A program made the translations under genes and the position numbers. From Thermococcus sp. 21S9 (lineage in GTDB: Archaea; Methanobacteriota_B; Thermococci; Thermococcales; Thermococcaceae): a stretch of 64,000 bases of DNA. Location: positions 1,302,001-1,366,000 of the forward strand of contig NZ_SNUS01000001.1 in the NCBI RefSeq assembly GCF_012027635.1, written 5' to 3'. Below the pieces are notes generated by a model, which was not told the origin of the DNA, searched no databases, and was given only the letters and a program-made list of their open reading frames with translations. Shown piece after piece: positions 1-64,000 of the stretch. Position 1 is the stretch's first letter; each line of letters opens with the position of its first letter.

Positions 1-522
1 CTTATCGGCCTAATCGCGAACCTGCTCTCGGTTTTCCTCCTCCACGGGCACGCCCACGGCCTTAACGTCCGCTCTGCCTACCTCCACCTTCTGAGCGACA
101 CCCTCTCGTCGGTGGCCGTCGTGATTGGTGGTTTACTGATTCGCTTCTACGGAGTCGAGTGGGTTGACCCGCTCGTTACGGTTTTGATAGCGCTCTACAT
201 CCTCCGCGAGGCCTACGAGGTGCTTAGGGAGAGCGTTGACGTCCTGATGGAGGCGTCGCCGGAGCTCGACCTTGAGGCGATAAAGGCTGAACTGGAATCA
301 ATCCCCGGCGTTAAGAACGCCCACCACTTCCACGCCTGGCGGGTCGGTGAGGATGAGCTTCACTTCGAGTGCCATCTATCTGTTGAGGACATGCCCCTGA
401 GCGAGGCGCAGAGGATTATAGACGAGGCCGAGGAGAGGCTGAGGAAGTTCGGGGTAACCCACGTTACGGTTCAGCTCGAGGTTGACCGGTGCAGGCCCGG
501 TCTGCTGTGCCCAGACGCCTGA
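1..522 (+). CDS. Cation diffusion facilitator (CDF) transporter, C-terminal part
   Basis: The gene begins upstream of the window; about 173 codons are visible, in frame from base 1. The visible part has the last transmembrane helices, including a HLLSDTLSS stretch that matches the conserved HxxxD metal-binding helix of CDF exporters (Zn2+, Mn2+ or Co2+ out of the cytoplasm in exchange for H+). After about residue 85 comes a soluble domain (about residues 95-165) of the ferredoxin-like CDF cytoplasmic type, with His residues in the AHHFHAW stretch. A histidine-rich HGHAHG loop lies near the start of the visible part. Metal specificity cannot be read from this fragment. The 3' end overlaps the convergent membrane-protein gene by 59 bp. 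Confidence 0.85.
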   Translation, partial: LIGLIANLLSVFLLHGHAHGLNVRSAYLHLLSDTLSSVAVVIGGLLIRFYGVEWVDPLVTVLIALYILREAYEVLRESVDVLMEASPELDLEAIKAELESIPGVKNAHHFHAWRVGEDELHFECHLSVEDMPLSEAQRIIDEAEERLRKFGVTHVTVQLEVDRCRPGLLCPDA

Positions 523-1384
523 AGAGGAGCGCGTAGCTCAGCGGGCCGAGTATGGCCTCGCCTATGACGCCGGTGAGCTCAAGCAGGACGTCGTAGACTA
601 CCAGCCAGAACGCCAGAAAGCCGAGCACGGCCCTTCTCTCGTCACCGTTGAGGGAGGCGAAGAAGAGGACGAGCGCAAGCGTTCCAACTGCATCGGTGGC
701 GAGCGGTGGAAGGTCCTTGGGAAGAAAGGCGAGGGCCGTGAAAATCGTAGCTCCCGAGATGAAGCCGGCCGTGAAGGGACGGGATGGCGTGAAGGGAACG
801 TCCCTGCCCCCGAACTTCCTGGCGAGGAGGAAGAGCGCGAGGGCCGATAGAATGGCGACCGAGTACTGACCCGGGGAAGGGACGTAGCCGGTGAGGTGCG
901 CGAATGCAAAGGCAGAGGTGCAGAAGGCGATTGTGGCCAGAAAGGCCCCGCGTTTTCCGATGAGAGACCTTCCGCGCAGTTCGGGGTAGAGCAGTTCCAC
1001 TATCAGAATCGGGAGGGCTATGCTCATCGTGGCGTGGTAAGCCGTCAGGAGAACGGCCCAGCTCGTGTTCACGCCGAAGACCCTGCCGTAGTCCTTGAGC
1101 GCCCCAAGGTCGGGCCAGTTCGGGTCGAACCACGAGCGGATTACGAGCCCTTCCTCAACGACGCCGTAGAGGGCGCCGAGGAGCATGAGGCCGACCTTTC
1201 CCCGGCCGAACCGTATCCACGCCTCTCGCATCAACAAAACGCCGGAGCCGTAGAAGAGCCAGAGAAGGGGAAAGGAGAGGGGTTGAACTACAAGCTGGAG
1301 CGGGTGCGTTGAGCCACCGAGGACCTCGGCCAGGAAGGGCGAGAGGAAGGTGAGGAGTAACACCGCTCTGGTCTCTTGTCTCAT
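464..1384 (-). CDS. Polytopic membrane protein of unknown function
   Basis: 306 residues with about eight hydrophobic helices and no signal for a soluble domain. A conserved-looking acidic patch (GVVEEGLVIRSW, about residues 75-86) and later His residues (YHATMS; FAHLTG) recall the CPBP/Abi intramembrane protease fold. The exact EExxxR spacing is not met, so I do not assign it to that family. The start ATG follows a TATA-like element (AAAGCTTTAA on the minus strand) lying at the 3' end of the upstream radical SAM gene, so it probably has its own promoter and a very short leader. Its 3' end overlaps the CDF gene. Function not recognised. Confidence 0.6.
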   Translation of the reverse strand: MRQETRAVLLLTFLSPFLAEVLGGSTHPLQLVVQPLSFPLLWLFYGSGVLLMREAWIRFGRGKVGLMLLGALYGVVEEGLVIRSWFDPNWPDLGALKDYGRVFGVNTSWAVLLTAYHATMSIALPILIVELLYPELRGRSLIGKRGAFLATIAFCTSAFAFAHLTGYVPSPGQYSVAILSALALFLLARKFGGRDVPFTPSRPFTAGFISGATIFTALAFLPKDLPPLATDAVGTLALVLFFASLNGDERRAVLGFLAFWLVVYDVLLELTGVIGEAILGPLSYALLFRRLGTADRACTGQPRAEP

Positions 1385-1414
1385 GCGTTAAACTTTGCCC
1401 TTCCGGTTAAAGCT

Positions 1415-3079
1415 TTATGCATGAACCTCTTGGTACCCATAGACCTCCACGAGACCCTTCTCAATCGCCACCTCGACGGCCCGGTAGTAGCTCGGCACGT
1501 AGAGGCTCGGCCCGCGGAGAACGACCGTTTCGTCCACCCAGTTGAGCTCGGTGAGGGCCTTCGGCTTTCCGTGCTTGACTATCTCCTCCCAGAGGCGTTT
1601 GTTGATAACGCACCCGGGGTCGTCTCCAGCAAGGTCCAGCGTGTAGTGGTAGGCCCTCGCGCGACAGCCCCCGCAGATGTACTTGTAGGGGCACCGCCCG
1701 CACTGGCCCTCCCAGCTATCCCTGTCGCGGAGGAGGTTGAATATCCTGCTGTTCTCCCATATCTCCCTGAACGGCATGTGCCTGACGTTTCCAACGGGGA
1801 GCGGGAGGAAGACGCATGGAACTACCGTTCCGTCGGGCTCGATTCCAGCATAAATCCTCCCCGCACCGCAACCGCCTATGAACTCGGCGAGCGTCTTCAC
1901 GGAGTTGTCCTCGCCTATGTAGAAGTGCGCCGGCGTGACGCTCCTTCCCTGGCTCATGAGCAGGGTGACGCGCGCGTACTGTGGCGCGGTCGTCAGTATC
2001 TCGAGCTTCCGCTTCTTCATCTGGCGGTAAACTTCCTTCATGAACTCCTCGCGCTCCTCCGGAGAGAGGTCCACCTTAATCATGTCCTCGGCCCTTCCAG
2101 TCGGCACGAGGTTGAAGAAGATGACGCGCTTCACGCCTATGCTCTCAGCTAAGTCGAGGATGTCGTCTATCTCCTGGTACGTCTCCTTGTCCATTATCGT
2201 GGCCATTCCGTGGCTTATCCCGAGTTCGACCGCGTTCTCCAGGGCCTTTACCGCGTGTTCCCACGCCCCCGGAATCCCGCGGAACCTGTCGTGCTTCTCC
2301 GGCTTCGCCGAGTCAACACTAACCTCGACGTACTTTATTCCTGCCCTGACGGCCTTTTCAAGCTCTTCTCTCTTGGCGAACGTCCAGCCGTTCGTTGCCA
2401 CCGACGTGTGAATTCCCCTGCTCGATAGCTCCCTGACGATTCTGAGGAAGTGCGGGTGTATCGTCGGCTCGCCACCGCTTATCGCAACCGCCGCGACGCC
2501 GGCCCTGTCGAGCTGGTCAACGAGGTTGAGCTTCTCCTCGAGCGATAGCTCGCTCGCGAGCGGTTTGTCGGCCCTCTGGTAGCAGTGCTGACAGCGGAAG
2601 TTGCACATGTTGGTGAAGTTCCAGACTATAAGGAACGGCCCGGCTAGGCGCTGTGGAACTGTTACCCCGTATTTCGCTATGCCCTCGAGGACGACCCAGA
2701 TTCCGCGCCTTATGTGGGGGTCCCTCAGCAGGGCCTCCTTGACGGCCTCCTCGTCGCCGTGGGCGAGCTTTATGCCGAGCTTAAGCAGGAGCTTTATCGT
2801 ATCCGCCTGGAAGCGGACCATCATCGGCGCGTTTATGCTCTCGCCCGCGTAGATGCTGAGAGCCCAGTAGAGAGCCGGGAGTTCTCGTCCGTTGATTTCG
2901 TACTTCTTCAACGTCGGCCTTATCAGCGCCCTCGCTATCGGGTTTCCGAGTATGAGCTTGAAGGCCTTCAGCGCGGTGGTGAGCTGGTTTCCGTTTTCTC
3001 TGGATTCAACCTCCCCTACATCGGTTGAAGGGTTCATCGCGTTCGGAAACGGCTCCTTTATCGTTTTCGGGGCCTTCAT
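1415..3079 (-). CDS. Radical SAM enzyme with SPASM domain
   Basis: About 554 residues. An N-terminal region of about 150 residues, alpha-helical and without a family I recognise, precedes a radical SAM core that opens with CNFRCQHC, the CxxxCxxC motif binding the [4Fe-4S] cluster that cleaves S-adenosylmethionine, followed by a SGGEP motif. The C-terminal part (about residues 390-480) has a SPASM-type cysteine set (GCGAG, PCVF, CGRCPYKYICGGC, PGC), expected to bind further clusters as in peptide- or cofactor-modifying enzymes. Substrate unknown. The ATG at 3079 was chosen because GGTGGTGA lies just upstream; a GTG at 3088 is possible. It is divergent from a winged-helix regulator, with a 20-bp perfect palindrome between them. 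Confidence 0.85.
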   Translation of the reverse strand: MKAPKTIKEPFPNAMNPSTDVGEVESRENGNQLTTALKAFKLILGNPIARALIRPTLKKYEINGRELPALYWALSIYAGESINAPMMVRFQADTIKLLLKLGIKLAHGDEEAVKEALLRDPHIRRGIWVVLEGIAKYGVTVPQRLAGPFLIVWNFTNMCNFRCQHCYQRADKPLASELSLEEKLNLVDQLDRAGVAAVAISGGEPTIHPHFLRIVRELSSRGIHTSVATNGWTFAKREELEKAVRAGIKYVEVSVDSAKPEKHDRFRGIPGAWEHAVKALENAVELGISHGMATIMDKETYQEIDDILDLAESIGVKRVIFFNLVPTGRAEDMIKVDLSPEEREEFMKEVYRQMKKRKLEILTTAPQYARVTLLMSQGRSVTPAHFYIGEDNSVKTLAEFIGGCGAGRIYAGIEPDGTVVPCVFLPLPVGNVRHMPFREIWENSRIFNLLRDRDSWEGQCGRCPYKYICGGCRARAYHYTLDLAGDDPGCVINKRLWEEIVKHGKPKALTELNWVDETVVLRGPSLYVPSYYRAVEVAIEKGLVEVYGYQEVHA

Positions 3080-3132
3080 CTTCACCACCCCCCGATTATG
3101 GGTTCGGCAAAATGCGTTTAAAGTTTTCGAAA

Positions 3133-3152
3133 ATGTCAGAAATTTCTGACAT
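3133..3152. promoter_or_regulatory. Perfect 20-bp palindrome, probable operator
   Basis: ATGTCAGAAA is followed directly by its exact reverse complement. It lies between two divergent promoters: a minus-strand TATA (CTTTAAAC, about 3116-3126) for the radical SAM gene, and a plus-strand TATA (AAACTTATTA, about 3179-3188) for the winged-helix regulator. The size and symmetry suit a homodimeric helix-turn-helix repressor, most simply the neighbouring regulator (inference). Confidence 0.6.
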
Positions 3153-3222
3153 AACGATTAAGACTTTCCTCCGGAGCAAACTTATTAAGATTCCGCGCCC
3201 TATCCAACCCTTGGTGGGCTCT

Positions 3223-3717
3223 GTGGGGGATAAAGAGGCGTTCGTTCATCTCGTTGAGAAGCTCATGATACGCTGGGGTTACTCGCACGTTGAGGGGAGG
3301 ATATACGCGTTGCTCCTCCTGAGAGGGGAACCCATGACGATATCGGACCTCGTTGAGGAAACCGGCTTCAGCAGGTCAGCTATTTCAACGGCCTTGAGCA
3401 GGCTTCAGAGGGACTACCTCGTTGAGGTTCAAAAGAGGGGGCGGACGAAGTACTTCACGGCGATTCCGGCCCTCTTCGAGAAGTTCCTTGAACAGCCAAA
3501 GATAATCCTTGAGAAGGAAGTCATGCCCCTTGAAGAAACCGTCAGGAAACTGCTCGCGAAAGAGTCTTTGGAGGGAAGGCGTAAAAAGCTCGTTGAGCTC
3601 CTCGTGGAGTTAAGACTCCTTGAATACGCCCTCCTGAGGCTCATAGAGATTGAAGCCGAGGAGCTCAGGAAGACCTACCTCAGAGATGAACTCAAAGATG
3701 AAAAACCTTTTAAATGA
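3223..3717 (+). CDS. Winged-helix transcriptional regulator (MarR/GbsR-like)
   Basis: About 164 residues. An N-terminal winged helix (about residues 20-85) includes MTISDLVEETGFSRSAISTAL, a clear helix-turn-helix, then a wing (VEVQKRGRTKYFTAIP). It is followed by a long helical C-terminal segment that would form a dimerisation coiled coil, as in GbsR/MarR relatives. The open frame runs further upstream, but the TATA at about 3179-3188 puts the transcript start near 3210. I therefore prefer GTG 3223 (GGTG at 3213-3216 upstream) over longer starts; GTG 3214 is also possible. It probably controls itself and the divergent radical SAM gene through the palindrome at 3133-3152. Its 3' end overlaps the next gene. 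Confidence 0.75.
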   Translation: MGDKEAFVHLVEKLMIRWGYSHVEGRIYALLLLRGEPMTISDLVEETGFSRSAISTALSRLQRDYLVEVQKRGRTKYFTAIPALFEKFLEQPKIILEKEVMPLEETVRKLLAKESLEGRRKKLVELLVELRLLEYALLRLIEIEAEELRKTYLRDELKDEKPFK

Positions 3718-4489
3718 GGCTCTTCTCATTTTCTTCGGGTGGCCTAAAACGAACTACCCGGAGTTAGCGCTCATAGCCTTCATCCTTAGCGTGGTCTTCT
3801 CGATAGGTGGCGTGGGCTCGGCGATAGCCATAGTTCCCGTCATGGGCTGGCTTGGAGTGCCCCTGATGAGCGCCAAGCCGACCGGCCTCTTCATAAACGT
3901 CCTCTCGATGCTTTCAGCGACCGTCAAGAACCTGCGGGCGAAAAAGCTCGACGTCCGCTTTGGTCTGCCGATTCTCGTCACCGCGACTCTGGCATCTCCC
4001 CTCGGAGCTTACTCCGGGAAGTTCATACCACACCGCGTCGTTCTGGCTGTCTTCGTGGCTTTCCTCCTATACTCCGGGACAATGATGCTCTTCTTCAGGC
4101 CGAAGGAGCGGAAAAGAAAGGGCAACCACCTCGTTGAGGGTTCTTTGATTGGAGGAATCGCGGGCTTCCTCGGTGGTCTCCTCGGCGTCGGAGGTGGCGG
4201 AATAATCAGCCCGGCCCTAATCCTCCTTGGCTACGAGCCGAAGAAAGTCGCCAGCACTACCGCCTTAATAGTGTTCTTCTCATCGCTGAGCGGGTTTCTG
4301 ACCTACTGGAAGCTCGGGACTCTTGACTGGGAGTTGCTACTCTGGGTTTCGGTTCCAGCAATACTCGGTGGCTGGCTGGGAACTCACCTGATGCACTTCA
4401 AGATGAGCTCGGGGCAGGTAAAAAAGGTGATAGGGGCCATAATGTACGTCATAGCCCTCAAGACGCTCCTTGTCGCGCTGAGCTTCTGA
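3698..4489 (+). CDS. TauE/SafE family membrane transporter
   Basis: About 263 residues with eight hydrophobic helices. Two halves each carry a glycine-rich motif, GGVGSAIAIVPVMGWLGVP near the start and GGLLGVGGGGIISPALI in the middle. This internal duplication is typical of TauE/SafE (DUF81) proteins, which export or import small sulfur-containing or organic anions such as sulfite, sulfoacetate or taurine. Substrate is not predictable here. Starts at 3686 and 3698 are both possible; the gene overlaps the regulator's end, so the two are probably co-transcribed. Its last 32 bp overlap the convergent TDT transporter gene. Confidence 0.8.
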   Translation: MKNLLNEALLIFFGWPKTNYPELALIAFILSVVFSIGGVGSAIAIVPVMGWLGVPLMSAKPTGLFINVLSMLSATVKNLRAKKLDVRFGLPILVTATLASPLGAYSGKFIPHRVVLAVFVAFLLYSGTMMLFFRPKERKRKGNHLVEGSLIGGIAGFLGGLLGVGGGGIISPALILLGYEPKKVASTTALIVFFSSLSGFLTYWKLGTLDWELLLWVSVPAILGGWLGTHLMHFKMSSGQVKKVIGAIMYVIALKTLLVALSF

Positions 4490-5480
4490 AGACGAAGTTC
4501 TTCAGCGTTAAGGCTCCAGTAACCAGCCACATCGCCAGCAGGAGCCAGTAGAGGGCGAAGCCGAAGTCCGTTATCGCGTTTATCCCGAAGGTCGTCCCGA
4601 CCTTGAAGGTCGCGCTGACGTAGGCGCCGAAGGGGAAGATGAACGCCCACCACGCGAGGCTGTACGGCAGGTTGAGCTTCCTGATGTAGTGGAGCGTCAG
4701 TATTACTGCCATGACGAACCACCAGACACCGAAGCCCCAGAAGATTAACCCGAAGGCCAGGAAAGGCTCCTTCACCTTTAGGAAGTCGCTGGCCTTCACG
4801 AGGGCGTAGAGCGTGCTCGTCCCGGCTCCTATTGGTCCGAGGTTAATCCAGATTGAGGGAGCTATCCCGCAGGGCATCGGCTCGTGCTTTATGAAGCGGT
4901 ACATAACGATGGCGAAGAGGGCCAAGTAGAGGAAGAAGCCCGCGCCCCAGGCGAAGTAGTTGATGAAGGCCATCAGCTCCTTCACCGTTCCGGAGGAGAG
5001 TGTCATGAGCTTCGCCCCGCTGATGGGGATTACTATGAGCCCGACCGGCGGAATGAACCAGGCGGGCGTTATGTTCTTGGTGTCTATTCCCTCTCCTGTG
5101 AAGACGATGTAGGGAATCAGGAAGGCGAAGAGCAGGACAAAGGGCACCCCAAAGAGCCAGAAGGCCCAGGCGAGCCTTTCATTCCCAAAGATGAACAGCC
5201 AGTCCGCCGAGAGGACGAGCGAGGCGACGCCGATAGTCCCGTAGAAGTTGCCGAGAACCGGGTGATAGAGGTCCTTTAAGGCCTCCTCGCGGTACTTTAC
5301 CCACCTCAGCGTCCAGGGAACGAGGAGGACGAAAAACAGGAGCGTGTTGAGGTAGGCGAGGAACTCAGCAAAGCCGTTCAACGCAGAAAGTTTTGATGAA
5401 TAGGCTTTGCTGACCAAAGCGAGCGCTCCGGTTCCCATCACGCTCGCAAACCAGCTCGGGGCGAAGTCTTTAACTCCCAT
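4458..5480 (-). CDS. TDT family transporter (tellurite resistance/dicarboxylate/SLAC1-type)
   Basis: 340 residues with about ten transmembrane helices. The opening motif DFAPSWFASVMGTGAL and the WFIPPVGLIVIP stretch in the middle are characteristic of the TDT family (TehA, Mae1, SLAC1), which moves C4-dicarboxylates, sulfite or small anions across the membrane. A Phe-rich central helix is expected as channel gate in SLAC1 relatives. It sits tail-to-tail with a TauE/SafE gene; both families include sulfite exporters, so a link to oxidised sulfur export is possible (inference). The ATG is preceded by GGTGGTCGC, a good ribosome binding site. Confidence 0.82.
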   Translation of the reverse strand: MGVKDFAPSWFASVMGTGALALVSKAYSSKLSALNGFAEFLAYLNTLLFFVLLVPWTLRWVKYREEALKDLYHPVLGNFYGTIGVASLVLSADWLFIFGNERLAWAFWLFGVPFVLLFAFLIPYIVFTGEGIDTKNITPAWFIPPVGLIVIPISGAKLMTLSSGTVKELMAFINYFAWGAGFFLYLALFAIVMYRFIKHEPMPCGIAPSIWINLGPIGAGTSTLYALVKASDFLKVKEPFLAFGLIFWGFGVWWFVMAVILTLHYIRKLNLPYSLAWWAFIFPFGAYVSATFKVGTTFGINAITDFGFALYWLLLAMWLVTGALTLKNFVFRSSARQGAS

Positions 5481-5523
5481 GCGACCACCAAAGAAATGAA
5501 GAAAAGTTCATTTAAAAATCTTA

Positions 5524-5904
5524 TCATGTTTTGTGCTCCCTGCCCTCACTTATCCGCTCCCTCCACTGGGGGTCGCTCTCGGCAGACCCGCGAAGAAACG
5601 CCTCGACGGCTTTCCGTGCTTTCCCGCCTATCCCCGGAATCACCCGAATGCCGAGGGCCTCGAAGTGGGCAATCGCCTTCCTCCCTATCCCGTAGGCGAG
5701 GACAACCTCTACCCCCTGCTCTCTCAGGAAGTTCGGAATGTCGCCCGGCCCGTGCTCCTCGAAGGGGAGCTCAACTATTCTGACATCCCTGATTTCTCCG
5801 TTCTCGGCGTCAACTATCGCAAAGCGCCTTGCCCTCCCAAAGTGCTCCGAAACCTCTGATTCGAAATCTTCCCCAGCAAGCGGAACCGCGATTCTCAAGT
5901 TCAT
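5524..5904 (-). CDS. NifX/NifB-type dinitrogenase cofactor-binding family protein
   Basis: About 126 residues. It opens with MNLRIAVPLAG and continues with SEHFGRARRFAIVD, the hallmark of the Nitro_FeMo-Co (NifX/NafY/MTH1175) fold; YGIGRKA in the middle fits the same RNase H-like domain. Family members bind iron-sulfur clusters or Fe-Mo precursor clusters, but Thermococcales lack nitrogenase, so the protein more likely handles or senses Fe-S clusters. The in-frame ATG at 5904 was chosen over 5931 because it starts the family's typical first strand. It is divergent from an iron-type ABC importer, with a SurR-like site between them. The charged tail after residue 110 looks disordered. Confidence 0.8.
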   Translation of the reverse strand: MNLRIAVPLAGEDFESEVSEHFGRARRFAIVDAENGEIRDVRIVELPFEEHGPGDIPNFLREQGVEVVLAYGIGRKAIAHFEALGIRVIPGIGGKARKAVEAFLRGSAESDPQWRERISEGREHKT

Positions 5905-5951
5905 CACCAGAATTAATGAAACAAGGTTCACCTAAAAATCTGCCGGTTTGG

Positions 5952-5968
5952 AACAAAGAGTTGGTAAC
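5952..5968. promoter_or_regulatory. SurR-type binding site between NifX-like gene and ABC importer
   Basis: AAC at 5952-5954, five bases, then GTTGGTAAC at 5960-5968. Read on the minus strand this is GTTn3AACn5GTT, the extended SurR consensus known from Pyrococcus furiosus. It lies about 15 bp upstream of the importer's TATA (CCATTAAAAG, 5984-5993) and a similar distance upstream of an AT-rich minus-strand TATA (about 5932-5940) for the NifX-like gene. Confidence 0.65.
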
Positions 5969-5983
5969 ATCGATGCACCAAAA

Positions 5984-5993
5984 CCATTAAAAG
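5984..5993 (+). promoter_or_regulatory. TATA box of the iron-type ABC importer operon
   Basis: CCATTAAAAG with transcription start expected near 6015, just before the GGTGAT ribosome binding site of the binding-protein gene. The leader would be only about ten bases. Confidence 0.5.
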
Positions 5994-6024
5994 CGTGCTA
6001 CCTTTTTTGGAGTTGGTGATACAG

Positions 6025-7191
6025 ATGAAGAAGGCCCTCGCGCTCCTCGTAATCCTGCTGGTCGTTTCAATAGCGGGATGCATAGGAACGTCAACGTCGA
6101 GCTCAACCAAGCCAGCCAGTTCCTCTCCAGCGGTAACGAGCTCAACCACGAGCCCGGGCTACATCACCGTCACCGACACCCTCGGAAGAACCGTGAAGGT
6201 TCCGGCAAACGTTAGCAGGGTCGTGGCCGTCGGACCGGGAGCTTTGAGAATCCTCGTCTACCTCAACGCGACCGATAAGGTGGTTGGAATCGAGGAGTTC
6301 GAGAAGCGCTTCCCCTACGGGAGGCCATACATCCTGGCCCACCCTGAGCTTCTCAAACTGCCGGTCATCGGCCCCGGCGGTCCCGGAAAGCTTCCGGACA
6401 TGGAGGCCCTGATTAAGGTTCACCCGCAGGTAATTTTCATGGTCTTTGTTAGTAAGCAGACCGCCGATGAGGTTCAGCAGAAGACGGGAATCCCCGTCGT
6501 GGTTCTCAGCTACGGAACGCTGAAGAACTTCACAGACCCGGTCTTCTTCAAGTCGCTCCTCTTAGCTGGAAAAATCCTCGGAAAGGAGAAGAGGGCCGAG
6601 GAGGTCATAAAGTTCATCGAGGAACAGCAGAGCTACCTTGAGAACCTCACGAAGGGCCTGAAGAGCCCGAGGGTTTACGTCGGTGGCATAGGCTTCAAGG
6701 GCGCCCACGGGATAACGAGCACCTTCACCGACTACGCGCCCTTTACCGTTCTCCACCTCGACAACGTCGCCTCGAACCTGAGCAGTAAAAACGGCTGGGT
6801 GCAGGTGGACAAGGAGTTTCTGCTGAAGGAGAACCCGGACTACATCTTCATCGACGAGGGTGGCTTGAAGATAATCCTCGACGACTACAAGAGCAACCCC
6901 GACTTCTACAACTCGCTCAAGGCCGTCAAGGAGGGCCACGTTTACGGAGTCCTGCCCTACAACTTCTACAACACCAACATCGGAATTGCCATAGCTGACG
7001 CATACTACATCGGAAAGGTTATCTACCCGGAGCGCTTCAAGGGTATAGACCCCGTTGAGAAGGCCAACGAAATCTTCACCTTCCTCGTCGGAAAGCCGGT
7101 TTACGGCGAGCTCGCCAAGGAATTCGGCGGGTTTGGGAAGATAGACCTCGCCAGCGGAAACGTCACCTACGGCCTTCCAACGAACCCGTGA
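6025..7191 (+). CDS. ABC importer substrate-binding lipoprotein (iron/metallophore/cobalamin type)
   Basis: About 388 residues. A signal peptide (MKKALALLVILLVVSIAGC) ends in a lipobox with Cys at about residue 19, then a Ser/Thr/Pro-rich linker typical of archaeal surface proteins. The mature domain (about residues 48-370) is of the BtuF/FhuD type (periplasmic_binding_2), with VTDTLGRTVKVPANVSRVV at its start, the usual opening of iron-siderophore and cobalamin binding proteins. The ATG at 6025, not 5995, fits the signal peptide and the GGTGAT just upstream. It is followed without gap by the permease and ATPase genes. Substrate could be a metal chelate, heme or corrinoid; the sequence does not decide. 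Confidence 0.88.
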   Translation: MKKALALLVILLVVSIAGCIGTSTSSSTKPASSSPAVTSSTTSPGYITVTDTLGRTVKVPANVSRVVAVGPGALRILVYLNATDKVVGIEEFEKRFPYGRPYILAHPELLKLPVIGPGGPGKLPDMEALIKVHPQVIFMVFVSKQTADEVQQKTGIPVVVLSYGTLKNFTDPVFFKSLLLAGKILGKEKRAEEVIKFIEEQQSYLENLTKGLKSPRVYVGGIGFKGAHGITSTFTDYAPFTVLHLDNVASNLSSKNGWVQVDKEFLLKENPDYIFIDEGGLKIILDDYKSNPDFYNSLKAVKEGHVYGVLPYNFYNTNIGIAIADAYYIGKVIYPERFKGIDPVEKANEIFTFLVGKPVYGELAKEFGGFGKIDLASGNVTYGLPTNP

Positions 7192-8237
7192 TGCCTATGG
7201 TCATGGACTACAGGGCGTACCTGAGGCGAAAGTTCCTCATAGGCCTCGCCCTTTTCCTTTCCCTGTTAGCGGTCTCTCTGTTCTCCCTCTCGAGCGGACC
7301 CTACCACGTTCCGGTTAGGGAAGTCCTCGCGGTTCTCTTCGGCGGTGGGAGCAGGGACGACCGCCTCGTAATCCTCGGCATAAGGCTCCCGAGAATCGTC
7401 GCCGGAATCCTCGTCGGGGCCTCGATGGGCATCGCCGGCGCGGTTCTGCAGGGCTACCTGAGAAATCCCCTCGCCACACCGTTCACTATGGGGGTCTCGA
7501 ACGGGGCCATGTTCGGTGCTTCCCTCGCCATAATCCTCGGCGCGGGTTATTCCCTCAACTCGGGGCAGGTCTTCCTCAACAACCCCTACGCCGTCGTTCT
7601 CTTCGCGTTCCTCGGGGCGATAAGCGCTACCCTCGTCATTCTCGCCCTCGCGAGGCTCCGCGGTCTGAGTCCAGAGGCAATAGTTTTGGCCGGAGTTGCG
7701 ATGAGCTCCCTCTACGTTGCTCTAACTACCCTCGTCCAGTACTTCGCCAACGAGCTTCAGCTCTCGGCGATGGTCTACTGGAGCTTCGGAAACCTCGCGA
7801 GAGCAACGTGGCGGGAAAACGCCATAATGGCCGTCGCTTTCGCCTTTGTTTTCGCCTACTTCCTCGTCAAGCGGTGGGATTTGAACGCCTCAACCCTTGG
7901 AGACGAGATAGCCAAGAGCGTTGGGGTCAACATCGAGAGAGAAAGGCTAATCGGGACACTTCTCTCAGCCTTCATAACCTCCGTAACGGTGGCCTTCGTG
8001 GGGGTAATCGGCTTCATCGGACTCATAGCGCCCCACTCAATGCGTCTCATCGCCGGCGGTGATTACCGCTCGCTGATTCCCCTCTCGGCGTTAGCAGGAG
8101 CGCTACTCCTCGTCTCGGCCGACACAGTCGCGAGGCTAATCGTCTCGCCTATGAACCTTCCCGTCGGCGTCATAACATCGTTCCTCGGCGCGCCGACGTT
8201 CATATACCTCCTCGTGAAGATGGAGGGCCGGCGATGA
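7191..8237 (+). CDS. ABC importer permease, FecCD/BtuC type
   Basis: About 348 residues with nine to ten transmembrane helices. It has the FecCD signatures: RLPRIVAGILVGASMGIAGA near residue 60 and GFIGLIAPHSMRL near residue 270, the latter forming the coupling region with the ATPase. Two copies would form the importer channel with the ATPase that follows. The stop of the lipoprotein gene overlaps the first ATG (TGATG), and ATG codons at 7197 and 7203 are alternative starts. The 3' end overlaps the ATPase gene by four bases, indicating translational coupling. Confidence 0.88.
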   Translation: MPMVMDYRAYLRRKFLIGLALFLSLLAVSLFSLSSGPYHVPVREVLAVLFGGGSRDDRLVILGIRLPRIVAGILVGASMGIAGAVLQGYLRNPLATPFTMGVSNGAMFGASLAIILGAGYSLNSGQVFLNNPYAVVLFAFLGAISATLVILALARLRGLSPEAIVLAGVAMSSLYVALTTLVQYFANELQLSAMVYWSFGNLARATWRENAIMAVAFAFVFAYFLVKRWDLNASTLGDEIAKSVGVNIERERLIGTLLSAFITSVTVAFVGVIGFIGLIAPHSMRLIAGGDYRSLIPLSALAGALLLVSADTVARLIVSPMNLPVGVITSFLGAPTFIYLLVKMEGRR

Positions 8238-8974
8238 TTGAGGCGAAAGGCATAAGCTTCTCCTACGGCGAGCGGGAGGTCCTGAGGGGAATAAGCCTTG
8301 AAGTAAGTGAGGGTGAGTTCGTGGCAATCCTCGGGCCGAATGGGGCCGGAAAGAGCACTTTCCTCAGGTGTCTCGCCGGAATTCTGAAGTGTGGCGGTGT
8401 GTTCGTCAAGGGCAGGCCGATTAACGACTACTCCCCAAGGGAGCTCTCGAAGGTTCTCGCCTACGTCCCGCAGAGGGTCGAGCCGGGGTTTTTGACGGTC
8501 TTCGACACCGTTCTCCTCGGCAGGAGACCCTACATGGGGTTAACCCCTTCGGAGAGGGATTTGAAGGTCGTTGAAGATGCACTAAAGAGGCTCGGCATTG
8601 AGGAGTTGGCCCTCAAGAGGACGAACGAGATAAGCGGTGGGGAACTGCAGAAGGTCAGCATAGCGAGGGCTCTGGCTCAGGAACCGGAAATCCTGCTGAT
8701 GGACGAGCCGACCAACAACCTCGACCTCAAGAGCCAGCTTGAGGTGATGAGGCTCGCGAGGGAATTGGCGAGGGAGGGGAAGACCGTCATTACGGTCATG
8801 CACGACGTAAACCTTGCCCTGCGCTTTGCCAAGAGGTTCGTCTTCATGAAGGACGGGAGAAAAATAGCGGACGGTAACTTTGAAGTCCTGAGCGAGGAAC
8901 TCTTTGAGGAAGTCTACGGCGTTAAGGTGGAGATAGGGGAGGTAAGAGGGGTTCCGGTTGTGGTTCCCCTCTAA
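8234..8974 (+). CDS. ABC importer ATPase, FecE/BtuD type
   Basis: 246 residues. Walker A GPNGAGKST at about residues 35-43, Q-loop near VPQRVEP, signature ISGGELQKV, Walker B ILLMDEPTNNLDL, and a switch histidine in TVMHDVN. All motifs for ATP hydrolysis are intact. It would power the BtuC-type permease encoded just upstream, with which it overlaps (ATGA). The order binding protein-permease-ATPase is the standard one for iron/cobalamin uptake operons. The 3' end overlaps the convergent TPR gene by four bases. Confidence 0.9.
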   Translation: MIEAKGISFSYGEREVLRGISLEVSEGEFVAILGPNGAGKSTFLRCLAGILKCGGVFVKGRPINDYSPRELSKVLAYVPQRVEPGFLTVFDTVLLGRRPYMGLTPSERDLKVVEDALKRLGIEELALKRTNEISGGELQKVSIARALAQEPEILLMDEPTNNLDLKSQLEVMRLARELAREGKTVITVMHDVNLALRFAKRFVFMKDGRKIADGNFEVLSEELFEEVYGVKVEIGEVRGVPVVVPL

Positions 8975-9930
8975 AGCTCCGCCTCACCAAGGAACTCGAG
9001 CATCTCGAGCAACCTTGGGTCCTTGACTTTCTCGATGGCCTTCTTGGCCTCTTCCTCGTCAATCTTGCCGTCCTTGAAGAGTGCGAGAGCTTTTACCGCC
9101 TCAAAGAAGTCCTTCATGTCCGGGAAGGCGTTGATGAACATATCTATGTTGAGGTAAACCGTCTCGAAGTCGTCGTCGAGGAAGAGCTGCCAGAGGACGT
9201 CCATCAATGAACCGAAGGCTATGTCCTCGTAGTCCGTTCCCTTCGCCCTTATGAGGGCGTAGAGGCACTCCTGTAAGGCCGCATCGTAGTTCTCTTCCTC
9301 CTCAAAGATTTCCTCGAAGCTGAGGTGTGCCTCGACGAGAAGCTCGTTGTCGTTGAGAACCTTCGGCAGGACGCCGGCTATTATGGCCTTGCCCCTGTAG
9401 GCCTCGCCGGCCTCGAAGGTTATGTAGCCCCTGTGAATCTCAATCCTGAGGAGTTCCCTCTCGTCGCCGAGCTCCCTGTAAAGCTCCTCCGCCTTCTCGA
9501 TTAGCTCGAGGGCCTTCTCGTACTCCTGGAGCTCCTCGTGAATCATGGCCATGCTGTAGTATATCCTCGCGGCGTGCTCGATGTTGCCCTTGGCGACCTC
9601 CTCTTCAAGGAGCGCTCTGAACAGTTCAAGGCTCTTCTCAAGCTCCCCGATGAGGTAGTAGAGGTCAGCCAGGTGGAACTTCAGCTCGAAGTCGTCGCTC
9701 TCCTTCGCGAGCTTCTCGAACTCCGAAATCTTGTCCTCGTTGAGTATCTCGTGGTAGTAGTAGAGCACGAGCTTGTACAGCTCCCAGTCCTTGCACTCCT
9801 TAGCGAGCGCCTCGGCCTTCTCGAGGACCTCCTTAAGCTCCTCGTCGCTCAGGTCGTCCACCTTGTAGTAGAGAATCCTCCTGAGCTTTTCGCAGTTCTT
9901 CTCCTCGATGGCCTTCATAATCTCCTCCAT
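8971..9930 (-). CDS. Acidic tetratricopeptide-repeat protein
   Basis: 319 residues, strongly acidic (many Glu/Asp runs) and almost fully helical. Several TPR-like units are visible, for example FHLADLYYLIGELEKSLELF (about residues 105-124) and ARIYYSMAMIHEELQEYEKA (about residues 141-160), with typical small and aromatic residues at the helix packing positions. TPR arrays act as protein-protein interaction scaffolds; no catalytic domain is present. The ATG at 9930 is preceded by GGGTGA. It is divergent from RNase Z, with separate AT-rich promoter elements in the 80-bp gap. Partner unknown. Confidence 0.7.
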   Translation of the reverse strand: MEEIMKAIEEKNCEKLRRILYYKVDDLSDEELKEVLEKAEALAKECKDWELYKLVLYYYHEILNEDKISEFEKLAKESDDFELKFHLADLYYLIGELEKSLELFRALLEEEVAKGNIEHAARIYYSMAMIHEELQEYEKALELIEKAEELYRELGDERELLRIEIHRGYITFEAGEAYRGKAIIAGVLPKVLNDNELLVEAHLSFEEIFEEEENYDAALQECLYALIRAKGTDYEDIAFGSLMDVLWQLFLDDDFETVYLNIDMFINAFPDMKDFFEAVKALALFKDGKIDEEEAKKAIEKVKDPRLLEMLEFLGEAEL

Positions 9931-10010
9931 GCTTTCACCCCGGTTTTCTAACGCGCCGATGTATTTAATTCTTTGGCTACCTTTTTAACCCCTCCGCGAG
10001 AGCTACCAAC

Positions 10011-10955
10011 ATGCTTCAGGTGATTTTTCTCGGCACTGGCGGAATAATGCCGACGCGCGAGAGGAACGTTCCAGCTATAGCGCTCCGCTACAAGGGGGAA
10101 ATCATACTCTTCGACGTCGGCGAGGGCACGATAAGGCAGATGAACACCGCGAAGCTCAGTCCGATGAAGGTGGAGAAGATTTTCATCACACACTTCCACG
10201 GCGACCACTACCTCGGTTTAGCCGCTCTGATTCAGACGATGAACCTCTGGAATCGTGAAAAGCCCCTCCACATCTACGGGCCGAAGTACACTTTCGAGTT
10301 CGTGCAGAACTTCCTCAACAGCGGTTTCTTCAGGCCGGTCTTCGATATACACGTCCACGAGCTCGGTGAAACGAGATTGAAGTTCAAAGACTACGAAATC
10401 TGGAGCTTCAAGGTCGAGCACGGGATTCCGGCTCTGGGATACGTCTTCAAGGAGAAAGATAGGCGCGGAAAGTTCCTGCCCGAGAAGCTTAAGCAGTATG
10501 GCCTCAAGCCCGGCCCGATACTCGGAAAGCTTGAGCGTGAAGGCAAAATCGAGTGGAACGGCCGGATAATCCGCCTTGAAGACGTCACCGGGCCAAGGAG
10601 ACGGGGGGTTAAGATAGCCTACACTGGCGACACCGAGCCGGCCGAGAGGGTGAGGCTCTTCTCCGAGAGGGCAGATTTGCTGATTCACGACGCCACTTAC
10701 CTCAGCAATGAAGACCGGGGGGACAGCTACCACTCCACCGTTGAGGAGGCCTGCGAGACCGCGAGGAGGGCGAAGGTAAAGCTACTCGCCCTATTCCACA
10801 GGGCCTTCCGCTACACCTACGACGAATACCTGAGCGAAGCCTCGCGGATATGCCGGGAATTCGGCGTGAACTTCGTCATTCCAAGGGACTTCGACGTTTT
10901 AACGTACAAATCCGGCGAGTGGCAACTCCGGAACCTTCTGGAGGGAGGAATATGA
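10011..10955 (+). CDS. rnz: Ribonuclease Z (tRNA 3'-processing endonuclease)
   Basis: 314 residues of the metallo-beta-lactamase fold. The metal-binding motif THFHGDH lies at about residues 60-66, and the N-terminal IFLGTGGIMPT is the standard RNase Z opening. The later HDATYL and FHRAFRYT segments supply further metal ligands, as in the long-known archaeal/bacterial enzymes that cut 3' trailers from pre-tRNA. Length is normal for the short form of the enzyme. The gene follows a TATA-like element (CCTTTTTAACC, about 9980-9990) with a short leader, and its stop overlaps the TraB-like gene (ATGA). Confidence 0.93.
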   Translation: MLQVIFLGTGGIMPTRERNVPAIALRYKGEIILFDVGEGTIRQMNTAKLSPMKVEKIFITHFHGDHYLGLAALIQTMNLWNREKPLHIYGPKYTFEFVQNFLNSGFFRPVFDIHVHELGETRLKFKDYEIWSFKVEHGIPALGYVFKEKDRRGKFLPEKLKQYGLKPGPILGKLEREGKIEWNGRIIRLEDVTGPRRRGVKIAYTGDTEPAERVRLFSERADLLIHDATYLSNEDRGDSYHSTVEEACETARRAKVKLLALFHRAFRYTYDEYLSEASRICREFGVNFVIPRDFDVLTYKSGEWQLRNLLEGGI

Positions 10956-11626
10956 ACTACCTCCGCTACGTTAAGCTAATAGGCACGATGCACGTCTCGC
11001 CGAGGAGCAGGGAGGAGGTCATCAGGACGATACTGGAGGAGAGGCCGCACGCCGTCGCGATAGAGCTCGACAGGGCGCGCTTCCTGGGGATGGAGCGAAA
11101 CGTCGAGCTGACGCTTGAGGATTCACTCAGAATGGGCAGGGCCGGTCTGATAAACTACGCTTTGGCCAAGGTCGAAGAAAAGCTCGGCGAGACCTTTGGG
11201 ATGTCGCCCGGCGAGGAGATGAAGGCCGCGATAGAATCTGCAAAGCTGTTGGGAATACCGCTGTACCTGATTGACGAGGACATCAGCGTAATCCTCTCCA
11301 AGATTTCCTCGGCACCCTTCAGGGAGAAGCTCCTCATGGCGCTCGAGGGCCTGAGCGTTTTCCTGCCCCTGGGAAAGGCCGAGGTCGGCGATCCGATGGA
11401 GGAGTACAGGACGATGATGGTCGAGTTCAGGCGTCGCTACCCCTACCTCTACCGCGTCCTCGTCGAGGAGCGCAACGAGGTGATGGCGAGGAACTTGATG
11501 GCGATAGTGGATTCACTCCTCGCGCGGGGGATTAAGAGGCCCAGGGTTATAGCCGTCGTCGGTCTCGGGCACAAGCCCGGCATCGAGAGGCTCCTGAACG
11601 GACGTTACTTTTATATGGAGAAGTGA
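10952..11626 (+). CDS. TraB family protein
   Basis: About 224 residues. It starts with YVKLIGTMHVSPRSREEV, the conserved GTxH region of the TraB/PrgY/GumN fold, then a paired motif AIELDRARF, and near the end VIAVVGLGHKPGIERLL, which holds the second GxxH. These His/Glu residues are thought to form a Tiki-like metalloprotease site, but archaeal members have no proven function. The usual C-terminal membrane helices of longer TraB proteins are absent here, so this is a short soluble form. The ATG at 10952 (after GGGAGGAA) overlaps the RNase Z stop. Confidence 0.8.
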   Translation: MNYLRYVKLIGTMHVSPRSREEVIRTILEERPHAVAIELDRARFLGMERNVELTLEDSLRMGRAGLINYALAKVEEKLGETFGMSPGEEMKAAIESAKLLGIPLYLIDEDISVILSKISSAPFREKLLMALEGLSVFLPLGKAEVGDPMEEYRTMMVEFRRRYPYLYRVLVEERNEVMARNLMAIVDSLLARGIKRPRVIAVVGLGHKPGIERLLNGRYFYMEK

Positions 11627-11648
11627 GGAAAATTTTCGGGGATTGGCC

Positions 11649-11831
11649 ATGAGGGACAGGCTTGAGAAGATGCTGAACGTGGAAATACTCGACATTGAGG
11701 AGACCGACGATAAGATTATCGTCTACGTTCCCGCTGATAAGGTTAGAATCGCGGTCGGGAGCGGTGGTGCGGCCGTTAAAGCGGCTGAACTCGTAATCGG
11801 CAAGAAGATTGAAGTCCGCGCCAAGGAGTGA
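11649..11831 (+). CDS. Mini KH-domain protein
   Basis: 60 residues making up little more than one KH RNA-binding domain of the NusA/S3 type. The core is KVRIAVGSGGAAVKAAELVIGKKIEV, in which GSGG stands at the place of the GxxG loop that contacts RNA. The N-terminal strand DDKIIVYVPADK fits the beta-alpha-alpha-beta order. It is 22 bp downstream of the TraB-like gene and is probably co-transcribed. The ATG at 11649 is preferred to the in-frame TTG at 11643. Function is unknown; a small RNA-binding accessory of transcription or translation is the natural guess. Confidence 0.65.
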   Translation: MRDRLEKMLNVEILDIEETDDKIIVYVPADKVRIAVGSGGAAVKAAELVIGKKIEVRAKE

Positions 11832-11833
11832 AC

Positions 11834-11850
11834 CACCACCTCAGGTGATA
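11834..11850 (+). promoter_or_regulatory. Weak Thermococcales glycolytic motif upstream of pgiA
   Basis: CACCAC, five bases, then GTGATA. The second half matches the TATCAC-N5-GTGATA motif of the sugar regulator Tgr/TrmBL1 exactly, the first half at four of six positions. It is just upstream of the pgiA TATA element (GGTTAAATAAG, about 11862-11872), the position associated with activation. Confidence 0.3.
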
Positions 11851-11900
11851 CTCTGGGGAAAGGTTAAATAAGTTAAAGTGGAGTTTCTTCGGTGGTGCTT

Positions 11901-12464
11901 ATGGAGTACAAGAGACCCTTCGGCGTCAGGATTGATGAGAACGGAACCATCCCCGGGGCAAAGAAGCTCGTTAGAAGGCTCAGCGATATGAAGGGCTACT
12001 TCTACGACGAGAAGGCCTACGAGGAGCTTCTCAAGGAGGACCCCGTTGTCTACGAGGTCTATGCAATTGAGCAGGAGGAGAAAGACGGCGACCTCAACTT
12101 CGCGACGACAATCCTCTACCCAGGCAAAGTCGGTAAGGAGTTCTTCTTCACCAAGGGCCACTTCCACGCGAAAGCCGACAGGGCCGAAATCTACTACGCC
12201 CTCAAGGGGAAGGGCGGAATGCTCCTCCAGACGCCGGAAGGGGAAGTTGAGTGGGTTCCGATGGAGCCGGGAACGGTCGTCTACGTTCCGCCCTACTGGG
12301 CGCACAGGACTGTGAACACCGGCGACGAGCCCTTCGTATTCCTCGCAATCTACCCGGCAGATGCAGGCCACGACTACGGCTCGATAAAGGAGAAGGGCTT
12401 CGCCAAGCTCGTCGTCGAGGAGAACGGCGAGGTTAAGCTTATAGACAACCCGCGCTGGAAGTGA
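11901..12464 (+). CDS. pgiA: Glucose-6-phosphate isomerase, cupin type
   Basis: About 187 residues, the usual length of the archaeal cupin phosphoglucose isomerase, which interconverts glucose 6-phosphate and fructose 6-phosphate in the modified Embden-Meyerhof pathway. The metal-binding cupin motif is KGHFHAKADRAEIYYALKG (about residues 86-104), giving two His and one Glu. The second cupin motif supplies a His in PPYWAHRTVN. The ATG at 11901 follows GGTGGTG. It lies directly upstream of the ADP-dependent glucokinase but has its own TATA box, so glucose phosphorylation and isomerisation genes are neighbours rather than an obvious operon. Confidence 0.93.
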   Translation: MEYKRPFGVRIDENGTIPGAKKLVRRLSDMKGYFYDEKAYEELLKEDPVVYEVYAIEQEEKDGDLNFATTILYPGKVGKEFFFTKGHFHAKADRAEIYYALKGKGGMLLQTPEGEVEWVPMEPGTVVYVPPYWAHRTVNTGDEPFVFLAIYPADAGHDYGSIKEKGFAKLVVEENGEVKLIDNPRWK

Positions 12465-12491
12465 GCGAAACCCTTATTAGTCCCCTTTACT

Positions 12492-13868
<1,377 letters not shown>

Positions 13869-13875
13869 GGGCAAG

Positions 13876-13884
13876 CTTTTAATT
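13876..13884 (+). promoter_or_regulatory. TATA box of the mannosylglycerate operon
   Basis: CTTTTAATT in the 61-bp gap after glkA, with the start of transcription expected near 13908. The GGAGGTGA ribosome binding site at about 13918-13925 serves the TTG start of mpgS. Confidence 0.55.
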
Positions 13885-13929
13885 TTCCCCGCCGTATTTT
13901 TCATTTGAAAGGATTTTGGAGGTGATGCT

Positions 13930-15105
13930 TTGCTACTTGAGGCGCCGGTTTATAAGGAGCTCTTCGGGGCCGTTGAAATCTACGAGGTCCAGAAGGTCAT
14001 AAAGCTGGACAGCGAGACGAGGGACGTTGGAACCTTCACCGTCAGGAACGTTCCGAGAGAGGACATCTACCGAATCCTCGAGGACATAGCGATAGTAGTC
14101 CCTATGAAGGACGAGAAGCTCCAGCTCGTCGACGGCGTGCTCAAAGCGATTCCGCACCAGTGCCCGATAATAATCGTCTCGAACAGCAAGCGGGAGGGGC
14201 CGAACCTCTTCAAGCAGGAGGTGGATTTGGTAAAGCACTTCTACAACCTCACGCGCTCGCGGATAATCATGATTCACCAGAAGGACCCAGGCCTGGCCGA
14301 GGCCTTCAAAAAGACCGGCTACACCGAGATACTCGACGGCGACTCGGTGAGGAGCGGTAAGGGGGAGGGCATGCTAATCGGCCTGCTCCTCGCGAAAGCC
14401 ATTGGCGCGAAATACGTCGGCTTCGTCGATGCCGACAACTACATCCCCGGTTCGGTGAACGAGTACGTCAAGGACTACGCCGCTGGCTTTCTCATGAGCG
14501 AGAGCGACTACACGATGGTCAGGCTGAGCTGGCGCCACAAGCCCAAGGTGACGACGAAGGGCCTCTACTTCAAGAAGTGGGGGCGCGTCAGCGAGATAAC
14601 CAACCGCTACATGAACGCCCTCTTTGGAGTTGCCACCAACTTCGAGACCAACATCATAGCGACGGCCAACGCCGGTGAGCACGCGATGAGCATCAAGCTC
14701 GCCGAGATAATGCCATTCGCTACAGGCTACGCCATAGAGCCCTACGAGCTGGTCTACCTCTTCGAGACCTTCGGAAGGTGGGGCAGGGGCAAGGATGAGG
14801 TCTACGACCAGGGCGTCGAGGTTTTCCAGATTGAAACGCTGAACCCGCACCTCCACGAGGACAAGGGCAAGGAGCACGTGAGGTCGATGCTGCTGAGCTC
14901 CCTTGGGACGATTTACCACTCCGAGCTCGCCACAGGTGAGCTCAAGGAAAAGGTACTTCACGAGCTTAGGATTCACGGTTTACTCGGCGAGAACGAGGAA
15001 CCTCCGAAGCCCCGAGTTATGCCACCGGTTGAGGGAATAGACGTGAACGAGTGGATGAAAACCCTTGAGGACGAGGCCGAGACGCTCCTCGAGTTCGAGG
15101 TGTGA
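13930..15105 (+). CDS. mpgS: Mannosyl-3-phosphoglycerate synthase
   Basis: 391 residues. A GT55-family glycosyltransferase that joins GDP-mannose and 3-phosphoglycerate to give mannosyl-3-phosphoglycerate, the first step to the compatible solute mannosylglycerate. The GT-A nucleotide-binding motif is [12 protein letters not shown] (about residues 157-168), whose DAD coordinates metal; [19 protein letters not shown] is typical near residue 57. The start is TTG, fixed by GGAGGTGA eight bases upstream and by the family's [10 protein letters not shown] opening. It leads a four-gene operon with mpgP, manC and manB, the same arrangement as in Pyrococcus horikoshii. Mannosylglycerate accumulates with salt stress in this group. 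Confidence 0.95.
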
Positions 15106-15108
15106 GCG

Positions 15109-15852
15109 TTGATTAGGGTCATCTTCCTCGACCTCGACGGGACCCTCCTGGGAAGCGATTACTCGCCCGAGGGGGCCCGTCCGGTCATTGGGGAGCTCCT
15201 GAGGCGGGGCTACGAGGTCGTCGTGAACACCTCAAAGACCCGTTTTGAAGTTGAGTACTACCTGAAGGCCTGGGACCTTGAGAAGCCCTTCGTGGTTGAA
15301 AACGGAAGCGCGGTCTACGTTCCGGTCAACTACCTCCCTCCCAAGGTCGTCGGTGAGTTCGGGGTGAAACGCGGAAAGTACCGCGTGATTGAGCTCGGGA
15401 AGCCATATCCCGAGATAAAGCGCGCGCTTGACGGACTGTCCCAGGAGTACGGGCTCAAGTACTACGGCAACTCAAGCCTTGAGGAAGTTATTACCTTCTC
15501 GGGCCTGCCCGAGGGGCTCGCAAAGCTCGCGATGAAGCGCGAATACAGCGAGACGATATTCCGGTGGGAGAAGGAGGGGTTCGAGGCGGAGCTTGAAAAG
15601 ATGGGCCTTAAAGTGAGCAGGGGGACGAGGTTCCTGAACGTCACCGGCAACACCGACAAGGGTAAAGGGGCCAGGGCTCTCCTCGAACTCTACTCTCTCC
15701 TCGGTGAAGTCGAGAGCTACGCGCTCGGGGACGGCGAGAACGATTTCCCCCTGTTTGAAGTCGTTGATAACGCTTTTATCGTTGGAAGCCTTTCCCACCC
15801 AAAGGCTAAGCATATAAGCTCGATTGAAGAATTGCTGGAGGTGATACCGTGA
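15109..15852 (+). CDS. mpgP: Mannosyl-3-phosphoglycerate phosphatase
   Basis: 247 residues of the HAD superfamily, Cof-type. The catalytic FLDLDGTLLG motif is at residues 6-15. Motif II-type VVNTSKTR lies near residue 40, and the acidic motif LGDGENDFPLF near residue 207 binds Mg2+. It removes the phosphate from mannosyl-3-phosphoglycerate to give mannosylglycerate. It starts at TTG, three bases after the mpgS stop, and its own stop overlaps the GTG of manC, so the genes are translationally coupled. Confidence 0.93.
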   Translation: MIRVIFLDLDGTLLGSDYSPEGARPVIGELLRRGYEVVVNTSKTRFEVEYYLKAWDLEKPFVVENGSAVYVPVNYLPPKVVGEFGVKRGKYRVIELGKPYPEIKRALDGLSQEYGLKYYGNSSLEEVITFSGLPEGLAKLAMKREYSETIFRWEKEGFEAELEKMGLKVSRGTRFLNVTGNTDKGKGARALLELYSLLGEVESYALGDGENDFPLFEVVDNAFIVGSLSHPKAKHISSIEELLEVIP

Positions 15853-17246
15853 AGACCGTAATCCTTGCGGGAGGAAAGGGAACGAGGCTGTGGCCCCTGA
15901 GCAGGGAGCTGATGCCCAAACAGTTCGTCCGCTTCCTCGACGATAGGAGCCTCTTCCAGAAGACCGTCGAGAGGGCCCTTCTCTTCTCGAAGCCGAGTGA
16001 AATATTCATTGTAACAAACAGAAACTACCGCTTCCGCGTTCTGGACGATTTGAGGGAGCTGGGCGTTGAAATCCCCGAGGACAACATCCTCCTTGAGCCG
16101 AGTGCAAAGAACACCCTGCCGGCAATCCTCTGGGCGACGCTCAGGATAGAGGAGGAGTTCGGGAACTCTGTCGTCGCCGTCCTGCCCAGCGACCACCTCA
16201 TAGAGGTCAACGAGGCCTACGAGCGGGCCTTCGAGAACGCTGAAAAATTAGCAAGGAATCACCTCGTCACCTTCGGAATCAAGCCGACCAGACCGCACAC
16301 GGGCTACGGCTACATAAAGCCGGGCGAGAAGATTGAAGAGGACGGAAGGATAATCGGGTACACGGTTTCAGAGTTCAAGGAGAAGCCCGACCTGGAGACG
16401 GCAAAGCGCTACGTCGAGAGCGGTTACTACTGGAACAGCGGGATGTTCGCCTTCTCGAGCTCGCTCTTCATTGAAGAGGTCCAGAAGCATGCCCTTGACG
16501 TCTGGGAGGCCTTCGAGGAGAGTGGGGACGTCGAGGAGGCCTACAACCGCGTCCCGGAGATAAGCATAGACTACGGCGTCATGGAGAAGACCGACAAAGC
16601 GGCAGTCGTTCCCCTCAACACGAAGTGGAGCGACCTCGGAAGCTTCGATGCAATATACGAGGTCCTCGAGAAGGACTCAGACGGGAACGCGGTCAGGGTT
16701 CGCGGGAAAAAGGGCTACCACGTCGGCGTCAACTCAAGGAACAACCTCATAATGACCGAGAGGCTCACTGCGACGGTCGGCGTTGAGGACCTGATAATCA
16801 TAGACACCGGCGATGCCCTGCTCGTGGCGAAGAAGGGTGAGAGCCAGCGCGTTAAGGAGGTTTACAAGGCTCTGAAGGAGCTCGGCGACGAGCGCGTCAT
16901 CGTCCACAGAACCGCCTACAGGCCCTGGGGAAGCTACACCGTGCTTGAAGAGGGCGACCGCTACAAGATAAAGCGCCTGACCGTTCTGCCTGGCAAGAAG
17001 CTCTCCCTCCAGATGCACTACCACCGCTCCGAGCACTGGGTCGTGGTCAGGGGAACCGCCAAGGTCATCGTCGGGGACAGGGAGATACTCCTCCGGCCCG
17101 GGGAGAGCACGTTCATTCCCGCCGGCGTTAAGCACCGCCTTGAGAACCCCGGAAAGGTTGTTCTGGAGGTCATAGAGACCCAGATTGGTGAGTACCTCGG
17201 CGAGGACGACATAGTTCGCTTTGACGACGAGTTCGGGAGGGTCTGA
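15849..17246 (+). CDS. manC: Mannose-1-phosphate guanylyltransferase / mannose-6-phosphate isomerase
   Basis: 465 residues, a bifunctional type II enzyme. The N-terminal nucleotidyltransferase domain has LAGGKGTRLWPLSRELMPKQ at residues 6-25 and makes GDP-mannose from mannose 1-phosphate and GTP. The C-terminal cupin domain (about residues 355-460), starting at RPWGSYTVLEEGDRYKIKR and containing the QMHYHRSEHW metal-binding motif, is the mannose-6-phosphate isomerase part. It supplies the GDP-mannose donor for mpgS. GTG start, overlapping the mpgP stop by four bases. Confidence 0.93.
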   Translation: MKTVILAGGKGTRLWPLSRELMPKQFVRFLDDRSLFQKTVERALLFSKPSEIFIVTNRNYRFRVLDDLRELGVEIPEDNILLEPSAKNTLPAILWATLRIEEEFGNSVVAVLPSDHLIEVNEAYERAFENAEKLARNHLVTFGIKPTRPHTGYGYIKPGEKIEEDGRIIGYTVSEFKEKPDLETAKRYVESGYYWNSGMFAFSSSLFIEEVQKHALDVWEAFEESGDVEEAYNRVPEISIDYGVMEKTDKAAVVPLNTKWSDLGSFDAIYEVLEKDSDGNAVRVRGKKGYHVGVNSRNNLIMTERLTATVGVEDLIIIDTGDALLVAKKGESQRVKEVYKALKELGDERVIVHRTAYRPWGSYTVLEEGDRYKIKRLTVLPGKKLSLQMHYHRSEHWVVVRGTAKVIVGDREILLRPGESTFIPAGVKHRLENPGKVVLEVIETQIGEYLGEDDIVRFDDEFGRV

Positions 17247-17247
17247 G

Positions 17248-18612
17248 ATGGGGAAGCTGTTCGGAACCTTCGGTGTTCGAGGAATCGCCAACGAGAAGAT
17301 AACGCCCGAGTTCGCGCTCAGGATGGGCATGGCCTTCGGGACGATGCTCAAGCGCGAGGGAAGGGAAAAACCCCTCGTTGTCGTCGGCAGAGACACGAGG
17401 GTGAGCGGTGAGATGCTGAAGAACGCGCTCATCAGCGGACTCCTCAGCGTCGGCTGTGACGTCATCGACGTGGGAATAGCACCCACCCCGGCGATACAGT
17501 GGGCCACCAACCACTTCAAGGCCGACGGCGGGGCGGTTATTACGGCCAGCCACAATCCACCGGAGTACAACGGCATAAAGCTCCTCGAACCGAACGGAAT
17601 GGGCCTCAAGAATGAGCGCGAGGCGGTCGTTGAAGAGGTCTTCTTCAACGAGGATTTCGACAGGGCGAAGTGGGACGAAATCGGCGAGGTTCGCGAGGAG
17701 AACATAATCAAACCCTACATCGAGGCGATAAAGAGCAGGGTGGACGTTGAGGCAATCAGGAAGAGAAAACCGTTTGTCGTCGTTGACACCTCCAACGGCG
17801 CCGGAAGCCTGACTCTGCCTTACCTTCTGCGCGAGCTCGGCTGTAAGGTCGTCAGCGTCAACGCCCACCCGGACGGCCACTTCCCGGCCAGAAACCCGGA
17901 GCCGAACGAGGAGAACCTAAGAGACTTCATGAAGATTGTGAAGGCCCTCGGTGCCGACTTCGGTGTTGCCCAGGACGGCGACGCTGACAGGGCCGTCTTC
18001 ATAGACGAGAACGGGCGCTTCATCCAGGGTGACAAGACCTTTGCCCTCGTTGCCGACGCGGTTCTCAGGGAAAACGGCGGTGGACTGCTCGTTACCACCA
18101 TAGCGACCTCCAACCTGCTCGATGACATTGCGAAGAGGAACAACGCGAAGGTTATGCGCACGAAGGTTGGGGATTTAATTGTCGCGAGGGCACTCCTTGA
18201 GCACAACGGAACCATCGGTGGCGAGGAGAACGGTGGTGTCATCTTCCCGGACTTCGTCCTTGGAAGGGATGGGGCGATGACAGTAGCAAAGATAGTCGAG
18301 ATTTTCGCGAAGAGCGGAAAGAAGTTCAGCGAGCTGATTGATGAACTGCCAAAGTACTACCAGTTCAAGACGAAGAGGCACGTGGAGGGCGACAGGAAGG
18401 CGATAGTCGCCAAGGTTGCCGAGCTCGCCAAGGCTAAGGGCTACGAGATAGACACCACCGACGGGACGAAGATACTCTTCTCGGACGGCTGGGTTCTGGT
18501 TAGGGCCAGCGGAACCGAGCCGATAATAAGGGTCTTCAGCGAGGCCAAGAGCGAGGAGAAGGCCAGGGAGTACCTCGAGCTCGGGCTGAAGTTGCTGGAG
18601 GAAACCCTCTAA
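17248..18612 (+). CDS. manB: Phosphomannomutase/phosphoglucomutase
   Basis: About 454 residues of the alpha-D-phosphohexomutase family. The catalytic phosphoserine loop TASHNPPEYNG is at about residues 92-102. The metal-binding DGDADR motif lies near residue 240, the sugar-binding GEENGG near 320, and the phosphate-binding RASGTEPIIRV near 410. It converts mannose 6-phosphate to mannose 1-phosphate for manC. The ATG at 17248 overlaps the end of manC by one base beyond its TGA (TGAGATG); longer in-frame starts would overlap manC without need. Last gene of the mannosylglycerate operon; T-rich sequence follows. Confidence 0.92.
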   Translation: MGKLFGTFGVRGIANEKITPEFALRMGMAFGTMLKREGREKPLVVVGRDTRVSGEMLKNALISGLLSVGCDVIDVGIAPTPAIQWATNHFKADGGAVITASHNPPEYNGIKLLEPNGMGLKNEREAVVEEVFFNEDFDRAKWDEIGEVREENIIKPYIEAIKSRVDVEAIRKRKPFVVVDTSNGAGSLTLPYLLRELGCKVVSVNAHPDGHFPARNPEPNEENLRDFMKIVKALGADFGVAQDGDADRAVFIDENGRFIQGDKTFALVADAVLRENGGGLLVTTIATSNLLDDIAKRNNAKVMRTKVGDLIVARALLEHNGTIGGEENGGVIFPDFVLGRDGAMTVAKIVEIFAKSGKKFSELIDELPKYYQFKTKRHVEGDRKAIVAKVAELAKAKGYEIDTTDGTKILFSDGWVLVRASGTEPIIRVFSEAKSEEKAREYLELGLKLLEETL

Positions 18613-18632
18613 GGTGTTTTCTTTTATTAACA
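18613..18632 (+). terminator. T-rich terminator after manB
   Basis: A pyrimidine-rich run containing TTTTCTTTTATT directly follows the manB stop codon. Archaeal transcription commonly ends at such T-runs without a hairpin. Confidence 0.4.
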
Positions 18633-18660
18633 GTTTTCTGCAGGAGTTGTTCTTGCTCTT

Positions 18661-18689
18661 ACATCTAACAGTTAGGATTAGTTAGATGT
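18661..18689. promoter_or_regulatory. Inverted repeat upstream of first ABC-2 cassette
   Basis: ACATCTAAC (18661-18669) and its exact reverse complement GTTAGATGT (18681-18689) are separated by 11 bases, giving half-site centres 20 bp apart. It directly abuts the TTGAACCAAAA box and TATA of the cassette. It looks like an operator for a dimeric regulator; no such gene is adjacent. Confidence 0.5.
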
Positions 18690-18711
18690 TTGAACCAAAA
18701 CCCTTTAATTA
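18690..18711 (+). promoter_or_regulatory. Promoter box of first ABC-2 cassette
   Basis: TTGAACCAAAA followed by CCC and the AT-rich TTTAATTATA. The same TTGAACCAAAA plus AT-rich element recurs at 21057-21080 before the second cassette. Transcription start is expected near 18735, giving a leader of about 90 bases. That leader has a perfect 7-bp stem (18776-18782 with 18794-18800, 11-base loop). Confidence 0.5.
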
Positions 18712-18823
18712 TAATTTTCCGTAAGAATCAATATCTAATGCTTGATAAGACAGCAACTAACCTGTTGTGGTTGGTTTGGGGCGTTGGCAATCGGCCCCAA
18801 TACGTTGCACAGGGGGTGTCTGA

Positions 18824-19831
18824 ATGAAGAAATCAAGCGGAAGGCGTTTTCTCCTGTTTATCTTTGTGTCCATTTTAGCCCTGATTTTTGTACCGAGCAC
18901 TGCCTCCCTTTCCGAAACATCGGCCCCTTACTGGTTTCATCAGGGCTCGTTCGTTGAGTATAAAGCTGTTAGCTATCATCGTATCGGTGGAGGATTCGTT
19001 TTCAATGCAAGCGGAGTTCCGGTGGCTGTAACCGGTCCAAATATAACCGTGGTCTTCAAGGTACTTAACATAACCGGAGATATTGCGAGGGTAAGGGTCA
19101 CTCTCTCCGTGAGTACAGGCAATGTAGCAGTTGCGCCCGTTACGGTGCTTTATCCGACCAATGGGACTTTTAAACCCTTCTGGAATGCGAGTGATGTAAT
19201 CAATGTGACGAGAATGCCAAACAATATAACAAGAGTTGTGCTTAAGTCCCTTACCGTGGGTGGGGAATACGAGATAAAACTCAGCAATGGGTGGGTGTAT
19301 GACCTCCACGGAAACCCTTACGGCCATACGGTTCTTTGGGATGGATTTACCAAGAACGAAACATTTGCGTTATACTATGGTAAGAGAGTGGTTATAACCG
19401 AGGTTAAAATAATTAATGCGACCCTAAATACTTACTATTCGAGCTTTCCAAAGCCCAACCTTCTGGTTCACAGCACTCATGTTGTGGCACCCGATGGACA
19501 GATTTCGTTTTTTGATGCCTTTTATAGCCCTGGCTACAGGATATGTCTTTCGTTCATAATGGACCCGATACCGGATTTTCATGCCGTTGGTATCTACGGC
19601 TTTATGTGGACGGACGATAGAGCGCTGGCCATAGATGAGAAGCTCACAAAAAACGGTAAAATAGTCAACGGAGTCTGGCCACAGGGGGTTATACTGGCCA
19701 ATGCCACTTTGGGGGAATCCACGACTCCAGCAGTGTCATCCCCCGGGCCCTCAAAAGCCAGGTATCTCCTGCCCGTCGCTGTCGGAATAGCGGTGGTTGC
19801 GGGGCTTGTAACATACCGTAGGGGGCGGTGA
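18824..19831 (+). CDS. Secreted, membrane-anchored protein of ABC-2 cassette, copy 1
   Basis: 335 residues. A signal peptide (about residues 1-30, with FLLFIFVSILALIF) leads to an extracytoplasmic beta-rich domain with many Asn-x-Ser/Thr sequons, then a C-terminal helix (LLPVAVGIAVVAGLVTY) and a basic tail, so it is held in the membrane facing outside. Family not recognised. Its paralogue at 21254 shares the opening (PYWFHQGS versus PYWVKPGS), the GHT(V/I)L(W/F)D segment, and the overall layout. It is the first gene of a cassette with a permease two bases downstream. AT-rich with codon use unlike the core genes around it. Confidence 0.75.
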   Translation: MKKSSGRRFLLFIFVSILALIFVPSTASLSETSAPYWFHQGSFVEYKAVSYHRIGGGFVFNASGVPVAVTGPNITVVFKVLNITGDIARVRVTLSVSTGNVAVAPVTVLYPTNGTFKPFWNASDVINVTRMPNNITRVVLKSLTVGGEYEIKLSNGWVYDLHGNPYGHTVLWDGFTKNETFALYYGKRVVITEVKIINATLNTYYSSFPKPNLLVHSTHVVAPDGQISFFDAFYSPGYRICLSFIMDPIPDFHAVGIYGFMWTDDRALAIDEKLTKNGKIVNGVWPQGVILANATLGESTTPAVSSPGPSKARYLLPVAVGIAVVAGLVTYRRGR

Positions 19832-19832
19832 A

Positions 19833-20603
19833 ATGGGTAGGAAGATAACCCTACTTTCCTGGGAATTGAACGACCCTATACGGGTTCTGATAACCGCGTT
19901 GGGACTTCTTGTGACTGGCTATATCTTCCAGCATAGCCTTCTTATCAGCACGGGGGAGGTTGGAACGGTAGCGACTTTGGTAAAAGGGATTAACTCAATG
20001 AGCGGTTTTGTGATAGCCCGCGCCATAACCTCGGAAGACTTCTGGATTATCGCCACATTCTTCATTGCGATGCTGGTAACGTTGACGTTTCGTGCAGGTA
20101 TCGAGGGCAGGTATGAATTAACAACATACTCGCTCCCGTATTCCAAGTCAGAGATTTTTGCTGTGAAACTGTTGGTCTCCTTTTTACTGTCCCTCCTGGT
20201 CGTGTTTGTCCCGTTCTTTGTTCTGGTCTCCATTAACTTTGCAGAAACACCCAAGTTCGTTCTCTCCCTCTTTACGGGGGAGCGCTTTGTGGCCCTGTTG
20301 ATTGTGGTTTTTATGGCAATTTTCTACATCCTTTCACTAACGCTGTTTTTGTCGGTGACTTTGAGAAACATGTTCGCGGTGCTCGTTTTTGCGTTCCCGC
20401 TCCTCGTTATCCCTTACTTCGTGACCGCAAACCTTCCACCGGGGAACCTCCTCCGGGAAACGGCCGTAAGCATATCGACTGGTGAATACTTCACACTCTC
20501 ACAATTTCTCCTTCAACCGCGCTTTATTGTGGGGGGCCTTGTCGTGCCCCTTGTGCTTACGTTGTTATCCTTCGTAATAATCCTGCGGAGGGACGTTAGA
20601 TGA
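19833..20603 (+). CDS. ABC-2 type permease, copy 1
   Basis: 256 residues with six predicted transmembrane helices. The N-terminal SWELNDPIR segment before the first helix, the TYSLPYSKSEIFAVK loop between helices 2 and 3, and the basic end (RRDVR) are typical of ABC-2 (NatB/NosY-like) exporter permeases. The paralogue at 22278 has the same elements (AWELSDSLR; VYSLPFSKGEIFIAK; RRDVL). It would pair with the ATPase at 23488, there being no ATPase inside this copy. It overlaps the following small gene by four bases. Confidence 0.78.
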   Translation: MGRKITLLSWELNDPIRVLITALGLLVTGYIFQHSLLISTGEVGTVATLVKGINSMSGFVIARAITSEDFWIIATFFIAMLVTLTFRAGIEGRYELTTYSLPYSKSEIFAVKLLVSFLLSLLVVFVPFFVLVSINFAETPKFVLSLFTGERFVALLIVVFMAIFYILSLTLFLSVTLRNMFAVLVFAFPLLVIPYFVTANLPPGNLLRETAVSISTGEYFTLSQFLLQPRFIVGGLVVPLVLTLLSFVIILRRDVR

Positions 20604-21043
20604 GGCATCGCATGATAGTTTCCCTGGTGTTTGTCCTTGGGATTCTCTTCCTCCTCCCGGTAATTGAGTTTTCACAGATTCACAAAACGGTATGGCCGGG
20701 GGGCGTTTACCCTGTTTCTGGTAACAGGGGAGCGCAGTTTAACTCCCCGGGATGGGCAGTGCTTAACCTGACGTGCAACGGTAAGAGTGGACGTGTGGTA
20801 GTGGAGGACGATGTGACCGGCCGTGTCCTGTTGAACTCCACTGTCCTGGGTCACGCTCAGTTTGAGATAGTCCTTCCCCACGCCGGCGATTACAGTATCT
20901 ACGGTTCAAACAGCAATGAGTCCCTCGTCTGCACTGACCAGGTCTGGAAGCCCTACGCAACCACGACCGTCCAAGACGTTTCATATCTGGGTTCCTCGGC
21001 GATGTTTTTACTTTTTGTAATATTGTTAATAATGTTGCGTTAG
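20600..21043 (+). CDS. Small membrane-anchored exported protein, copy 1
   Basis: 147 residues. An N-terminal helix (residues 5-22) and a C-terminal helix (last 20 residues) flank an outside domain of about 100 residues with beta-strand character. The SPGWAVLN segment aligns with SPGWIVMN of the paralogue at 23048, and IVLPHAGDYSIY with IVLPKEGSYAVY. Family not recognised; the fold may be a small beta-sandwich that closes the exporter on the outside. Its start overlaps the permease gene (ATGA), showing coupled translation. Confidence 0.7.
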   Translation: MRHRMIVSLVFVLGILFLLPVIEFSQIHKTVWPGGVYPVSGNRGAQFNSPGWAVLNLTCNGKSGRVVVEDDVTGRVLLNSTVLGHAQFEIVLPHAGDYSIYGSNSNESLVCTDQVWKPYATTTVQDVSYLGSSAMFLLFVILLIMLR

Positions 21044-21056
21044 CATCAATAGACAG

Positions 21057-21080
21057 TTGAACCAAAATCGCTAAATATTA
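21057..21080 (+). promoter_or_regulatory. Promoter box of second ABC-2 cassette
   Basis: TTGAACCAAAA, then TCG and CTAAATATTATTA, matching the element at 18690-18711. Transcription start is expected near 21103, leaving a long leader of about 150 bases before the start at 21254. I see no gene in that leader. Confidence 0.45.
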
Positions 21081-21253
21081 TTACGACAACAATGCATAAT
21101 ACAACTTCAATACTGGTAGAGTTTGGTCATGGTGGAAATGGATTGGGTCTATGTTGAAAAGGACCTTATTTCGATGTGTTGAGTCTGGCAATGAAGGTAG
21201 TTGCTTCCGTTGGTGTCCCACCGGGGAGCGTATAACTACTGGAGGAATGCTTA

Positions 21254-22273
21254 ATGAAGAAGAGAATATTTCCTCTCCTGACTCTGTTTTTCTTCCTTTT
21301 CTCAGCGTCCTTCACAACCGCGACTCCATACTGGGTTAAACCGGGTTCTCAGCTGGTATACTTTGCTAACGGAACAACATTGAATGCCTACGGCGGTGGG
21401 GCATATTATCAAAGGGATGGTTGTGTTGCTAACGTTGGCTTCCAGAGTGCGTATGTTGTTTTTAAAGTCGTTAACCTATCCAATAACTGGGTAACTGTTA
21501 ATGTTACCGTCGTGTTCTACGGGGACAAGTCCCTTAAATGGCCGTTCTCGGAGGTTTATGCGTATTACCCCGCAACGTGTGCTCCCCCATTTCCGAATCC
21601 TCTTAACACTACCCCGTACTCCCGCAATAATGTTTCGCTTAAATGGTCTGACTACGGAACTAAGCTGGTTCTCCACGGGACTTACAGGATATACCTTCCC
21701 ACGGGTATAGTGTATTCAACTGATGGCCGTGCCTATGGGCACACGATATTATTTGATTTGTATCCCGTTTCCAATAACAGCTACGTGTTTCTCGATGGAA
21801 AGCGTCTCTCCTTTAGCGAAATCCGTATTCTGAACTCGACGACGTATGTGACGTATTACCGTAACTTTACTGGACCAAACGTCCTCCTCATGAGTGAACC
21901 AACTAACTTTACAGACCCAAGTGGGGCAATTGCATTTCTGAGAACACTGGCCGTGTTTAATCCCGGCAACGACATAACACTGGGTTTTATGGGTGTCGTT
22001 CCAGACCTCGAGGCATCTCTCGGAATCAGTGTTGTTACAGTGCTGGATAACATGGCCAAGCGTCAAAAACCCAAATTCTCAGGAGAAGAACTGCAGAGGG
22101 CCGTTGCTCCAGGACTCATCCTTTATAGTGTTAGCATTCCCAAAAGTCCGAATTCAGAAACTCAGCCTTCCGTTCAACTCGCAGTGGCCCCGTCTCTTCC
22201 CAAGGTATGGGCCGTTAGCGCGGTTGTTGCTATCGTGTTCCTCATCAGTGTTTTCGCATTAAAGAGGGGGTGA
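21254..22273 (+). CDS. Secreted, membrane-anchored protein of ABC-2 cassette, copy 2
   Basis: 339 residues with the same plan as the protein at 18824: signal peptide (PLLTLFFFLFSASFTT), a large Asn/Tyr-rich outside domain, and a C-terminal helix (VWAVSAVVAIVFLISVFAL) ending in a basic tail. Sequence similarity to copy 1 is patchy but colinear. Notable are the four Cys residues in the first half (for example GCVANV and PATCAPPF) that copy 1 lacks, so a disulfide is possible. Function unknown; it may be a substrate receptor, chaperone or the structural partner of the permease at 22278. Confidence 0.75.
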   Translation: MKKRIFPLLTLFFFLFSASFTTATPYWVKPGSQLVYFANGTTLNAYGGGAYYQRDGCVANVGFQSAYVVFKVVNLSNNWVTVNVTVVFYGDKSLKWPFSEVYAYYPATCAPPFPNPLNTTPYSRNNVSLKWSDYGTKLVLHGTYRIYLPTGIVYSTDGRAYGHTILFDLYPVSNNSYVFLDGKRLSFSEIRILNSTTYVTYYRNFTGPNVLLMSEPTNFTDPSGAIAFLRTLAVFNPGNDITLGFMGVVPDLEASLGISVVTVLDNMAKRQKPKFSGEELQRAVAPGLILYSVSIPKSPNSETQPSVQLAVAPSLPKVWAVSAVVAIVFLISVFALKRG

Positions 22274-22277
22274 ACCT

Positions 22278-23051
22278 ATGAATAAGTTCCGGACATTACT
22301 CGCCTGGGAACTTAGCGACTCTTTGAGATTGATAATTTTCCTTCTTGGAATTCCCTCTCTAACCTATCTTCTGGCAGTTGGTTACCTTAAATCCCAATGG
22401 GAACTTGGTTCCGTTGTTTCTTCACATCCTCCCGTTTACAAGGGATTGTCTCCCATAGGGAGCATCACTGCCGTTCATCTCTTTGATTATCTCTCACTCT
22501 CGGCCGGTTTCTGGGTTCTCCTGGCACTTCTTGTCTCAATCTTGTCAGTCTTGTCCTTCCGCTACGATAGGGAACATGGTTATGCGTTTTCGGTTTATTC
22601 CCTTCCTTTCAGCAAGGGAGAAATATTTATCGCAAAGTTTTTCTCTGCACTTCTCCTTTCCCTTGTTTCCCTGTATGTCCCTATTTTAATTGTAGATGTG
22701 TTCCCAAATGCGGACATACTTGGGGTTATACGAAAAATACTTTTCACGACTCAGTACTGCCATCTGCTTGTTTTTGCCACGTATTTTGTACTCTTCTCCC
22801 TGTCGGTCTCGTTGCTGTTTTCAGTTCTGTTAAGGGATATGCTCCTGGCTTTTATCGCGTCCTTTTTCCTTCTTGTTCTTCCATTTTTTGCGGGCCTTAA
22901 CTGGCCACCCTTTTCATTTGTTTCAATGCTTCCAAGGTCTTTATCCGGTGCGTCACCGTTTGATTTCACCTGGCTTCTAAGGGGTCTCATAGTGCCAATA
23001 GCGCTCGTGCTTGTATCTGGACTGGTTTTCACAAGGAGGGATGTCCTATGA
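22278..23051 (+). CDS. ABC-2 type permease, copy 2
   Basis: 257 residues, six predicted transmembrane helices, paralogous to the permease at 19833. Shared elements are the N-terminal LLAWELSDSLR, the SLPFSKGEIFIAKFFSALLLSL loop-helix, and RRDVL at the end. It starts five bases after the secreted protein and overlaps the small exported gene by four bases. With copy 1 it could form a heterodimeric channel served by the single ATPase that follows (inference), as found in several ABC-2 exporters. Confidence 0.78.
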   Translation: MNKFRTLLAWELSDSLRLIIFLLGIPSLTYLLAVGYLKSQWELGSVVSSHPPVYKGLSPIGSITAVHLFDYLSLSAGFWVLLALLVSILSVLSFRYDREHGYAFSVYSLPFSKGEIFIAKFFSALLLSLVSLYVPILIVDVFPNADILGVIRKILFTTQYCHLLVFATYFVLFSLSVSLLFSVLLRDMLLAFIASFFLLVLPFFAGLNWPPFSFVSMLPRSLSGASPFDFTWLLRGLIVPIALVLVSGLVFTRRDVL

Positions 23052-23491
23052 AGAGGAGATTCCTATTCGTGCTTTTGTTATCCATTATGTTGGCTCTTCT
23101 GGGTGTCTGGGGGGCATACATTACAGTGAAACGAAACCCTGGTTTTATTGGGCCCGTGGTTATGTCGAACTCGCGGGGGGCACTCAGTTACGTATCGATT
23201 CATTCCCCTGGGTGGATAGTTATGAACTCCAGCTTTAATGGGAAAGGAAAGCTTATTATTTTGGACCAGTTTTCTAATAGGACTATTTTCACTTACAACG
23301 TCAGCGAGCACCTTGCCTATCCAATAGTCCTTCCAAAAGAAGGTAGTTATGCAGTCTACGTCTTGAACGGCTCCCTAACGTTTTCGGCTTATTACCCTGG
23401 AGTTTATCCCACTCTCAAAGTCCAGAAAGCCCTGTACATGTCAATAACAATTCTGGCTTTTGTACTGGCTCTGTGGAGGTGGAGGGCATGA
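23048..23491 (+). CDS. Small membrane-anchored exported protein, copy 2
   Basis: 147 residues, exactly the length of copy 1 at 20600. It has an N-terminal helix, an outside domain with SPGWIVMN and IVLPKEGSYAVYVL, and a C-terminal helix with a basic end. Identical length despite low identity argues for a conserved structural role. It overlaps both neighbours (ATGA at each end), so permease, small protein and ATPase are translated as a coupled unit. Confidence 0.7.
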   Translation: MKRRFLFVLLLSIMLALLGVWGAYITVKRNPGFIGPVVMSNSRGALSYVSIHSPGWIVMNSSFNGKGKLIILDQFSNRTIFTYNVSEHLAYPIVLPKEGSYAVYVLNGSLTFSAYYPGVYPTLKVQKALYMSITILAFVLALWRWRA

Positions 23492-24165
23492 TTGAGGCAA
23501 AGAACCTGACCAAGCGTTTTGGGCGCATAGTGGCGCTCGATGGTGTTACAGTTGAGATTCCCGAGGGCTTCAACCTAATCCTCGGCCCAAACGGGGGAGG
23601 GAAGAGCACCTTCTTCAAGCTGGCAACGGGTGTCTACCGGCCAACTTCCGGAAAGATAGCCCTCTTTGAGAAGAACCCCTGGAAGGATGCAGAGATTAAA
23701 CGGAAGATTGGGGTCTCCTACGACCCCGTTTCGTTTCCCCCGCTAATCTCGGGTAGGGAGTGGCTTGAGTTCATAGCGCGTTCCAAAGGCTTCGATGAGA
23801 GCGAGGTCGAGCGCGTTGGGAAGCTCTTTCAGCTCGACTTCCTCGACGAGAGAACGTCCAACTATTCCTCGGGAATGCTCAAGAAGCTCGCGGTGGCCCA
23901 GGCCTTCGTAGGCGCTCCCGAGTTGATTATGATAGACGAGCCCCTGGCTAACATCGACTTTGAAACAATGGGACGATTCGTAAAGCTTTTCAGGGAGATG
24001 AAGGGTGAAACAAGCTTTCTCGTCATAAGCCACATATGGGAGCCATTGAAGCCCGTCGTGGACAGGCTGTACGTCATCTCCAACGGAAGGCTTATCCTCC
24101 AGGGTGAAGCCCGGGAACTCTGGGACGATGTGGAAAGGCTGTTCCGCTTTCCCGTTTCCGAATAG
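23488..24165 (+). CDS. ABC exporter ATPase serving the duplicated cassettes
   Basis: About 225 residues. Walker A GPNGGGKST at about residues 34-42, Walker B LIMIDEPLANID and switch His in ISHIWEP are intact. The signature is YSSGMLKK instead of the common LSGGQ, as in the NatA/CcmA class that pairs with ABC-2 permeases. The start at 23488 overlaps the small exported gene. It is the only ATPase for two permeases, and its GC content and codon use are nearer to the core genome than those of the six genes before it. Confidence 0.88.
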   Translation: MIEAKNLTKRFGRIVALDGVTVEIPEGFNLILGPNGGGKSTFFKLATGVYRPTSGKIALFEKNPWKDAEIKRKIGVSYDPVSFPPLISGREWLEFIARSKGFDESEVERVGKLFQLDFLDERTSNYSSGMLKKLAVAQAFVGAPELIMIDEPLANIDFETMGRFVKLFREMKGETSFLVISHIWEPLKPVVDRLYVISNGRLILQGEARELWDDVERLFRFPVSE

Positions 24166-24214
24166 TTCACGAACTTTATAAGCCGTCCCCTTCACACTTT
24201 TTCCGGGGAAGACC

Positions 24215-24697
24215 ATGAACGGAACGACGCTCTTCATAAACGCCCTCGCCCTTGCCTGCCTCGCCCTCGGCTTCATGAAGGACCGGTTAAAGACGAGGCA
24301 GGCCCTGAAGGTCTCCGTGAAGTTTTTCGTTCGGATTCTTCCGACGATGCTTGCGATAATACTGATAATCGGTCTTATGTCCGGCTTCGTGCCACCCAAA
24401 ACAATCTCCCGCGTCGTCGGCCAGGAAGCGGGGTTCATCGGCGTCCTGACGGTAGCAGTTCTCGGGGCGATACTTCAGATACCGTCCCTGATAGCATTCC
24501 CGCTCGCCGCTTCCCTGCTCAAGATGGGGGCCTCGCTGACCTCTGTGGCCGTTTTCATAACGACGCTGACGATGATTGGCTTCGTTACCCTCCCGTTGGA
24601 GATTAAAATCCTCGGGAAGCGCTTCGCCCTGCTGAGAAACGTCCTCAGCTTCGTAATCGCGATTCTGATAGGCCTCTTAATGGGGGTGTTACTTTGA
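24215..24697 (+). CDS. COG0701 (YraQ-like) permease, first half-size subunit
   Basis: 160 residues with four to five transmembrane helices. The segment IPSLIAFPLAASLLKMGASL is the repeat signature of COG0701/DUF318 permeases, which normally have two such repeats in one chain. Here only one is present, and the following gene has the other. It has its own TATA (ACTTTATAAGC, about 24172-24182). COG0701 proteins are often linked to metal, arsenic or thioredoxin genes, but none is next to it. Substrate unknown. Confidence 0.72.
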   Translation: MNGTTLFINALALACLALGFMKDRLKTRQALKVSVKFFVRILPTMLAIILIIGLMSGFVPPKTISRVVGQEAGFIGVLTVAVLGAILQIPSLIAFPLAASLLKMGASLTSVAVFITTLTMIGFVTLPLEIKILGKRFALLRNVLSFVIAILIGLLMGVLL

Positions 24698-25293
24698 GGG
24701 CCGACGGCAAGGTTCCAAAGGGTTCGGGGAAGGGCCGTGGGGCCATGAAAAATCAGAAGAAGGCCCTCCTGCGCGATTTGGCGTTCCTCGGTGCCGTTGT
24801 GGTGATAACCGCAGTTCTTCTCCTCATGTTCCCGGAGAAGAGGACCCCGGTTTTCTCGGCGTCAAAGGACTACCTCGTGGAGATGCTCCTCGTAATGCCC
24901 GCCGTAATGGTCCTGATGGGCCTGTTCTCAGTCTTCGTCCCTGATGAGCTGATTGTGAAATACCTCGGGAAAAGCTCCGGGCTCAAAGGCATGCTGATAG
25001 CGATACTCATCGGTGCTTTTCCAACAGGACCGCTCTACGTGGCCTTCCCGATAGCGGCATCGTTGCTCAAGAAAGGCGCCCGCGTCGCGAGCGTCGTCGT
25101 CTTCCTCTCCGCCTGGGCCTGCATAAAGATTCCGCAGGAGCTAGTTGAGTTGCAGTTCCTAGGGCTGAGGTTCATGGTAACGAGGCTGGCCCTCACGATA
25201 GTCTTCGTGATTGCCATGGGTCTGCTCATGGAGAAGATCTTGGGAAGGGAGCTGAGGGACGTTCCCGGGGCGCCGGAGCCGGGAAGGCGGTGA
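24694..25293 (+). CDS. COG0701 (YraQ-like) permease, second half-size subunit
   Basis: 199 residues: a basic N-terminal tail, one helix (FLGAVVVITAVLLLMF), then the COG0701 repeat with YVAFPIAASLLKKGARVASVVVFLSAW, paralogous to the segment in the gene before it. The TTG at 24694 overlaps the first gene by four bases; an ATG at 24745 would give a 182-residue protein without the extra basic tail. The two half-size proteins probably assemble as a heterodimer. Stop and convergent ECF ATPase gene are only ten bases apart. Confidence 0.7.
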   Translation: MRADGKVPKGSGKGRGAMKNQKKALLRDLAFLGAVVVITAVLLLMFPEKRTPVFSASKDYLVEMLLVMPAVMVLMGLFSVFVPDELIVKYLGKSSGLKGMLIAILIGAFPTGPLYVAFPIAASLLKKGARVASVVVFLSAWACIKIPQELVELQFLGLRFMVTRLALTIVFVIAMGLLMEKILGRELRDVPGAPEPGRR

Positions 25294-25303
25294 GTTTAAC
25301 TTA

Positions 25304-26113
25304 TCACCTCTGGAGGAGGCCCCTTAGAATCTCCACAGCCTCCTCCACGCTCAGCGGGATTTCGTTGATACCGAGCTCGTGGAAGAGCCTCACTATCTCG
25401 GGCACATCGAGGTTCGCCCTCTCTATGAGTTCAGGCCTCGAAAACAGCTCCCTCGGCGTTCCCTCGAAGAGGATTTCTTTGTTCACCACGTAAACCCTGT
25501 CGGCGAGGCGAATCAGCCTCAGGTCATGGGTAACCACTACGACCGTCTTTCCTTCCCCCTTCCAGCTCCGAATCATGTCGAGCACGAAGTTCCTGTTCCT
25601 CAAGTCCAAATCCCTCGTCGGCTCGTCGAGGAGAAGAACTTCCGGCTCCATTGCCGTTACGCAGGCTATCGAGGCCTTTTTCTTCTCGCCACCGCTCAGG
25701 CTGTACGGGTGTCTATCGGCCAGCTTCTCGATGCCGAGTCTTCTGAGTTCTTCTCTGGCCCTCTCAAGGCCCCTCTCTTTACTCCACAGGTGAACGGGTC
25801 CAAAAGCTACATCTTCCAGAACCGTCGCGCTGAAGAGCATAACATCTGGATTCTGGAACAGGAAGCCGACCTTCCGCCGAAACTCCCCGTCCGTCATCGT
25901 GTCCTCCGTTATCGGCTTTCCCTCGAACAGTATCTCGCCCTCCGTTGGCATGACCAGCGCGTCCATCAGCTTGAGCAGTGTGGTCTTTCCGGCGCCGTTC
26001 GGCCCGACTATGGCCAGGGTTTCTCCCCTCTCAACATCCATGTTTATTCCCCTGAGCGCCCACTCCCCGGTTGGATATCTGTAGGAAACGTTTCTGAGCT
26101 CGTAAACCTTCAT
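25304..26113 (-). CDS. cbiO: ECF transporter ATPase, Ni/Co type (CbiO/NikO)
   Basis: 269 residues. Walker A GPNGAGKTT at about residues 37-45, signature YSLSGGEKKKAS, Walker B VLLLDEPTRDLDL and switch His in TVVVVTHDLRL are all present. It is the last gene of an operon cbiM-PDGLE-cbiQ-cbiO that forms a complete energy-coupling-factor importer for nickel or cobalt. It overlaps the cbiQ gene by four bases in the coding direction. The C-terminal 50 residues extend beyond the core ATPase, as usual for CbiO. Confidence 0.9.
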   Translation of the reverse strand: MKVYELRNVSYRYPTGEWALRGINMDVERGETLAIVGPNGAGKTTLLKLMDALVMPTEGEILFEGKPITEDTMTDGEFRRKVGFLFQNPDVMLFSATVLEDVAFGPVHLWSKERGLERAREELRRLGIEKLADRHPYSLSGGEKKKASIACVTAMEPEVLLLDEPTRDLDLRNRNFVLDMIRSWKGEGKTVVVVTHDLRLIRLADRVYVVNKEILFEGTPRELFSRPELIERANLDVPEIVRLFHELGINEIPLSVEEAVEILRGLLQR

Positions 26114-26922
26114 AGCAATCCCCTCGTGAAGGCAAACGTTAGTACGACGAGGAGAACGGTGAAGGCCGAGAACGCGTAGTCGACCTTTCCAGCCTTGAAC
26201 TCCCTCAGCGGTTCGATTTCGTTGGCGTAGCTCCTGGAGAGCATGGCGTAGTAGAGGTCCTCGCCGAGGGCGTTGGCCTTTATGAAGGTCGCCCCGATGT
26301 GCTTTCCGGCCTCTTTCCAGCTCTCGACCATGCCGAGTTCTCCAGCTAACCTCGCCCTCCTCGCGTGCATCGCGTCAAGCAGGAGCTTGGCGAGGAGGAA
26401 TATGTAGCGGTAGGTTAAGGTCATTATGGTTATCACCATTCCGGGAACCCTGAAGAACGCGAGGGCCGAGACGATGTCGTTCCACCTGCTCGTCATCGTG
26501 AAGAGTATCGCGTATGAAACCGCAGTCGCGACGCGGAGCGTAAAGAGAACCGCCCAGCGGATTCCCTCCCTGCTCGCGGTGAGACCGAACAGATGAAAAA
26601 CCGGCTCGCCCGGAATCATGAATATCGAAGGGAGGGCTATAACCCCCGTGAAAATCGGAATGAAGACCCAGACCCTCTTCGTGAACTCGACTACCGGCAG
26701 TCTGGAGAGAACCGCGAGGACGAGTGCAAGGAAGTAGAAAGCTAAAATCACATCAATCCGTCCGAGGGAAACCACCGTCGCGACTATCGCAACGAGCGAG
26801 AACACCTTAACCCTTGGGTCGATTCTCTGAAGCAGGCCGTCCATTCTCGCGTACCTCTCTGAGAAGACGGCGTTGGTCGTGAACTCGAGGACTTCCCTGG
26901 CGGTCTCTTCGAGGAACCCCAT
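26110..26922 (-). CDS. cbiQ: ECF transporter transmembrane component (CbiQ/NikQ)
   Basis: About 270 residues with five to six transmembrane helices. The conserved cytoplasmic coupling segment MHARRARLAGEL followed by SRSYANEIEPL carries the two Ala-Arg-x signatures that contact the ATPase in ECF T-components. The start ATG at 26922 is preferred over 26934 by comparison with family N termini. It is located 21 bp after the PDGLE gene. It transmits ATP hydrolysis to the CbiM substrate-capturing subunit. Confidence 0.87.
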   Translation of the reverse strand: MGFLEETAREVLEFTTNAVFSERYARMDGLLQRIDPRVKVFSLVAIVATVVSLGRIDVILAFYFLALVLAVLSRLPVVEFTKRVWVFIPIFTGVIALPSIFMIPGEPVFHLFGLTASREGIRWAVLFTLRVATAVSYAILFTMTSRWNDIVSALAFFRVPGMVITIMTLTYRYIFLLAKLLLDAMHARRARLAGELGMVESWKEAGKHIGATFIKANALGEDLYYAMLSRSYANEIEPLREFKAGKVDYAFSAFTVLLVVLTFAFTRGLL

Positions 26923-26943
26923 TCTCACCACCAAAAAATAAAT

Positions 26944-27279
26944 TCAGGAGGAGGCGCCCTTGCCGACCACGAACTTGACGAGGGCGTAGTAGAGGGCAAC
27001 GACGAGTGCCGTTCCAACTATCGCGGAGATTATGTAGCCTATCGAGGCGTGGAGCTTGTCCTCCCAGCCTGGGATGTTGTAGTCGGGCAAAATCGCGTGG
27101 TTCCAGGCGTCCGCGAGCTTCTCCATGCCGGGCAACTTGTGGCCGACCATGTGCTCCACAGTCTGGACGTCCCACTCGCCCCAGGCATCGTCGTAGTTCC
27201 ACACGAGCAGTATTCCAATCGGGGAGAGGATTATCATGACGCCGACTATTGCGAGGAGGGTCTTGGTTACCTTGTCCAT
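26944..27279 (-). CDS. PDGLE/CbiN-like small membrane subunit of Ni/Co transporter
   Basis: 111 residues with two helices (residues 8-28 and 83-104) around a short outside loop. In Ni/Co ECF systems, a two-helix CbiN or PDGLE-domain protein (NikN/NikL) is required with CbiM for metal uptake. The loop ends in PGWEDKLHASIGYI, which resembles the PDGLE region. The position between cbiM and cbiQ fits. The metal (Ni or Co) is not decided by this protein. Confidence 0.7.
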   Translation of the reverse strand: MDKVTKTLLAIVGVMIILSPIGILLVWNYDDAWGEWDVQTVEHMVGHKLPGMEKLADAWNHAILPDYNIPGWEDKLHASIGYIISAIVGTALVVALYYALVKFVVGKGASS

Positions 27280-27283
27280 TCAA

Positions 27284-27943
27284 TCACCCCCTTGCAAGGG
27301 TCCTCATCTCGAAGAGGTCGGGCCTGCTCTTTCTGACGTACCACACGACTGCCGCGGTGACGACCGCCGCGGCGGGGCCTGCTGTGACGAGGTGCGCTAT
27401 CGCCATCGCCGGAACGGAGACGCTGAGGGGGTAGGGGCAGTAACCGGGCTGAATGTAGGGCTGTATTCCGAGTTCGATGCCCGCCATTATCGCCGCTGCA
27501 ACGAGTCCAACGTAGGCGCCGATTCCAGCTGAGATGACCTCGTTGAGCTTGAACTTCTCTGTGAGGAACTTGTAGGTGTAGTAGCCGACGAAGGGGAGGA
27601 CGACGCCCATGTTGAAGACGTTGGCGGCGTAGGTCGTTATTCCGCCGTCACCGAAGAACAGGGCCTGAATGAGCAGAACTATTGTCAGCGACACCGTTGC
27701 GGCCCAGGGGCTTATGAGTATCGCTATTATCGTTCCGCCGACGATGTGCGCCGTCGTTCCTCCGGGAACCGGCATGTTGTACATCATCACGAGGAACGAA
27801 AAGGCCGTGAGCACTCCCAGCAGGGGCACCTGGCTTGGCTTGAGGTTCTTGAGCCACTTGAAGGCCCTGTACCAAATAGGTATCATAATCAAATAGAAAA
27901 ACGCGCAGGTGTACGGCCCAAGGTATCCATCCGGTATGTGCAA
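27284..27943 (-). CDS. cbiM: Ni/Co ECF transporter substrate-specific subunit (CbiM/NikM)
   Basis: About 219 residues. It begins with HIPDGYLGP; the N-terminal amine and His2 of the MHIPDG sequence bind the metal in CbiM/NikM, so the start should be right before that His. I therefore choose the TTG at 27943, with GGTGGTG six bases upstream, instead of the GTG codons at 27949/27952 that would add residues before it. Seven hydrophobic helices follow, with conserved VPGGTTAHIVGG. First gene of the operon, with SurR-like and direct-repeat sites upstream. Confidence 0.87.
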   Translation of the reverse strand: MHIPDGYLGPYTCAFFYLIMIPIWYRAFKWLKNLKPSQVPLLGVLTAFSFLVMMYNMPVPGGTTAHIVGGTIIAILISPWAATVSLTIVLLIQALFFGDGGITTYAANVFNMGVVLPFVGYYTYKFLTEKFKLNEVISAGIGAYVGLVAAAIMAGIELGIQPYIQPGYCPYPLSVSVPAMAIAHLVTAGPAAAVVTAAVVWYVRKSRPDLFEMRTLARG

Positions 27944-27966
27944 TTTCACCACCCCTCATTCCTGAT

Positions 27967-27997
27967 TGGTGTTATCAGGACCTAAGATGGTGTTATC
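27967..27997 (-). promoter_or_regulatory. Pair of direct repeats over the cbiM transcription start
   Basis: TGGTGTTATC occurs at 27967-27976 and again at 27988-27997, 21 bp apart (two helical turns). The predicted minus-strand start of transcription (about 27975-27980) lies among them. GTGTTA(T/C) resembles half-sites described for NikR in other prokaryotes, so a nickel-responsive repressor is likely (inference); NikR sites are usually inverted rather than direct. Confidence 0.5.
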
Positions 27998-27999
27998 CT

Positions 28000-28008
28000 A
28001 TAAAAAAC
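28000..28008 (-). promoter_or_regulatory. TATA box of the Ni/Co transporter operon
   Basis: Minus strand TTTTTTATA, preceded by a purine-rich BRE-like CAAAAAG. It is sandwiched between the SurR-like site upstream and the direct repeats downstream. Confidence 0.55.
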
Positions 28009-28022
28009 TTTTTGAAAAGAGT

Positions 28023-28045
28023 GTTACTAACCTCAGGTTCACAAC
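28023..28045. promoter_or_regulatory. Double SurR-type site upstream of cbiM
   Basis: GTTACTAAC (28023-28031) and GTTCACAAC (28037-28045) are exactly five bases apart, so the extended SurR consensus GTTn3AACn5GTT is matched and continued into a second full GTTn3AAC. It lies just upstream of the minus-strand BRE/TATA, the position from which SurR activates hydrogenase operons in P. furiosus. Confidence 0.7.
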
Positions 28046-28113
28046 GGGAAGGGGTAGACTGGGCCTTCAAAATATGAACGGGGAAGTTAAGGAGAATAAA
28101 AGGTATCAAGGTA

Positions 28114-28914
28114 TCAGAGGTAGCCCCTGTCCTCTTCTTCCGGAGCCGGGGGCATCGTCTGCTCGAGCATCGCTCTCTGCATCTCCTGAACCTTCTGGAG
28201 TATCTCCTCGGTCTCCTTGGCGCGCTCCTCGAGGGCTGTCATGTCGAGCTCTATTCCGAGTATCTTCGTGACCGCCGTTAGAACTGCCTTGGCGGCCTTG
28301 GCGTCGACGATGTAGCCGAGGCTCTCGCCGAGTATGCTTATACCGTACATCGAGCGGAGCTTGCCCATGCCGAGGAGAAGACCGGCGGCACCGACTATGG
28401 CTCCGCCCTCGTCCTCCCTCCAGACTACCTCGACGGAGCAGTCCTTGAGCTTCTCCTTGTAGTAATCAACGAGCTCCTCGTGGGTTACCGCAGCTAAGAC
28501 CCTCGGCTCGCCCTGGAGTTCCGGCACTTGGTAGCCACCCATCGTTATTATCTCCCTGACGCCGAGTTCCTGAACGAGGTCGAGCATCTTGCCGACAACC
28601 TCGTAGTGGCCGGGGCTGTCCGTCGGCGGAACCTGCTGGTCGCCGGTGATGATGATTAGGTCCCTTCCGTTCTCGTCGGGGTTCACCCAGTAGTAGAACT
28701 CGTTCTTCATGAGCTCGACGATTGAGCCCTTCTTTATGATGACCTGGTGCATGAAGTGCGGTGAGTAGAGCTCGGCGAACTTCACCGCGTTGAGCTCCTG
28801 AATCAGGTGCTCCGCGGCGAGCTTTCCAACGAGGCCTATGCCAGGGAGGCCTTCTATGAACACCGGGTCCCTGAGCTGGGGCCTCTCAAGGAGGTAGATG
28901 GTGGTTTCCTTCAT
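28114..28914 (-). CDS. PAC2 family protein (proteasome assembly chaperone-like)
   Basis: About 266 residues. EGLPGIGLVGKLAAEHLI near residue 20 and IITMGGYQVPELQGEPRV near residue 120 are the signature regions of the PAC2/COG2047 ATP-grasp-like family, related to eukaryotic proteasome assembling chaperones; archaeal members may act in proteasome assembly, but this is not proven. The C-terminal 45 residues form an acidic coiled coil. The start ATG at 28914 overlaps the nop10 stop (ATGA), so it belongs to the translation-gene operon. Confidence 0.82.
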   Translation of the reverse strand: MKETTIYLLERPQLRDPVFIEGLPGIGLVGKLAAEHLIQELNAVKFAELYSPHFMHQVIIKKGSIVELMKNEFYYWVNPDENGRDLIIITGDQQVPPTDSPGHYEVVGKMLDLVQELGVREIITMGGYQVPELQGEPRVLAAVTHEELVDYYKEKLKDCSVEVVWREDEGGAIVGAAGLLLGMGKLRSMYGISILGESLGYIVDAKAAKAVLTAVTKILGIELDMTALEERAKETEEILQKVQEMQRAMLEQTMPPAPEEEDRGYL

Positions 28915-29090
28915 TTTCTCACCTCTATCCCAAGGACTTCCCTTCTCCACCTGCGCCGGTACTCACCGTAGGGGTCCTCCGGCGAGAAGCGCGGTGGGTG
29001 GGCTACCTTGGTCTTCGCCCCGCAGACCGGACAGGTCTCCTTCAGGGTGTACCTGCCACATTCGGGGCACTTTCTTATGCGGAACTTCAT
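28911..29090 (-). CDS. nop10: H/ACA ribonucleoprotein subunit Nop10
   Basis: 59 residues. MKFRIRKCPECGRYTLK and later ETCPVCG give the two-CxxC zinc ribbon, followed by the linker HPPRFSPEDPYGEYRR, which is diagnostic for archaeal Nop10. The protein binds the pseudouridine synthase Cbf5 and helps place guide RNAs and rRNA for pseudouridylation. It sits between eIF2-alpha and PAC2, the typical archaeal order; the stop overlaps the PAC2 start, and the ATG is two bases after the eIF2-alpha stop. Confidence 0.93.
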   Translation of the reverse strand: MKFRIRKCPECGRYTLKETCPVCGAKTKVAHPPRFSPEDPYGEYRRRWRREVLGIEVRK

Positions 29091-29092
29091 GG

Positions 29093-29914
29093 TTACCTCC
29101 TCTTAATCTTCCTTATGCGCTTCTCCTTCCTGATGAGGGTTGCCTCTCCGCCCGCTTCCTTTATGACGCGGAGGATTTCCTCGGCTATGCTCTCGAGAAC
29201 CTCCTCCGCCTTGTAGTAGTCCGGGGCGGTTATGTCAATCCTGTACCTCGGAGCGCCCTGGTAGGTGAACTTGACGTCTATGTCCTTCTCCTCGTTGGCC
29301 CTATCGCGCGCCCTAATCAGGGCCTCCTTGATTATCTCGATTCCGTTGGGCTTCGGAACGGTTATCTCGAACTCCGCATCGATGGTAACGGTCGGAATCT
29401 CGACGTATGCCTCGATGATTGGCCTGAGCGCTTCAATCCACTCGTCGCTTATGAGCCCCTTGAGGACGTCCATCCCGTTCTGGGCGGCGTCCTCGAAGGC
29501 GGCGTAAACCTCTCCGTACTCCTCCTCGAGCGGAACCCAGACCTCGCGCCAGGCCGTCTCGAAGTCCTTGCCTATCTTTTCGGCGGCCATCTTGAGAAGG
29601 TTCTCAGCCTTCTGGGCGCGCTTGTACTCCTGGAGCTTGGCCTTCCTCTGCTGTTGGTTAACGCGCTTGAGGCTCAGGTCTATGTGCCCTTTCTCGGGGT
29701 CAACGCGGATGACCTTGACGACTACCTTCTGGCCCTCCTTCACGTAGTCCCTGATGTTCTTGACCCAGGTTGGAGCAACCTCGCTTATGTGCATGAAGCC
29801 TTCCTTTCCGGGATACTCGTCAAGGGTGAGGAACGCTCCGTACGGGTGAATGTTCTTGACGGTAGCGACGACGAATTCTCCCTCCTCGGGAAACTCCTTG
29901 GCTTTCCTCGGCAT
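29093..29914 (-). CDS. Translation initiation factor 2 subunit alpha (aIF2-alpha)
   Basis: About 273 residues. The N-terminal S1 domain (residues 8-85) includes HPYGAFLTLDEYPGKEGFMHISEV, then a helical domain, and a C-terminal alpha-beta domain (about 175-265). This is the normal layout for the aIF2 subunit that, with beta and gamma, delivers initiator Met-tRNA to the small ribosomal subunit. The regulatory Ser51 region of eukaryotes is not conserved in function. A separate TATA (minus strand, 29962-29970) lies upstream, so it can be transcribed apart from the ribosomal protein genes before it. Confidence 0.94.
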   Translation of the reverse strand: MPRKAKEFPEEGEFVVATVKNIHPYGAFLTLDEYPGKEGFMHISEVAPTWVKNIRDYVKEGQKVVVKVIRVDPEKGHIDLSLKRVNQQQRKAKLQEYKRAQKAENLLKMAAEKIGKDFETAWREVWVPLEEEYGEVYAAFEDAAQNGMDVLKGLISDEWIEALRPIIEAYVEIPTVTIDAEFEITVPKPNGIEIIKEALIRARDRANEEKDIDVKFTYQGAPRYRIDITAPDYYKAEEVLESIAEEILRVIKEAGGEATLIRKEKRIRKIKRR

Positions 29915-29961
29915 TCTAACCACCTCTAAATTTTTCTCTCCGGAAGGTTTACGAGAAGAGG

Positions 29962-29970
29962 TTTTTAAAA
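29962..29970 (-). promoter_or_regulatory. TATA box of aIF2-alpha/nop10/PAC2
   Basis: Minus strand TTTTAAAAA in the 84-bp gap between rps27e and the aIF2-alpha gene, placing a transcription start near 29938. Confidence 0.5.
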
Positions 29971-29998
29971 GTTTGGCGGGAAGGAAAAAGGGAGGAAA

Positions 29999-30196
29999 TC
30001 ACTCGAGAACCTCGAGTATCTTGGCCTTGATGACGCCCTTACCGCCGGTCGGCTCGACGAGGGTTGCACCGCAGACGAGACAGCGAACCTTCGTCGCCGG
30101 GTGGCTGAAGACTATCTGCTCGTTGCCACAGTCAATGCACTTGACGCGGAGGAACCTGCTCCTCGGCATCGGGATGAGGTTCTTCGGGAGCGCCAT
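29999..30196 (-). CDS. rps27e: 30S ribosomal protein S27e
   Basis: About 65 residues. A single zinc-finger with [13 protein letters not shown] and [10 protein letters not shown] provides four Cys ligands, and the TGGKG loop near the C terminus is typical of S27e. The ATG at 30196 is chosen because family members open with MALPKN; a longer start at 30202 is less likely. It lies two bases after rpl44e in the same operon. Confidence 0.93.
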
Positions 30197-30198
30197 GT

Positions 30199-30483
30199 TC
30201 ACACCTCCACGAGCTCGAACTTCTTAACGCGGAAGCCCTTTCCTCTGGTGTGGGCCTTACCGCAGACGGTGCACCTAAAGCGGAGGTCGAGCTTCTTGAC
30301 CGGCTTCTCCCTTCCGGCCGGGTTCGGCCTCGGGAAACCGCGGTAACCCTTGAGGATTCTGCGGAAGCGCCTCTGACCCTGGCTGAGCTCGCTCCTCGGC
30401 CTCTTCTTAACTTTCTCTACCTTGTGGATGGTGTGCTTCTTACAGTACGGGCAGTAGGTCCTTATCTTCTTCGGGTACTTCAT
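30199..30483 (-). CDS. rpl44e: 50S ribosomal protein L44e
   Basis: About 94 residues, highly basic. [20 protein letters not shown] and CTVCGKAH supply the CxxC pairs of the zinc ribbon, and the middle [18 protein letters not shown] is diagnostic. It binds near the E site of the large subunit. The ATG at 30483 follows GGAGGTGAG; the ORF can be read five codons further up, but family members begin with MKYPK. It leads the rpl44e-rps27e operon, with hairpins in the 5' leader. Confidence 0.93.
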
Positions 30484-30529
30484 CTCACTCACCTCCACGG
30501 GGAGCCCGGTGGGTTCCTTCGCGGATACC

Positions 30530-30559
30530 CCCGAGCCATGAGCCGATGATTAGCTCGGG
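30530..30559 (-). promoter_or_regulatory. Hairpin in the rpl44e 5' leader
   Basis: CCCGAGC and GCTCGGG form a perfect 7-bp stem with a 16-base loop. On the minus strand the TATA-like GCTTTTTAAAC (about 30577-30588) puts the transcript start near 30555, so this hairpin would be at the very 5' end of the mRNA. A second imperfect hairpin (GGAaCCC/GGGcTCC) follows closer to the ribosome binding site. Confidence 0.4.
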
Positions 30560-30648
30560 TTTCCCGTTTGAGGAGATGTTTAAAAAGCTTTTTCCCGGTT
30601 CCGAAACTTTTAAATACTAAAGGTTACTAAAAATGCTCGGTGATGGAA

Positions 30649-31212
30649 ATGAAGAGAATGATAGACATCGTCAGAGAAGCAAAGAAGGTTGAGGAAAAAG
30701 CGGAGAAGGACTACAAGAAGCTTCTCAAAAAGCTTGACAAGCCCGAGTACGCCGATTTGAGGGGGCTTATTCTGAGGCTCGCCATAGACACCGCCTTCCA
30801 CAAGCACCTCATGGAGGCCCTGGAGAAGGCTTACGACGAGGCCGTTGAGCTCGTCGAGGAGTACGCCGTCGAGAAGCCCAACGATGACTTTGCCCTAATT
30901 CCGGGCGTTCCAACGATGGTCATGCCCCTCGGTTTCGGCCCGATTGGTGCCAGGATTCCGCCTGAGGAGATAATAGAGGAGTACCTTAAGGACTTCCCGA
31001 CCGAGGTTGTTCTCCCCGGCACCGATGAGAAGCTCATTGAGATTCTGAAGAGGTACGCCGAGGAAGAGGACGAGATGAGAAAGCTCTACGATGAGCTCTC
31101 AAGGAGGGCCTTCCACCCGGTTGTGCGGGAGCTTGTGAAGGAACTCAAGAGGAACGAGGAACAGCACGAGAGCCTCGTCAAGGGCCTCGTCGAGAAGTAC
31201 TCTAAAGACTGA
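30649..31212 (+). CDS. Ferritin-like helical protein
   Basis: About 187 residues, almost all helix. Acidic and His positions spaced as in rubrerythrin/ferritin-like di-iron bundles are seen: VEEKAEKDYKKLL near the start, DTAFHKHLMEALE in the second helix, EEEDEMRKLYDEL in the third, and RNEEQHESLVKGL in the last, giving E...ExxH-type ligands. A central loop of about 55 residues (DDFALIP to PTEVVLPGTD) splits the bundle. A metal-binding or oxidative-stress role is plausible, not proven. ATG 30649 fits the GGTGAT at 30639-30644; 30643 is possible. TATA CTTTTAAATAC at about 30607-30617. Confidence 0.65.
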   Translation: MKRMIDIVREAKKVEEKAEKDYKKLLKKLDKPEYADLRGLILRLAIDTAFHKHLMEALEKAYDEAVELVEEYAVEKPNDDFALIPGVPTMVMPLGFGPIGARIPPEEIIEEYLKDFPTEVVLPGTDEKLIEILKRYAEEEDEMRKLYDELSRRAFHPVVRELVKELKRNEEQHESLVKGLVEKYSKD

Positions 31213-31783
31213 GTATCAGCGGAACCAGGAAGGGGACGATTGCCGTTAGAATGAACCCGTGGACGAAGGCAACGAGTGCCACCTCCCTTCCTCCAAATTT
31301 TGTTATTATCGGCAGGGTCGTGTCCATCGTCGTCGCCCCTCCCATCACCACCGCCCTTTCCGGGTCTATTCTCCCGATTGCGATGGGGTAGAACAGAATG
31401 GTTAGGATTTCCCTCATCAGGTTCCCGAGGAAGCCAACCGCGCCGTAAACCGCGGAGTACTGCGCTATAAGCGGGCCCGTCAGTGAGTACCATCCACAGC
31501 CGGCTCCGATGGCGAGGCCCCACCTCGGCTCTATCCCGAGAATCAGCGACGCCAGCAGTCCGCCAAGGATTGAGCCAGTCAGCGTTAAAAACGGCAGGAC
31601 GAGGGCCTTTCCTCCGACCTTCCTGAGCTCCTTGGCGTTGAAGTTCAGCCCGAGGTCCATTCCGATAAGGAATATGAGGATGTAGAGCATCAGCTCGTAG
31701 GCGTTCCCGAAGTCCGGGCTGAGGAAGTGCCCCACGAGCGTTCCGATGGTGAGAGATGCCAGGACGAGGTAGAGGAACCTCAC
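31202..31783 (-). CDS. LysO-like (DUF340) transporter, C-terminal subunit
   Basis: 193 residues with six to seven hydrophobic helices. FLIGMDLGLN, GAGCGWYSLTGPL and GGATTMDTTLPII are characteristic of the LysO/DUF340 family of lysine exporters in Bacteria. In Bacteria the protein is one chain of about 300 residues; here the N-terminal four helices are encoded by the gene upstream (31780-32016), which overlaps it by four bases. Substrate in Archaea is not established. Its 3' end overlaps the convergent ferritin-like gene by 11 bp. Confidence 0.78.
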   Translation of the reverse strand: MRFLYLVLASLTIGTLVGHFLSPDFGNAYELMLYILIFLIGMDLGLNFNAKELRKVGGKALVLPFLTLTGSILGGLLASLILGIEPRWGLAIGAGCGWYSLTGPLIAQYSAVYGAVGFLGNLMREILTILFYPIAIGRIDPERAVVMGGATTMDTTLPIITKFGGREVALVAFVHGFILTAIVPFLVPLILSL

Positions 31784-32016
31784 CTGACCACCTCCGCGAG
31801 GAGAAGGCTACCGGCTATCGTCAGAACCGCGAAGAGAGCTGAAACGCCGAGGAGCCAGAGGCCGTTTACCTGAACCTCCCCGGTCTTGACCCCAAGGAAG
31901 AAAATCATCGCGAGTAGCGCAATGCTCGTGGGAGTTTCAAGGTTCGGCTTTTTTCCGGCCCTTTTCAGGAGGTAGCCCAGCAGAAGGCCGAGGATGAGCG
32001 GGATGAAAACGTTCAT
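31780..32016 (-). CDS. LysO-like transporter, N-terminal subunit
   Basis: 78 residues, nearly all hydrophobic: three helices starting with PLILGLLLGYLLK, ending LAEVVR. It corresponds to the N-terminal third of LysO. The ATGA overlap with the following DUF340 gene shows they are made together, so the transporter works as a split two-chain protein. The start ATG at 32016 is the first in the frame; the upstream gap holds a probable C/D box RNA gene on the same strand. Confidence 0.7.
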   Translation of the reverse strand: MNVFIPLILGLLLGYLLKRAGKKPNLETPTSIALLAMIFFLGVKTGEVQVNGLWLLGVSALFAVLTIAGSLLLAEVVR

Positions 32017-32056
32017 GCCTTAGATTTTGCTCTGAAGGTTAATAAAAGTATCGAAT

Positions 32057-32121
32057 GGGCTCGGAGGGTGTTCACGTCATCATCTGTGAGCCCTCAGTTT
32101 GCTTGCTATTCTTCATCGCCC
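32057..32121 (-). ncRNA. Probable C/D box sRNA (2'-O-methylation guide)
   Basis: On the minus strand, 65 bases run from GGGC to GCCC, which can pair as a terminal stem. Inside, in order, are a C-like box GCGATGA, a guide-length stretch, D' box CTGA, C' box ATGATGA, a second guide-length stretch (GTGAACACCCT) and a D-like box CCGA. C and D deviate by one base each from RTGATGA and CTGA, and the D'-C' spacing of about 10 is long. A minus-strand TATA (GTTTAAAA, 32143-32150) is centred about 26 bases upstream of the 5' end. Targets cannot be assigned by eye. Confidence 0.55.
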
Positions 32122-32142
32122 GGGAAGGCTTTGAGCGGGGGG

Positions 32143-32150
32143 TTTTAAAC
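32143..32150 (-). promoter_or_regulatory. TATA box of the C/D box sRNA
   Basis: Minus strand GTTTAAAA, with the base 25-26 positions downstream of its centre being the first G of the sRNA's terminal stem. The next minus-strand gene, the LysO N-terminal subunit, begins 105 bases further on, so this could also be its promoter. Confidence 0.5.
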
Positions 32151-32247
32151 GTTTCCCGAAAATCCATCGCTTTACGGCCGTTTTCGGCGAAACTTTAAGA
32201 CTCAAGGTTTTTATGATGAACGTCTCAACCTTCGGGTGGTGGTCGTT

Positions 32248-33447
32248 ATGATTAGGGCATCAGAGCGTGCAATGGGCGTTGAGTACGCGATTAGAGACGT
32301 TGTTCTCCCTGCGAGGGAGCTTGAGAAGAAGGGGATAAAGGTCATACGGCTCAACATCGGTGACCCTGGCAAGTACGACTTCCAGCCCCCGAAGCACATG
32401 CAAGAGGCTTATTGTCGCGCCATAAAGGAGGGCCACAACTACTACGGGCCGAGCGAGGGTTTACCCGAGATGAGGGAGGCCGTCGTTAAGAGGGAGAAGT
32501 GGAAGAACGGCGTGGACATAATGCCGGAAGACGTCCGCGTCACAACGGCTGTAACCGAGGCGCTCCAGCTTATATTCGGCTCGCTCCTCAACCCCGGCGA
32601 CAACATACTCGTTCCGAGTCCAAGTTATCCTCCCTACGTTGGCCTCGTCAAGTTCTATGGCGCCGAGCCGAGGGAGTACCTGACCGTCGAGGAAAACGGC
32701 TGGCAACCGGACATCAACGACATGAGGAAGCTGATAGACGAGAGAACGAAGGCAATAGCCGTCATCAACCCCAACAACCCGACGGGAGCGCTCTACGAGA
32801 AGAAGACCGTCAAGGCGATACTCGACTTGGCCGGCGAGTACGACCTGCCGGTTATAAGCGACGAGATTTATGATTTGATGACCTACGAGGGCAAGCACGT
32901 CTCGCCGGGCTCGCTCACGAAGGACGTCCCGGTTATAGTGATGAACGGCCTCTCGAAGGTCTACTTCGCCACCGGCTGGCGTCTGGGCTACTTCTACTAC
33001 GTTGACCCCGAGGGCAAGCTCGAAGAAGTGAGAGAAGCGATTGACAAGCTCATGCGCATAAGGATATGCCCGAACACGCCGGCCCAGTTCGCGGCGATAG
33101 CGGGTTTAACTGGCCCGATGGACTACCTTGAGGAGTACATGAAGAAGCTCCGCGAGAGGAGGGACTACATCTACAAGCGCATCAACGAGATTCCCGGTGT
33201 CAGCGCGGTCAAACCGCAGGGAGCGTTCTACATCTTCCCGAGGATTAAGGAGCGCTCGAAGTGGAAGAACGACAAGGAGTTCGTGCTCGATGCCCTCCAC
33301 GAGGCGCACGTCCTCTTCGTCCACGGCTCTGGCTTCGGAAAGGCCGGCGACTGGCACTTCAGAATCGTCTTCCTCCCGCCGGTCGAGATACTCGAGGAGG
33401 CCATGGAGAAGTTCGAAGAGTTCATGAGAAAGAGGCTCGGGGCTTGA
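32248..33447 (+). CDS. Alanine aminotransferase (class I PLP-dependent)
   Basis: About 399 residues of aminotransferase fold type I. The catalytic lysine lies in VMNGLSKVYFATGWRLGY (about residues 235-252); INPNNPTGALY and ISDEIYDLMTYEG hold the cofactor-binding Asn and Asp-Tyr; GSGFGKAGDWHFRIVF contains the carboxylate-binding Arg. The sequence closely resembles the characterised alanine aminotransferase of P. furiosus, which makes alanine from pyruvate as a reductant sink during fermentation, an activity affected by sulfur availability. The ATG at 32248 follows GGTGGT. Confidence 0.9.
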   Translation: MIRASERAMGVEYAIRDVVLPARELEKKGIKVIRLNIGDPGKYDFQPPKHMQEAYCRAIKEGHNYYGPSEGLPEMREAVVKREKWKNGVDIMPEDVRVTTAVTEALQLIFGSLLNPGDNILVPSPSYPPYVGLVKFYGAEPREYLTVEENGWQPDINDMRKLIDERTKAIAVINPNNPTGALYEKKTVKAILDLAGEYDLPVISDEIYDLMTYEGKHVSPGSLTKDVPVIVMNGLSKVYFATGWRLGYFYYVDPEGKLEEVREAIDKLMRIRICPNTPAQFAAIAGLTGPMDYLEEYMKKLRERRDYIYKRINEIPGVSAVKPQGAFYIFPRIKERSKWKNDKEFVLDALHEAHVLFVHGSGFGKAGDWHFRIVFLPPVEILEEAMEKFEEFMRKRLGA

Positions 33448-33455
33448 TGCCCCTT

Positions 33456-33659
33456 TTATCCCCCTGAAACGACCGGAATTACCTCCACGGTAACGCCGTC
33501 TTCAACTTTTTCGTCCTCGAGGACAACCCTTCCGTTAATCCTCGCTATCGCGCTCTCTGTGTTGAATCCGACCTCCCTGAGGATATCTGCCACCTTCATG
33601 CCCTTCCTCCACTCGACTTCCTTCTCTATTCCCCTTCCGAGGACCCTGACCTTAATCAT
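33456..33659 (-). CDS. Ubiquitin-like sulfur carrier protein (ThiS/MoaD type)
   Basis: About 67 residues with a beta-grasp pattern: MIKVRVLGRG, a helix around VADILREVGF, then VARINGRVVLEDEKVEDGVTVEVIPVVSGG. The C-terminal Gly-Gly is what an E1-like enzyme adenylates and thiocarboxylates; such proteins donate sulfur for thiamine, molybdopterin/tungstopterin or tRNA thiolation, or act as SAMP protein modifiers. NGxxV in the middle favours ThiS/Ubiquitin-like small modifier over MoaD, but the choice is open. It is ten bases downstream of the P-loop protein, suggesting co-transcription. The long upstream frame lies inside that gene; ATG 33659 follows GGTGGTG. Confidence 0.82.
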   Translation of the reverse strand: MIKVRVLGRGIEKEVEWRKGMKVADILREVGFNTESAIARINGRVVLEDEKVEDGVTVEVIPVVSGG

Positions 33660-33669
33660 CGCCACCACC

Positions 33670-34587
33670 TCACGTGAAGAGAACCGTCCTCTTAAAAACG
33701 TCCCTGTGGTTTCCGAAGGCCTCGAACATCTTTCCGGAATAGCTCTCAACGGCGGAATCGAGCAGTTTGTTGAGGTTGTAGTTTATCTCCTCGCCCATCG
33801 GCATGTAGAGCGGTGCCGGCTCGTAGTAGTCCATCCCCTTGAGGAGTGACGTCGAGAAGTACCAGAGGGTCTTCTTAATCTTCCGCCCCCGGACTGGAGA
33901 GAAGCTGGCCTCGCCTCCACCAAAGGACGCGTGGAGGACTATAATCTTTTCGACCTCGACGCCCTTCTTGAGGAGCCTCCTCCGCTCGGTGCTCTCCAGG
34001 TCAACTATCCTGTAACCGCTCCTCGTGGTCTCGTCGTAGTCTATCGAGACGCCGTAGACGTCCTCAATCCTCGGGTCGTAGACGAGGACCTCGGTTCCTC
34101 CGATGACGTAGAGCTTCCCCTCGCGGACGTCAACGACCGTGTTTTCGGTGCTGAGGACGTCCAACCCCTCGGAGACGGCTATGGCTGACATAGTGCTCTT
34201 GCCCGTGTGTGGGTAGCCGACGAAAAGAACCGCCCTTCCCTCTGGGTTGACGACGCTCACCGAATCGGTTATGAAAATCCTGCCCTTCCGCGCGCCGGCC
34301 CTTGCCGTTGCCTGAAGGAGGAAGAAAACGGGCGCCTCGTTCTTGTAGGCGGAAGGAACGGCGGACTCGAGCTTGTAACGGTCCTTTCCGTTGACGTCGT
34401 ACATCGAGCTGAAGACCCTGAAGGACTTGCCCTTGAAGCGCTCTATCAGAATGTCGGGCTTTATCTCTGCCCTTAGAACGTCCGGCAGGTAGCGCCGAGC
34501 GAAAAGCGTTCTAAAGCCGTCAACGAAGCCGTCGTTGAGCTCCCCGCTGAAGAGAACACCGACACCTCCGACGCTCAGCATCGTCAT
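33670..34587 (-). CDS. P-loop protein related to HPr kinase/PEP carboxykinase fold
   Basis: About 305 residues. The P-loop GYPHTGKST (about residues 133-141) is preceded by VVNPEGRAVLFV, the arrangement in HprK-like kinases, where the nucleotide site is built by a strand-P-loop-helix unit. Further on, STENTVVDV and VLVYDP may be the acidic metal ligands. N- and C-terminal parts are not recognised. No phosphotransferase-system partners are visible. ATG 34587 is preferred because longer starts would overlap the divergent topA promoter. Substrate unknown; small-metabolite or protein kinase are both possible. Confidence 0.6.
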   Translation of the reverse strand: MTMLSVGGVGVLFSGELNDGFVDGFRTLFARRYLPDVLRAEIKPDILIERFKGKSFRVFSSMYDVNGKDRYKLESAVPSAYKNEAPVFFLLQATARAGARKGRIFITDSVSVVNPEGRAVLFVGYPHTGKSTMSAIAVSEGLDVLSTENTVVDVREGKLYVIGGTEVLVYDPRIEDVYGVSIDYDETTRSGYRIVDLESTERRRLLKKGVEVEKIIVLHASFGGGEASFSPVRGRKIKKTLWYFSTSLLKGMDYYEPAPLYMPMGEEINYNLNKLLDSAVESYSGKMFEAFGNHRDVFKRTVLFT

Positions 34588-34666
34588 CAAAGGCCCTTCA
34601 GTTAGCGGGTTATAAACCCTTCGTCGGAGGTTTTTTATAGAGGGTCGCCAATCGAAGACGAGGCCT

Positions 34667-36823
34667 ATGGTCACGCTCATCATAGCCGAGAAGCCCAACG
34701 TCGCGAGAAAGATAGCCTACGCCCTGGCCGAGGGAAAGCCCGTCAGGAAGACGATAGGGAAGGTAAGTTATTACGAGTTCACCCGCGACGGCAAGAAGGT
34801 GATAGTTGCTCCGGCGGTTGGCCATCTCTTCTCCCTCGCTCCGAAGACCAAAACCTACGGTTATCCGGTCTTCGACATAGAATGGGTTCCCGTTTACGTC
34901 GCCGAGAAGGGCAAGGGCTACGCGAAGGACTACATCAAGGCCCTCGCGACCCTCGCGAAGCAGGCGGATGAATTCATAGTCGCCTGCGACTACGACACAG
35001 AGGGCGAGGTTATCGGTTATACAGCTCTGAAATACGCCTGTGGCGTTGACCCTTCGAAGGCGAAAAGAATGAAGTTCTCTGCCTTGACGAAGAAGGACCT
35101 TCTCAAAGCTTGGTACAACCTCGAGCCGACGATAAACTTCGGAATGGCAGATGCGGGAATAGCACGTCACGTTCTCGACTGGTACTGGGGCGTGAACCTC
35201 TCGAGGGCCTTAACCTCTGCCATAAAGCACGCCAGCGGGAAGTGGATGGTTCTCTCCACTGGTCGCGTTCAGGGGCCGACGCTCAAGTTCCTTGTGGAGA
35301 GGGAAAAGGAAATCCAGAACTTCAAGCCGAAGCCGTACTGGGTCATCAAGATGATTCTTGAGAAAGAGGACAAGCAGTACACGGCGACCTACGAGAAGGA
35401 CAAGATATGGGACGAGGAGGAGGCGAAGAGAATCGTCCAGGAGGCCAAGAAGGGGCCGGCCTTCGTCGAGAAAGTTGAAGTGAAGCAACAGAAGAGGAAT
35501 CCTCCAGTCCCCTTCGACCTCGGAACGCTCCAGAGAGAAGCTTATTCTGCCTTCGGCTACAGCCCGAAGAAGACCCTGGAGATTGCACAGAAGCTCTACG
35601 AGAAGGGTTTACAGTCGTACCCGAGAACCTCATCTCAAAAGCTCCCCAAGAACCTCAACTTCCGCTCGATACTGCAGAACCTCGCGAAGTTGCCGGAGTA
35701 CAAGCCCTTCGCCCACGAGCTTCTGGGCAAGGGCAACCTCAAGCCCGTTGAGGGCAAGAAGGAAGACCCAGCTCATCCGGCAATCTACCCCACCGGCGAG
35801 CTTCCAAAGCCCGGCGAGCTGACCAAGGACGAGAAGAACATCTACGACCTCGTCGTGAGGCGCTTCTTGGCTCTCTTCATGGAACCTGCCATCAGGGAAA
35901 GTGTCAAGGTAATTATAAACTCCAACGGCCACCGCTTCATCCTGAGCGGTGCGAGAACCCTCAAGGAGGGCTGGCTGAAGGTCTACGGGAAATACGTCAA
36001 GTTCGACGAGGTAATCCTTCCCCAGTTCAGGGAAGGCGAGCCCGTTAAAGTTATCCAGATTAAGCGCGAGAAGAAGAAAACGAAACCTCCCGCCCGCTAC
36101 TCTCCAGCGGCCGTAATCAAGAAGATGGAAGATTTGGGCATCGGAACGAAGGCGACGCGCGCGCAAATCCTCGAAACCCTCTACCAGAGGGGCTACATCG
36201 AGGGCAAGAAGAAGATAAAGGTTACACCCCTCGGCATGCGCGTCGTGGAGGCCCTTGAGAAGAACGTCCCCGACATAGTCAGCGTTGAACTCACGAGGGC
36301 CTTCGAGGAGAAGATGGAGGAGATAATGGCCGGAAAGGCAAAGAAGGACGAGGTAATCGAGGAGAGCAAGGAACAGCTGATTAAAATCCTCAAGGTCTTC
36401 AAGGAGAAGGAGCTGGACATCGGAAAGATGCTCCTCGAGACGACGGGAACGGGCGTTACAACCTCAAAGGACTCGGCCAGGGTGGAGAAATCGAAATCCC
36501 GGTCAGAGGCTTCCGGAACTCCCATGAAATCCGGCGGTGAGAAAGGGAAGACCAGGTCCCCTGAGAGACAAAGGCTCGTCCTCGGAAAGTGCCCCAAGTG
36601 CGGTGGTGACTTGGTTCTCAAATACAACAGGAAAACCGGCAAGCGCTTTGTCGGTTGCTCCAACTGGCCGAAGTGCAACGTTACCTACCCGATACTCCAG
36701 CGCGGGGAAGTTATTCCGACGAACAAAACCTGTTGCAACGGCGCTCCAGTGGTGAAGATTCGCGAGAAGGGCAGGGAGTACGAGATTTGCCTCGACATGA
36801 ACTGCAAGGACTGGAAGCGATAG
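34667..36823 (+). CDS. topA: DNA topoisomerase I (type IA)
   Basis: 718 residues, standard for Thermococcus. The TOPRIM domain has [14 protein letters not shown] (Glu at residue 7) and [14 protein letters not shown] (about residues 108-121). The active-site Tyr is in [11 protein letters not shown] (about residue 310). The C-terminal region after a linker rich in Lys/Ser has zinc-binding [18 protein letters not shown] and CC/CLDMNC motifs, at residues about 640-715. It relaxes negative supercoils by single-strand passage, balancing reverse gyrase and topoisomerase VI. The ATG is preceded by a TATA-like region shared with the divergent P-loop gene. Confidence 0.93.
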
Positions 36824-36853
36824 CCTTATCTTTACTTATGATGAATCCCTATC

Positions 36854-37654
36854 ATGGACGAGTGGGAGAGAACGGCAAAGGTTCTGTTGGCCAACGCCCG
36901 TGAGTTCCTTGAAAGGCTCCGCGACGAGGTCAGGCTGAACGAGGTAACGGTGGCGAGCCTCCTCGACGTCCAGTCGACCTTCATCCTTGGTCTGGCGGAC
37001 GCGAGCCTTTACGCCTTCTCTATTGGACTGGATGACGTCGTCGAGAGCGCTTACAGTTTATTCCTTGAGGGGTTGGAGGTTCTTAAGGCCGGTCACCTCT
37101 TCATAAGCGAACCGGAGCTCGGCCTGTGGCTTTCTCCCCTCCGGGATGTGAATCCGGAGAGGGGCTTTTCCCTCGACAGGCGCTTCTCGCTCCTCGGGGA
37201 GCCGAAGCCGACGATGGTCTGGGCTAACCGGGTTGTCCAGCTCAGGAACGCCCTCCACGGAAAACCCGTTAGGGACCCGCTCAGGAACATCGGCTACGGG
37301 ATAGGCGAGGGCGATAGGCGCTTTCCGGTTCTGTTGAAGGCAGTTAGAAGACTTTACACGCTTTATCCCGCCCCACTGGACGAGACCGCGAGGCTTTTGG
37401 CCCTCGAGCTCGGGTTGGGGCTCGACGAGAAACCTTTAGAGTGCTCCAACGGAACCTGCGAGGAGATAACGGAACTGCCGGACGTTTCGGCCTTCAGAAA
37501 AACGGTTTCAGGAGATGTTGAGCTCTACTATCTCATCGAGAACTCAAAAGGTCTCCACTCCCCCTGGGGAAGTCTGAGCGTCGGGAGTGCAAGGGAGATA
37601 GTGGTATTCTCAAGGAAGAAGGGAAAGGGGTTCAGGCTCAGAGAAGGCTTTTGA
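36854..37654 (+). CDS. Conserved-looking protein of unknown function
   Basis: 266 residues, no signal peptide or membrane helix. The N-terminal 75 residues are helical ([18 protein letters not shown], then [25 protein letters not shown]), the rest mixed with a short CSNGTC motif near residue 197 that could bind metal or form a disulfide. No domain recognised. It lies 31 bases after topA on the same strand and might be co-transcribed with it. Codon use is like its neighbours. The 3' end overlaps the convergent geranylgeranyl reductase gene by 17 bp. Confidence 0.6.
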
Positions 37655-38825
37655 GGAGCTTTATCCTCCTCGGGCTGAGGAGAACCTTCGGGTGCTTGAG
37701 GAGGGCCTTTATGACCTCCACGTAGTCTCCGCCCGCTATCTTCTCCGCGTCTGCCCCGCTGAGAACCTGTATGAAGAGGTCGAGGTCTTCATCGGTGAGT
37801 TTCTCCGTGACCTTCCTGACCTTGAGGACCTTCTCAAGCCTCTTTCCGTCGGTCTCCCACCACTCCTTAGTGTAGTTCTGGAGTAGCGAGAGGTTCTCCT
37901 CTTCGAGGGCTTTGACAATCCACTTGCTCGCTATCGTTCCCGCTTCCATCGCTTCCGCCATTCCACCGCCGTGCATCGGGTTTACCTGCCTCGCGGCGTC
38001 GCCGACGACGAGGACGTTGTCCTTAACGAGCTCCTTGACGAAGCCTCCAACTGGAACGACTCCAACGTTCACCTCAAGGAGCTTCTTAGCCGGAATATTG
38101 TTCTCCTTCAGCCACTTGTCGAGGTAGTACTTGGCCGTCTGTGGGTTGTCCGAGTTGATTCCTATACCAACGTTGGCCCTGTCCTCGTCCTTCGGGAAGA
38201 CCCAGACGTAACCCCTTGGTGCAATCTCGTTGCCGAACCAGAGGTGTATGAGGTCGGGGTCGTAGCCCTCGATGAGCATCTCGTACTCGTAGCTTGAATC
38301 GAACTCGTGTGGTGGGGCGTAGGTGTTTATTCCCGCTTTCCTCGCTATCGTGCTCTCGACGCCATCAGCCGCGACGATAACGTCGGCGTAAATCTCAATC
38401 GGCTCGCCCTCGTGCTTGGCCTTGATTCCAACGACCTTTCCGTCCTTCCTTATGACGTCCAGGGCTTCAGTCCTCGCGAGAACGTCTGCCCCGGCCTTAG
38501 CGGCGTAGTAGGCGAGCATCTTGTCGAAGACCTTCCTCTCGAGGATAACACCGCTAACGTCCTTGTAGCGGAGTTCGAGCTCGTAACCGCTCGGGGAGTA
38601 GAGTTTCGCCCCGTAAATCTCGCGGTTGATGAAGCGCTTGTCGTAGGGGATGTCGTACTTCTCGAAGACCTTTATGCTTATGCCCTCGGCGCACTGCTTA
38701 GGAGTTCCGATGGCCCACTTTTTGTCTATCATGAGGACTGAGTAGCCAGCCTTTGCGACGTTTCTCGCCACTATGGGCCCTGCTATTCCTGCCCCAACGA
38801 CTACAACGTCATACTTCCAGCTCAT
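37638..38825 (-). CDS. Geranylgeranyl reductase family flavoprotein
   Basis: About 395 residues. The FAD-binding [20 protein letters not shown] is at residues 7-26. Further signatures are the GG reductase motif CAEGIS near residue 45, [34 protein letters not shown] and the PxxYxWxFP-type substrate-side segment (GYVWVFP). It would saturate the geranylgeranyl chains of archaeal membrane lipids, or quinone-like side chains, step by step. A ferredoxin gene overlaps its start by four bases, and reductases of this family use ferredoxin as electron donor, so the pair probably work together. Downstream of SurR in one operon. Confidence 0.88.
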
Positions 38826-39025
38826 TTGCTCACCTCCAGGGGCTCGGCGCTCAGCGCTCCGACTGGACAGGCGTTGACGCATATCTTACAGCTTATGCAC
38901 TTCTCTTGAATAAACTCCCAGCCACTCGAGTGCACCTCTATCGCCAGAGTCGGGCAGACTCCAGCACAGCCACCGCAGAGGTAACAGCGGTCTTCGTTAA
39001 CGAGGATTTTAATCTTCTCCGGCAT
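38822..39025 (-). CDS. Ferredoxin, 2[4Fe-4S] type
   Basis: About 67 residues. Two cluster motifs: [12 protein letters not shown] and [12 protein letters not shown], each CxxCxxCxxxCP, for two [4Fe-4S] clusters. No extra domain. Its ATG at 39025 lies within the last codons of surR (17-bp overlap) and its stop overlaps the geranylgeranyl reductase start, so the three are one operon. It likely carries low-potential electrons to that reductase (inference from position and family knowledge). Confidence 0.9.
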
Positions 39026-39704
39026 CGCCTTCACCGCCGAGCTTTGCCTTCAACCTTTCGTCATCTATCGTTATGACCCTGTCTTTTATTCTTAACGGAA
39101 CGAACCTGTCCAGCTCGCTCGCCTTCTGGAGCACCTCTCTCTCCTTGAGGTTGAGCCTGTCGCTGAGTTCGTCAACCGTGGCCGAGCCGTTGAGGAGGAC
39201 GTAGTGGAGGATTGCCAGCTGGGTCATGTCGCCGATTTCCTTGAGGTAGGTCTCCTTAATCATCGCCATGAGCCTGTCTCTCCGGCCCTCTATCGCCTGG
39301 AGCTCCTTGAGGATTTCTTCGAGCTTTTTGCTTAGGTTTCTAAAGGTTAGAATCATCTCGTCGAGGTTTTTGGGCTCCTCGGGGAGCTCTATCGAGACCT
39401 TCGGCTCCTCGCTCAGGTCAAGACCGCGGTACCAGAAGATGTTGGGGGTTATCGTGACGACGTAGGTTTTGGCGATGTTTATGTCGTAGTACTTCCTCGC
39501 GGGGCCGATGAAGGGGCCCTCACGCTCGTAGGATTTGAGTATCCCCTCGCGCTCCATTATTTTAAGGTGCTTCGCTACGGCCGTTGAGGAGACGCTAACC
39601 TTACTGCTCAGAAAACTGAAGTAGCACTCGGTGCAGGTGAGGTGGCTGAGCAAATCGCGCCTCACCTTGTTCCCGAGGATGTAGAAAATGTCGGGTTCAT
39701 TCAT
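39009..39704 (-). CDS. surR: SurR, sulfur-response transcriptional regulator
   Basis: About 231 residues. An N-terminal ArsR-type winged helix (residues 1-75) has the redox CxxC switch in LTCTECYF at about residues 23-26, followed by VSVSSTAVAKHLKIMEREG, the recognition region. A central coiled segment and a second winged-helix-like C-terminal part (LKEIGDMTQLAILHYVLLNG) match P. furiosus SurR closely. In P. furiosus reduced SurR binds GTTn3AAC and activates hydrogenase genes while repressing sulfur-reduction genes; oxidation of the CxxC by sulfur releases it. It is divergent from pdo, as in Pyrococcus, with a motif match between. ATG 39704 chosen over 39713. Confidence 0.93.
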   Translation of the reverse strand: MNEPDIFYILGNKVRRDLLSHLTCTECYFSFLSSKVSVSSTAVAKHLKIMEREGILKSYEREGPFIGPARKYYDINIAKTYVVTITPNIFWYRGLDLSEEPKVSIELPEEPKNLDEMILTFRNLSKKLEEILKELQAIEGRRDRLMAMIKETYLKEIGDMTQLAILHYVLLNGSATVDELSDRLNLKEREVLQKASELDRFVPLRIKDRVITIDDERLKAKLGGEGDAGED

Positions 39705-39737
39705 GGCCCACACCCACCCAAACCTGTGACGTAAAGC

Positions 39738-39746
39738 TTATATATT
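39738..39746 (-). promoter_or_regulatory. TATA box of surR
   Basis: AATATATAA on the minus strand, with the start of transcription expected near 39717, giving a leader of about 13 bases. Confidence 0.5.
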
Positions 39747-39754
39747 GGACATTA

Positions 39755-39771
39755 AACTTAAGGTTGCAAAC
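39755..39771. promoter_or_regulatory. SurR binding site between surR and pdo
   Basis: AAC at 39755-39757, five bases, then GTTGCAAAC at 39763-39771. On the minus strand this is GTTn3AACn5GTT, a full extended SurR motif. It is nine bases upstream of the surR TATA and about 37 bases upstream of the pdo TATA (ATTATAAAC, about 39809-39817). Confidence 0.8.
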
Positions 39772-39837
39772 CAGGGGATTTTCACCCGGAGAAAATGGTT
39801 CGCGAGGATTATAAACCTTTAGATGGAGGTGTGATGA

Positions 39838-40518
39838 ATGGGACTGATTAGCGACGCCGACAAGAAGGTAATAAAGGAGGAGTTCTTCTCCAAGCTCACC
39901 GAGCCGGTTAAGCTCATGGTCTTCATCGGAAAGGACCACTGCCAGTACTGCGACCAGCTCAAGCAACTCGTTCAGGAGCTTGCCGAGCTGAGCGACAAGC
40001 TGAGCTACGAGTTCATAGACTTCGACACCGAGGAGGGCAGGAAGAAGGCCGAGGAGTACAGGATTGACCGCGCTCCTGCCGTCAGCATAACCAGAAACGG
40101 CCAGGACGTCGGCGTCAGGTTCTTCGGCCTTCCTGCCGGCCACGAGTTCGGTGCCTTCCTTGAGGACATCGTTGACGTCAGCAACATGACCACCGACCTC
40201 ATGCCCGAGAGCAAGGAGGAGCTTGCCAAGATTGACAGGGACGTCAGGATACTCGTCTTCGTCACCCCGACCTGCCCATACTGCCCGCTCGCGGTCAGGA
40301 TGGCCCACAAGTTCGCCATCGAGAACACCAACGCCGGCAAGGGCAAGATACTCGGCGACATGGTCGAGGCCATCGAGTACCCGGAGTGGGCTGACCAGTA
40401 CAGCGTCATGGCCGTTCCGAAGATAGTCATCCAGGTCGACGGCGAGGACAAGGTTCAGTTCGAGGGTGCTTACCCGGAGAAGATGTTCCTCGAGAAGCTT
40501 CTCTCCGCCCTGGAGTGA
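39838..40518 (+). CDS. pdo: Protein disulfide oxidoreductase (Pdo, two-thioredoxin-fold)
   Basis: 226 residues made of two thioredoxin/glutaredoxin-like domains. CQYC at about residues 35-38 and CPYC at about 146-149 are the two redox centres; the second is the more active one in the characterised P. furiosus protein. It catalyses disulfide exchange in the cytoplasm and accepts electrons from an NAD(P)H-dependent thioredoxin-type reductase. The ATG follows GGAGGTGTG. Divergent from surR, and in Pyrococcus it belongs to the SurR regulon and is linked to elemental-sulfur metabolism. Confidence 0.94.
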   Translation: MGLISDADKKVIKEEFFSKLTEPVKLMVFIGKDHCQYCDQLKQLVQELAELSDKLSYEFIDFDTEEGRKKAEEYRIDRAPAVSITRNGQDVGVRFFGLPAGHEFGAFLEDIVDVSNMTTDLMPESKEELAKIDRDVRILVFVTPTCPYCPLAVRMAHKFAIENTNAGKGKILGDMVEAIEYPEWADQYSVMAVPKIVIQVDGEDKVQFEGAYPEKMFLEKLLSALE

Positions 40519-40540
40519 GCCTTCTCTTTTTATCTCCCGC
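40519..40540 (+). terminator. T-rich terminator after pdo
   Basis: The run TTCTCTTTTTATCTC lies directly after the pdo stop. No convincing hairpin; the T-run is the normal archaeal signal. Confidence 0.4.
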
Positions 40541-40690
40541 CAACAGGGTCATTGTTTAAAAGGGTTTTTCAAACCCACCCGCGCTAAATGAACAATCCAA
40601 TACATCAACGAACCGAAACGGGCTGAAAAACGGTTCTTAAACTTTACGCAACCGATATAAAGCCTCTCCACCGAGATACCACTCGAAAAG

Positions 40691-40699
40691 CTTATATAC
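40691..40699 (+). promoter_or_regulatory. TATA/BRE promoter of the RNA polymerase operon
   Basis: CGAAAAGCTTATATACC is a near-ideal archaeal BRE plus TATA; transcription start is expected near 40722, leaving a leader of about 42 bases to the rpoH GTG. A second TATA-like GATATAAAG is found at about 40652-40660. The rest of the 245-bp gap after pdo shows nothing else. Confidence 0.65.
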
Positions 40700-40763
40700 C
40701 GGAACCCGCAGGTGGAGGGTAGTGATATCGTTCTAATAAAAAACGTTAAGGGGGCAATTCTCG

Positions 40764-41012
40764 GTGGCGGCGAAAAAGGAGTTTGATATATTCACTCACG
40801 TGCTGGTTCCCGAGCACAGAATCCTCAGCGAGGAGGAGAAGGAGGAGCTCCTCAAGAAGTACAGGATTAGGATTTCCCAGCTTCCGCAGATTAAGGCTTC
40901 TGACCCTGCTGTCGTTGCCCTTGGAGCCAAGCCCGGCGATGTCATCGAGATAAAGAGGAAGAGCCCCACGGCGGGTTACTACTACTATTACCGCCTCGTC
41001 GTGGAGGACTGA
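40764..41012 (+). CDS. rpoH: DNA-directed RNA polymerase subunit H
   Basis: 82 residues, the archaeal homologue of the C-terminal part of eukaryotic Rpb5. [22 protein letters not shown], the [22 protein letters not shown] region and the IKRKSPTAG end are diagnostic. It joins the polymerase jaw. Start is GTG 40764. It is the first gene of the conserved operon rpoH-rpoB-rpoA1-rpoA2-rpl30e-nusA-rps12-rps7. Confidence 0.95.
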
Positions 41013-41030
41013 TTTTAGGGGTGAGAGTTT

Positions 41031-44000
41031 ATGAGCAGAGGAGTTACGGTTAACGAGCCCACTCTAACTCCGGACGAGCTCTGGCTCGTTATGGAATCCT
41101 ACTGGAAGGAAAAGGGTCTTGTGAGACAGCACCTCGATTCTTACAACGCCTTCATCGACCACGGCCTTCAGCAGGTTGTCAACGAGTTCGGTGGCGTTAA
41201 GCCAGACATCCCCGGCCTTGAGGTCAAGTTCGGAAGGATTAGGCTCGGCGAGCCCGAGTTTCAGGAGGCCCAGGGACAGAGAAGACCGCTCTACCCGATG
41301 GACGCGAGAATAAGGAACCTCACCTATTCCGCTCCGCTCTACCTTGAGATGATTCCCGTCGTCAACGGCATCGAGCAGGAGCCTGTGGAGGTTCGCATCG
41401 GTGAGCTACCGATAATGCTCAAGTCCAAGGCCTGCCGTCTCTACGGTCTCAGCGATGAGGAACTCATAAAGCTCGGCGAGGACCCGAGGGACCCGGGAGG
41501 ATACTTCATCATAAACGGTTCCGAGAGGGTTATCGTTTCTATCGAAGACCTCGCCCCGAACAAGACCCTCGTCGAGAGGGATGAGAGACAGAACCGCGTT
41601 ATAGCGAAGGTCTTCTCCTACAGGCACGGTTACAGGGCTCTGATAACCGTCGAGAGGAAGAAAGACGGAATCCTCTACGTTTCTATCCCGAACGTTCCCA
41701 AGCCGGTCAAGTTCGTCTACGTGATGAGAGCCCTCGGTCTCCTCAGCGATAAGGAGATAGTTGAAGCTGTCAGCGACGACCCGAGGATTCAGCAGATTCT
41801 CTTCGACAACCTTGAGGATGCCAGCGACGTTAGGACCCAGGAAGAAGCTCTGGACCTCATAGGAAGGCTCTCGCTTCCGGGTCAGCCCAAGGAGTACAGG
41901 CTCAAGAGGGCCGAGCACATCATAGACAACAACCTCCTCCCGCACATGGGCGTCGAGCCCGAGAGGAGGAGGGCCAAGGCTTACTACCTCGGCATGATGG
42001 CCCTCAAGGTTCTCGAGCTTTCCCTCGGCCTGCGCGGTGAGGATGACAAGGACCACTACGCCAACAAGAGGCTCAAGCTCGCCGGAGACCTCCTTAAGGA
42101 CCTCTTCAGAATCGCCTTCGGCCAGCTCGTCAAGGACATGCAGTATCAGATGACCAAGACCTACCAGAGGAAGGGCGAGCGCTACACCTTCGAGAACGTT
42201 CAGAGGTTTGTGAGAAACTCGATAAGGCCCGACGTTCTCAGCGAGAGGATTGAGCACGCCCTCGCTACCGGTGCGTGGCCCGGTGGAAGAACCGGTGTCA
42301 GCCAGCTCCTTGACAGAACCAACTACATCTCGACCCTCTCGCACCTCAGGCGCGTGACTTCACCGCTCAGCAGGGACCAGCCCCACTTCGAGGCCCGTGA
42401 TTTGCACGGAACCCACTGGGGAAGAATCTGTCCGACCGAGACTCCCGAAGGTCCGAACTGTGGTCTCGTCAAGAACTTAGCTTTGATGTCTCAGATAACC
42501 ACCGGCGTTCCCGAGGAGGAGGTTCGCGAGTACCTTATGAAGCTCGGCATAGTCCCGATTGAGGAGAGAAGGCCAGCTCCGGGACTCTACCGTGTCTACC
42601 TCAACGGTGTTCTCATCGGAACCATCGAGGACGGAAAGAGCCTGGTCAACAGGATTAGAGCCGACAGGAGGAGCGGTAAGATAAGCGAGGTAATAAACGT
42701 GGCCATCTACGAGGACGAGGAGGTCAAGGAAATCTACGTCAACAGCGACGACGGTAGGGTTAGAAGACCCCTCATCATAGTTGAGAACGGCAAGCCCAAG
42801 CTCACCCGCGAGCACATCGAGGCCGTTAAGAACGGCCAGCTCACCTGGAGCGACCTCGTGAAGATGGGAGTTATTGAATACCTCGACGCCGAGGAGGAAG
42901 AGAACGCCTACGTCGCAACCTGGCCCTGGGAGGTAACTGAAGAGCACACCCACCTCGAGCTCATGCCGGCCGCGATACTCGGTATTCCCGCTTCGCTCGT
43001 TCCCTACCCGGAGCACAACGCGGCCCCGCGTAATACCTACGGCGCGGGTATGGCCAAGCAGAGCCTCGGTCTCGGCTGGGCCAACTTCAGGATTAGAGTT
43101 GACACCCGCGGTCACCTTATGCACTACCCGCAGGTTCCGCTCGTCAACTCGCGCATAATGAAGGCCGTCGGTTTCGAGGAGAGGCCAGCCGGCCAGAACT
43201 TCGTCGTTGCGGTGCTCAGCTACCACGGCTACAACATGGAGGATGCCGTAATCATCAACAAGGCCTCAATCGAGCGCGGTCTCGCTCGTTCGACCTTCTT
43301 CAGAACCTATGAGGCAGAGGAGAAGCGCTACCTTGGAGGCCAGAAGGACACCTTTGAGGTTCCCGACCCGACGATACAGGGCTACCTCGGCGAGAAATAC
43401 TACCGCCACCTCGACGAGGACGGTCTCATCTTCCCGGAGTCAAAAGTTGAGGGCAAGGACGTCCTTGTCGGAAGGACCTCACCGCCGAGGTTCCTTGAGG
43501 AGCAGAGCGGTCTCGGCGGAATGGCCCTTCAGGGAAGGAGAGAAACGAGCGTAACGGTCAGGCCGAGCGAGAGGGGTATCGTTGACAAGGTCATCGTCAC
43601 CGAGACCGGCGACGGAACCAAGCTCGTCAAGGTCACCGTCAGGGACCTGCGCATTCCGGAACTCGGTGACAAGTTCGCTTCAAGGCACGGTCAGAAGGGT
43701 GTCATAGGTTTAATCGTCCCGCAGGAGGACATGCCCTGGACCGAGAGCGGTATCGTGCCGGACCTCATAGTCAACCCGCACGGTATCCCGAGCCGTATGA
43801 CCGTCGGACAGCTCATAGAGGCCATCGGCGGAAAGGTCGCCTCGCTCAAGGGAAGGCGCGTTGACGGAACCGCTTTCATCGGTGAGCCCGAGGAGAGGCT
43901 CAGGAAGGAGCTTGAGGAGCTCGGCTTCAAGCACAGCGGAAGAGAAGTTATGTACGACGGCATAACCGGCAGGAGACTCGAGGCGGACATATTCGTTGGC

Positions 44001-44402
44001 GTCATCTACTACCAGAGGCTCCACCACATGGTTGCGGACAAGATGCACGCGCGTTCAAGGGGTCCGGTTCAGGTTCTCACCAAGCAGCCGACCGAGGGAA
44101 GGGCGAGAGAGGGCGGTCTCAGGTTCGGTGAGATGGAGCGTGACGTCCTCATCGGCCACGGCGCGGCGATGTTGCTCATCGAGCGTCTCCTTGAGGAGAG
44201 CGACAAGACGGAAGTATGGGTCTGTGAGAGCTGTGGACACCTAGCACTTGAGGACAAGCGTCGCGGTAAGGTCTACTGTCCGGTCTGTGGCGAGGAGGAG
44301 AAGATAAGCAAGGTCGAGATGAGCTACGCGTTTAAACTGCTCCTCGACGAGCTGAAGGCGATGGTGATTAGGCCTTCCCTCAAGTTGAAGGATAGGGTGT
44401 GA
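41031..44402 (+). CDS. rpoB: DNA-directed RNA polymerase subunit B
   Basis: 1123 residues, one unsplit chain as in Thermococcales. Features include [20 protein letters not shown] (about residue 460), [16 protein letters not shown] (near 730), [15 protein letters not shown] (near 880), and the C-terminal zinc site CESCGHLAL...CPVCG near residue 1060. It forms half of the active-site cleft with A'. Start ATG follows GGGGTGAG; the stop overlaps the next ATG (TGATG). Confidence 0.97.
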
Positions 44403-47125
44403 TGGCCATGCAGTCGATGAAAAAGGTCATCGGGAGTATCGAGTTCGGAATACTCTCACCCCAGGAAATCAGAAAGATGAGCGCGGCCGAGATTACCGTT
44501 CCAGATACCTACGACGATGACGGTTACCCCATTGAAGGCGGTCTGATGGACAAGAGGCTCGGTGTCATCGACCCGGGTCTTAGATGTGAGACCTGTGGGG
44601 CAAGGGCCGGCGAGTGTCCCGGCCACTTCGGCCACGTCGAGCTCGCGAGGCCGGTCATTCACGTCGGATTCGCCAAGACAATCCACCGCGTCCTTGAGAG
44701 CACCTGCCGTGAGTGTGGCAGGATAAAGCTCACCGACGAGGAGATAGAGGAGTACATGAAGAAGTTCGAGGTCGTCGGCGACAGGAAGAAGGCCAAGGAC
44801 AGGCTCATCAAGGAGATTCACAAGAAGGCCAAGGAGAGGATGGTCTGCCCGCACTGTGGAGCGCCCCAGTTCCCGATTAAGTTCGAGAGACCCACCATCT
44901 ACTGGGAGCTCAGGAAGGACGAAGAAGGTAACGAGTACAAGCACAGGATGATGCCGAGCGAGGTTCGCGACAGGCTCGAGAAGATACCCGACAAGGACCT
45001 GCCACTCCTCGGACTCCACCCCGAGAAGGCCCGCCCCGAGTGGATGGTTCTCACCGTCCTTCCGGTTCCGCCCGTTACCATGAGGCCGTCCATTACGCTC
45101 GAGAGTGGCATTCGCGCCGAGGACGACCTCACCCACAAGCTGGTCGATATTATCCGTATCAACAACAGGCTCAAGAGCAACATCGAGGCCGGTGCTCCTC
45201 AGCTTATCATCGAAGACCTCTGGGACCTCCTCCAGTACCACGTGACAACCTACATCAACAACGAGACCTCGGGCATTCCCCCAGCCAAGCACAAGAGCGG
45301 AAGGCCCCTCAAGACCCTCGCCCAGCGTTTGAAGGGTAAAGAGGGACGCTTCCGTGGAAACCTCAGCGGTAAGCGTGTCAACTTCTCGGCCCGTACGGTT
45401 ATCAGCCCCGACCCGATGATAAGCATCAACGAGGTCGGCGTTCCCTTGGCAGTTGCCATGGAGCTCACCGTTCCGGAGAAGGTAACCGAGTTCAACTTCG
45501 AGAAGCTCAAGCAGAGGGTTCTCAACGGTCCCGAGAAGTATCCAGGAGCCAACTACGTCATCGACCCAGAGGGAAGGAGAATCCGCCTCATGGAGAACAA
45601 CCTCGAGCTCATAGCCGAGAGGCTCGACATCGGCTGGACCGTTGAGAGGCACCTTGAGGACGGCGACATAGTTCTCTTCAACAGACAGCCCTCGCTCCAC
45701 AGAATGAGTATAATGGCCCACCGCGTCAGGGTCATGCCCTACAGAACCTTCCGCCTCAACCTTGCCGTCTGTCCTCCTTACAACGCCGATTTCGACGGTG
45801 ACGAGATGAACCTCCACGTGCCCCAGACTGAGGAGGCCCAGGCCGAGGCGAAGATACTCATGGAGGTCCAGAACCACATAATCTCGCCAAGGTACGGAGG
45901 TCCGCTCATCGCTGGAATCCAGGACCACATCTCCGGTGGCTACCTGCTCACGCGCGAGGGGGCCTACTTCACCCGCTCAGAGGTCGAGCTCATGCTCATG
46001 TTCGCAGGTGTGGACGTTGAGGAGCTCCCCGAACCCGACAAGGTCGAGAACGGCGTTGAGCTCTGGAGCGGAAAGACGATATTCTCGCTCCTCCTTCCAG
46101 ACGACCTGACCATCTGGTACCGCAACAAGCTCTGTGACGAGCCCGAGCGCTGTGAGGCCCTTGAGAAGCTCATAGAGGAGAAGCTCGTTCCAGACCCGGA
46201 GGAGGTCAGAAAGCTGGCCTACGACGGCTTCGTCTACATTCAGAACGGAAAGCTCCTCAGCGGTGCGATAGACAAGAAGGCCTACGGTAGGGAGGATGGA
46301 AAGCTCCTCGACCTCATAGTGAGGGAGTACGGCGTCGAGAGGGCCAGGCAGTTCCTCGACCAGGTTACCAAGCTGACGATATGGGTCATCACCCACAAGG
46401 GCTTCACCACAGCCATAGACGACGAGGACCTCCCGCAGGAGGCCCTGGACAGGATTAGAGAAATCATTCGCGAGGCTGAGGAGAGGGTTAACAGGCTCAT
46501 CGAGGCTTATAAGCGCGGTGAGCTCGAACCGCTCCCGGGCAAGACCCTTGAGGAGACCCTTGAGAGCAAGATAATGGCCGTCCTTGCCGAGGCGCGTGAC
46601 AACGCCGGTAAGGTCGCCGAACGCTACCTCGGTATGAGCAACCACGCGGTCATAATGGCCAAGACCGGAGCGAGGGGTAAGATACTCAACATCACCCAGA
46701 TGGCGGCGATGCTCGGTCAGCAATCAATCCGTGGAAAGCGTCTCTACCGTGGCTACCGCGGAAGGGTTCTCACCCACTTCAAGCCAGGCGACCTGGGAGC
46801 CAGGGCCAAGGGATTCGTCATCAACTCCTACAAGAGCGGTCTCACGCCACAGGAGTACTTCTTCCACGCAATGGGTGGACGTGAGGGACTGGTTGACACG
46901 GCCGTCAGGACGGCGCAGAGCGGTTACATGCAGAGGAGATTAATCAACGCCCTCCAGGACCTCAAGGTCGACTACGACGGAACGGTAAGAGACCCGACCG
47001 GAATCATCGTCCAGTTCCGCTATGGAGAGGACGGCGTTGACCCGATGAAGAGCTGGGGAGGCAAGACCGTTGACGTTGACAGGGTTATAATCAGGACCCT
47101 GTTGAAGACCCGTGCCAAGGGGTGA
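44402..47125 (+). CDS. rpoA1: DNA-directed RNA polymerase subunit A'
   Basis: About 907 residues from ATG 44402; in-frame ATGs at 44408 and 44417 are also possible. The active-site Mg2+ motif [10 protein letters not shown] is at about residues 460-470. The N-terminal zinc sites are [17 protein letters not shown] and CRECGR...CPHCG. It corresponds to the N-terminal two-thirds of eukaryotic Rpb1, the remaining third being subunit A'' encoded next. Shares the TGATG overlap with rpoB. Confidence 0.97.
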
Positions 47126-47130
47126 TGCTC

Positions 47131-48306
47131 ATGGTTTCCGAGAGAACTATAAAGAACCTCGTCGAGAAGGCCGACCTTCCGAAGAGCGTTAAGGACGAGC
47201 TCTACCAGAAGCTCCTGAAGTACAACGAGAAGTACGACCTCAAGAAGGCCGAGGTTGAGGCTATCATAGAGGAGACCGTTAAGGAATACCAGAGGGCGCT
47301 CGTTGAGCCAGGGGAGGCGATAGGAACCGTCGCGGCGCAGTCCATAGGTGAGCCCTCGACCCAGATGACCCTCAACACCTTCCACTACGCTGGTGTTGCC
47401 GAAATCAACGTCACCCTCGGTCTGCCGAGGATTATCGAGATTGTCGACGCCAGAAAGAACCCTTCAACGCCGATAATGACAGTCTACCTCGACGAGAAGC
47501 ACCGCTATGACCGCGAGAAGGCCCTTGAAGTTGCGAGAAAGATTGAGGGAACGAGCCTTGAGAACCTCGCGAGGGAAGAAACCATAGACATACTCAACTT
47601 CGAGTTCATAGTTGAGATTGACCCTGAGAGGCTCGAGAAGGCCGGTCTTGACATGGAGCGCGTCAAGAGAAAGCTTGAGAGCTCATTCAAGAGCGCCGAG
47701 TTCGAAGTTGAGGGATACACGCTCATTGTGAGGCCCAAGAAGATAAAGAAGCTCTCAGACCTGAGAAGGCTTGCCGAAAAGGTTAAAAAGCACCGCCTTA
47801 AGGGTCTCTCGGGCGTCGGAAAGACCATCATAAGGAAGGAAGGCGACGAGTACGTGATATACACCGAGGGCTCGAACTTCAAGCAGGTCCTCAAGGTTCC
47901 GGGCGTTGACCCGACCAGGACGAGGACCAACAACATCCACGAGATTGCACAGGTGCTCGGAATTGAGGCAGCTCGCAACGCAATCATCGAGGAAATCGTC
48001 AACACGATGCGCGAGCAGGGTCTTGAGGTTGACGTCAGGCACATCATGCTTGTCGCCGACATGATGACCCTCGACGGCGTCATCCTGCCTATAGGCAGGC
48101 ACGGTGTCGTCGGGGAGAAGGCGAGCGTCTTAGCAAGGGCGGCCTTCGAGATTACGACCCAGCACCTGTTCGAGGCCGCCGAGAGGGGAGAGACAGACCC
48201 GCTCAACGGTGTCGTTGAGAACGTCCTCATCGGCCAGCCCGTGCCCGTCGGTACGGGAATCGTCAAGCTGGCAATGAATCTCCCCCTGAGACCGAAAAGG
48301 GAGTAG
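47131..48306 (+). CDS. rpoA2: DNA-directed RNA polymerase subunit A''
   Basis: About 391 residues, the C-terminal third of the Rpb1-equivalent. The trigger loop region is [20 protein letters not shown] at about residues 58-77, followed by [11 protein letters not shown]. No inteins are seen. The ATG at 47131 follows GGTGATGCTC; the frame can be opened nine bases earlier, overlapping rpoA1, but that lacks a binding site. Confidence 0.96.
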
Positions 48307-48319
48307 GGAGGTGTAGTTA

Positions 48320-49065
<746 letters not shown>

Positions 49066-49075
49066 GGTGATGTTC

Positions 49076-49519
49076 ATGCCCGGAAAGAAGGCTCCGTATG
49101 GTGAATTTGCCGGTAGAAAGCTCAAGCTCAAGAGGAAGAAGTTCCGCTGGAGCGACATCCGCTACAAGAGGAGAGTTCTCCGCCTCAAGGAGAAGAGCGA
49201 CCCGCTCGAAGGAGCTCCGCAGGCCAGGGGAATAGTTCTTGAGAAAATAGCCGTCGAGGCCAAGCAGCCGAACTCGGGAATGCGTAAGGCAGTTCGTGTT
49301 CAGCTCATCAAGAACGGTAAGGTCGTCACCGCCTTCACTCCCGGTGACGGTGCCATAAACCACATCGACGAGCACGACGAGGTCATCATCGAGGGAATCG
49401 GCGGTCCTAAGGGCGGTTCGATGGGTGATATCCCTGGAATCCGCTACAAGGTCGTCAAGGTCAACAGGGTCTCACTGAAGGAGCTCGTCAAGGGAAGGAA
49501 GGAGAAGCCGAGGAGGTGA
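49076..49519 (+). CDS. rps12: 30S ribosomal protein S12
   Basis: About 147 residues. The invariant [20 protein letters not shown] stretch, which lies close to the decoding centre, is at about residues 63-82, with [14 protein letters not shown] after it. The archaeal N-terminal extension ([19 protein letters not shown]) is present. Start ATG 49076 after GAGGTGATGTTC; the overlapping longer frame from 49067 is less likely. Confidence 0.96.
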
Positions 49520-49525
49520 AGGAGA

Positions 49526-50173
49526 ATGGCCAAGCCACTCACCGAGCGCTTTTTCATTCCGAAGGAGCTCAAGGTCTTCGGAAGGTGGAGCGTTGAGGAC
49601 GTCACCGTCAACGACCCCTCGCTCAGGCCCTACATAAACCTCGACGCGAGAATCCTCCCGCACAGCCACGGCAGGCACGCCAAGAAGCCCTTTGGCAAGG
49701 CCCAGGTTCACATCGTTGAGAGGCTCATCAACAAGGTCATGAGGAGCGGTGCTAGCCACTTCAAGGCCGGCGGTCACTTTATGAGAAGGGAACACCGCTC
49801 GATAATGAGCAAGAAGATGAAGGCCTACGAGGTCGTCAAGGAGGCCTTCATGATTATCGAGAGGAGAACCAAGCAGAACCCGATTCAGGTTCTCATAAGG
49901 GCCATCGAGAACTCTGCCCCGAGGGAGGACACTACTACTATCGCCTTCGGTGGAATCCGCTACCACATGGCCGTTGACGTTTCCCCGCTCAGGAGGCTCG
50001 ACATAGCTTTGAAGAACATCGCCCTCGGTGCGAGCATAAAGTGCTACCGCAACAAGACCACCTTCGCCCAGGCCCTGGCCGAGGAAATCATTGCCGCGGC
50101 CAACAAGGACCCGAAGAGCTTCGCCTACAGCAAGAAGGAAGAAATCGAGAGGATTGCCCAGTCCTCCCGCTGA
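49526..50173 (+). CDS. rps7: 30S ribosomal protein S7
   Basis: 215 residues, with the archaeal N-terminal extension. [71 protein letters not shown] (residue region about 92-145) are typical. It nucleates the 30S head and contacts the E site. It follows rps12 after six bases, and ends the operon; elongation factor genes that often follow in archaea are not here. T-rich sequence follows the stop. Confidence 0.96.
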
Positions 50174-50280
50174 GGGCTGGAGGCTTCTTTTACCCTTCCG
50201 CTTTTCTTGTCTCGTTGTTGTGAGTTTTGTGTGGAGTGGAGCTATTCAGGTTCGACTTCTTAAAGGCGTGCCATGCTTTC

Positions 50281-51399
50281 CTAAATCAAACTCTCCCCCA
50301 CCATGTTCCCCGGCTTCTCAACTCCGAAGAACTTCAGAACCGTCGGCGCTATGTCCATGAGGCTCGGCTCGTCAAGCTCCACCTTTTCGAATCCCCACAG
50401 TATCAGCGGGACCTTCATCACCGGTTCGTTCATCGAGCCGTGCATGCCCTTGACCCAGTGGCTTACCCCCTTTATCCCCTTGCACATCCTGTGTGAGCAG
50501 AACCAGTAGCCGGGCTTCGCTGAGACAATCAGTTCCCCGCTGTTCGGGCTGTTGAGGTGCTCTAAGTCCTCGCGGAAGAAGACTGCCTTAACCCCCGGCG
50601 CCTTCCTCAGGACCTCAAAGGCTTCCTCGGCCTCATTTGGGTTTCTCAGATAAACGTGAACGCCCCCGCCGGAGGAAACGCGGAGTGTCTCTATCCCATG
50701 CTTTCTGAGATAGGTTTTTAGGTTCACCCACGTGTGAACCTCCTCCTGCCCGTGGTCGGCGAAAATTATGAAGGCGTACTCGTCCTTGAGACGCTCCCAG
50801 AGGGTTCTAACTGCCGTGTCAACGGTGTGCACGGCCTTGAGCGCACCCTCACTCAACGGGCCGTGGTCATGGCTCATTCCGTCTATCGAGGCGAAGTGGA
50901 CGAGGAGCAAATCCGGTTTGCACTCCTCGTAGAGGTAGAGAGCCGAGTTTAGAACCCACACGTCTTTCCTCCAGTCACGCCCGTGCTGTCTGTACATCTT
51001 GTCGCTCGCGAAGAAGGGCGGAAAAATCCTCACGTCGGTTCCGCTGAAGGGGGGCATCGTGTAGCCGGAAACGCTCGCCGTTCTAACTCCTCTCTGGCGA
51101 AGTATATCAACGATTGTCGGTGCCTTGATGACCTTATGGGGATTGAAGGCGACCTCGTAGTCGTAGAAGTTCACCTTTCTGTCGGTTAGCCTGTCGTAGT
51201 AGCCGTTCTCAACGACGCCGTGGTCCCTCGGCCAGACCCCCGTCATCACGCTCGTGTGCACTAAATCCGTCAGCGTCGGGAAGATGGAATCCACAACGGC
51301 GAAGCTCCCGGTTTCTGCCAACTCACTCAGGAAGGGCATGTGCTTGAGGTTGTAAACGCCGTTCCCGTCGAGGCTTATCAGGGCGAGCTTTTTTCTCAT
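50281..51399 (-). CDS. Alkaline phosphatase superfamily nucleotide pyrophosphatase/phosphodiesterase
   Basis: About 372 residues. ALISLDGNGVYNLK at the start supplies the first metal-binding Asp, followed by PTLTDLVHTSVMTG with a Thr nucleophile, and later HFASIDGMSHDHG and IFADHGQEEV with the second metal-site Asp/His ligands. This arrangement belongs to the type I phosphodiesterase/nucleotide pyrophosphatase group rather than true alkaline phosphatase (Ser). No signal peptide, so it works in the cytoplasm; substrate unknown. ATG 51399 begins the first strand; upstream in-frame codons lack support. Confidence 0.82.
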   Translation of the reverse strand: MRKKLALISLDGNGVYNLKHMPFLSELAETGSFAVVDSIFPTLTDLVHTSVMTGVWPRDHGVVENGYYDRLTDRKVNFYDYEVAFNPHKVIKAPTIVDILRQRGVRTASVSGYTMPPFSGTDVRIFPPFFASDKMYRQHGRDWRKDVWVLNSALYLYEECKPDLLLVHFASIDGMSHDHGPLSEGALKAVHTVDTAVRTLWERLKDEYAFIIFADHGQEEVHTWVNLKTYLRKHGIETLRVSSGGGVHVYLRNPNEAEEAFEVLRKAPGVKAVFFREDLEHLNSPNSGELIVSAKPGYWFCSHRMCKGIKGVSHWVKGMHGSMNEPVMKVPLILWGFEKVELDEPSLMDIAPTVLKFFGVEKPGNMVGESLI

Positions 51400-51473
51400 C
51401 TCCACCACCGGTGTCAGCCTGACGTGCACTCATCATCGCTCAGTGGGATGGAGTGGTCATCATTCACCGGGCT

Positions 51474-52724
51474 TCATTGGTCAATCCTGTATAAATTCTT
51501 TCCGAGCCATTCGTCGAGCGTCTTCTGCCTCGCAAGGCTTCCCAAGATGTAACTCCTTTTGAGGTACTCCTCGAAGGGATGCTCAAGCCTCCTACGTATC
51601 GCGTCGAGGGCCTCGTTAAGTGTCTCGAAACGGCCGATTGGATTGCTTAAAGCCTTCTTCACGCCGAGGCGAATCTGCCAGACGCCGACGGGGGCGTAGT
51701 ACTCGGGCGTAACTTCCCTGAAGACAACAACCCTCGCCTGCTTTCTTCTCTCTCTGAGAGATTCGAGGACGCTCAAGTGGGCGGCGTGATAAGCGCCAGC
51801 CGTTTCTTTAACGTACTCCTTCCTCCCGCGGAAGTCCTCGTAGTCGTGAATCACGCTCGGCCTCTCGCTACCGAAGAGCGAACCCTTGAGCCAGACCTCG
51901 AGCAACTCAAAAGCGTAGCTTTCCGGCATCAGCAGAACGGCGTAGCGGTTGCCGAGGAAGCGGTAGAAGTAAACCTCGTAGTCGTTTATCTCCGGGTAGT
52001 GCAGAATCTCGCGCCTCAGGTTCTTGCCTATAGTATCTTGAACCGCTGTGATGCTCCACCGCGTCGGAACGAGCTTCCTCTCAATTCCCAGGAGGCCCGC
52101 AGAGAGGAGCCTTATGATGTAGTACTCGTCGAAGTCCCAGTTGTAGAGGCGCATTATCGCCTGTTCGGCCTTCAGCTCGTCGCTCACCACGTAGTCAGTT
52201 CTCCTGGGGATTTTCGGGTTCTCGGTCAGCTCGAAGTCGAGGAGTTCCGCTTTGGGTCCGATGGGCGGAGCGAATTCACTTGGGAGAACCTTGAGAACAG
52301 GCTTCCTCTTGAGAATTATTTCGCTGTCCACTGGTTTTACTGACATCGCCAGCTCCTGGACTTCGCTCAGAATCCTTCCGCTCTTCCTTACGTTCACATC
52401 GGCCTTCGTCTCGCCCATGACCAAAAGCGAGCGGTAGTAGAGTATGTCACGAATAGTCTTGTTCTCCCACTTCAACGGACTGTCGAGGTGGCTGGTGTTT
52501 CCTTCGAGTGGTGGAACGAGAGGACCTATTCTAACCTTTGGGTATCCGTACTCGCCGACGAATACGCTCGGCGGGGAGGAGCCGAAGAGGTGCCTCTTGT
52601 TGAGCTTCTGCTCCACAGTGCGGGCTACCCTAAAGCGCTCGAGAATCGGGCAGGTGGGCCTTCCGCAGAGGAGTTTCCGACCCTTGCAGACCGCGCAGAG
52701 CTTGGAGTTAAAGAGCTCGACCAT
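51474..52724 (-). CDS. NreA-type archaeal DNA repair protein with PIP box
   Basis: About 416 residues. An N-terminal zinc motif (LCAVCKGRKLLCGRPTCPIL, four Cys) opens the protein, and VFVGEYGYPKVRIGPLVPP and other conserved stretches follow, as in the archaeal Nre family. The C terminus ends in QKTLDEWLGKNL, an excellent PCNA-interacting (PIP) box of form QxxLxxWL. Nre proteins of Haloferax and Archaeoglobus interact with PCNA and affect DNA damage tolerance. The long upstream frame crosses the tRNA genes on the other strand and is not coding. It is divergent from tRNA-Ser. Confidence 0.85.
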   Translation of the reverse strand: MVELFNSKLCAVCKGRKLLCGRPTCPILERFRVARTVEQKLNKRHLFGSSPPSVFVGEYGYPKVRIGPLVPPLEGNTSHLDSPLKWENKTIRDILYYRSLLVMGETKADVNVRKSGRILSEVQELAMSVKPVDSEIILKRKPVLKVLPSEFAPPIGPKAELLDFELTENPKIPRRTDYVVSDELKAEQAIMRLYNWDFDEYYIIRLLSAGLLGIERKLVPTRWSITAVQDTIGKNLRREILHYPEINDYEVYFYRFLGNRYAVLLMPESYAFELLEVWLKGSLFGSERPSVIHDYEDFRGRKEYVKETAGAYHAAHLSVLESLRERRKQARVVVFREVTPEYYAPVGVWQIRLGVKKALSNPIGRFETLNEALDAIRRRLEHPFEEYLKRSYILGSLARQKTLDEWLGKNLYRIDQ

Positions 52725-52808
52725 TATGGATAACTGGCCGGGAGGATGTAAAAGCTTTGCTCCGCCAAAAAACTTAAAAACCCTCTCCCGCTCATATACC
52801 TCGGGCGT

Positions 52809-52894
52809 GCCGCGGTAGCCTAGCCTGGTAGGGCGCCGGCCTGCTAAGCCGGTGGGCGGTGCCCACCGGGGTTCAAATCCCCGCCGCGGCGCCA
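52809..52894 (+). tRNA. tRNA-Ser (anticodon GCU)
   Basis: Acceptor stem GCCGCGG pairs with CCGCGGC. The anticodon arm is CCGGC-CTGCTAA-GCCGG with anticodon GCT. A long variable arm (TGGGCGGTGCCCA) marks class II tRNA, and the T arm is GGGG-TTCAAAT-CCCC. CCA is encoded. No intron. A TATA-like ACTTAAAAA lies about 35 bases upstream. Confidence 0.95.
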
Positions 52895-52913
52895 TTAACT
52901 TCTCTGGGTCAAT

Positions 52914-56417
<3,504 letters not shown>

Positions 56418-56421
56418 GCCC

Positions 56422-57035
56422 ATGATACGGGTCAAACTGAGGGCGTGGACCGCTTCCTTCCGCTATCCCACCTTCCAATCGGGCCATCAGCCGACGCTAC
56501 CGGTTCCTTCGCCCTCAACGATTCAGGGAATCCTCTCAGCTGCTAAAGGTGAGCCGGTCTATTTGACCGAGCTTCCTTACGTCGGCTACGTCTTCAGGAG
56601 CGAGGGCAAAGGCCTCGACCTCGAGAAAATCTACGCCCTCGGAAAGGTCGAGACGGACATAATGAGGCGCGAATTCCTCTACAACGCCGAGCTTTACCTC
56701 TACCTCCCTGACGAGTGGGCGGAGCACTTCAGAAGGCCAAGGTATCAGCTCCTCCTCGGCCGTTCGAGCGACGTGGCAACTGTTGAAGAGATAAAAGAGG
56801 TTCGCCTAGAGGAAAGGGAAGCACCCGTCGGCGGGACCGTTCTTCCAGTGAGTCTCGGAGTTCCCGGCGTCGTTCACGCCCTCGTCGTCGAGTACGACTA
56901 TTCGGTAACGCCGAGGAAGGCAAGGCTCGTCAGGCCCTTCGTCGTCCTGCCGTTTCCAAAGGGCAAAGCGCCGAGGCTGAAGCTCCCCTACGACGAGGAA
57001 CTTGGGGTCGGCGTTTACCTCCACAGGTGGCGCGA

Positions 57036-57039
<4 letters not shown>
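56422..57039 (+). CDS. cas5: Cas5 (Cas5t-type) subunit
   Basis: 205 residues. The RAMP-type N-terminal strand is MIRVKLRAWTASFRYP, followed by PVPSPSTIQGILSAAKG, the conserved region of Cas5 that helps bind the crRNA 5' handle. Two Tyr-rich strands near YNAELYLYLPDEW fit Cas5t. It ends with YLHRWRE, overlapping the cas3 start (ATGA). It caps the Cascade backbone next to Cst1. Confidence 0.9.
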
Positions 57040-60969
<3,930 letters not shown>

Positions 60970-61280
60970 CGGACCACCATTGGAGTTTGAAGTCGAGGAA
61001 TTTTAACTTTTCCGATACATCACGCTCAGAACGCTCTGATTTGAGATAAAGACCATCATAATGGAGAAAACGCAAAAACTTCCTTAGATAATCACCAGGA
61101 AATCGATTTCCATGCGCCAAAAACTGGAACGTCTTGTTACCTCTTTACGACAAAATGTTTCGAATTTCCTTCGAGGTTGCGAACGTAAGGTTCGTATAGC
61201 CCGAATTTCCGCAAGCCCTGCTTAAACCCGGCCATTTTTCGTGGTAAGTGATTTCACCCAGCCTTTCAGGGAATCGCGTA

Positions 61281-61310
61281 TGCTAACACCTTAGCATTTG
61301 GCAATGCCAA
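61281..61310. promoter_or_regulatory. Two adjacent dyads in the CRISPR leader
   Basis: A 6-bp inverted repeat with 4-base spacing (61281-61296) is followed after one base by a second 6-bp inverted repeat around one central base (61298-61310). They are about 170-200 bases upstream of the first repeat. They could be binding sites for a host or Cas factor; this is inference. Confidence 0.4.
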
Positions 61311-61422
61311 TTTGGGGTTACTGCATACGGGCGAGACACCGCTTTACCATATTTTTAGAGCTTTTTGTCGACCCGTTTCTGCCAACAAGTTTTCCCCATA
61401 TTAGCATTAATCTCCAGAAAGG

Positions 61423-61430
61423 CTTAAATA
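61423..61430 (+). promoter_or_regulatory. TATA box of the precursor-crRNA transcript
   Basis: CTTAAATA preceded by the purine-rich AGAAAG (BRE). It lies 51-58 bases upstream of the first repeat. Confidence 0.55.
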
Positions 61431-61480
61431 TTGGGGGCCATTCTTCCTTTGTTGGGCGAAAAGAATGAATTTCGCGCCCT

Positions 61481-62318
61481 GTTGCAATAAGACTCGAGGA
61501 GAATTGAAAGCCGGGGAAGGGAAAGACGACCCTCCTACTGAACCTAAGTTGCAATAAGACTCGAGGAGAATTGAAAGCGTATTTCTTGCGGAGCTCAAGC
61601 AGAGCCTTTAACTGTTGCAATAAGACTCGAGGAGAATTGAAAGTCAATGCTGACCGGGCCCTGTCCGCTCGGAAGGGTAAGTTGCAATAAGACTCGAGGA
61701 GAATTGAAAGCAGGGAATACATTGAAGCGTGGGGGCTGAAGCCGACAGAGTTGCAATAAGACTCGAGGAGAATTGAAAGGCGTTCAGTTTCAACTCTGAC
61801 GCTTCTAATTCTCCCCGTTGCAATAAGACTCGAGGAGAATTGAAAGGCTCTTTAGCCGGAATGAAGACTTTACGGCCCAGTTGTTGCAATAAGACTCGAG
61901 GAGAATTGAAAGTTCCGCTCTGGTCCGTTACTCTCACCGTATTAACGCCGGTTGCAATAAGACTCGAGGAGAATTGAAAGTTTAGGCAGTTCAACTATGG
62001 AATGGCTTATACGTGGTGTTGCAATAAGACTCGAGGAGAATTGAAAGTCGCTCGGATACTATGAGTTTTTCGGGGCGTTTTTCGTGTTGCAATAAGACTC
62101 GAGGAGAATTGAAAGCAGCAGAAATGGGATGGTCCGGGTCGGGAATCAGAACGTTGCAATAAGACTCGAGGAGAATTGAAAGTCCGTATAAATAGCACGG
62201 GGCATTATGCGTGCAATAAAGTTGCAATAAGACTCGAGGAGAATTGAAAGCCTTTATCACCGACTCGACGTACCTCATGCTCTCACCAGTTGCAATAAGA
62301 CTCAAAGAAAATCAAAAG
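61481..62318 (+). CRISPR. CRISPR array, 13 repeats of 30 nt and 12 spacers
   Basis: Repeat 1 is at 61481-61510; it begins GTTGCAATAAGACTCGAGGA and ends GAATTGAAAG. Repeats start at 61481, 61548, 61614, 61681, 61750, 61817, 61883, 61951, 62018, 62086, 62153, 62221 and 62289. The first 12 are identical as read. The last (62289-62318) keeps GTTGCAATAAGACT but is degenerate after that, marking the leader-distal end. Spacers are 36-39 nt. The repeat resembles the P. furiosus 30-nt type, including the GAATTGAAAG end that supplies the 8-nt crRNA tag (ATTGAAAG). No spacer target could be identified by eye. Confidence 0.97.
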
Positions 62319-62358
62319 CTCCGTACCCTTTGAGCTAAGTTCTAAAATCTGAGCAGAG

Positions 62359-62376
62359 AAAAAAGGGCAAAAGCCC
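62359..62376 (-). terminator. Intrinsic-type terminator after acyl-CoA synthetase gene
   Basis: On the minus strand GGGC-TTTT-GCCC forms a hairpin followed by a run of six T, directly after the stop codon of the gene at 62377. It would also separate that transcript from antisense reading into the CRISPR array. Confidence 0.55.
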
Positions 62377-63075
62377 TCAGAGAAGCATCCTCGCGTCGAC
62401 GGCAACGGCGCCGTCCTCGTAGGCGAAAATCGGGTTGATGTCGAGCTCCTTAATCTCGGGAAGCTCAAGGGCGAGTTCGCCGACCTTGACGATGATGTCG
62501 GCCAAAGCCTCGATGTCCACCGGCTTCTCACCGCGAGCTCCGGCGAGAATCGGGTAGGCCTTGATTTCCTTAATCATCTCAAGGGCTTCCTCCTTGGTAA
62601 TCGGGGCGACGCGGAAGGAAACGTCCTTGAGAATCTCGACGAAGATTCCACCGAGACCGAACATGATGGCCGGACCGAACTGCGGGTCGCGTATCATACC
62701 GACGATAACTTCCTTGCCGAGCGGGAGCATCTTGTAGATTATGACGCCCCAGAGGTCTGCGTCCGGCTTGTACTTCTTGGCGTTCTCCATGATGGTCCTG
62801 AAGGCCTCCCTCGCCTCGTCGTCGTTCTTGATGTTGACCTTGACACCGCCGGCGTCGCTCTTGTGGATAATCTGCGGAGAAACGATTTTCATGACGACGG
62901 GGTAGCCGATTTCACGGGCGAACTTAACAGCCTCCTCCTCGTTGGTCGCGACCTTGAAGTCCGGAACCGGGACGCCGTAAAGGCGGAGTATCTCCTTCGC
63001 CTCGGGCTCAACGAGGGGCCTGTTCTCGGCCTTGGCCTTCTCGATTATCTTCCTTGCCTCTTCGACACGGCTCAT
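62377..63075 (-). CDS. acdB: ADP-forming acetyl/acyl-CoA synthetase, beta subunit
   Basis: About 232 residues, an ATP-grasp domain. The phospho-transfer His is in IIHKSDAGGVKVNI (about residues 69-82). ILKDVSFRVAPITKEEA and IKELDINPIFAYEDGAVAVDARM carry ATP- and metal-binding residues. With the alpha subunit (not in this window) it converts acyl-CoA, ADP and phosphate to acid, CoA and ATP, the main substrate-level phosphorylation step of peptide and sugar fermentation in Thermococcales. Several isoenzymes exist; substrate range is not determinable here. ATG 63075 follows GAGGTGATTGAG; TATA (CCTTTTAACC, minus strand) at about 63122-63131. Confidence 0.92.
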   Translation of the reverse strand: MSRVEEARKIIEKAKAENRPLVEPEAKEILRLYGVPVPDFKVATNEEEAVKFAREIGYPVVMKIVSPQIIHKSDAGGVKVNIKNDDEAREAFRTIMENAKKYKPDADLWGVIIYKMLPLGKEVIVGMIRDPQFGPAIMFGLGGIFVEILKDVSFRVAPITKEEALEMIKEIKAYPILAGARGEKPVDIEALADIIVKVGELALELPEIKELDINPIFAYEDGAVAVDARMLL

Positions 63076-63217
63076 CTCAATCACCTCGTAAGCTTGACGT
63101 TTATCACTCAGAGGGGAAGGTTAAAAGGGTTTCCATTTGCAAAGTTTTGGTTCAAGCCCAGTTGAAGCCGTGGGAGGCTATAAATAGGACAAAGGCCAAA
63201 GTTAATCGGTGAACAAT

Positions 63218-64000
63218 ATGAGGAAACGGTTCTTTCCCTTGGTCGTTTCGCTCGTTGTCATTGTTCTCGTTGCCCTCTCCTTCCAGGGTGAGAAGGCCTC
63301 GACGAGCGACGTTACGGTTGCACTCTACAGCTCGGCGAGCGTTGGGGTCGTCGAGCGAACCTTCGAGGTGGAGCTGAAGGCCGGGATAAACGAGGTTCCT
63401 CTGAAGGAGCTTTCGGGCCTGGGCCTGGCGGAGGTGAGCGTCAGACCCCTCGACGACGGCGTCTCTGTCATGGGTCTCTTCGGTAGCGGTGAGAGCAAAG
63501 TTGGGAGCGACGTTGAGGTCGGCCTGAAGAACGGGGAAGTCATAGCAGGGAAATACCTCGGAACCCGGGACGGAAAAATAGCGGTCGAGGGAGACGGCTA
63601 CTACCTGATAAACCCGAACGAGGTCGCCTACTTCAAAACGAAGGACCTCGAGGGGTCGAGCGTTTACGCCGTCCTCAGGTCGGAGAAGGCCGGGAAGTTC
63701 CGGGTGAGCGTCACCTACCGCGTTTCCGGGGTAAGCTGGGAGAGCAGGTACAGGCTGTACATCGGCGACCAGGCCGAGCTCAGGGGTTACGTTGTCATAA
63801 AGAACCCCACCGACAGGGAGTTCAGCGATGCCAAAGTTCTCCTCGTCGCTGGAGATGTCAATTTCTACGGCTCTTCAACCACGCCCGTGGTTCTCTACGC
63901 GAAGGCTGGGGAAACGAGCGAGGTAACGGTTGACTCGCCGGAGAAGGTCGAGGCCTTCTACCTCTACCGCCTCGGCGTTGCGGACATCAAAGCGGGGAGC
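63218..64000 (+). CDS. Secreted/anchored beta-rich protein, N-terminal part (DUF4139-like)
   Basis: 261 codons are visible and the frame remains open at the window's end. A signal peptide or anchor (RKRFFPLVVSLVVIVLVALSF) opens the protein. A beta-rich segment follows with DVTVALYSSASVGVVERTFEVELKAGINEV, then YRVSGVSWESRYRLYIGDQAELRGYVVIKNPTDREFSDAKVLLVAGDVN, which matches the usual DUF4139 pattern (a W-x-x-x-Y core followed by NPT, then x-L-x-x-G). Function of this family is unknown. ATG 63218 has CGGTGA eight bases upstream. Its divergent neighbour is acdB. Confidence 0.7.
   Translation, partial: MRKRFFPLVVSLVVIVLVALSFQGEKASTSDVTVALYSSASVGVVERTFEVELKAGINEVPLKELSGLGLAEVSVRPLDDGVSVMGLFGSGESKVGSDVEVGLKNGEVIAGKYLGTRDGKIAVEGDGYYLINPNEVAYFKTKDLEGSSVYAVLRSEKAGKFRVSVTYRVSGVSWESRYRLYIGDQAELRGYVVIKNPTDREFSDAKVLLVAGDVNFYGSSTTPVVLYAKAGETSEVTVDSPEKVEAFYLYRLGVADIKAGS

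Follow-up and report, generated by a model that had tools for sequence, protein, structure and literature searches.

What controls the cbiM operon of Thermococcus sp. 21S9, and which metal does its transporter carry? A sequence-only reading of the window (the whole 64,000-nucleotide stretch of DNA analysed here, from genome G000) had proposed that the promoter at 27967–28045 combines a double SurR motif with a direct-repeat operator, such that SurR switches on nickel import together with the hydrogenases and a NikR-type sensor shuts it off. Re-reading the promoter confirmed every letter and coordinate of these motifs: the + strand at 28023–28045 is GTTACTAACCTCAGGTTCACAAC, which reads on the gene strand as GTTGTGAACCTGAGGTTAGTAAC, that is, GTTn3AACn5GTTn3AAC, and TGGTGTTATC is present twice, at 27967–27976 and 27988–27997, 21 bp apart from start to start. 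The gene-strand order is GTTGTGAACCTGAGGTTAGTAAC, ACTCTTT, TCAAAAAGTTTTTTATA (BRE/TATA), GG, ATAACAC, 14 bp, ATAACAC, with the SurR motif just upstream of the BRE/TATA. The promoter elements and the operon they precede are:

28023–28045, minus strand: double SurR motif GTTGTGAACCTGAGGTTAGTAAC (predicted site), with spacing constant in relatives
~27999–28015, minus strand: BRE/TATA-like element, TCAAAAAGTTTTTTATA on the gene strand, among the most conserved columns of 58 aligned promoters
27990–27996, minus strand: predicted TATA-adjoining NikR half-site, ATAACAC on the gene strand, flipped relative to most relatives
27969–27975, minus strand: predicted TATA-distal NikR half-site, ATAACAC on the gene strand, 14 bp from the other half
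27284–27943, minus strand: nikM/cbiM, TTG start, 219 aa, beginning MHIPDGYLGP (CbiM/NikM family match)
26944–27279, minus strand: NikN-like subunit with a PDGLE domain, 111 aa (domain match)
26110–26934, minus strand: cbiQ/nikQ (TIGR02454)
25304–26113, minus strand: cbiO/nikO ATPase (annotation)

The long SurR motif, GTTn3AACn5GTT, is perfect in this promoter in both directions. Its full double form is found four times in the 1.92-Mb genome as compared to none for the reversed control pattern, and in 0 of 11,600 shuffled promoters of the same composition; the long motif itself is found 45 times as compared to 4 for its reversed control (11-fold). The direct-repeat pair of TGGTGTTATC is a single occurrence genome-wide, even when three mismatches are allowed. 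For cbiM, a GTG start at 27952 was rejected: TTG at 27943 gives the metal-binding N-terminus M-H-I-P-D-G, is preceded by GGTGGTGA, and is almost certainly the start codon, which would place the NikR half-sites ~25–55 bp upstream of it.

Both proposed regulators are encoded in this genome. The surR gene is itself part of the window, 11 kb from the cbiM promoter, and adjoins pdo:

39009–39704, minus strand: surR, with a CTEC redox motif (NF047699, 396 bits, cut-off 250; PDB 2qlz)
39755–39771, minus strand: long SurR motif between surR and pdo (motif scan)

Its product is a clear relative of P. furiosus PF0095 (2qlz; E 2e-89), and SurR family members score above the cut-off in 91 of 94 Thermococcaceae genomes. 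NikR (PF08753) is likewise found in 91 of the 94; that of the window genome aligns over its full length with P. horikoshii NikR (2bj1; E 1e-70) and has a ribbon-helix-helix domain and a His/His/His/Cys nickel site, its LQHEY, HVH and NC residues aligned to those of 2bj1. Elsewhere in this genome SurR motifs stand before the mbh, sulfhydrogenase, NSR-like and Nfn-like genes, and further ones are near hypC/hypD, the latter a matter of proximity only. With SurR sites before hydrogenase genes, the proposed switch would raise the hydrogenases and their metal together. The cbiM site thus shares its motif with the SurR regulon of Thermococcales (GTTn3AACn5GTT; mbh, sh, nsr, pdo, nfn), has the regulator gene in the same window and, like the sites of SurR-activated promoters, is placed upstream of the BRE/TATA; it differs in its target, predicted nickel import, and in the fixed 43–44 bp that separate it from a putative metal-sensor operator. 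A further full double SurR site (L001, G000:C1:930483) precedes a gene resembling sodium:solute symporters, which has a small membrane protein upstream of it. A SurR-like motif at 61176–61192 was set aside, being near a CRISPR-like array and without an obvious gene; the array (window ~61318–62305) holds a repeated peptide-encoding unit in spurious ORFs.

By protein search, 62 of the 94 Thermococcaceae genomes have cbiM, in two types that never co-occur: type A, 80–97% identical to the window cbiM, and type B, 34–41% identical. We extracted 59 cbiM promoters (19 type A and 40 type B) and found the motifs before almost all orthologs with rigid spacing, including those of the second, divergent type, in line with what the sequence-only reading had led one to expect. 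The two NikR half-sites are exactly 14 bp apart in 58 of the 59 promoters, and in 54 of these 58 the start of AACn5GTT is 43–44 bp before the left NikR half-site. The NikR element scores 12–14 of a possible 14 in the 58 promoters, a score of at least 12 being reached in 32 of 1180 shuffles; the shuffled controls contain AACn5GTT at a rate of 1.3% (45-bp stretches) and the long form at a rate of 0.05%. The strict long SurR motif, in either direction, is present in 17/19 type A and 15/40 type B promoters, the last AAC being replaced by AAT in many type B sites, and in genera g4 and g5 and a presumed Palaeococcus genome (G002) the cbiM promoter retains AACn5GTT without the GTTn3AAC part. The composite layout is missing from all 52 cbiM promoters examined from outside Thermococcales, several of which have NikR-like sites.

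The sequence-only reading had ascribed the direct repeats to a NikR-type sensor, and their half-site indeed fits the published predicted consensus GTGTTAC-N13/14-GTAACAC (PMC545781). On comparison with relatives the TGGTGTTATC pair is a predicted NikR operator; an operator of some unknown regulator was rejected because relatives carry the same element as a NikR palindrome. Half-site and spacing are the same as in the NikR operators of delta-proteobacteria (GTGTTAC-N13/14-GTAACAC) and of E. coli (GTATGA-N16-TCATAC), taking the form GTGYTA-N16-TARCAC in most relatives. Strict matches to this palindrome were found in 18 of the 94 genomes, at the cbiM promoter in 15; the other three (G019, G062 and G008) are inside coding sequence and were taken as chance. 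By contrast, the half-sites of the window share one orientation (ATAACAC-N14-ATAACAC, direct rather than inverted), and relatives show all four combinations: 41 of the 58 promoters are inverted, 9 are gene-strand tandem (the window included), 6 are opposite tandem and 2 are everted, with the direct-repeat form found in several lineages. Given that the inverted form predominates, the direct repeat of the window reads as a variant with its TATA-proximal half-site flipped; the repeat is present as first claimed, but in a derived form, the operator being an inverted repeat in most cases.

Inverted orientation is not strictly defining for NikR, because flipped half-sites have already been reported: a reversed arrangement was predicted in Desulfotalea and Desulfovibrio, and both inverted and everted forms have been described (PMC545781). 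The literature searched contained no tandem form. Protein alignment revealed identical NikR DNA-binding domains in the window genome, with its tandem operator, and in genome G025, whose operator is inverted. The half-site frame, GTnnnAC, is pseudo-symmetric, and two-fold symmetry is also a property of each ribbon-helix-helix dimer; from these observations together we infer that NikR tolerates half-sites in either polarity, which is a prediction and not a result. The two genomes, closely related and sharing one NikR DNA-binding domain, differ in half-site orientation and provide a natural experiment on operator symmetry.

The switch claimed for cbiM is found there but is not confined to it, since other operons share the layout. 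A composite pattern, AACn5GTT-N33-GTGYTAC, has 60 matches in the 94 genomes as compared to 3 for the reversed control pattern. Placed against gene coordinates, 28 of these matches can be assigned to cbiM, 9 to cooC-like genes and 20 to operons that encode an FmdE-like protein, a periplasmic-binding-protein ABC transporter or both; the 3 left (G014:1428749, G078:416413 and G082:8117) were taken as chance, their number equalling the control count. The window contains one such promoter in addition to that of cbiM, before an ABC importer:

5946–5968, plus strand: second double SurR motif GTTTGGAACAAAGAGTTGGTAAC (predicted site)
5995–6001, plus strand: predicted NikR half-site GTGCTAC, 43 bp downstream of the SurR core's first AAC
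6016–6022, plus strand: predicted second NikR half-site GTGATAC, 14 bp further, overlapping the GGTGAT ribosome-binding stretch
6025–7191, plus strand: substrate-binding lipoprotein of a FecCD-type ABC transporter (PF01497; closest structure 2etv)
7206–8237, plus strand: FecCD permease of the same transporter (PF01032)
8234–8974, plus strand: ATPase of the same transporter (PF00005)

From its promoter, this FecCD-type transporter (5946–8974) is predicted to be a nickel importer. There is precedent for such a role in NiuBDE of Helicobacter pylori, an ABC transporter for nickel that works with a periplasmic binding protein and is under nickel repression (PMC7840056); for the window transporter, nickel is predicted from the promoter only. 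Five genomes without cbiM in our search (G011, G032, G035, G061 and G069) have the ABC composite promoter. Operons of an FmdE-like gene and an ABC transporter under composite promoters were seen at L325, L327–L329, L332, L334, L337, L341–L344 and L354–L362, and several FmdE-like/ABC operons are directly downstream of nikR. Our literature search found no earlier work on an FmdE nickel transporter or a TM0189 nickel transporter. The third target is a gene for a CooC-like ATPase (L173/L295; G000:C1:1276754–1277553), whose closest full-length structure is CooC (3kje). In 25 genomes of the same genus the cooC-like promoters carry GTGYTAC-N14-GTGATAC after the TATA, with the left half flipped in G020, and 13 of the 25 have a SurR element, at 44–45 bp. 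In both the ABC and the cooC-like promoters the second half-site overlaps a Shine-Dalgarno stretch, GGTGAT, a confounding factor that leaves its conservation at these promoters with little weight.

These observations suggest how the promoter might work. Without elemental sulfur, reduced SurR would bind AACn5GTT or GTTn3AACn5GTT directly upstream of the BRE/TATA and raise nikMNQO transcription along with that of the hydrogenases. When nickel is sufficient, a Ni-bound NikR tetramer would occupy both half-sites, which are separated by 14 bp and of which the first adjoins the TATA and the second is close to the predicted start site, and would block the basal machinery. High output would require both an active SurR and a shortage of nickel. 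The FecCD-type ABC importer and the CooC-like ATPase would be driven by the same layout, forming a small nickel regulon. We assign a probability of roughly 0.78 to this AND-NOT gate, in which SurR would activate and Ni-NikR would repress the nickel regulon, with occupancy, signs of effect and nickel as substrate all predicted from sequence. The SurR-on, NikR-off arrangement first proposed is thus supported by sequence and comparison, including bona fide SurR and NikR genes and a SurR site upstream of the TATA. We hold with less assurance, as somewhat better than an even bet, that across Thermococcales a fixed-geometry SurR–NikR AND-NOT promoter defines a nickel regulon (NikMNQO, a FecCD-type ABC transporter with an FmdE-like partner, and a CooC-like nickel ATPase) in which NikR reads either polarity and operators flip from inverted to tandem while the regulator is unchanged; as part of this same joint reading, and at the same level of assurance, the FecCD-type transporter with its FmdE-like partner would be an unrecognised nickel importer.

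Within the literature searched, a composite promoter of the known regulators SurR and NikR is previously unreported: no SurR motif joined to a metal-sensor operator was found there, and an earlier listing of cbiM as a gene under SurR control is possible. Such a promoter would tie the supply of the hydrogenase metal to the switch between H2 making and sulfur reduction, with built-in protection against nickel excess, and would be a clear example of a two-input archaeal promoter. It also suggests a probable substrate for two window transporters annotated 'cobalt' and 'iron/B12'.

The direction of the SurR effect and the identity of the factor both invite other explanations. According to published work, SurR binding upstream of the TATA gives activation and binding downstream gives repression (PMC12162507; similar PMC10025317), and the upstream position of the cbiM site predicts activation without sulfur, overridden by nickel. 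RNA-seq of Palaeococcus pacificus is opposite to the predicted sign, elemental sulfur raising Ni/Co transport and HypF (PMC6981617), a rise that sulfide-driven nickel scarcity acting via NikR could explain. It would also suit a promoter in which NikR regulation is real and SurR is not dominant, where sulfide derived from sulfur precipitates nickel, NikR releases and import rises, the SurR site merely tuning basal activity or repressing; loss of the long SurR motif from the cbiM promoter of the presumed Palaeococcus genome points the same way. We nevertheless consider a subordinate SurR improbable, given a core that keeps a constant distance in 54 of 58 promoters and stands, upstream of the TATA, in the reported activating position (PMC12162507). 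That the AACCn3GGTT element should belong to a transcription factor other than SurR is very unlikely: the strict long motif is imperfect in most type B promoters (AAT for AAC; perfect in 15/40), but the window element has the same sequence and n5/n3 spacing as the motifs that this genome carries ahead of mbh and of NSR-like genes, and the motif is in marked excess over its reversed control genome-wide.

The metal raises a separate alternative, in which cobalt is the imported metal and the direct-repeat element serves a cobalt sensor or another metal sensor. Automatic annotation names say cobalt, and CbiM and NikM have their metal-binding residues in common. The M subunit of the window, which begins M-H-I-P and retains the conserved second metal-site His, nevertheless scores 206 bits to PDB 4m58 (a NikM-like chain) as compared to 50 bits to the cobalt transporter 5x3x, and its closest solved structures are the NikM-like set 4m58/4m5b, of which 4m58 bears the name TtNikM2. 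The N subunit is of the PDGLE type, not CbiN, in both type A and type B transporters, and CbiC, an enzyme of corrin-ring synthesis, is absent in 94/94 genomes, in agreement with a published table in which Thermococcales are without B12 synthesis (PMC2667541). The NikM-like M subunit, the PDGLE-type N subunit and the absence of CbiC together point to nickel rather than cobalt as much the likelier substrate, the metal that the sequence-only reading had favoured. Cobalt import under another sensor is further opposed by a half-site and spacing equal to the published NikR signal (PMC545781) and by the presence of NikR in nearly all the genomes, and we regard it as having very little chance of being correct.

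The operon resembles NikMNQO ECF transporters of the 4m58 type in its MHIPDG N-terminus, the second His of its metal site and its M-N-Q-O gene order with a PDGLE-type N. It differs in that two divergent types (about 34–41% identity) alternate at a single locus, both behind this kind of promoter. At this locus the whole nikMNQO operon is exchanged between the window genome (type A, window 25300–28113) and G025 (type B, L209): the PAC2 proteins encoded upstream are identical and DNA identity is 92.7% as far as the PAC2 stop, the ~2.8 kb transporter operon is unrelated except for 34 bp, and identity returns to ~90% after it. In the two promoters the flanking letters differ and the elements are the same, which argues that the elements, not their sequence context, are under selection.

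Three further loci were noted. In G054 (L103/L194) the promoter is intact and cbiM is broken by one in-frame TAG. In G058 (L248), after the PAC2 gene, a type B cbiM remnant is accompanied by decayed SurR and NikR elements, and from these traces the operon and its predicted switch appear to have been lost together. A Methanothermococcus MAG (L014, NZ_WAKW01000048.1) encodes a cbiM 71% identical to the type A gene of the window behind a promoter without a SurR element, consistent with a possible transfer between vent archaea.
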